A program made the position numbers and the translations under genes. This document shows, one piece after another, positions 1 through 22,063 of a stretch of DNA of 22,063 bases (positions are counted from its first letter, which is position 1; the number at the start of each line of letters is the position of its first letter). Below the pieces are notes generated by a model. It did no database searches and was not told the origin of the DNA. It saw nothing but the letters and a program-made list of their open reading frames with translations. This DNA comes from a virus: IMG/VR virus record IMGVR_UViG_3300009762_000007, positions 1 through 22,063 of that record. One strand, 5' to 3'.

Positions 1-1
1 C

Positions 2-70
2 GATATGGGCTTATGGTGCCGTGATGGCTATCAGGGGATGAGCTTATTTGCGTTGCCTAATCTGCCATAG
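2..70 (+). CDS. C-terminal end of an upstream gene (partial)
   Basis: An open frame enters from the left edge and ends at TAG 68-70. It gives about 22 residues, beginning DMGLWCRDGYQG and ending LPNLP. It overlaps the start of the next small gene, as many neighbours here do. Nothing can be said about function from this fragment, and it could be a chance open frame. Confidence 0.35.
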   Translation, partial: DMGLWCRDGYQGMSLFALPNLP

Positions 71-230
71 GGTTTTACGCTCGCCTGAATCGGTTGCTAG
101 ATTGATAGGCCCTACGTGCTATTGCAGATTGCATCCTAAAGTAAAAAGTACTACTATGTTGAGGAAGTATGACAAATCACTTGGAATAGACGATGAAAGG
201 CAATACAAACTGTTTGATGACGTAAACTAG
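48..230 (+). CDS. small Cys/His-rich protein, possible zinc finger
   Basis: This 60-residue protein starts at TTG, about 10 nt after an AGGGG ribosome binding site; there is no in-frame ATG before residue 37. Cysteines 3 and 6 (C-x2-C, then His7) and 24 and 26 (C-x-C, then His29) could bind one zinc ion. The C-terminal half is charged (KYDKSLGIDDER). It overlaps the preceding frame. No family is recognised; small zinc-ribbon proteins are common in phage early regions and often bind nucleic acid. Confidence 0.5.
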   Translation: MRCLICHRVLRSPESVARLIGPTCYCRLHPKVKSTTMLRKYDKSLGIDDERQYKLFDDVN

Positions 231-278
231 TTCCGCCTATTGTGTTTAGGTGGAATTGATTGATTTTGGGAGGCTAAA

Positions 279-473
279 ATGAAACCATACGAAATAGAAA
301 CTATTGCAGAGATCAGAGAATGCGGTGATAAGTTGGATGGTAAAACTGACGAATGGATTTATAATAAATATAGATATTGGTCTGAGATTACATTTGCGGC
401 GGGATGGATTTGTAAAGGGGCTAAAATGTTTTATCGTTGGGCAACTACTGCACAAATGGGTGAGGTAGAATGA
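279..473 (+). CDS. hypothetical small protein
   Basis: This 64-residue protein starts at ATG behind a good GGGAGG ribosome binding site (about 268-273). It is rich in aromatic residues in its second half (WIYNKYRYWSEITFAAGW). The stop overlaps the start of the next gene (ATGATG), which suggests translational coupling. No family recognised. Confidence 0.65.
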   Translation: MKPYEIETIAEIRECGDKLDGKTDEWIYNKYRYWSEITFAAGWICKGAKMFYRWATTAQMGEVE

Positions 474-685
474 TGGGAATAAAACCAATAGCCAAGCTAT
501 ACAAGATATCAGTGCGTAACCATTGTGTATCATGCCGCGTTTGGAATGGCGGGGCAAGTTGGCCGACTAGGTACTCTGGTACATATATAAATCCAGAATA
601 TAGGGATAAACTTATAACTCGTTTTACTGAGGCTGTCGAATCAAGGGGCTATACAAGGGCAAAAGATGGTTTCCGAGTAAATTAG
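470..685 (+). CDS. hypothetical small protein
   Basis: A 71-residue protein whose ATG overlaps the stop of the preceding gene. It contains one C-x2-C pair (residues 19 and 22, HCVSC) and a basic C-terminus (RGYTRAKDGFRVN). It is last in the first small operon: a gap with a probable promoter follows. Function unknown. Confidence 0.6.
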   Translation: MMGIKPIAKLYKISVRNHCVSCRVWNGGASWPTRYSGTYINPEYRDKLITRFTEAVESRGYTRAKDGFRVN

Positions 686-722
686 CCTAGGCTAACATTT
701 TACAAAATAGCTACGATTCCAC

Positions 723-751
723 TTGCAAGTCTTTTCGGCCCGTGCTAGTAT
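723..751 (+). promoter_or_regulatory. probable sigma-70-type promoter
   Basis: TTGCAA (723-728), 17 nt, then TAGTAT (746-751), in the 87-nt gap upstream of the gene at 773. It resembles the stronger promoter at 991-1018: both carry an AGTATA element just before the ribosome binding site. Confidence 0.5.
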
Positions 752-772
752 ATAACTATCAAGGGGGACGAA

Positions 773-973
773 ATGAACACTTACAAGATGAACAAAGACG
801 AGGTGATCGAGATGGTTAGGCAGTTCACTTTCCAGATTACCGAAACCGCATCAAAGATCGGAGAAAAATCCGCATTCGGATTTCTTTTCGGTAACACTGA
901 CATGACTATAACCGCAGAAACTGTAGCAGACGAGATAGGCAAGTTTGAAGCAACGCTTAGGACTTACATTTAA
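773..973 (+). CDS. hypothetical small protein
   Basis: A 66-residue protein with ATG start and an AAGGGGG ribosome binding site 5 nt upstream. It is predicted mainly helical, with an acidic first half (MNKDEVIEMVRQF) and no cysteines or membrane segment. It sits alone between two predicted promoters. No family recognised. Confidence 0.65.
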   Translation: MNTYKMNKDEVIEMVRQFTFQITETASKIGEKSAFGFLFGNTDMTITAETVADEIGKFEATLRTYI

Positions 974-990
974 GGCTGTTACGATTTTTC

Positions 991-1018
991 TTGACACATT
1001 CGGCAATCTGAGTATACT
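991..1018 (+). promoter_or_regulatory. strong sigma-70-type promoter
   Basis: A perfect -35 TTGACA (991-996), 16 nt, then -10 TATACT (1013-1018), followed by AAGGAGG and the ATG at 1040. It is the best consensus promoter in the window and should drive the next block of early genes with the host vegetative polymerase. Confidence 0.75.
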
Positions 1019-1039
1019 AAGGTATCGCAAGGAGGCAAT

Positions 1040-1666
1040 ATGACAGAGATTGAAGCGGCTAAACGGATACTAAAAGAAGGTAATTGTAGCGGCGTGGATT
1101 GTACTGATTGCCCCGCATCAATGCAAAATAGCGAAGGTGAATGCAGTAGTAAAATAGGCACCAATGAAAGTGGAAACAAAATAACGCCCAAAGGCATCGA
1201 GTGGTTTAAGCGATGGCTATCCGAGCACGAAGATCCAACACCGCAAGGCAAACCTATCGACCATTTCGAGTCTGGGCACTGGTATAAATGGGTAGGGCCT
1301 TTAGTACCGGCCAAGGCAGGAATAAGCGGAGATACCGGAGTAGCATGGACTAGCGGTAAGGCATTTTTATGTAACTTAGCCAATGGCGTCGATGCACGTT
1401 TCGTAGGACTGCCAGTCGATTGCAGCTTGTGTTATGAAAGCATCATTGAGTCATTCATCGAGGTTCCCGATCCTACGGTCCACTTCCAGTCGATGCTCGT
1501 CTTGCCCTTGCCGAGATCGATGCTCAGGTCTGTAAATTGCCGTTGCTCAATAGTCGAAGCAATAACGGACAAGATCGTAGGCAAGTCTGATGACTTCGAT
1601 CCGGCATCTGTTAAGTCAAGGTCTCAACGCCGCCTTGAAATATTATGCGGCTTAACAATCGATTAG
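1040..1666 (+). CDS. phage hypothetical protein with rearranged C-terminus
   Basis: A 208-residue protein behind a strong promoter and an AAGGAGG site. The N-terminus has a Cys cluster (C16, C21, C24 and one further Cys). The middle (GHWYKWVGP through CYESIIESFIEVP, about residues 80-152) looks like a compact domain seen in many small phage proteins of unknown function, which often end soon after the 'F-E-E-V-P' segment. Here the frame instead runs on through a 39-bp segment (1490-1528) identical to the interior of the next gene but read in another frame, then about 45 unfamiliar residues. The C-terminal quarter is therefore probably a recombination product. Confidence 0.6.
   Translation: MTEIEAAKRILKEGNCSGVDCTDCPASMQNSEGECSSKIGTNESGNKITPKGIEWFKRWLSEHEDPTPQGKPIDHFESGHWYKWVGPLVPAKAGISGDTGVAWTSGKAFLCNLANGVDARFVGLPVDCSLCYESIIESFIEVPDPTVHFQSMLVLPLPRSMLRSVNCRCSIVEAITDKIVGKSDDFDPASVKSRSQRRLEILCGLTID
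1490..1528 (+). repeat. 39-bp perfect direct repeat, copy 1
   Basis: Identical to 1897-1935. In this copy the segment is read in a different frame from copy 2, encoding MLVLPLPRSMLR within the 1040 gene. Copy 2 gives a natural Ala-rich helix (RLALAEIDAQ), so copy 2 is likely ancestral. Confidence 0.9.
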
Positions 1667-1679
1667 CCCTACGGGGCTA
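1664..1679 (+). terminator. hairpin with UACG tetraloop, possible terminator or attenuator
   Basis: TAGCCC (1664-1669), loop TACG, GGGCTA (1674-1679). The stem is a perfect 6 bp closed by C-G around a UNCG-class tetraloop, which is exceptionally stable in RNA. It includes the TAG stop of the 1040 gene. There is no T-run after it, so it may shape mRNA ends or translation rather than terminate. Confidence 0.45.
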
Positions 1680-1691
1680 AAGGTACATTGT

Positions 1692-1994
1692 ATGGCTACA
1701 CTTTTCGACACTCTTTACTCGGCGACCGATGAGGTCAAGAAGGCGCTCAAGAAACCGTTCGTGCTGAACAAGGTTAACCGGGCACTCGACGGAGCGGCGG
1801 ATTCTTACGAGTCAGCCAAAATCGACAAGCAGGAGCGCATTGACACGTTCACTGCGCGGCTGGCGAACGGAGAGACGGACGTTATCGGATCACTGATCGA
1901 TGCTCGTCTTGCCCTTGCCGAGATCGATGCTCAGGCGGCAGAGGCCGCGAAGATTAAGGCCGAGCTCGCGGCCCCGGCTCCCGCCTCGGAGTAA
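1692..1994 (+). CDS. hypothetical alanine-rich helical protein
   Basis: A 100-residue protein, more G+C-rich than its neighbours. Residues 45-98 are a charged, Ala-rich helix (DARLALAEIDAQAAEAAKIK) likely to form a coiled coil, ending in an Ala/Pro tail (AAPAPASE). The interior holds copy 2 of the 39-bp repeat. There is only a weak ribosome binding site (AAAGG). It resembles small conserved phage proteins of unknown function. Confidence 0.6.
   Translation: MATLFDTLYSATDEVKKALKKPFVLNKVNRALDGAADSYESAKIDKQERIDTFTARLANGETDVIGSLIDARLALAEIDAQAAEAAKIKAELAAPAPASE
1897..1935 (+). repeat. 39-bp perfect direct repeat, copy 2
   Basis: Identical to 1490-1528, 407 bp apart. In this copy it is in frame with the host gene. 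Its two ends share the 9-mer CGATGCTCN, so short-homology recombination is a possible origin. Confidence 0.9.
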
Positions 1995-1997
1995 AAA

Positions 1998-2156
1998 ATG
2001 CAGGCTGGAAAAAACATCAAGCGGATCATGCGAGCGGTTCGAGCATCGTATGGTGATTACGTCACCGGAAGCGAAGCCAATCGGTCAGAGATTCGGAGCA
2101 TTGAGGCCGACATGATGAAGGGCAAGCCCCAGTCAAGACAGCGTGATTTCGAGTAG
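1998..2156 (+). CDS. small basic hypothetical protein
   Basis: A 52-residue protein starting ATG 4 nt after the preceding stop. The sequence begins MQAGKNIKRIMRAVRASYGD and ends KGKPQSRQRDFE. It is Arg/Lys-rich and probably helical. Codon use and G+C match the upstream alanine-rich gene, which suggests the two arrived together. No family recognised. Confidence 0.55.
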   Translation: MQAGKNIKRIMRAVRASYGDYVTGSEANRSEIRSIEADMMKGKPQSRQRDFE

Positions 2157-2199
2157 TACTCGCAAGTAGCGGTAGGCCGGGTCAAATCCGGCCGGTACT
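2155..2199 (+). ncRNA. possible structured leader RNA (three-way junction)
   Basis: Nested complementarity: AGTAC (2155-2159) pairs with GTACT (2195-2199); CGC (2161-2163) pairs with GCG (2169-2171) around a 5-nt loop; GGCCGG (2175-2180) pairs with CCGGCC (2188-2193) around the 7-nt loop GTCAAAT, which resembles a tRNA T-loop. It lies directly before the AAGGGGG ribosome binding site of the 2214 gene. It is too short for a tRNA and no known riboswitch is recognised. Confidence 0.4.
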
Positions 2200-2213
2200 A
2201 TAAGGGGGTTAAT

Positions 2214-2405
2214 ATGGATGCTTTCCGTCTTTCGCTTATTGTCGAAAATAGCCGACTGTGTTACCTAGCAGACAACCCAGACTGCGAAGCACTCATCAAA
2301 GACACCTATCGCAAGCATTTTGAAAAGGAGCCGGGTAGCACACTAGAGGCTATCGAGGCGGTTGCCCGAGTCAATGTCATCCGAAATGAATATAGGCTCA
2401 TATGA
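2214..2405 (+). CDS. hypothetical small protein
   Basis: A 63-residue protein with a strong AAGGGGGT ribosome binding site. It is mainly helical (for example STLEAIEAVARVNVIRNEY). The stop overlaps the ATG of the next gene by ATGA. A structured leader precedes it. Function unknown. Confidence 0.65.
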   Translation: MDAFRLSLIVENSRLCYLADNPDCEALIKDTYRKHFEKEPGSTLEAIEAVARVNVIRNEYRLI

Positions 2406-2566
2406 TAACCATATCTATGAGTGGATATGTTTTGCGACAGATTCCGGGACATCCGATGATTTATGCGACGATGCCGGACAAAATTGTGCGTAAACTTATC
2501 TATAGCGGAAAACTGACAAAGGAATCAGCTAGTGGCATTATTTTGCAGATAGGGAGGCCGATATGA
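2402..2566 (+). CDS. hypothetical small protein
   Basis: A 54-residue protein whose ATG overlaps the stop of the 2214 gene. The protein reads MITISMSGYVLRQIPGHP and ends GIILQIGRPI. The coding run contains its successor's ribosome binding site (AGGGAGG) near its end, and its stop overlaps the next ATG, so this is a chain of coupled genes. No family recognised. Confidence 0.5.
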   Translation: MITISMSGYVLRQIPGHPMIYATMPDKIVRKLIYSGKLTKESASGIILQIGRPI

Positions 2567-2706
2567 ACATGAGCGCGTGGAATGACTGGATTATCTCGCA
2601 GCATATCCGCCTAGGCAATCAGCGGGCAATGCTGAAAAAGGCGAAGATTTGCATTGACAGGTCGAACACAATTATGGTAGGATTGCTACATCGATTAGGG
2701 AGGTAG
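2563..2706 (+). CDS. hypothetical small basic protein
   Basis: A 47-residue protein starting in ATGA overlap with the previous gene, with AGGGAGG upstream. It begins MNMSAWNDWIISQHIRLG and is basic (RAMLKKAKICIDR). Its end again contains GGGAGG, serving the next gene. No family recognised. Confidence 0.5.
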   Translation: MNMSAWNDWIISQHIRLGNQRAMLKKAKICIDRSNTIMVGLLHRLGR

Positions 2707-2710
2707 AGAT

Positions 2711-2872
2711 ATGCCAGAAGAATTAAATCAGCCTCGATCATGTGAAACGTGTAAGCATTTTTTAAACCCATTTTGTTTAGTACAAGTAGGAACTAGATGT
2801 TTCGATAATGGTTACCCATTTTATGAGCAAGGCAAATCATCTCTTTACAAAGAAGGCAAAGAGCATGTATAG
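2711..2872 (+). CDS. small Cys-rich protein, likely zinc-binding
   Basis: A 53-residue protein with GGGAGG 7 nt upstream of its ATG. Cysteines 11 and 14 (CETC), 22 and 30 form a plausible four-cysteine zinc site (C-x2-C-x7-C-x7-C), a pattern frequent in short phage proteins. The C-terminus is charged. It overlaps the start of the next gene by 8 nt. Confidence 0.6.
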   Translation: MPEELNQPRSCETCKHFLNPFCLVQVGTRCFDNGYPFYEQGKSSLYKEGKEHV

Positions 2873-3059
2873 CGCTGACGAGATAGTTGACCGTATTCGG
2901 GAAGTGTGCGATGGCTTGTCAAGCTCGTATGCCTTGTCTAAAGAAGAGTGCAGTGTCATCATCGGTCAGTACGCCTATCGATATTGCGAAGAAATCCGAA
3001 AGGATCGCGACGAGTGGAAAAAGCTGGCTCTTAGTTTTAAGAAGGCTAATCTTGACTAG
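2865..3059 (+). CDS. hypothetical helical protein
   Basis: A 64-residue protein (MYSADEIVDRIREVCDG to FKKANLD). The ATG at 2865 is chosen over an in-frame upstream one at 2808, because the upstream extension lies wholly inside the preceding Cys-rich gene. It is helical, with acidic then basic stretches. Its end overlaps the next gene. Confidence 0.6.
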   Translation: MYSADEIVDRIREVCDGLSSSYALSKEECSVIIGQYAYRYCEEIRKDRDEWKKLALSFKKANLD

Positions 3060-3369
3060 CAAGGAAACGGTATGGGTAAACTATCGCGGTTTATTGCTCG
3101 AAGTAACTGGCAATTATTACAAGGGTAGTCCCGGACATTGGTACAATAAAGTCGGCGATCCAGGCGATGCACCCGAGCCCCCCGAGTTTAGCATTGACAA
3201 GATCGAGCTAAACGGTGAGGACATAACAGATTTTTTTGACGGGCTTGAGCATGCGTTGTATGTGTTGGGCGAGCGGACGTCTGATGATTGTTATTCCGAG
3301 ATTGAGGGATTATGTCTTGAAGAAATAGAAGGAGGCGCGCGCGATGAATCAGAAAGATATGAGGATTAA
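3052..3369 (+). CDS. hypothetical acidic protein
   Basis: A 105-residue protein. The TTG at 3052 is preferred because AAGAAGG lies 6 nt upstream; a longer open frame reaches back to 2887 but only shadows the previous gene. It contains YRGLLLEVTGNYYKGSPGH then an acidic region. Such 'W.NYRG..LEV.GNY..G..G' proteins recur in phage genomes with no assigned role. Confidence 0.6.
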   Translation: MTSKETVWVNYRGLLLEVTGNYYKGSPGHWYNKVGDPGDAPEPPEFSIDKIELNGEDITDFFDGLEHALYVLGERTSDDCYSEIEGLCLEEIEGGARDESERYED

Positions 3370-3454
3370 ATGGCAAAGATTTAAGGCTTGGCTCAAGAAG
3401 CAATTTCTGGCCGAGTATCCCGATGAAACATCAAGCATAGGAAGGGGGCAGTAA
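3344..3454 (+). CDS. very small hypothetical protein
   Basis: A 36-residue protein with ATG 8 nt after GGAGG, overlapping the end of the previous gene in another frame. It begins MNQKDMRIKWQRFKAWLKKQ: basic, helical and Trp-rich. The strong ribosome binding site is the main support. Confidence 0.5.
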   Translation: MNQKDMRIKWQRFKAWLKKQFLAEYPDETSSIGRGQ

Positions 3455-3455
3455 A

Positions 3456-4211
3456 ATGTGCAACTTTTTTAGTTTTGTGGGTGATGGGTTCGGTAATTAT
3501 AAGTATTTCGATTGGGAATATCGCAAGGACCACATTGACGGTAATTGCGATAGTCATACGGCAATCCTGACAGAAAATAAAGTCCCCCCTGATATGCAGG
3601 ATCGGTGGAGCAAATACGAATACAATCCACTGACAAAACTGTTCACGGTCGACGAGCCGGTCGAGGGCCATGATCATGAATCAGCCGAGGCGTGGGTTAA
3701 CGCACTTGATTTTAAGCAGATTATTCCACAGCTGATAATCAAGCCCATAGTTAACCCATTGACCAAAATAATAAAGCCAACAAAGAACGATATCGAGTTA
3801 CTAAAGGAGTGGTCTAGCGTGTGGCCTAGCGTGAGGGATAGCGTGATGCCTAGCGTGTGGTCTAGCGTGATGTCTAGCGTGTGGTCTAGCGTGATGGATA
3901 GCGTGTGGTCTAGCGTGATGGATAGCGTGTGGGATAGCGTGATGCCTAGCGTGTGGGATAGCGTGTGGCCTAGCGTGTGGTCTAGCGTGATGGATAGCGT
4001 GTGGCCTAGCGTGAGGGATAGCGTGTGGGATAGCGTGTGGCCTAGCGTGTGGTCTTATTTTAGTACATTTTTTGATATTGACTACAAATATGATTATAGC
4101 CCATGTATTAAACTTTGGGAGCGCGGTCTCGTCCCATCATTTGACGGTACGACATGGCGATTACACTCAGGAAAGAAAGCAACGATAGTTTATGAATGGA
4201 GAAAAAAATAG
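3456..4211 (+). CDS. phage protein with 20 tandem xSVx repeats
   Basis: A 251-residue protein with an AAGGGGG ribosome binding site. Residues 1-118 (MCNFFSFVGDG, YNPLTKLFTVD, AWVNALDFKQI) and 200-251 (FFDIDYKYDYSPCIKLWERG, LVPSFDGTTWRLHSGKK) are unique-sequence domains. I recall similar uncharacterised phage and gut-bacterial proteins with this same layout. Between them, residues 120-199 are 20 four-residue units, (S/P/D)-S-V-(W/M/R). The middle SV never changes. The repeat probably forms a regular helix or solenoid with stacked Val and Trp. Function unknown; a role through repeat-mediated binding is only inference. Confidence 0.75.
   Translation: MCNFFSFVGDGFGNYKYFDWEYRKDHIDGNCDSHTAILTENKVPPDMQDRWSKYEYNPLTKLFTVDEPVEGHDHESAEAWVNALDFKQIIPQLIIKPIVNPLTKIIKPTKNDIELLKEWSSVWPSVRDSVMPSVWSSVMSSVWSSVMDSVWSSVMDSVWDSVMPSVWDSVWPSVWSSVMDSVWPSVRDSVWDSVWPSVWSYFSTFFDIDYKYDYSPCIKLWERGLVPSFDGTTWRLHSGKKATIVYEWRKK
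3813..4052 (+). repeat. 12-bp coding tandem repeat, 20 units
   Basis: Twenty in-frame 12-bp units. Codons 2 and 3 are AGC GTG in every unit. Codon 1 is always TCT, CCT or GAT, and codon 4 is always TGG, ATG or AGG. Variation is confined to a three-letter alphabet at two fixed positions, and the array ends with TCT TAT TTT. Confidence 0.95.
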
Positions 4212-4339
4212 TGTATTGGCTAGCAAATAATTTTGCGACCATTGGGATTTTGGTTGTAATCGCCTTGTATATTGGTTACAATATCAAGGCATATATTGGG
4301 TTTAATCCGAACAACAAAAGGAAGCACATCGATGGTTAG
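4211..4339 (+). CDS. small single-pass membrane protein
   Basis: A 42-residue protein starting GTG, overlapping the TAG of the preceding gene, with GGAG about 9 nt upstream. Residues 9-28 (ATIGILVVIALYIGYNI) form a hydrophobic membrane segment, followed by a basic tail (NKRKH). Tiny inner-membrane proteins of phages include holins and exclusion proteins; nothing here decides which. Confidence 0.55.
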   Translation: MYWLANNFATIGILVVIALYIGYNIKAYIGFNPNNKRKHIDG

Positions 4340-4508
4340 GTGTATGGGGATTATTACGAAGGGCGCAAAACACGAGGATATCATGAAGTGCCAGGTTTGC
4401 GGTCTTCTTCCTGATGACGGCGAGGCGGGGTGGAAACAAGAAAACGATAAAAGAAATGTTTGGGTTGTTAATCCTAAAGCGCCGTGCAATAGGTTTGAGC
4501 CTAAGTAG
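4332..4508 (+). CDS. small Cys-rich protein, likely zinc-binding
   Basis: A 58-residue protein. The ATG at 4332 follows AAGGAAG by 7 nt; an upstream in-frame start at 4272 would lie inside the membrane protein gene. Cysteines 4, 20, 23 and 52 (KCQVCGL, then PCNRFEPK at the end) fit a zinc-binding fold. The C-terminal C-x2-F-x-P-K is a pattern I associate with small phage proteins. Confidence 0.6.
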   Translation: MVRCMGIITKGAKHEDIMKCQVCGLLPDDGEAGWKQENDKRNVWVVNPKAPCNRFEPK

Positions 4509-4519
4509 GCAAAGGGGAT

Positions 4520-4789
4520 ATGATGAAAAAGCTATTTGCTATTTTCGCTATCGTGCTTTCCGTTGCATTGGTTTCGTCTTGCGCTGACAGGAGAAACTTT
4601 ATAACTGCCGGGCAGACTATAAAAGCTCAACCGTATGGCATATTCAACGAAGAAACACATCGTACTAACGGGGTCAAGTACGAAGTAAGTTTTGGTTCCG
4701 TTGCGATGGCCGTTATCTTTATCGAAACTATCATTGTCCCGATTTACATTGTCGGATGGGATTTATTCGAGCCTGTAGCGCTGGAGTAG
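4520..4789 (+). CDS. phage-encoded lipoprotein with C-terminal membrane segment
   Basis: An 89-residue protein with AAAGGGG before the start (ATG at 4520 or 4523). Basic MMKK, a hydrophobic stretch (residues 5-18) and the lipobox V-S-S-C21 indicate a lipid-anchored protein. The mature part has KAQPYGIFNEETH and a second hydrophobic segment (about 62-80, AMAVIFIETIIVPIYIVGW). Similar small lipoproteins occur in many phages. Changing the host envelope, for example superinfection exclusion, is a reasonable but unproven role. It is last in its transcription unit: a promoter follows. Confidence 0.7.
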   Translation: MMKKLFAIFAIVLSVALVSSCADRRNFITAGQTIKAQPYGIFNEETHRTNGVKYEVSFGSVAMAVIFIETIIVPIYIVGWDLFEPVALE

Positions 4790-4795
4790 TGGCAC

Positions 4796-4824
4796 TTGCT
4801 ATTTTATTCTCCCTATGATATACT
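4796..4824 (+). promoter_or_regulatory. promoter of the sigma-like gene
   Basis: TTGCTA (4796-4801), 17 nt, TATACT (4819-4824), 26 nt before the ATG at 4850. The -10 hexamer equals that of the promoter at 991-1018. It is embedded in an inverted repeat. Confidence 0.6.
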
Positions 4825-4842
4825 CCAGTGTATCTAGGGAGA
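4808..4842 (+). promoter_or_regulatory. inverted repeat over -10 and ribosome binding site (operator or hairpin)
   Basis: TCTCCCTA (4808-4815) and TAGGGAGA (4835-4842) are perfect inverted arms. Inside them ATAC and GTAT can also pair around TCCAGT. The left arm overlaps the promoter and the right arm contains the AGGGAGA ribosome binding site of the sigma-like gene. It could be a repressor operator. An RNA hairpin would form only in transcripts starting upstream of this promoter. Confidence 0.5.
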
Positions 4843-4849
4843 ACTATAT

Positions 4850-5395
4850 ATGAACAACAGAGAAATTAACGATTTCATGAAATCCCGTATGCCAAACGTA
4901 ACGAATGCGCTAAAAACAATTAGAAGCGAATTGACATACGAGGAAGCAGAAGAAGCTAGGCAAGAATTGCTATTGACCATGTATAAATGTATTTTGAAGT
5001 ATAATCCCAACCGGCATTGTACGCTAGACCACTACATTATAGTGAGCATGGAGCAACGGGCATGGCGATTTTTGCGGGACATGCGGGGATATTCGAGGAA
5101 CAAAGAGCGAAATACCGAATCGCTATCGACCGCTCGCGACAATCGGACGCCGATGATTGACTTGCTCGCAGATGATAGCGGGGATTTTACAGACAAACTT
5201 GGAGCTAATGAGCTAGTCGAGTATGCATTAGGCCAGCTTGACAAAAGGACCGAAAGCATACTAAGGTTATGGGCGAACAATCACACCTTGCAATATATCG
5301 CAGACATTTACGGCAAGTCGGTGCATTTTATTGACAGAGAAAAAGATAGGGGGCTTAGGCAAATGAAAGGAATCATAGGGGGGAATCATGAATGA
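4850..5395 (+). CDS. sigma-70-family RNA polymerase sigma-factor-like protein
   Basis: A 181-residue protein. Residues 30-85 (EEAEEARQELLLTMYKCILKY to AWRFLRDMRGYSRN) match sigma region 2, the helices that bind core polymerase and melt the -10. Residues 128-175 (LDKRTESILRLW, then a helix-turn-helix and REKDRGLRQMK) match region 4, which reads the -35. Regions 1 and 3 are absent, as in short phage and ECF-type factors. It has its own promoter with an operator-like inverted repeat, which fits a regulated switch to later phage transcription. Confidence 0.7.
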   Translation: MNNREINDFMKSRMPNVTNALKTIRSELTYEEAEEARQELLLTMYKCILKYNPNRHCTLDHYIIVSMEQRAWRFLRDMRGYSRNKERNTESLSTARDNRTPMIDLLADDSGDFTDKLGANELVEYALGQLDKRTESILRLWANNHTLQYIADIYGKSVHFIDREKDRGLRQMKGIIGGNHE

Positions 5396-5525
5396 CGATC
5401 TTTTAAGCCTTGCCTCTATTTTAATATTTGGCCTAATGTGTCTTGCATCTTTTGGCTTGAGGTATTATAAAAGCAAGAAGCAATCGAGAAAAGATAAGCA
5501 ACGAAAAAACAAGGAGGAGTCATGA
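5388..5525 (+). CDS. small membrane protein with basic tail
   Basis: A 45-residue protein whose ATG overlaps the end of the sigma-like gene; GGGGGG lies 4 nt upstream. Residues 5-24 (LLSLASILIFGLMCLASFGL) form one membrane helix, then a strongly basic tail (YYKSKKQSRKDKQRK) predicted cytoplasmic. The tail codons contain AAGGAGGAG, the ribosome binding site of the next gene. Confidence 0.6.
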   Translation: MNDDLLSLASILIFGLMCLASFGLRYYKSKKQSRKDKQRKNKEES

Positions 5526-5938
5526 ACGGTAGACTATTTGATACTAAGGCAGCACAAGAGTCTCGTGCGCGCGGCGCGGAACATGCCTGTACTCATAGTT
5601 CCACGAGTCGTAAGCCTAACCCCATAAATGAGATAGAGAAACTACGTGAGGCACTGGAGTTTTATGCTTACCCTGGAAAATCAAGCATGAAGGGCCGTTG
5701 GAATGATGAATATCCAGGTGGGATTACCTATCAAAAGGGGACTTCTTTTTATTGTGATACCGGGGCTATAGCTAGGGAGGCTCTATCTCGCCTTGAATCT
5801 GAGCAAGCTCTAAAGACAGTGCCTATGGCTATGCTCAAAGAGGCTAATGCGCTTTGGTCTATGGATAAGTTGCGAGCTAGCAATGAGGATTTAATTAAGC
5901 TTGCTGCCCGCTACGGCTACATAGTTGAGGAGGATTAG
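5522..5938 (+). CDS. hypothetical protein
   Basis: A 138-residue protein behind a strong AAGGAGGAG site, overlapping the previous stop. The N-terminal 35 residues are low-complexity and charged. Residues 38-100 contain an aromatic, Gly-rich segment (YAYPGKSSMKGRWNDEYPGG) followed by helices (ALSRLESEQALK). No family recognised; it is probably soluble. Confidence 0.6.
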   Translation: MNGRLFDTKAAQESRARGAEHACTHSSTSRKPNPINEIEKLREALEFYAYPGKSSMKGRWNDEYPGGITYQKGTSFYCDTGAIAREALSRLESEQALKTVPMAMLKEANALWSMDKLRASNEDLIKLAARYGYIVEED

Positions 5939-5941
5939 GCA

Positions 5942-6307
5942 ATGCCTAGTTGGCTAATACTTGGATGGGCACTTACTATCGGATATCTTCCACAAAGCTC
6001 TATCGACCTGCCCGTAGTTATCGACCAATCGCCAGCATTTGAGCAGACTATAGAGCTTCACGCGCGTCTCTTTGACCATGCACGATTATGGACCGAGCTC
6101 GAGACGCGCGACCTGCCACAGACCTTTACCGACTGGCTGCCTTACCAGGAGCGCTATCGACTCGGGCTCGAGCTCTACGACGGCATGCTCGCCATCGGCG
6201 TAAAGCATGAGTGCATCCATCCCGTGTTTAATGGTCTCTTTTGGAATAATTTTGCTGCGGCTGAAACAGAGATTTATGTTCGCATAGGATCGGAGGTAAA
6301 ACCATGA
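5942..6307 (+). CDS. hypothetical protein with hydrophobic N-terminus
   Basis: A 121-residue protein starting ATG 3 nt after the previous stop. Residues 4-16 are hydrophobic (WLILGWALTIGYL), possibly a weak signal or anchor. The rest is helical and acidic, with HARLFDHARLWTELETRD and a C-terminal AAETEIYVRIG. G+C is higher than in adjacent genes (about 6050-6220), so it may be imported. No family recognised. Confidence 0.55.
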   Translation: MPSWLILGWALTIGYLPQSSIDLPVVIDQSPAFEQTIELHARLFDHARLWTELETRDLPQTFTDWLPYQERYRLGLELYDGMLAIGVKHECIHPVFNGLFWNNFAAAETEIYVRIGSEVKP

Positions 6308-7047
6308 GTGATAAAGAGGAGTTTCCAGAAAGCGCCTACAACCTTCTTGATCGTTGGCTTGGCCTTCTCGACGACGGACTCATTGACACCGTCACAGCCG
6401 AGAGCCAAATAGCGCTGGATACACAGGAATATCTTAAGGCCCAGCCTGCTCCGGTCGCGCCGATCGAAGAGCACCGATGTTTTTTAGGTAAAGATACAAC
6501 GTGTGAGAAATGCCAGAAGTGGGCGTGCTCGACTCGTGTGGTATTCGGCCCCAAGCTTGAGGCAAAATGGAGAAGATGCGAACCTGAAAAAAAATCTAAA
6601 GAAGATAGTGTGTTTGAGTTTCTTGTATCTTTATATACAAATACTGAAACGAGAATAAATGATCTGGGAGAATGTGAAGCAGTTTTGCCCGAAAATCTCA
6701 TCCGAGGATGGATAGAAGAACATGACGCCGCTATCCTCAAGTCATCGCCGAAGGAAGTAGACGAGTTTGGCCCAGTCAATTTGAATAATGTTAAGCCGGA
6801 CCCTATTCCGCTGCCGCAGGACGCGCAATCCCGCGACGCTGCTTATAATCATGCAGAAGTATTTTATAAGCGTCTAGTCGCTGCCCAAGAGGCAATCGAA
6901 GACTTTTCGGCTGTTGTAACCGAGCTTGTGCATGATTGCTACGGGATCGATGTCAACGAAAAGCAAATTGACGCTTGGTTGCGAGATGCCCTTAATCGCA
7001 AAGCCGAAGCCCGCGCTGCACTTGCTCGCGTGGAGCCCCAATTATGA
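6304..7047 (+). CDS. hypothetical protein with Cys cluster
   Basis: A 247-residue protein in ATGA overlap with its upstream neighbour. Residues 1-45 are acidic and helical. A Cys cluster at 59, 67, 70, 75 and 92 (CEKCQKWAC) could bind zinc. Residues 100-140 and 185-245 are predicted helices. It looks modular: G+C shifts around 6580-6700, where codons become A-rich, suggesting a joined structure. No family recognised. Confidence 0.55.
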   Translation: MSDKEEFPESAYNLLDRWLGLLDDGLIDTVTAESQIALDTQEYLKAQPAPVAPIEEHRCFLGKDTTCEKCQKWACSTRVVFGPKLEAKWRRCEPEKKSKEDSVFEFLVSLYTNTETRINDLGECEAVLPENLIRGWIEEHDAAILKSSPKEVDEFGPVNLNNVKPDPIPLPQDAQSRDAAYNHAEVFYKRLVAAQEAIEDFSAVVTELVHDCYGIDVNEKQIDAWLRDALNRKAEARAALARVEPQL

Positions 7048-7262
7048 GTTGCATTCATTTTTCTTTTCCCGGCGGTGGCTCGGGGGAAATGTGCGGATTC
7101 CCTGATGACCGAGGTCGTTTTTTATTTTGGACATGGGAGTTACACAATTACACGGGGGTCAGTTGGTATTGGATGCAGGATACTCGATTTGAAAGACCAG
7201 TGTATCCCGGAGAGCATTCTTTACTGTGGCTTATATTTTATGCACAACACAAGGAGAAGTAA
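7044..7262 (+). CDS. hypothetical aromatic-rich protein
   Basis: A 72-residue protein, ATGA-coupled to the preceding gene. It contains SFPGGGSGEMCGFPDDRG and an unusually aromatic middle (FLFWTWELHNYTGVSWYWMQ). The Gly-rich turn and the WTW/WYW strands suggest a small beta fold. Its end carries AAGGAGAAG for the next gene. Confidence 0.5.
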   Translation: MSCIHFSFPGGGSGEMCGFPDDRGRFLFWTWELHNYTGVSWYWMQDTRFERPVYPGEHSLLWLIFYAQHKEK

Positions 7263-7663
7263 TGTCAGACGAATGCTATAAAAATGCAATGACGCAACAC
7301 TTCAAGGCGCGACTAAAATCAAGGGTTGGCGTAAACATAACCAAGGAGCAACGCAAAGATATCATTGATTCGGTCCAAGGGAAAGGGCCGTATAAATCTT
7401 CGTTCTCTGGCCGGACAGGCGACGCTCATCGATCATGGTTTTTAGTTTCGTTCGATGGTGTAGGCATTTACGTGCTTTATGACAATAAATACAATAAGTT
7501 GGTTACTTGCCTAAGTTATAAAGATAAGCCTATTGAAGCATTGCAAAATGATTTACGGCAAGCCAATAAGCAGCTTGAAGCCGACTTGCTAGTAGTTGAC
7601 AAAGCGCGTAAAAGAATTGTAGAATTAGAAGCCGAGATAAAGGAAAGGGAGGGAAAGGAATGA
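7262..7663 (+). CDS. hypothetical protein with C-terminal coiled coil
   Basis: A 133-residue protein. The ATG at 7262 is chosen because AAGGAGAAG sits just upstream; an in-frame alternative at 7226 lies inside the previous gene. Residues 1-90 contain a mixed fold with SWFLVSFDGVGIYVLYDNKY, typical of a small beta sheet. Residues 97-133 form a charged coiled coil (LRQANKQLEADLLVV to EAEIKEREGKE). It is coupled to the next gene by ATGA. Confidence 0.6.
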   Translation: MSDECYKNAMTQHFKARLKSRVGVNITKEQRKDIIDSVQGKGPYKSSFSGRTGDAHRSWFLVSFDGVGIYVLYDNKYNKLVTCLSYKDKPIEALQNDLRQANKQLEADLLVVDKARKRIVELEAEIKEREGKE

Positions 7664-7881
7664 AGAGGTTAATCGAAGAAATCACAATAAAGCGCCCCAC
7701 GTCATGCACCGACTGCCCTATGGGTGCATATGATTCGGATAATGGAAGACTTTGTTGTGGCTCAATTCGTGACTACGGATCGCAAGGCCATAACATCAAA
7801 GAGATAGATAGCCCAGACGATGCCCTAAAATATGGTGGCGATTGTCTGTTCGTGGTAGGGGATGATAATGATGAATCTTAA
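7660..7881 (+). CDS. small Cys-rich protein
   Basis: A 73-residue protein, ATGA-coupled. Cysteines 16, 19, 32, 33 and 62 (SCTDCP, RLCCGS, GDCLF) recall the CTDCP of the 1040 gene and the CTNC of the 12288 gene, a recurring small zinc-binding module in this genome. The C-terminus is acidic. Confidence 0.6.
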   Translation: MKRLIEEITIKRPTSCTDCPMGAYDSDNGRLCCGSIRDYGSQGHNIKEIDSPDDALKYGGDCLFVVGDDNDES

Positions 7882-8140
7882 TTTTTGCCCTATGTGCGGT
7901 GTAAATTGGAACGGTTGGGGTGAAAAAATAGAGCCCGTCAAATGCTGGTCATGCGGGTTTGACAGCGACTCAATTACGCGAATGAGCGAGCCCAATAAAG
8001 AGCCTATCACCGAGTCATGCCCCGATCATCCTAAATACAAGGCTATTGGGAAACCGGCTACAGATTGCCCCACGTGCTGGCGAATGTATCAATATGCAAT
8101 CTATAAACAAGCGAAAGAGGTATTTAATGGAAATAAATGA
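7871..8140 (+). CDS. double zinc-ribbon-like protein
   Basis: An 89-residue protein. The start is ATG 7871 or 7868, 7-10 nt after GTAGGGG. Knuckles C6-x2-C9 with C25-x2-C28 form a classic zinc ribbon (FCPMCG, KCWSCGF). A second site is C50, H53, C66, C69 (SCPDHP, DCPTCW). Nucleic-acid or protein binding is usual for zinc ribbons; the exact role is unknown. It overlaps the next gene. Confidence 0.65.
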   Translation: MNLNFCPMCGVNWNGWGEKIEPVKCWSCGFDSDSITRMSEPNKEPITESCPDHPKYKAIGKPATDCPTCWRMYQYAIYKQAKEVFNGNK

Positions 8141-8306
8141 ACTTTTAGAATTAAAGTCATCATACCAGCGTCAAAAACTTGTGCTAGGCAATGTTTTAGC
8201 CTCAGCCCTTTGTTATTGGTCAGATGTTCAACTTTTGGCTAAAACATTGTGGCAAACTGAGCGGGAAATAATTGGCAAATCGGGGACTATTTATAATGGA
8301 CTTTGA
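8127..8306 (+). CDS. hypothetical small helical protein
   Basis: A 59-residue protein. The ATG at 8127 with AGAGG upstream is preferred over an in-frame 8046 start that would overlap the zinc-ribbon gene almost entirely. It is helical, with a hydrophobic middle (LVLGNVLASALCYWSDVQLL) that could be a weak membrane segment. It overlaps the next gene by 11 nt. Confidence 0.5.
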   Translation: MEINELLELKSSYQRQKLVLGNVLASALCYWSDVQLLAKTLWQTEREIIGKSGTIYNGL

Positions 8307-8613
8307 CCATCCTAGCACAATTGAGGGCGCGCTAAAGTGGGCCGAGATATCGAAGGAATGCTTTGAAACTGATCCGCCCGATATGGACAGCATCGCATTA
8401 CAAACTCTTGCCGGTGCCTACCGCTCAGAAAAGCAAAATGCCGACGATTTAGAGGAGTATGTAGCCGAGTTAGTAGCGCAAGTAAATAAAAAAAAGGATC
8501 GGTGCGAGCTAATTGAGCGTCAATATTCAGAACTAGCCGACTTTATGGGTCATCATTCAAACGAGCGGTATGGAGACATGATTGCTAGGCATGAAGCTGA
8601 ACGCAAAAAATAG
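8296..8613 (+). CDS. hypothetical helical protein
   Basis: A 105-residue protein starting at ATG 8296; an in-frame alternative at 8272 would deepen the overlap with the previous gene. It is acidic and helical, with a likely coiled coil around residues 50-80 (AELVAQVNKKKDRCELIERQ). It is the last small gene before the Tas locus, after which a 53-nt gap contains only the ACGGAGG of the next gene. Confidence 0.55.
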   Translation: MDFDHPSTIEGALKWAEISKECFETDPPDMDSIALQTLAGAYRSEKQNADDLEEYVAELVAQVNKKKDRCELIERQYSELADFMGHHSNERYGDMIARHEAERKK

Positions 8614-8666
8614 AGCTATGAGGCTGTTAGGCTTTATAATGTCAGTGAAGAGACGGAGGTCGCAAG

Positions 8667-9602
8667 GTGAAGAAGATTGCAGAGAAACCCAGTTATGAGG
8701 ATGTGCTAGCGCTTAGAATGCTGATACGGGCATACGAGGATTTCCAGGATATGCGTAAGCGCATGGATAACCGACTAGGGCGCAAGGCGGACGGAACGGC
8801 ACAGAATGTGGCATCGAGAGCTTTTAAGTCGAGCGATGTAGAGTCGTTCGTTGGTATTTCGGACGCAAGCGCATTTCAGGAAGAGGCTATCCTTAAACAA
8901 ATGCGCCAAGTTTTGAAGCGCTTCCCGATCTACAATGATTACTTGAAAGGCGTTGACGGTGTGGGCGATATCGCGTCGGCTCACATTATTTCTAGTTTCG
9001 ATATCGTGAAGGCTTCGACAGTTTCCAAGATGTGGCAATTCGCGGGGCTCAATCCGGGAATGGTCAACGGTAAGAAGTCTATCGACAAGAAGGATTACAA
9101 GGAGGCGATGGGCCCTATCGTGGCCGAGTACGCGGCTGATCCTAAAAAGAAAAACGTCAAGTACATTGTGCTTACCGATACGCAGATTAGGGGTGACAAA
9201 TTGACACCGGGATTTCTTGCGCCATACAATGCTAATTTGCGTACCGCACTTGTCGGAGTTATGGCTGACGGATTTATTATGAGTGCATTCCGTTGGCAAG
9301 AAGTTACTGAGGTGCAGTACAATAACATGCCCGAGGATGATAGGCGTATTAAAGATGGCAAGTTCCAAGTGCTTGCGATCAAGCCTAATTCCTACGCGCA
9401 ATTCTATCACGATTACAAAAATAGACTTGCGCGTGAGGATAAATGGAAGGATGAAAGCGCGGGGCATCGTGATCGATCTGCAAAGCGGTATATGGTAAAA
9501 ATGTTTATCAAAAATTTATATGTTGCATGGAGAACGATTGAGGGGTTGCCAGTACGTGCGCCGTATCAAGAGGAGTACTTGCATCATACGCATGTAGCAT
9601 GA
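8667..9602 (+). CDS. tasA: TasA-like TIGR-associated protein (IS110 Transposase_20/Nop-like, nuclease-free)
   Basis: A 311-residue protein starting GTG, 6 nt after ACGGAGG. Residues 88-131 carry the signature of the C-terminal IS110 transposase domain: a helix-hairpin-helix (DYLKGVDGVGDIASAHIISS), then KMWQFAGLNPG. Residues 180-205 (PYNANLRTALVGVMADGFI) match the conserved 'N..LR..L' helix, and 265-301 (HRDRSAKRYMVKMFIKNLYV, then GLPVRAPY) complete it. The IS110 N-terminal RuvC (DEDD) domain is missing: only about 85 helical residues precede, and no HNH motif is visible. Published TIGR-Tas work links Tas proteins to IS110 and box C/D Nop proteins, and TasA forms lack a nuclease. Two 36-nt dual-spacer arrays follow directly. 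Predicted role: binds tigRNA and uses its two guides to bind DNA without cutting. Alternative: an IS110 remnant, which the intact frame and arrays argue against. Confidence 0.85.
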   Translation: MKKIAEKPSYEDVLALRMLIRAYEDFQDMRKRMDNRLGRKADGTAQNVASRAFKSSDVESFVGISDASAFQEEAILKQMRQVLKRFPIYNDYLKGVDGVGDIASAHIISSFDIVKASTVSKMWQFAGLNPGMVNGKKSIDKKDYKEAMGPIVAEYAADPKKKNVKYIVLTDTQIRGDKLTPGFLAPYNANLRTALVGVMADGFIMSAFRWQEVTEVQYNNMPEDDRRIKDGKFQVLAIKPNSYAQFYHDYKNRLAREDKWKDESAGHRDRSAKRYMVKMFIKNLYVAWRTIEGLPVRAPYQEEYLHHTHVA

Positions 9603-9608
9603 TATAAT
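9579..9608 (+). promoter_or_regulatory. possible promoter abutting TIGR array 1
   Basis: TTGCAT (9579-9584), 18 nt, then a perfect TATAAT (9603-9608) immediately after the tasA stop. Transcription would begin near 9615, inside the first spacer, so it would clip unit 1. A matching GATATAAGGCC precedes array 2 without a -35, so the conserved element may instead be an array leader or processing signal. Confidence 0.45.
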
Positions 9609-9680
9609 GGCCATTAAAGCAGAGTAACCCATTGGCCTTGAGCGAGCCAAAAGAAAAGAGCAACCCTAAAAGGACGAGCG
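9609..9680 (+). repeat. TIGR array 1 (2 dual-spacer units)
   Basis: Exactly 72 nt, two 36-nt units. Unit 1 (9609-9644): half-edge GGCC, spacer ATTAAAGCA, loop repeat GAGTAACCC (9622-9630), spacer ATTGGCCTT, half-edge GAGCG. Unit 2 (9645-9680): AGCC, spacer AAAAGAAAA, loop GAGCAACCC (9658-9666), spacer TAAAAGGAC, final GAGCG. The full internal edge repeat is GAGCGAGCC (9640-9648). All spacers are 9 nt. The 5' end keeps only the right half of the edge repeat and the 3' end only the left half, as expected if mature guides are cut inside edge repeats. It lies between tasA and the ParB-like gene. Confidence 0.85.
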
Positions 9681-9709
9681 TAATTTTATTTTATTAACGG
9701 AGGTACATA

Positions 9710-10390
9710 TTGAAAGTAAAGATTAGCGAATTGAAGTTTGATGATGAGCTTTTAGAGTTGCGGCCATTGGATACTCACGGAGTATCAAAGTATAGGCAGG
9801 CCATGCGCGAGGGGGCGAAGTTTCCCAAGATTGTCATTGACGATACCAATACAATTGTTGCGGGTAATCATCGAGTTACCGCTTATCGTGAAGAGTTCGG
9901 AGACAATTATATAGTCGATGCCGACAGAGTATCCTTTGACAGTCCGCGCGCGCGTATCGAATATTTCGCTAAAGACAATGCTACGCATGGGCTTCCCTTG
10001 GCGTCGATTGAGAAAAAACGCATAACCTTGAAGCTATTAGGGCTTGGAAGCAGCGCGGAGCCCATTGCTTCTATGTTCGGAGTATCCGTCAAGCGTATCG
10101 AAGAATGGGCAGGGTTTACCGTTTGCGTTATTGGTAATGTGGGCGCTCCCGGAACGGTTACTACTCGCGAATATCTTCCGCTAAAGAAAGGTTCAGAAAG
10201 CATGGCAGGCGAGGAAGTAACAAAGGCCGAGTATGAACAGCATAATGAATCCGACCTTGGATACGAGGATTATTTTCTGGCCGATTATCTGGCCTCTAGG
10301 CTTAGGCGAGGTTGGGTCAATTCAGATGATGACAGGACGGCGGAAGCGTTGCGAAATCTCAGGAAGGAGATAAACAAAATAGCGATATAA
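9710..10390 (+). CDS. ParB/Srx-fold DNA-binding protein
   Basis: A 226-residue protein starting TTG after CGGAGGT. Residues 3-90 are a ParB N-terminal (ParB/Sulfiredoxin) domain: LRPLDTHGVSKYRQAMREG, KFPKIVIDDTNTIVAGNHR with the G-N-H-R motif at 52-55 that in ParB binds CTP. Residues 113-135 (GSSAEPIASMFGVSVKRIEE) are a helix-turn-helix of the KorB/ParB kind. The C-terminal 80 residues are acidic and unfamiliar. Phage ParB-like proteins act in partition, regulation or as nucleases. No ParA lies beside it. It sits precisely between the two TIGR arrays, so it may belong to that system (regulation, or nuclease partner), which is inference. Confidence 0.75.
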   Translation: MKVKISELKFDDELLELRPLDTHGVSKYRQAMREGAKFPKIVIDDTNTIVAGNHRVTAYREEFGDNYIVDADRVSFDSPRARIEYFAKDNATHGLPLASIEKKRITLKLLGLGSSAEPIASMFGVSVKRIEEWAGFTVCVIGNVGAPGTVTTREYLPLKKGSESMAGEEVTKAEYEQHNESDLGYEDYFLADYLASRLRRGWVNSDDDRTAEALRNLRKEINKIAI

Positions 10391-10642
10391 GGCCACTCAT
10401 TATGAGGAAACCATAATAATAGAGCAAGCCGCTAGTTATGAGTAAACCGTAAACTAAAGGCGAGTCATTGAACCCGAGAAACCCAGAGTTTGGAAGCGAG
10501 TCGTAGGAAGTAAGTAAATTACGTTTGTCGAGCGGGTCAGACTTGGCGAGAAAACCATGGTGTCTGAACGAGCCAAAATAAAAGAGCAAACCAGATTATT
10601 AGAGCGAGTCACCGCAAGGAAGGGACCCGTTAAAATCGAGCG
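10391..10642 (+). repeat. TIGR array 2 (7 dual-spacer units)
   Basis: Exactly 252 nt, seven 36-nt units, starting 1 nt after the ParB-like stop. Loop repeats (consensus GAGNAAACC) begin at 10404, 10440, 10476, 10512, 10548, 10584 and 10620. Edge repeats (consensus GAGCGAGYC) begin at 10422, 10458, 10494, 10530, 10566 and 10602, with half-edges GGCC at 10391 and GAGCG at 10638. Spacer pairs: ACTCATTAT/ATAATAATA; GCTAGTTAT/GTAAACTAA; ATTGAACCC/AGAGTTTGG; GTAGGAAGT/ACGTTTGTC; AGACTTGGC/ATGGTGTCT; AAAATAAAA/AGATTATTA; ACCGCAAGG/GTTAAAATC. The loop repeats of units 4 (AAGTAAATT) and 7 (AAGGGACCC) are degenerate. No plus-strand frame stays open through it. The last edge repeat runs into the AAGGAG of the next gene. 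Confidence 0.9.
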
Positions 10643-10653
10643 AAGGAGAAAAC

Positions 10654-11106
10654 TTGAAGCATAAAATTATGATAACGTTGTGTATACTGAGCACGGGGTT
10701 AGTCCATGCGGCCCCTGCTAAGATTCTTGATGCGCTACGATGGGAAGAGTCGCACAATAAAAACCATGAAGTAAACCACAATCGAAACGGGACAAAAGAT
10801 TGCGGCCCATTTCAGCTAAACTCTCAATACCTCGATTATTTTGCATGGAAGTATAACAAGGGCAAAAAGATAAACCCATTTAATGAGCGCGAGTCTAGAC
10901 GAGTGGCTAGTGATTATCTCGATGATTTGCAGACGTTTATTTTAGGCAATCACTTAGCAGATGCTAGATTTAAGCAGTCTGAAAGGTGGTACGAAATTAT
11001 CCAGGCATGGAACTGTGGACTATCGCAGTATCTCAGGGGGTCGACAAAAACATCCAGGGCACTAGCTAGGCGAGTTTTAGAAAGGGCCGGATATGGAAGA
11101 CAGTGA
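10654..11106 (+). CDS. secreted lytic transglycosylase-like (lysozyme-fold) protein
   Basis: A 150-residue protein starting TTG, 5 nt after AAGGAG. Residues 1-20 are a signal peptide (basic KHK, hydrophobic IMITLCILSTGLVHA, cleavage near AA-PA). The mature part shows the three SLT-family motifs: the catalytic Glu-Ser at 32-33 (RWEESHN), G-x-x-Q at 51-54 (CGPFQLN), and A-W-N-C-G at 118-122. It should cleave peptidoglycan glycan strands in the periplasm, for lysis or DNA entry. Its ribosome binding site overlaps the end of TIGR array 2, so array processing and its expression may be linked. Confidence 0.7.
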   Translation: MKHKIMITLCILSTGLVHAAPAKILDALRWEESHNKNHEVNHNRNGTKDCGPFQLNSQYLDYFAWKYNKGKKINPFNERESRRVASDYLDDLQTFILGNHLADARFKQSERWYEIIQAWNCGLSQYLRGSTKTSRALARRVLERAGYGRQ

Positions 11107-11269
11107 GGCAACGAAAGACATTTACGAAACTTCAAATTATGAGGACTGGAATGTTTTATCAATGGAACGAAGGGCAGCACTAGGGATAAGGACCGAGCCG
11201 AGGACCCAAAGTCAGCTTGAATGGATGCTCGAAGAAGTCGACGAAAGCGAATATTTGATTGAGCCATAA
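11093..11269 (+). CDS. small acidic hypothetical protein
   Basis: A 58-residue protein whose ATG lies inside the end of the lytic enzyme gene (14-nt overlap), with AAAGGG upstream. It is strongly acidic (for example QLEWMLEEVDESEYLIEP). No cysteines and no membrane segment. It overlaps the next gene's possible TTG start. Function unknown. Confidence 0.5.
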   Translation: MEDSEATKDIYETSNYEDWNVLSMERRAALGIRTEPRTQSQLEWMLEEVDESEYLIEP

Positions 11270-11588
11270 AATAATAGCGATGGGATATAAGTGTGAAACT
11301 TACCGAGCGGCATCTAAAATATTAAATTGTTCATTTCAAGCAGTTACGCAAGCGATCAAATACAATAGGCGAATCATAAACGGCAAGCCATTCTGGTTTG
11401 AAGGTGAAGAAAGGCCAGCGCCACGGCTCGGTAGATCGGGGCGACCTTGTTTAATTGATAATGTTAGATACGAGTCGGTAGGGATAGCGGCTAGAGTAGT
11501 CGGTTCTAAGCCTTGCGCCCTTAAATTAGCATTGGAGACTAAGGATACATTCAAGGGACACTCGATTGCATGGGTAGACGAGGAGTAA
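11259..11588 (+). CDS. DNA-binding protein with two NUMOD1-like repeats
   Basis: A 109-residue protein if TTG 11259 is used, or 102 residues from ATG 11280; neither has a strong ribosome binding site. It contains two copies of a helix-turn-helix pattern: residues 14-45 (ETYRAASKILNCSFQAVTQA then NGKPFWF) and residues 72-106 (ESVGIAARVVGSKPCALKLA then FKGHSIAWV). This 'E(S/T)...AA..(L/V)..S...(A/I)..A......G..W' layout is that of NUMOD1 modules found in phage homing endonucleases and as stand-alone proteins. No nuclease motif is present, so it is probably a regulator or an endonuclease remnant. Confidence 0.6.
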   Translation: MSHKIIAMGYKCETYRAASKILNCSFQAVTQAIKYNRRIINGKPFWFEGEERPAPRLGRSGRPCLIDNVRYESVGIAARVVGSKPCALKLALETKDTFKGHSIAWVDEE

Positions 11589-11749
11589 ACGGGTAAAAGT
11601 ACTGAAAAAATGGTACTATATAGGTAGGGATTTATGAGTGTTTGAAAAATCTAACTCAAAAGCGCAAAGCCTCAAATTAAAGCCTAGTATCGCGGATAGC
11701 CCGTGGTCTAGGCTAATTATATTTGTCTAAATCATTCAAGGAGAATACT
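11589..11749 (+). promoter_or_regulatory. 161-nt intergenic leader of the ferritin gene
   Basis: No gene fits here. It contains inverted repeats AGTAC/GTACT (around 11598-11618), TTTGA/TCAAA (around 11641-11660) and AGCCTAG (11681-11687)/CTAGGCT (11708-11714) with a 20-nt loop. The last lies just ahead of the AT-rich AATTATATTT and the AAGGAG of ferritin. It may be an operator or a leader hairpin. No Fur-box consensus is evident. Confidence 0.4.
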
Positions 11750-12286
11750 ATGGCACTTTCAACTACAATTTACAATTTGCTAGAGGATCAATACAAGATC
11801 GAGCTGGGGAATCAGTACTTTTATACCGCTCTTGGCGCGTGGTCTAAGTATTACGGCTATGATGCGGCGGCGCATTACTTCTATTCCGAGGCTCACGGCG
11901 AAAGCAAGCACGCTAAATGGGTAAGAAAGTTTGTCGAGGATCGCGGTGAACAGTTTTCGTTTGCCCCTCCGACCTATACCGCTCCCAATATCACCGACTA
12001 TGCTAGCATGTTTACGATGTCCATGGAGCAAGAAAAGAATACCACGGCTCACGTTAACCTTATTTACGGGGCCGCGCTGCAAGAAAAGGATTACATAATT
12101 TGCAAGTGCCTCAAGCCTCTGTTCTCCATTCAGTACGAGGAAGAGAAAGAAATAACCGATATCGTGTCGAAGATCATTTCGCGTGGTGGAAACCCGAACG
12201 ATACGAACGCGGCCATTTCTGCTTTCAACGCCGATCCTGCCGCTATCCACGACTTCGAGTGCTTCTTGAATAAAAAGTATAACTAA
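11750..12286 (+). CDS. phage-encoded ferritin
   Basis: A 178-residue protein; the ATG at 11750 has AAGGAG 6 nt upstream, and an in-frame TTG at 11723 lacks one. Length and sequence match bacterial non-haem ferritin (FtnA type). The ferroxidase ligands are present: E18 (YKIELG), E51 and H54 (GESKH), E95 (MEQEKN), Q128 and E131/E132 (IQYEEEK). Ferritin oxidises Fe(II) and stores Fe(III) in a 24-subunit shell in the cytoplasm, and lowers Fenton damage. It sits between accessory genes and the structural operon. The missing Met/His haem site and lack of a DPS DNA-binding tail argue against Bfr or Dps. Confidence 0.9.
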   Translation: MALSTTIYNLLEDQYKIELGNQYFYTALGAWSKYYGYDAAAHYFYSEAHGESKHAKWVRKFVEDRGEQFSFAPPTYTAPNITDYASMFTMSMEQEKNTTAHVNLIYGAALQEKDYIICKCLKPLFSIQYEEEKEITDIVSKIISRGGNPNDTNAAISAFNADPAAIHDFECFLNKKYN

Positions 12287-12287
12287 T

Positions 12288-12464
12288 ATGAGCGAAGAAA
12301 GCAATACTGTAACGATTGAAGCACAGATGATGGCTGACTGTACTAATTGTGCAGCGGCATACAAGAAGGATCTTTGCAAATCATTGCCATATAAGTGCCA
12401 CCATACTTCAATTGTAGCCGGATATTGGGTAGACATTACCAATCAGGATAAAATAAACAGCTAG
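12288..12464 (+). CDS. small Cys/His-rich protein
   Basis: A 58-residue protein starting ATG 1 nt after the ferritin stop. It contains C18-x2-C21 (DCTNCA), C30, C37 and two histidines (KCHHTS). It could bind zinc or iron. Position directly behind ferritin suggests co-expression, but the CTNC motif also recurs in other small genes here, so no iron role should be assumed. Confidence 0.6.
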   Translation: MSEESNTVTIEAQMMADCTNCAAAYKKDLCKSLPYKCHHTSIVAGYWVDITNQDKINS

Positions 12465-12500
12465 TACTTTAGTCTATTCCCTTACTATAAAGAGTGAAAC

Positions 12501-14870
12501 ATGGCACTTTTCGATAATATGTTTACTAAAAAACGTAGTCCTGTCTCCATAAACCCGATACTAATGCCCAATAGTGCGGCAAATGTGGACGGTTTAATTA
12601 GGCGTTGGCCCAAGGCCCCTACGCGCGGAGTCGGGGAACTTCCCGATTTAGCGTTCAAAAACGCTAGGCTCGATCCAACATCCATCATTGCGAAATCAAT
12701 AGCGGCTACTGATTTTATACTTTACGATAAGCGAGAACTAAGAGTTAACCCAGATCATGCAGAGCCAATCGATACTTCTCCTATTTACGATCTTCTTGAA
12801 AGTCCCGTAAAAAGATATAAAGAAGTAGACGGTTATGCACTAATGTTTCTTACATCTATTCTTGTCGATCTTGTGGGTGAATTTTTTTGGTGGAAACTCC
12901 GTGACGATAGAGGTGTAGTGCAAGAGTTGTACCCTATGCCCGCATATTGGATAGTTACAACGCCAACAATTGGCAGTCCATTTTTCATGGCGTACCCCAT
13001 GGGAACTACTTCGGGAAATGCAATTCCAATTTCCATAGACGACATGGTTTGGTTTAAGCGCATGGACCCCGATGATCCATACGGACGCGGAAGAGGTACT
13101 TCCGAAGCAATTATAGACGAAGTGGAAACTGACCAGAAGGCCGCAAAAAGCCAAAAAAATCTATTTTTCAACGATTGCACCCCTCCCTATTTTATTACCG
13201 CCGAAGGCGCAACTCAAGATCAAGCAGATGCGATAAAGCAAAACCTAACACAAAAGCTAGGCGGATGGATGCACCGCAGAGAGCCGGGGGTTTTGACTTG
13301 GGCAAATGCAAGCATCGTACCCGTGGGCTTGAGCCCGCAAGAAGTGGACTTTGTAGAGTCTCGTAAATACCTAAGAGACGAATGCCTCCAGCATTATCAG
13401 ATACCGCCCGAGATTTATGGCGTTATTGAAAACTCAAATAGATCGACCATAGATGCGAGTTACTACCTATACCAAAAGAACGTCTTGGATGACCGCTATC
13501 GGTTTATAGAGCGTGCAATCAATACGCAATTGATCCATCAAGATTTTGACGTTAACCTCATCGGAAAGTTTAGGGAAATTGTACCCGAGGATGAAGATTT
13601 TAAGTTTCAGGTAACGCAAGCCGGTTTCGTTTCCGGTGCTCTTACTCGCGCTGTTTGGAAGAAGACAATGGGATTTGAAGTAGACGATGCGCATGATAAC
13701 GTTTACGTCCTCCCTATGAACATGGTAGAAATACCCGCCGATGCTCCGGTCGAGTCTAAGCCCCAGGCAACCGGCGAAGCAACGGCCAACACTACCGAAA
13801 AGCCATCCGATGAATTAGACGATGCCGCGCAATCCGAGCTAGAAGATACCGCTAAGGCAATAGTCGATTACATACAAAAAAAAAAGACTAATGAGTTAGA
13901 CACAGTAAAGGTTGTATTTGATGACCCGTTCAAGCAAGCCAAAGCTAAGGCAATGAAAAACCAAGCTAGGCGTGAGGCTATTTGGAAATCCTTTGATGCT
14001 CGGGCTACGTCTAAGGAAGGCGAGTTTATAGCGGCTATCAAAAAATATTCCAGTAAGCAAAAAGAGCAAGTACTATCGGCTGTCAGTGGGCTAAATATTC
14101 CAACGAAGGCTATCAAGGCAAAAAGCGAAGATGATGATGACGACGATGAAGATGATGGCAAAGATGAATATGGCGTAAATAGTGCGCTCAACACGGTGTT
14201 TACAGATAAGGCTAATAAAGCATTAAAATCTGCGCTTGCATTAGCTTGGATCGATTCTATGTCATCGGGGCGCGAACATTTCTACGATATGATGGGGATG
14301 GACTCGAAAGACCCTAAAATAGTGGGTAGCTTTGACCTGACAAATAAACTTTTCAATGCTTTTGTTGAGGAAAGTGGACTATTAAAAGCCGAGGGCATAA
14401 ATGAGACTACAAATGATAAGCTTAGAGATAAGTTAAACCAAGCAATTAGTGACGGAATTACTAATGGAGATACGATCAATACAATTAAAAATAGCATTCT
14501 CGATGTTTGCGACGGTGTTTATGACGAGATGGATTCTACCAGAGCCGAATTGATTGCAAGAACCGAAACCGCCGCAAGCGTGAACGCAGGAAGCTTCATG
14601 ACGGCCAAGGCTTCGGGAATGACGCAAAAGCAGTGGCTCAGTGTCCAAGATGACAGAACGCGAGGTAATAATCCTAAAGACGAGTTCGACCACGTAAATG
14701 CTGATGGTGAAACAGTAGATATAGATGAACCATTTACAAGTACGGGCGAAGATATGATGTATCCGCTAGACCCCAATGGATCAGCGGGGAATGTATGCCA
14801 GTGCCGATGTAGTTGCTTGTGGGGTAATGACGATATTCCGCTAGATTCTGGCGACGACGAGGAAGAATAA
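12501..14870 (+). CDS. portal protein fused to MuF-like head morphogenesis domain
   Basis: A 789-residue protein. Residues 1-420 are an HK97-type portal: SPIYDLLESPVKRY, LVGEFFWWKL, ELYPMPAYW, DMVWFKRMDPDDPYGRGRG, LGLSPQEVDFVESRKY and the YQIPPEIYG motif. Twelve copies would form the DNA channel at one capsid vertex. After a charged linker (about 430-560, with six consecutive Asp around 548-553), residues 570-775 carry a MuF/SPP1 gp7-like minor head domain: ELIARTETAASVNAG, QKQWLSVQDDRTR, FDHVNADGE, PLDPNGSAGNVCQCRC. Portal and MuF are usually separate adjacent genes; here they are one polypeptide. A large terminase normally precedes and is absent. Confidence 0.85.
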   Translation: MALFDNMFTKKRSPVSINPILMPNSAANVDGLIRRWPKAPTRGVGELPDLAFKNARLDPTSIIAKSIAATDFILYDKRELRVNPDHAEPIDTSPIYDLLESPVKRYKEVDGYALMFLTSILVDLVGEFFWWKLRDDRGVVQELYPMPAYWIVTTPTIGSPFFMAYPMGTTSGNAIPISIDDMVWFKRMDPDDPYGRGRGTSEAIIDEVETDQKAAKSQKNLFFNDCTPPYFITAEGATQDQADAIKQNLTQKLGGWMHRREPGVLTWANASIVPVGLSPQEVDFVESRKYLRDECLQHYQIPPEIYGVIENSNRSTIDASYYLYQKNVLDDRYRFIERAINTQLIHQDFDVNLIGKFREIVPEDEDFKFQVTQAGFVSGALTRAVWKKTMGFEVDDAHDNVYVLPMNMVEIPADAPVESKPQATGEATANTTEKPSDELDDAAQSELEDTAKAIVDYIQKKKTNELDTVKVVFDDPFKQAKAKAMKNQARREAIWKSFDARATSKEGEFIAAIKKYSSKQKEQVLSAVSGLNIPTKAIKAKSEDDDDDDEDDGKDEYGVNSALNTVFTDKANKALKSALALAWIDSMSSGREHFYDMMGMDSKDPKIVGSFDLTNKLFNAFVEESGLLKAEGINETTNDKLRDKLNQAISDGITNGDTINTIKNSILDVCDGVYDEMDSTRAELIARTETAASVNAGSFMTAKASGMTQKQWLSVQDDRTRGNNPKDEFDHVNADGETVDIDEPFTSTGEDMMYPLDPNGSAGNVCQCRCSCLWGNDDIPLDSGDDEEE

Positions 14871-14987
14871 ACTGATTTAATTGCGGGGAATACGCAAACG
14901 GGGAAAAGTGTCTTTTTCTTGGTATAGTATATACGACGGTTATTGAACTTTCTAAATGTAAAAACCTGAACACTAACAAGGAATCAA
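14871..14987 (+). promoter_or_regulatory. intergenic gap before the protease gene
   Basis: A 117-nt gap with a TATAGTATATAC run (14923-14934) resembling the -10 regions of the early promoters, but no convincing -35 at 16-18 nt. It could be a promoter for another sigma factor, such as the phage's own. AAGGAA lies before the ATG. Confidence 0.3.
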
Positions 14988-16235
14988 ATGGACAAGCTAT
15001 ACTCAGTCAAAGTCATAAAGAATGCTACCTCTGACCCCCGCGTCATTAAATTTGTCGCCAGTACGGAGGACGTAGATCGGGATGGTGATTCTATATCGGT
15101 AGCCGGTTGGAACTTGGATACCTACTTAACTAATCCCGTGGTGTTATGGGCTCACCAGTATGACCAGCCTTCTATCGCTAAATCAATTAACGTTCAAAAA
15201 GACATAGCAAATAAACAGCTAATTATCTTTGCTCGCTTCCCTACGATTAAGGAAATGTGCGGAGACAATGAACCTTCAGAATGGGCTAAGTTTGTTGACA
15301 CTGTGTATAACCTGTACGTCGGTGGATATCTAAATGCGGTTTCTGTTGGATGTAGCTATGATGAGGCAAGCCCTAATGCAACGGGCGGTTTTAATGTAAC
15401 TAAATCCACTTTGATGGAGCTTTCGGGATGCCCGGTGCCTGCGAATGCTAGCGCCCTACGAGTTGCTAGTAATAAGGGAAACATAGAAAAGAAATCTCTC
15501 GATATGGTGGTAAAGAGTATGAAAATAGAAAGTAAGGCGGCTATCCCGTACAAAAAGTATCCGCTTGCCGACGCTGATACGGAGTGGGATGGTCCGGGTG
15601 TAACTAAGGACGCCGATACCGACGATCTTGCCATAATGTGCGCATGGAGGGCTGATAAGAAGCCCGAGGATTTAACCAAGGCCGATTTCAAACTTCCGCA
15701 TCATCTTGGCAAGGCTGACGGATATAAGACGGTACAAAAAGGTGTAGTTGCTGCTGTTGGTGCTCTTCACGGCGCGCGAACTGCGATAAAGATTCCCGAT
15801 GCTGATTTGCCCGATGTCGAAACGCACTTGAAAAAGCATTATGCCGATTTTGACATGGATTGGCCCGCCGATAAGGCCGCATGGGTTGCACAGTGTAAGT
15901 CACTTGGGATCAAGTTTAAGACTGTCACTAAATCGGGCGCTAGGCTTTCCGCTGATACCTCGGCGCATCTTGATAATATCGAAGCGTGTATGAAAGAACT
16001 CGATGGCCACATGGCAAACATGAAAGCTTGTCATGGTAAGGCAATTAAATGCATTCAGAAACTACGCAATGGCGAAGCTCCGGGAAACGGCGACGGCAAC
16101 GATCAGGAAGAACCTGGTTCGGGCGATAGCGGCGACATGGCGAGTGAAGATGATAAAGGTATAATCGGTGGCGTTTATCCTGCCAATCCCGCTTTTACGG
16201 ATGAAGGATTTATTAACATCGATTTTTCGCAGTGA
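14988..16235 (+). CDS. HK97-type prohead maturation protease
   Basis: A 415-residue protein. Residues 20-160 are the protease: FVASTEDVDRDGDSISVAGW, the catalytic His56 (VLWAHQYDQPSIAKS), the likely Ser119 (LNAVSVGCSY) and the MELSGCPVPANASA segment. Residues 176-285 are a second domain frequent in phage head proteins (AIPYKKYPLADADTEWDG, MCAWRADKKPEDL, KLPHHLGKADGYKTVQKGV). A helical, Cys-containing segment (LDNIEACMKELDGHMANMK) and an acidic tail follow. It cleaves the capsid delta domain during maturation. At 415 residues it is about twice the basic protease; the tail may act as scaffold. Confidence 0.85.
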   Translation: MDKLYSVKVIKNATSDPRVIKFVASTEDVDRDGDSISVAGWNLDTYLTNPVVLWAHQYDQPSIAKSINVQKDIANKQLIIFARFPTIKEMCGDNEPSEWAKFVDTVYNLYVGGYLNAVSVGCSYDEASPNATGGFNVTKSTLMELSGCPVPANASALRVASNKGNIEKKSLDMVVKSMKIESKAAIPYKKYPLADADTEWDGPGVTKDADTDDLAIMCAWRADKKPEDLTKADFKLPHHLGKADGYKTVQKGVVAAVGALHGARTAIKIPDADLPDVETHLKKHYADFDMDWPADKAAWVAQCKSLGIKFKTVTKSGARLSADTSAHLDNIEACMKELDGHMANMKACHGKAIKCIQKLRNGEAPGNGDGNDQEEPGSGDSGDMASEDDKGIIGGVYPANPAFTDEGFINIDFSQ

Positions 16236-16278
16236 GTGAAGAACACTCTACAAAAAACAATTAAACGGAGAAAAGAAA

Positions 16279-17610
16279 ATGGCTGATGACAATGTTGCAT
16301 TTAGTAAAATTATGGAGGGCATCACCAAGGCTACGCAGTCCGCGGTTGCGCCCCTCGCTGCCGAAGTTAAGGAACTGAAAGATAAGGGCATTACTCCCGA
16401 GAAGATTACCGAGCTTGAGACCAAAATCAAGGGGCTCGAAGATCAGCTCTCGAAGAAGACCAATGTCGCCGCCGATCAGTTTGCTATTATCATGGAGCAG
16501 AATCGTAAGGGCGGTGTCGGTAATATCGATATCGATGATGAAAAGTCGGTATCGAAAACCATCGGTAAAATTGCCGCCGCGATTGGCTACGGGCTTGAGC
16601 AGACCAAGTCTGCAAAGATTGATCCGGGCATGATTGGCGATTTTGCTAAGAAGCTTTACCCTCGCGAGAAGGCGATGCACGATCTTATCGCGGTGCAGAA
16701 AGACCTTGAGGCTGGCATCCCTAGCGCGGGCGGTTACGGTATCCCCCAGATTCTTTTGCCGACCTTTGTGCCATTCCTTTACAAAAAGACCCTGTTTGAC
16801 AGGATCGGAGTAACTAAGTACCCGATGCCCGCTGGCAATCTTCGCATTGCTCGTATTGATAATACCTCCGCTGTTTCGTGGGGCGGTGAGCTTCCGAAGA
16901 GCAACAATACTCAGCCTGTGCTCGGCGACATTGTGCTGAACTCCAAGAAAATGACGGCGGTTGTCCCTTACTCGAATACGCTCTTCCGCAATCAGCAGAT
17001 TGGCCTTGATGGGCTCATTGCTTCCGACCTCCAGAAAGTAGCTACCATCAATATTGATCAGGTCGCTATGTATGGTGCTGGAAATCAGTATCAGCCTCAG
17101 GGTCTCCAAAACATTGTCGGTGTTCAGAGTATGGGCACTACTGGCTCGCCCTATGCGCTTAACACTCAGTTCCCGATTGATGCGATGGCTTTGCTCGAAC
17201 AGGCTAACGCGCCGATGGAAAATGTGTGCTGGCTTATGAACCCTATTGCTAAGGGTTGGATGATGGGCAAGGCGTTTAGCTCCGGTCCTTTTGCCTGGGC
17301 TAACGAGATGGCTACTGGGGATCATACTCTTAATGGTTACCCCTTCTACGCTTCCGCGACGGTTGCTAATAGTGGCACTAGTCCCACGTGGGCTAACATT
17401 TGGCTCGGTGACTTCTCCGAGTTTGTGTGGGGCGTGAGCTACGATATCGCGATTGATGTTAGCCGGGAAGGTACGTACACCGATTCCAGCGGCATTGTGC
17501 ACAATGCATGGCAGTCTGACATGACGCTCGTCCGCCTCATTACCGAGATGGACTTCAACGTCAAGCATCCCGCGTCTTTCCTTGAGGCGTTTGTCGCCAA
17601 GGGCTCTTGA
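16279..17610 (+). CDS. major capsid protein, HK97 gp5 fold
   Basis: A 443-residue protein behind GGAG. Residues 1-110 form a coiled-coil delta (scaffold) domain (AAEVKELKDKGI, KITELETKIKGLEDQLSKK), expected to be removed by the upstream protease. Residues 145-440 are the mature subunit: AGIPSAGGYGIPQILLPTFV, RIARIDNTSAVSWGGEL, YSNTLFRNQQIG, GAGNQYQPQGL, EFVWGVSYDIAIDV and VRLITEMDFNVKHPASF. Codon use is notably optimised and richer in G+C than neighbours, as expected for the most abundant virion protein. Confidence 0.92.
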   Translation: MADDNVAFSKIMEGITKATQSAVAPLAAEVKELKDKGITPEKITELETKIKGLEDQLSKKTNVAADQFAIIMEQNRKGGVGNIDIDDEKSVSKTIGKIAAAIGYGLEQTKSAKIDPGMIGDFAKKLYPREKAMHDLIAVQKDLEAGIPSAGGYGIPQILLPTFVPFLYKKTLFDRIGVTKYPMPAGNLRIARIDNTSAVSWGGELPKSNNTQPVLGDIVLNSKKMTAVVPYSNTLFRNQQIGLDGLIASDLQKVATINIDQVAMYGAGNQYQPQGLQNIVGVQSMGTTGSPYALNTQFPIDAMALLEQANAPMENVCWLMNPIAKGWMMGKAFSSGPFAWANEMATGDHTLNGYPFYASATVANSGTSPTWANIWLGDFSEFVWGVSYDIAIDVSREGTYTDSSGIVHNAWQSDMTLVRLITEMDFNVKHPASFLEAFVAKGS

Positions 17611-17626
17611 TCCTAGAGTTTAATAT

Positions 17627-17648
17627 GGGCCGTCAATAACGGCGGCCC
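17627..17648 (+). terminator. hairpin downstream of major capsid gene
   Basis: GGGCCGTC (17627-17634), loop AATAAC, GGCGGCCC (17641-17648): an 8-bp stem with one G-U pair. No T-run follows. It is probably a partial terminator or mRNA stabiliser that keeps capsid mRNA in excess of downstream messages. Confidence 0.55.
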
Positions 17649-17676
17649 TAACAAAGAACAAACAGGAGAAAACAAT

Positions 17677-18111
17677 ATGAATACGTTTTTTTTAGATCGT
17701 GCAAAAAGTGTTGCGGGTATTCCCGCCACTGCGGTTTCCTCGGTTGTCGAAACTCAGTGCGGAGTTGTAGACCATACTGGGTTTAGGTCTCTGCTTATTA
17801 TTGTGGACTGGACCGCTTCGTCTGGTAATACTCTTTTGCTCAAGCTGTACGAGGGCTCGGGCGGTACTGCGGCTACGGCCGTTACCCTTGATCCGCTTTC
17901 CGCTCCCGTTGCTATTTCTACGACCACGACAGGACAGACTCTTTACCAGGTCGACGTTTCTGGATTCAATCAGGATGTTCAGGCTTCGTTGACGACTGGC
18001 ACGGCTACGGCTGTGACTATTTCCGCTAACTATATTCTGGTTGACAGTAACAATGATCCTGCCCTTGGAGTTGGCAATCAGGTTATCCCGATCCGCAAGA
18101 AGGTCATGTAA
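17677..18111 (+). CDS. probable capsid decoration or head protein
   Basis: A 144-residue protein with CAGGAG upstream. It is Thr/Ser/Ala/Val-rich with strand-like repeats (SLLIIVDWTASSGNTLLLKL, TLYQVDVSG, AVTISANYILV), indicating a beta-sandwich, ending in basic RKKVM. Position directly after the capsid gene and codon use like it suggest an abundant structural protein. The family is not recognised by sequence. Confidence 0.6.
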   Translation: MNTFFLDRAKSVAGIPATAVSSVVETQCGVVDHTGFRSLLIIVDWTASSGNTLLLKLYEGSGGTAATAVTLDPLSAPVAISTTTTGQTLYQVDVSGFNQDVQASLTTGTATAVTISANYILVDSNNDPALGVGNQVIPIRKKVM

Positions 18112-18114
18112 GTA

Positions 18115-18804
18115 ATGGGCGGTCTATGCACTCTCGCTGATGTCAAAACATGGCTCGATATCTCCAACACCACTAAGGATGTCAAGCTCCAACTGTTTAT
18201 CGATACAGTCACGGAGCAAATGATTTCTTATCTTGGATACCAAGCCAGGCAAACGACATACACCAACGAGGTGCATAGCATAAATAATAATCAATTACTG
18301 TACCTTAAAGGAGCCCCGATACAATCTGTCAGTTCGCTAACGATTGCCGGGGTTCCCGCGACTCAAGGTAGCGACGATAATAGTTTTCAGTTTGACGATA
18401 CGGATGCTAAAGCGGGAAGACTTTTTATCGGTACGGGGTTCTGTGGAAATTACTACACTCGCAATATGACCTATGACCCCGTTTCTGGCATGCGTTCAAT
18501 TTTGGTTTCGTATATTGCCGGTTGGTATTTTCCTGACGATACAAGCTACAATATAACAAATGCAAAATCATTTAATGTAAGCGATTCGGTTCCGTATACA
18601 ATTACGCTTGCGTGCATAGAGGAAGTAGTACAAAAGTATCGCAGAAATCTAGCTAAAGCCGAGGGCGTTGAATCCTACAAGGAAGGCACTATTTCCTGGA
18701 AGTTCGCTAACGCTAAAACAGGCAGCGATTCGATGGACGGCGGCGGATTAAGTGGCGAAACGCGAGAAATGCTTAATTCATTTCGACGTTGGGGAATTGC
18801 TTAA
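18115..18804 (+). CDS. head-tail connector (HK97 gp6-like)
   Basis: A 229-residue protein, starting 3 nt after the previous stop. The N-terminus LADVKTWLDISNTTKDVKLQ, then LFIDTVTEQMISYLGYQ, is the typical start of the gp6/gp15-type connector, with helices that bind the portal. A central beta insert (SVSSLTIAGVP, LFIGTGFC, ILVSYIAGW) and C-terminal helices (LACIEEVVQKYRRNLAKAEG) follow. It forms the adaptor ring below the portal. Confidence 0.75.
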   Translation: MGGLCTLADVKTWLDISNTTKDVKLQLFIDTVTEQMISYLGYQARQTTYTNEVHSINNNQLLYLKGAPIQSVSSLTIAGVPATQGSDDNSFQFDDTDAKAGRLFIGTGFCGNYYTRNMTYDPVSGMRSILVSYIAGWYFPDDTSYNITNAKSFNVSDSVPYTITLACIEEVVQKYRRNLAKAEGVESYKEGTISWKFANAKTGSDSMDGGGLSGETREMLNSFRRWGIA

Positions 18805-18816
18805 TAAGGAATAAAT

Positions 18817-19161
18817 ATGGCATTTGATATACATTCCATGGACCCTGGAAATGGACGAAAGTTTAGAGAATCAAACTCTTATACTAACACAGCCGATTTG
18901 AGCGAAGAATATTTAGGTGGTAAGGGTTTTGTGGTTATCACCGATACGGGGACTCACACTCCTGCTACTGGTATGTGCTTTAAGGCTCTTCATGTTTTGA
19001 CTAATGCTGTTTTTGCTTCGTATACTGTCGACGCCTCCGCTCCAATAACCGGAAGCTTTGCCACCGTGACAATAAATGCTGGTACCGTTTTATATGGCAA
19101 GTTTACAAGCGTTACGCTAACGAGCGGTTCTATCCTTGCCTACAATGGAGTATTGCTATAA
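18817..19161 (+). CDS. hypothetical structural-region protein
   Basis: A 114-residue protein with AAGGAA before ATG. It is Thr/Ser/Gly-rich: FVVITDTGTHTPATG, ASYTVDASAPITGSF, VTINAGTVLYGKFTSVTLTS. The C-terminal half resembles a short beta-helix or fibre segment, of the kind found in phage proteins that report surface spacing or decorate heads. The stop overlaps the next ATG (TAATG). Confidence 0.55.
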   Translation: MAFDIHSMDPGNGRKFRESNSYTNTADLSEEYLGGKGFVVITDTGTHTPATGMCFKALHVLTNAVFASYTVDASAPITGSFATVTINAGTVLYGKFTSVTLTSGSILAYNGVLL

Positions 19162-19316
19162 TGCTCGGACTTAATAGCAATGTTAGTGCGGCCGGAAGTG
19201 CGGCTACTCTTGCAAATGACTGGATACTGAATGCTGACACTCATCAATTGATAGGGCGCCATTATGTTTGGCAAGATAGTGCTTCGTGGATAGATTCTGA
19301 CGTATGGAAGGATTAA
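19161..19316 (+). CDS. small hypothetical structural-region protein
   Basis: A 51-residue protein in TAATG overlap with its predecessor. It contains LNSNVSAAGSAATLANDW and a Trp-rich end (HYVWQDSASWIDSDVWKD). Short proteins of this type often precede fibre genes. No family recognised. Confidence 0.5.
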   Translation: MLGLNSNVSAAGSAATLANDWILNADTHQLIGRHYVWQDSASWIDSDVWKD

Positions 19317-19327
19317 CGAGGTAAAAT

Positions 19328-20347
19328 ATGGCTCAAATAACGATAAACAATGGCGACACCGGAGCAACCGTTAGAAGCGATCTTAATGGCATGTTTACCG
19401 ATCTCTATGCCGATACTCGCGGTGCGGTTGCATATAAGTCTTTTTACATTGACGGTAATAGAACTGATGGCTATACGGCAGACGGCACAATTCTAAGACC
19501 GTTTAAAACTATTTCTGCTTTAGTCGGTTCTGGTCTAATTACCGCTGCATCTTCGATAACCCTAGCCCCTGCTACATATACCGAAGCGGCAAGCGTAACC
19601 CTACCTAATTACCCCTTGGTAGTTTACGGCAACGGTTCCACGATTTCAATAACTGGAAGCTGTACAATTCCTAATGCTACATTTTCTCACTACGACATAA
19701 ATACAGTAACAACTACTGGCGTAATTTTTAGTTCTTCTTCCGCTGGCCGTGTTCTTATTCAAGGCGGATCAATAACGGGCAATATTACGCTTAATGGGCT
19801 TACTGATATGAAGTCCTGCACCCTGCTTTCTGGAACCATTACGGCAAACTCTACAGCTCAGTTTCTTGCAATTGTGTGTACATTCACGAGCCAAGTTACC
19901 GGAGCGGGCAAAATAATTCTTGAAAATGATATTTTTAACACTTCAAAGTCATCCGCCCTTGTAACATCGGCTTCTGGTGGTGAGCTAATATTTGTTAATA
20001 ATCTTTTAACTAATCTTGGTACGGGCGGTGGTATTAGTTGCGCAAACGGTGCGACAACTTTACCCAATATGATTTCAAACAATGTTTTAACGGTAGCAAG
20101 TGGAGCCCCTGTAGCTTGCGGTACTGCGGTTACTATTTATTCTAACAACGTTCTTGCTGGCGGTACTAATACAGGTACGGGATACATTTCCGTAAACTCT
20201 GATTATCCCGCTTCTTTTGTAACCGCCCCCGCGTCAAAAACAGCGGCGGGATTTCCGGGACAGTATGCCAGCGATGGAACTTATTGGTATCTGTGTACGG
20301 CAGTCAATACTTGGATTCGTGGTACGCTTTCTATGGCCTCATGGTAA
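19328..20347 (+). CDS. beta-helical fibre-like protein (probable head fibre)
   Basis: A 339-residue protein. The N-terminus (INNGDTGATVRSDLNGMFTD) is a linker common to phage appendage proteins. FYIDGNRTDGYTADGTILRP, then FKTISALV, marks the entry to a right-handed parallel beta-helix (about residues 60-270) with many N-x-(L/F) turns. The C-terminus, PASKTAAGFPGQYASDGTYW then YLCTAVNTWIRG, is a trimer-capping or carbohydrate-binding end seen in fibres. Its position within the connector genes, not the tail-tip genes, favours a capsid- or neck-attached fibre that contacts host glycans. Confidence 0.65.
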   Translation: MAQITINNGDTGATVRSDLNGMFTDLYADTRGAVAYKSFYIDGNRTDGYTADGTILRPFKTISALVGSGLITAASSITLAPATYTEAASVTLPNYPLVVYGNGSTISITGSCTIPNATFSHYDINTVTTTGVIFSSSSAGRVLIQGGSITGNITLNGLTDMKSCTLLSGTITANSTAQFLAIVCTFTSQVTGAGKIILENDIFNTSKSSALVTSASGGELIFVNNLLTNLGTGGGISCANGATTLPNMISNNVLTVASGAPVACGTAVTIYSNNVLAGGTNTGTGYISVNSDYPASFVTAPASKTAAGFPGQYASDGTYWYLCTAVNTWIRGTLSMASW

Positions 20348-20350
20348 ACT

Positions 20351-20494
20351 ATGATAGTATCTCCGACTAAGGATAAGATGATAAAAACTTCTCAATTTCA
20401 AAAGCGTGCGTTATCCCCTTGCCCGTTAGCTAAGACCTTGAAGCCCCTCCCGGTCAAGGCGAAGCGGGCTTTAATTGAAGATGAGGCCGAGTAA
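20351..20494 (+). CDS. small basic hypothetical protein
   Basis: A 47-residue protein in the gap between fibre and head closure genes. It begins MIVSPTKDKMIKTSQFQKRA, is Lys/Pro-rich (KTLKPLPVKAKRA) and ends EDEAE. The stop overlaps the next ATG (TAATG), supporting translation. No family recognised. Confidence 0.5.
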   Translation: MIVSPTKDKMIKTSQFQKRALSPCPLAKTLKPLPVKAKRALIEDEAE

Positions 20495-20823
20495 TGGCTA
20501 TCAATTCTACGGTTGATCTTTATGCGCCAAGTGAAACAAGAGCCGCAGATGGAACATTACAGCCAAATTATAATTACTCAGTACCAAGCGACACGATAAC
20601 CGCTGATGTACAACCTAAGACTCTAAATGAGATGGAATTAAAATTGTGGGGCATTGATATCCAAAAGCAAGCCGCGAGGAATGTCTACGATTTTAGCTTT
20701 AGTCCATACTGGATAGTCGGCGGCAGGGCAAGGGTTGACGGGACAAACTTGTACAGGATTATGGCGGTCAATCCTTACAACACGCACATAGAGGCGGTAA
20801 TAGTGCCGCTCGTGGGGGCCTAG
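20494..20823 (+). CDS. head closure / head-tail joining protein
   Basis: A 109-residue protein. Length, position and pattern match the SPP1 gp16-type stopper family: an N-terminal strand (VDLYAPSETRAADGT), central TITADVQPKTLNEMEL, then WIVGGRARVDGTNLYRIMAV. It closes the connector after packaging and makes the tail attachment surface. Confidence 0.6.
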   Translation: MAINSTVDLYAPSETRAADGTLQPNYNYSVPSDTITADVQPKTLNEMELKLWGIDIQKQAARNVYDFSFSPYWIVGGRARVDGTNLYRIMAVNPYNTHIEAVIVPLVGA

Positions 20824-20824
20824 A

Positions 20825-21268
20825 TTGACAATTGAAGAGTTCCAGGCAGAAATGGCACGAAGATCCGCTAATATAAGAACCGATATGGGCCGAGCAATTA
20901 CCAATGCTTGTATGCTTGTACAGAATACCGCACAGAAAGGAATGACCGATACCGAGATAGATAGTAGCAAGGTTTACAAGCGTAGAAGTGTATCACATAG
21001 TCCATCGGTAGACTTCGATTATCCTGCTGTTGATACTGGAAGGCTTAGGCAGTCAATAACGCACGATGTTGAAGTCAATGGTAGTGAAACAATTGGAAGA
21101 GTGGGCACGAATTTAGAATATGGTTTATATCTTGAGTTCGGCACTAGCAAAATGTCGCCCCGTCGATGGCTTAAACCATCGCTTGCAATAAATAGAGACA
21201 AAATAAACAAATTGCTATTAAATGCAGTCAAGGGCAAAGACGTAGACATTGATATAGGCATGGAATAA
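20825..21268 (+). CDS. HK97 gp10-like neck / tail-joining protein
   Basis: A 147-residue protein starting TTG; GGGGG lies 7 nt upstream. The family hallmark is VDTGRLRQSI followed by VGTNLEYGLYLEFGTSKMSP, then RRWLKPSL (about residues 75-122). Residues 1-40 are a helix. HK97 gp10-like proteins sit at the head-tail interface. Confidence 0.8.
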   Translation: MTIEEFQAEMARRSANIRTDMGRAITNACMLVQNTAQKGMTDTEIDSSKVYKRRSVSHSPSVDFDYPAVDTGRLRQSITHDVEVNGSETIGRVGTNLEYGLYLEFGTSKMSPRRWLKPSLAINRDKINKLLLNAVKGKDVDIDIGME

Positions 21269-21637
21269 ATGACGACGGTAGGACAGTTCGCATATACGAC
21301 ATTGATAAATTGCACAGCGCTAACGGCATTGGTTCCGGCTACAAACATTTATCCTACATGGTCCGAAGCTATAACGCAATTTCCAGGAGTTTATTTTTGC
21401 GATAGTCAATATGATATTGAGTTTGCCGATGAATTGCCGCAAGGAAACTTTGGCGAAATAACAATTGATGTTTTTGTTAGAGATGATAGTCCCGATCCGA
21501 TTAGTCAAATAATTTGTAGTTTGTTTCGTGGATTATATTGGAGTTGCACAAGTAATACCGATGTCCCGGACCCGGAAACAGCCGTAAGACATAGGCATAT
21601 GATTTTTTCCCGGCCGTTATTGCCGGGGGATATTTAG
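21269..21637 (+). CDS. tail completion (tail terminator-like) protein
   Basis: A 122-residue protein starting directly at the end of the gp10-like gene. AYTTLINCTALTALVPATNI, then YPTWSEAITQFPGVYF, and the strand EITIDVFVRD match the gp17/DUF3168-type tail terminator layout: a helix, then a four-strand sheet. It caps the tail tube where it meets the neck. Confidence 0.6.
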   Translation: MTTVGQFAYTTLINCTALTALVPATNIYPTWSEAITQFPGVYFCDSQYDIEFADELPQGNFGEITIDVFVRDDSPDPISQIICSLFRGLYWSCTSNTDVPDPETAVRHRHMIFSRPLLPGDI

Positions 21638-21652
21638 AAGGAAGGTACAAAG

Positions 21653-22063
21653 ATGGCTAATGTAGTTAATTATGCTTCCGCAATAGGTATAGAAGGTGCA
21701 GTATATGCACTACTTACCGAAAGTAGCGATGTTTTAGGAGGTACCCCTGTTTATGGTACCGTTCAAAACTTTTTTCCTTCTGCCAAACTTACTGTAAAGC
21801 CTAACGGTTCTTCTACTACAGACTGGGGCGATGATGGTCCGGCCTATACTGCTACAACCACGGGTATTTATCAGTTATCGCTCGAAGTACTTGATGTTGA
21901 CCCGCAGGCATATGCAGTTATTACTGGACAGGCTCGAGCGAATGGTGTTGCTGTCGATGGTTCGCTTGATACGGCTCCATATGTTGCTTTTGGGTATAAA
22001 CAGTGGCTCGGAGGAGTTGATAGCAGTGGGAACAAAAGATATCGATACAAGTGGCTTCTAAAG
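21653..22063 (+). CDS. major tail (tube) protein, 5' part only
   Basis: The first 137 codons of a gene that runs off the right edge. The ATG follows AGAAGGAAGG by 6 nt. It begins MANVVNYASAIGIEGAVYAL and contains NFFPSAKLTVKPNGSSTTDW and IYQLSLEVLDVDPQAYAVI, then YVAFGYKQWLGGVDSSGNKR. These features match the phi13-type major tail tube family of long-tailed siphoviruses. Confidence 0.7.
   Translation, partial: MANVVNYASAIGIEGAVYALLTESSDVLGGTPVYGTVQNFFPSAKLTVKPNGSSTTDWGDDGPAYTATTTGIYQLSLEVLDVDPQAYAVITGQARANGVAVDGSLDTAPYVAFGYKQWLGGVDSSGNKRYRYKWLLK

What the first reader, a model, noticed from the sequence alone, without database searches (positions are those of the whole stretch)
8667..10642. 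A phage-borne TIGR-Tas system: Tas protein plus two dual-spacer guide arrays
Seen: a Transposase_20/Nop-like protein without nuclease, then two arrays with an exact 36-nt period in which two distinct 9-nt repeats (GAGNAAACC and GAGCGAGYC) alternate, separated by variable 9-nt spacers. Known: TIGR-Tas systems (Faure and colleagues, Science 2025) have just this dual-spacer organisation, occur in phages, and are related to IS110 and box C/D snoRNPs. A standard repeat finder would miss it because the repeats are only 9 nt and degenerate.
Basis: partly seen in the sequence, partly recalled or inferred. Interest (0 to 1): 0.96.

Follow-up and report, generated by a model that had tools for sequence, protein, structure and literature searches.

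The report
Phage TIGR-TasA cassette with ParB partner
This virus fragment carries a complete TIGR-TasA system, a recently described kind of RNA-guided DNA-binding system, with its ParB-like partner and two guide arrays; it is a genuine new example of a published type whose biological job is still unknown.

Summary
The 311-aa protein passes NCBI's TIGR-Tas model. Its predicted fold matches TasH and TasR before IS110, and it has no nuclease domain, so it is a TasA. Both arrays are real: 13 repeats in exact 18-nt alternation score 93/110, against at most 56 in 200 shuffles. They hold 2 and 7 guide units. Relatives show the repeats are really 10 nt with 8-nt spacers.

It encodes TasParB, a ParB-like protein. 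The discovery paper already describes TasA-TasParB operons with arrays between or beside the genes (PMC12045711), so this is a new member of a known kind.

What I add: a sister phage (L013) carries the same cassette at another genome position. Cassette proteins are 77-85% identical, portal 53%. Spacers at matching positions are unrelated, yet one guide survives at 17/18 letters in a different array.

I found no convincing target in the phage's own contig, relatives, E. coli rRNA, or (shared guide only) IMG/VR. Best guess: a non-cutting RNA-guided binder that recruits TasParB to target DNA.

The parts
8667..9602 (+). tasA: 311-aa Nop-domain protein without nuclease domain (GTG start)
   Evidence: NCBIfam TIGR_Tas_endo NF052498 E=3.5e-30, 105.6 bits against cut-off 100; A3 profile to TasR 9MTY 8e-29 and TasH 4e-27; AlphaFold2 pLDDT 93, Foldseek top TasH 9w04 and TasR 9mty
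9609..9680 (+). TIGR array 1: 5'-truncated edge GGCC, two tigRNA units, 3'-truncated edge GAGCG
   Evidence: parse; statistics
9613..9639 (+). array 1 unit 1: A ATTAAAGCA, loop GAGTAACCC, B ATTGGCCTT
9649..9675 (+). array 1 unit 2: A AAAAGAAAA, loop GAGCAACCC, B TAAAAGGAC
9710..10390 (+). tasParB: 226-aa ParB-like protein (TTG start)
   Evidence: PHROG 1033 ParB-like 3.5e-7; AlphaFold2 pLDDT 89, Foldseek hits pNOB8-like ParB-N, KorB, Spo0J, Noc; conserved with tasA in relatives
10391..10642 (+). TIGR array 2: 5'-truncated edge GGCC directly after the tasParB stop codon, seven tigRNA units, 3'-truncated edge GAGCG
   Evidence: parse; 13 repeats score 93/110, shuffle maximum 56
10512..10520 (+). 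degenerate loop repeat AAGTAAATT (unit 4), lacks the CC of box C; probably weak or dead unit
   Evidence: box C rule from PMC12045711
10611..10637 (+). array 2 unit 7: A ACCGCAAGG, loop AAGGGACCC, B GTTAAAATC; the guide shared with sister phage L013
   Evidence: 17 of 18 spacer letters identical to L013 unit at 424 (AACGCAAGG / GTTAAAATC)

Best explanation
This is a TIGR-TasA/TasParB cassette in a tailed phage. The arrays are transcribed with tasA and tasParB (inferred from spacing) and cut in the edge repeats into about nine 36-nt tigRNAs (inferred from the family). A TasA dimer holds each tigRNA through the box D-like GAG and box C-like CC(A) ends of its edge and loop repeats. It opens a roughly 16-bp DNA site, pairing spacer A with one strand and spacer B with the other (inferred from TasR and TasH). 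TasA has no nuclease, so it binds and bends without cutting; TasParB is recruited or loaded there as a DNA clamp, silencing or blocking replication or segregation of a competing element or host locus (hypothesis). Shown here: the proteins, their folds, the arrays, the subtype, the cassette's different position in two phages, and spacer turnover with one guide retained. Not shown: expression, processing, targets, or any TasParB-DNA link.
For: Family membership. Array structure. Co-occurrence: 15 of 43 viral loci, all in the clade of close TasA relatives, have tasParB beside tasA, as do two MAG loci; ParB-linked TasAs make up 16 of 18 members of one clade (95/91 support). TasParB has a ParB N-domain plus a helix-turn-helix-like region and C-terminal helices. 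Selection on guides: one guide is kept at 17/18 spacer letters while its loop is only 6/9 identical and in-place spacers are at background identity. Targeting rule and tasParB precedent: PMC12045711.
Against: No target was identified for any spacer pair. No expression data. TasParB keeps a helix-turn-helix-like region, so it may find its own DNA site and not need TasA. Some repeats are degenerate, so the arrays may be partly decayed. CTP binding and clamp loading by TasParB are untested.
Confidence: 0.4

Rival explanations
1. TIGR-TasA RNP acts alone as a non-cutting roadblock on other mobile elements or host genes (like type IV or V-M CRISPR); TasParB is an independent partition or regulatory protein that travels in the same operon.
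For: TasA occurs without ParB in most relatives and Faure et al. propose this for TasA generally.
Against: Adjacency of tasA and tasParB is kept across one large clade despite changes in gene order and in genome position.
Confidence: 0.3
2. The cassette regulates or rearranges the phage's own genome: guides address sites in the same or sister phage, for example as an RNA-guided aid to recombination or partition.
For: Faure et al. suggest RNA-guided help to phage integrases.
Against: Best matches of the guide pairs in the window and in L013 (12-15 of 18) are no better than in control geometries. Only part of the genome is available, so this is not excluded.
Confidence: 0.15
3. IS110-family transposase or its decayed remnant, with chance repeats beside it.
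For: Weak Transposase_20 match (E=0.15); PHROG 4285 is labelled transposase.
Against: IS110 NCBIfam model 19 bits against cut-off 140, TIGR-Tas model above cut-off; no N-terminal RuvC-like nuclease region; arrays exceed all shuffles and recur in relatives.
Confidence: 0.02

Closest known systems
TIGR-TasA with tasParB (Faure et al., Science 2025, PMC12045711, fig. S14)
   Same: Solo-Nop TasA, operonic ParB-like gene, dual-repeat arrays between and beside the genes, 10-nt edge and loop repeats, 36-nt units
   Different: Repeats here are more degenerate than in several relatives; order is tasA-array-tasParB-array; I could not check whether this contig is in their table
TIGR-TasR (PDB 9MTY) and TIGR-TasH (PDB 9w04, 21kl and others)
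   Same: Nop-domain fold and dual-repeat 36-nt arrays (fold match; array facts from the paper)
   Different: They carry RuvC or HNH nuclease domains; this protein has none
IS110 bridge-RNA recombinases (IS621, ISCro4)
   Same: Distantly related RNA-binding domain (profile E 0.003; Foldseek 4e-4)
   Different: No DEDD/RuvC-like nuclease region, no bridge RNA; arrays instead
ParB, Noc, Spo0J, KorB clamp family
   Same: TasParB N-domain fold (Foldseek 6e-6 to 1e-3)
   Different: Motif GNHR replaces the GERR of canonical ParB (comparison from own knowledge); found beside a Tas gene

Membership tests
TIGR-Tas system | Tas protein with Nop domain | tested here: met
   NCBIfam NF052498 above cut-off; PDB profile hits TasR and TasH; fold search
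TIGR-Tas system | Array of two alternating 8-12-nt repeats separated by short spacers, unit about 36 nt, truncated edge repeats at both ends | tested here: met
TIGR-Tas system | Predicted rho-independent terminator after the array | tested here: inconclusive
   Simple scan found none directly after either array; array 2 runs into the start of the next gene
TIGR-Tas system | Array processed into 36-nt tigRNAs bound by Tas | not testable with these tools
   needs RNA sequencing
TIGR-Tas system | Tandem-spacer DNA targeting (A on one strand, B on the other) | tested here: inconclusive
   No target found; excess of near matches is not specific to the expected geometry
TasA (as against TasR or TasH) | No RuvC or HNH nuclease domain | tested here: met
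   311 aa; the TIGR-Tas model spans residues 16-289; no nuclease family in Pfam, PHROGs or NCBIfam
TasA-TasParB subtype | parB-like gene in operon with tasA, 10-nt repeats | tested here: met
IS110 transposase | Full-length IS110 match including the nuclease region | tested here: not met
   NF033542 19.2 bits against cut-off 140; Transposase_20 12.9 against 21.3
Canonical ParABS partition ParB | ParB N-domain fold | tested here: met
Canonical ParABS partition ParB | Partner ParA and parS sites | not tested
   no ParA among the ORFs scanned, but not every ORF was scanned and the contig is a fragment

The most novel reading that the evidence does not exclude
TasA-tigRNA acts as a programmable parS: it loads the TasParB clamp at guide-specified DNA, so a phage can silence or mis-segregate a chosen competitor or host locus without cutting it, and swaps guides quickly while keeping a few.
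Probability: 0.3. Interest if true: 0.85.

Novelty: new member of a known kind. Interest (0 to 1): 0.42.

Why it matters
TIGR systems have no known natural targets or biological role, and how their arrays change is listed as an open question (PMC12045711). The window and L013 form a natural pair: the same cassette, at different genome positions, with nearly complete spacer turnover and one retained guide. That suggests the arrays are under active change and gives one guide whose target is worth hunting. It also adds a compact TasA-TasParB locus for testing whether RNA guidance and ParB loading are linked.

Tried and rejected
(1) Self-targeting: guide pairs against the window and L013, no better than control geometries.
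(2) rRNA targeting: unit 7 (ACCGCAAGG/GTTAAAATC) resembles 16S GCCGCAAGGTTAAAACTC, but over 566 units true A/B pairs match E. coli 16S and 23S no better than re-paired spacers. Rejected.
(3) Targets in 0.6 Mb of related phage DNA: near matches (16 of 18) are raised for true pairs (89 against 60 +/- 8), but control geometries are raised too (73 against 56; 88 against 70), so this is not specific.
(4) Shared guide against IMG/VR: one 18-letter match (L045, in an open frame), about what chance would give by rough estimate. The 15-letter core gave saturated lists of about 120 stretches for both the expected and the control geometry; outer bases and gene context were not enriched.
(5) Search for relatives by the window's capsid protein: none confirmed.
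(6) Plasmids: no TasA match. PADLOC: no match. Rfam and tRNA: none.

Full report
What is there. The window is a whole 22,063-bp virus record, itself possibly a genome fragment, with a tailed-phage head module downstream: portal fused to a Mu-F domain at 12501-14870, and capsid and connector genes. At 8667-9602 lies a 311-aa ORF, at 9609-9680 a two-unit array, at 9710-10390 a 226-aa ORF, and at 10391-10642 a seven-unit array. The arrays fill the gaps between genes: array 1 starts 7 nt after the first gene's stop codon, array 2 starts directly after the second gene's stop codon and ends at the ribosome-binding region of the next gene. No promoter-like site lies just upstream of either array and no terminator-like site follows them. 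Co-transcription with the two genes is therefore likely, but inferred.

The arrays are not chance. With repeat consensus visible in other phages (loop GAGNAAACC, edge GAGCGAGCC), the best 13 alternating repeats at exact 18-nt steps score 93 of 110; 200 dinucleotide shuffles reach at most 56 and the reverse strand 56. Arrays begin and end with truncated edge repeats, as in published TIGR arrays. Across the ParB-linked relatives the letter after CC is A in 91-93% of units, so the unit is best written 10-nt repeat + 8-nt spacer, matching the 10-nt repeats reported for tasParB loci. In the window this letter is A in 67-78%, and two loop repeats (10512-10520, 10620-10628) are degraded.

The first protein is a TasA. 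Evidence: NCBIfam TIGR_Tas_endo, 105.6 bits against a cut-off of 100 (that model's name says endonuclease, but no nuclease domain was found here); PDB profile matches to TasR 9MTY and TasH at 8e-29 and 4e-27, IS621 and ISCro4 only at about 0.003; AlphaFold2 pLDDT 93 with Foldseek best matches TasH and TasR, then IS110. 9MTY is the TasR structure of the discovery paper.

The second protein is TasParB. PHROG ParB-like 3.5e-7; AlphaFold2 pLDDT 89 with Foldseek matches to pNOB8-like ParB-N, KorB, Spo0J and Noc (TM-scores about 0.3-0.5, so a domain-level match). In the alignment of 15 relatives D11, G35, G52, H54 and R55 are invariant, the last three being the GxHR motif. Of 43 viral Tas loci, 15 have this gene next to tasA; so do a Dehalococcoidia and a Thermoplasmatota MAG locus. 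In a 42-protein tree, 16 of 18 members of one clade (95/91) carry it, and the label needs three changes against 13.1 in shuffles. Faure et al. already report such operons, so the type is known.

What the comparison adds. L013 (IMGVR_UViG_3300049724_000004) is a sister phage with the same tasA-array-tasParB-array cassette. The backbone genes found in both are in the same order. In the window the cassette sits between the homologues of L013 3435-3746 and L013 4464-4916; in L013 it sits ahead of the sigma-like gene, before all of them. TasA (86-residue overlap) and TasParB are 85% and 77% identical, while the portal is 53%, the SLT-like gene 53% and the ferritin-like gene 32%; one backbone gene reaches 74%. 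The cassette thus appears to move or be exchanged as a block. L013 is cut at its tasA end, so only part of TasA could be compared. At matching positions the spacers share about 2-6 of 9 letters, near background, although the genes on either side align well. One unit is shared: window 10611-10637 and L013 unit at 424 agree in 17 of 18 spacer letters while the loop between the spacers agrees in 6 of 9, and the unit lies in array 2 in one phage and array 1 in the other. Among roughly 150,000 unit pairs from different loci, none scored 15 or more except this pair and pairs from near-identical contigs. So spacers turn over quickly, units can apparently move, and at least one guide has been kept.

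Targets. The published geometry (8-nt 3' overhangs) implies top-strand target = A + reverse-complement(B), gap 0-2; this inference is mine. No convincing target was found in the phage's own contig, in L013, in related phages, in E. coli rRNA, or, for the shared guide, in IMG/VR.

Mechanism. Most likely a guide-directed, non-cutting DNA binder working with a ParB-like clamp. Binding of 36-nt guides by TasA, and two-strand targeting by TasR and TasH, are published for relatives; recruitment of TasParB is my inference.

Verdict. It is a new member of a published subtype; the added value is the cassette pair with guide turnover.

Noticed in passing
window 8667-10642 versus L013 1-1426: The TIGR cassette sits at different positions in two phages with otherwise matching gene order, and is more similar than most of the backbone: it looks like a mobile or exchanged block.
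   Followed up: partly
L020 8402-8618; L028 961-1537; L007 1531/1567; L018 1834/1870; L014 10809/10845: Within-array copies of units, some with diverged spacers, suggest arrays grow by duplication of units followed by spacer change.
   Followed up: partly
L025 10666-10668 versus L027: Two contigs 99.7% identical over 6.4 kb differ at just two letters within the array, both in one spacer B.
   Followed up: partly
L046 and L047: TasA with TasParB and long arrays in MAG contigs labelled Dehalococcoidia (L046) and Candidatus Thermoplasmatota (L047), possible host hints.
   Followed up: no
window 11723-12286: Phage-encoded ferritin-like protein (Pfam Ferritin 7.6e-15), with a diverged homologue in L013.
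   Followed up: no
window 3809-4055: 12-nt tandem repeat inside ORF 3456-4211 encodes a repeated [W/M]-x-S-V motif; no Pfam match.
   Followed up: no
window 12501-14870: Portal protein and Mu-F head morphogenesis domain fused in one 789-aa ORF.
   Followed up: no
L004 10608-11111: A Tas locus with quite different repeats (AGAAACCCA and GTGTAYCA) and several near-duplicate spacers.
   Followed up: no
L045 12620-12638: The only IMG/VR match to the full shared guide lies in an ORF at codons for HGTQGDFN; consistent with chance by rough estimate.
   Followed up: partly

What the first reader, a model, noticed from the sequence alone, without database searches (positions are those of the whole stretch)
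8667..9602. Tas effector without nuclease: guide-directed binding rather than cutting
The region before the Transposase_20-like domain is only about 85 helical residues, too short for RuvC, and no HNH motif is visible. With 18 spacers maintained, a role such as guided repression of host, competitor or own genes is more likely than cleavage.
Basis: inference. Interest (0 to 1): 0.75.

Follow-up and report, generated by a model that had tools for sequence, protein, structure and literature searches.

The report
Phage TasA: RNA-guided protein, no nuclease
A phage genome fragment carries a TIGR-TasA system, a recently described RNA-guided DNA-binding protein that has no cutting domain of its own and whose only conserved gene partner is a ParB-like protein, so it probably marks or blocks chosen DNA rather than cutting it, although what it aims at remains unknown.

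Summary
ORF 8667-9602 is a Tas protein beside a genuine dual-repeat TIGR array (9 units, 18 spacers). AlphaFold2 (pLDDT 92.5) matches TasH (Z 20.0) and TasR (Z 18.6), but TasR only from residue 112 on, past its RuvC domain. Residues 9-37 and 55-83 form the Nop coiled coil; no RuvC or HNH fold is present. Solo-Nop "TasA" is a published class, and so is its operon with tasParB and interleaved arrays (Faure 2025, PMC12045711). The window is therefore a new member of a known kind.

"Binding rather than cutting" is likely for TasA alone but not shown for the system. TasParB is the only conserved neighbour (22 of 31 loci); no nuclease gene is. TasParB has a ParB/Srx fold with a GxHR motif instead of ParB's GxRR, and some ParB/Srx proteins are reported DNases, so cutting in trans stays open.

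"Own genes" as targets is not supported: 317 guide pairs from 34 contigs hit their own phage no more often than re-paired decoys. Host and competitor targets could not be tested. The window's array is the second most degenerate of the 34.

The parts
8667..9602 (+). tasA: solo-Nop TIGR-associated protein (311 aa, GTG start)
   Evidence: Profile hits TasR 9mty 1.4e-45 and TasH 21kl 3.8e-40; fold match TasH Z 20.0, TasR Z 18.6
8691..8915 (+). codons 9-83: two long helices, the Nop coiled coil, in place of any nuclease domain
   Evidence: AlphaFold2 H9-37, H55-83, pLDDT about 85-98 by block; TasR aligns only from its residue 112
9048..9230 (+). codons 128-188: strand-rich insertion in the Nop domain, present in close relatives and short or absent in others; one clade-specific conserved Asp (D177 in IRGDK)
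   Evidence: Model strands E132-140, E151-158, E163-175; alignments A2 and A5
9609..9680 (+). TIGR array 1: truncated edge GGCC, 2 units (4 spacers), truncated edge GAGCG
   Evidence: Parsed; same repeat family as relatives
9710..10390 (+). tasParB: ParB-like protein (ParB-N/Srx domain with GxHR motif, HTH, C-terminal helix)
   Evidence: Homologous to TasParB of relatives; model pLDDT 93.6; ParB fold match Z up to 12.9
10391..10642 (+). TIGR array 2: truncated edge GGCC directly after the tasParB stop, 7 units (14 spacers), truncated edge GAGCG
   Evidence: Parsed; 142 bits against a best of -143 in shuffles

Best explanation
This is a TIGR-TasA/TasParB locus of a tailed phage. Inferred mechanism: the two arrays are transcribed and cut into 36-nt tigRNAs, each held in a figure of eight by a TasA dimer through the edge and loop repeats. 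The two 8-nt spacers pair with opposite strands of a target of about 16 bp, which is unwound and bent. TasA has no active site, so it does not cut. The bound complex either blocks transcription or replication itself or serves as an RNA-chosen loading site for TasParB, a nucleotide-gated DNA-binding partner, and so silences or excludes non-self DNA. Shown here: the family, the absence of a nuclease fold, the array, the conserved partner, and no excess of self-targets. Inferred by homology: tigRNA processing, DNA binding and bending. Conjecture: the role of TasParB and the identity of the targets.
For: Sequence and fold match to TasR and TasH. The TasR match starts at residue 112, past its RuvC domain; its active site is D11. 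Residues 9-83 are two helices. A 36-nt dual-repeat array lies beside tasA in nearly all relatives with one consensus, edge GAGCGAGCCA and loop GAGNAAACCA. The box C/box D pair (edge position 8 with position 3 of the next edge) is a standard pair in 315 of 317 units, and, read by eye from the units listed, in all 9 of the window. TasParB is the only conserved neighbour, in 22 of 31 loci, usually touching tasA. Self-target matches equal decoys. FpTasA was shown to bind 36-nt tigRNA.
Against: No DNA-binding result for any TasA is known to me; the paper reports only RNA binding for TasA. No natural target was found. The window's array is degenerate: mean repeat identity 0.82, second lowest of 34 loci. 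TasParB lacks the GxRR motif and glutamate of CTP-hydrolysing ParB, so a classical CTP-clamp role is uncertain.
Confidence: 0.6

Rival explanations
1. TasA aims and TasParB cuts: the ParB/Srx-fold partner is a nuclease recruited in trans to the bent, partly single-stranded target.
For: TasParB is the only conserved neighbour. Its GxHR motif resembles sulfiredoxin GCHR and DGQHR more than ParB GxRR. DNase or nicking activity is reported for several ParB/Srx proteins: Osa, plant sulfiredoxin, Bce_0392.
Against: The overall architecture (ParB-N, HTH, C-terminal helix) and the best fold matches are partition or repressor ParBs. Reported ParB/Srx nuclease activity is mostly sequence-nonspecific. 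9 of the 31 loci showed no recognisable TasParB within 4 kb, some of them on short contigs.
Confidence: 0.15
2. RNA-guided DNA bending aid: TasA bends DNA at chosen sites to help integration, partition or packaging of the phage.
For: Proposed by the discoverers from the 180-degree bend and the ParB link. Some TIGR loci sit near head or packaging genes (window portal at 12501).
Against: No excess of guide matches in the phages' own contigs. Many different guides per locus are not expected for one att or pac site.
Confidence: 0.12
3. Guided repression of the phage's own genes.
Against: 317 guide pairs against their own 34 contigs: with both spacer 3' ends at the centre, 0, 2 and 39 matches at 0, 1 and 2 mismatches, against 0.2, 1.5 and 43.5 for re-paired decoys. 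The window alone has none within 2 mismatches. Some contigs are fragments.
Confidence: 0.05
4. A decaying locus: the array has lost selection and the system is no longer functional.
For: Repeat identity 0.82 against about 0.94 typical; unit 2.4 has loop AAGTAAATT without the box C cytosines.
Against: tasA and tasParB are intact with confident folds, and all 9 edge box C/D pairs are still pairable, including one U-A.
Confidence: 0.08

Closest known systems
TIGR-TasA with tasParB (Faure et al. 2025, PMC12045711, fig. S14 and methods)
   Same: Solo-Nop TasA, parB-like gene in the same operon, dual-repeat arrays between and beside the two genes, 10-nt edge and loop repeats
   Different: The window's array is more degenerate than most; its TasA has an extra insert (residues about 205-238) not seen in the 14 aligned close relatives; order is tasA, array 1, tasParB, array 2
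TasR (9mty)
   Same: Nop domain and coiled coil; Z 18.6 over 190 residues; RNA-guided, dual-spacer
   Different: TasR has an N-terminal RuvC of about 110 residues that is absent here
TasH (9w04, 21kl)
   Same: Best fold match, Z 20.0 over 222 residues
   Different: HNH nuclease domain absent here
IS621 / IS110 recombinases
   Same: Related Nop-like RNA-binding region, Z 14.7; Transposase_20 similarity
   Different: No catalytic DEDD domain, no bridge RNA, array of many guides instead
ParB/KorB/VirB CTP-dependent clamps (for the partner)
   Same: ParB-N plus HTH fold, Z up to 12.9
   Different: GxHR instead of GxRR and no catalytic glutamate; no ParA or parS seen

Membership tests
TIGR-Tas, subtype TasA | Nop domain homologous to TasR and TasH | tested here: met
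   hmmsearch 1.4e-45 and 3.8e-40; Z 18.6 and 20.0
TIGR-Tas, subtype TasA | No nuclease domain | tested here: met
   Residues 1-85 are two helices; match to TasR starts after its RuvC; no Pfam nuclease
TIGR-Tas, subtype TasA | Adjacent array of two alternating 8-12-nt repeats with about 9-nt spacers, truncated edge repeats at both ends | tested here: met
   9 units of 36 nt, 10-nt repeats and 8-nt spacers, ends GGCC and GAGCG
TIGR-Tas, subtype TasA | Intrinsic terminator after the array (described as typical, not essential) | tested here: not met
   None found after either array; each runs straight into the next gene's ribosome site
TIGR-Tas, subtype TasA | 36-nt tigRNA bound to the protein | not testable with these tools
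   Needs pull-down and small-RNA sequencing
TIGR-Tas, subtype TasA | tigRNA-guided binding to both strands of target DNA | not testable with these tools
   Needs a binding assay; no natural target found
TasA-TasParB operon | parB-like gene in operon with tasA and arrays around it | tested here: met
   tasParB 108 nt after tasA, homologous in 22 loci
TasR | N-terminal RuvC domain | tested here: not met
   frame open only 317 codons
TasH | HNH nuclease domain | tested here: not met
IS110 recombinase | N-terminal DEDD catalytic domain | tested here: not met
   IS621 aligns only from residue 122-124 on
ParB CTPase clamp (for TasParB) | ParB-N fold plus HTH | tested here: met
ParB CTPase clamp (for TasParB) | GxRR motif with catalytic glutamate (GERR) | tested here: not met
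   GxHR in 21 of 22 and GFTR in 1; motif description
ParB CTPase clamp (for TasParB) | CTP-dependent clamp loading on DNA | not testable with these tools
   Needs biochemistry

The most novel reading that the evidence does not exclude
TasA with its tigRNAs is a programmable loading site for TasParB: an RNA-chosen 'parS' at which a GxHR ParB/Srx protein loads and spreads or nicks, which would be RNA-guided silencing or partition of DNA by a ParB-type clamp.
Probability: 0.25. Interest if true: 0.8.

Novelty: new member of a known kind. Interest (0 to 1): 0.4.

Why it matters
TasA is described as the commonest TIGR effector and its function is an open question in the field. This locus adds a clean nuclease-free example, shows across 31 loci that the one conserved partner is TasParB and not a nuclease, and gives the first test I know of in which self-targeting is not detectable for TasA guides (317 guide pairs). 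That points the question at foreign DNA and at TasParB, both of which can be tested at the bench.

Tried and rejected
Hidden nuclease in residues 1-85: rejected by the model and by where TasR aligns. Hidden nuclease in the strand-rich insert: no conserved cluster of acidic or histidine residues, only D177; the insert alone was not folded. Nuclease gene conserved nearby: none among neighbours of 31 loci; terminase appears in 5 as an ordinary packaging gene (identification by eye from the sequence). Self-targets: none beyond decoys. Targets in related phages: 4 exact matches against about 3 expected. Covariation of edge box C with the next edge's box D: pairing is kept in 315 of 317, but shuffles do as well (p about 0.26), so it is no proof. 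Rfam was not searched. Scanning IMG/VR for 16-nt targets was not done because chance matches would swamp it. A protein match of TasParB in named phages: none; TasA only in Microcystis phage Mvi-JY20. IMG/VR scans counted 172 relatives of TasA, of which 80 were kept. Nop5 matches the model at Z 7.8 only, near background for helical models.

Full report
What is there. The window is an entire IMG/VR virus record of 22,063 bases with portal, protease and capsid genes of a tailed phage. ORF 8667-9602 encodes 311 residues. phmmer against the PDB finds TasR 9mty (3e-8) and TasH 21kl (1e-6); a profile of 50 relatives finds them at 1.4e-45 and 3.8e-40, with IS110-type recombinases far behind.

No nuclease domain. 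AlphaFold2 on a 50-sequence alignment gives pLDDT 92.5. Residues 9-37 and 55-83 are two long helices. VIA-align matches TasH at Z 20.0 (222 residues), TasR at 18.6 (190 residues, model 14-297 to chain 112-302), IS621 at 14.7 and Nop5 at 7.8. The TasR match begins past the RuvC domain, whose catalytic residue is D11. The frame is open for 317 codons only, so nothing is hidden upstream. Pfam finds no RuvC or HNH in 50 relatives or in 10 longer, more distant Tas proteins; whether Pfam would detect the RuvC of TasR was not checked, so the structure is the stronger argument. The published TasR active site has four conserved acidic residues; the window protein's family-wide conserved residues are those of the Nop domain, and the only clade-specific acidic one in the insert is D177.

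The array. Two blocks flank tasParB: 9609-9680 with 2 units and 10391-10642 with 7 units, 36 nt each, alternating edge (GAGCGAGYCA) and loop (GAGNAAACCA) repeats of 10 nt with 8-nt spacers, and truncated edges at both ends. With matrices from relatives only, the 7-unit chain scores 142 bits; the best of 100 shuffled windows is -143. In the window all nine edge pairs (position 8 with position 3 of the next edge) can pair, and so do 315 of 317 units overall, but re-paired controls do nearly as well, so this is consistency and not proof. Repeat identity in the window is 0.82, second lowest of 34 loci.

Relatives. Scans gave 80 IMG/VR loci (172 in all), three genome contigs and one named phage. 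Period-36 arrays accompany nearly all of them. Among 31 loci of the nearer clade the only gene family recurring beside tasA is TasParB, in 22, mostly touching tasA. No nuclease family recurs. This is the operon described by Faure and colleagues, with arrays upstream, downstream and between the genes.

TasParB. The model (pLDDT 93.6) matches ParB N-domains plus HTH. The GxRR motif of CTP-binding ParB is GxHR here in 21 of 22 sequences, and no glutamate stands at the x position (that this glutamate is catalytic in ParB, GERR, is from my own knowledge and the mutant titles). The motif is nearer to sulfiredoxin and DGQHR proteins, and several ParB/Srx proteins are reported as nonspecific DNases or NTPases. 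So the partner may be a clamp, a nucleotide switch or, less likely, a nuclease in trans.

Targets. The paper gives 8-nt 3' overhangs, which by my own derivation fits only the geometry in which both spacers' 3' ends meet at the centre; its two wordings of the cut position disagree, so both geometries were scanned with gaps of 0-2. The window contains no match of two or fewer mismatches. For 317 guide pairs on their own contigs, matches at 0, 1 and 2 mismatches were 0, 2 and 39 against 0.2, 1.5 and 43.5 for decoys in that geometry, and 0, 3 and 56 against 0, 2.5 and 44 in the other. Exact matches in 1.6 Mb of held loci: 4 against about 3 expected. Several contigs are fragments and hosts are unknown, so host and competitor targets remain open.

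Verdict. That class is already named TasA, and non-cleaving interference is its discoverers' own suggestion. The finding is a new member of a known kind. New here are the survey showing TasParB as the sole conserved partner, its GxHR signature, and the negative self-target test.

Noticed in passing
window 3761-4096 in ORF 3456-4211: Some 20 or more tandem 12-nt repeats encoding a tetrapeptide repeat of the kind [DPS]SV[WM]; no Pfam match.
   Followed up: no
window 11723-12286: Ferritin-like protein (Pfam Ferritin 7.6e-15) encoded next to the phage head genes.
   Followed up: no
window 4850-5395: Small sigma-70-like factor (PHROG RNA polymerase sigma factor 9.9e-12) in the phage.
   Followed up: no
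window 9676-9710 and 10638-10654: Both TIGR arrays end shortly before the ribosome site of the next gene, so tigRNA processing would free new 5' ends for tasParB and the transglycosylase-like gene.
   Followed up: no
window 1490-1528 and 1897-1935: A perfect 39-nt direct repeat, 407 nt apart.
   Followed up: no
window 9604-9612 and 10386-10394: Both arrays begin with a similar TATAA(T)GGCC block, a possible -10 element fused to the truncated edge repeat.
   Followed up: partly
L003 3171-3405, 4773-5409 and 6668-6864; also the contigs of L021 and L027: Several relatives carry further TIGR arrays some kilobases from tasA.
   Followed up: partly
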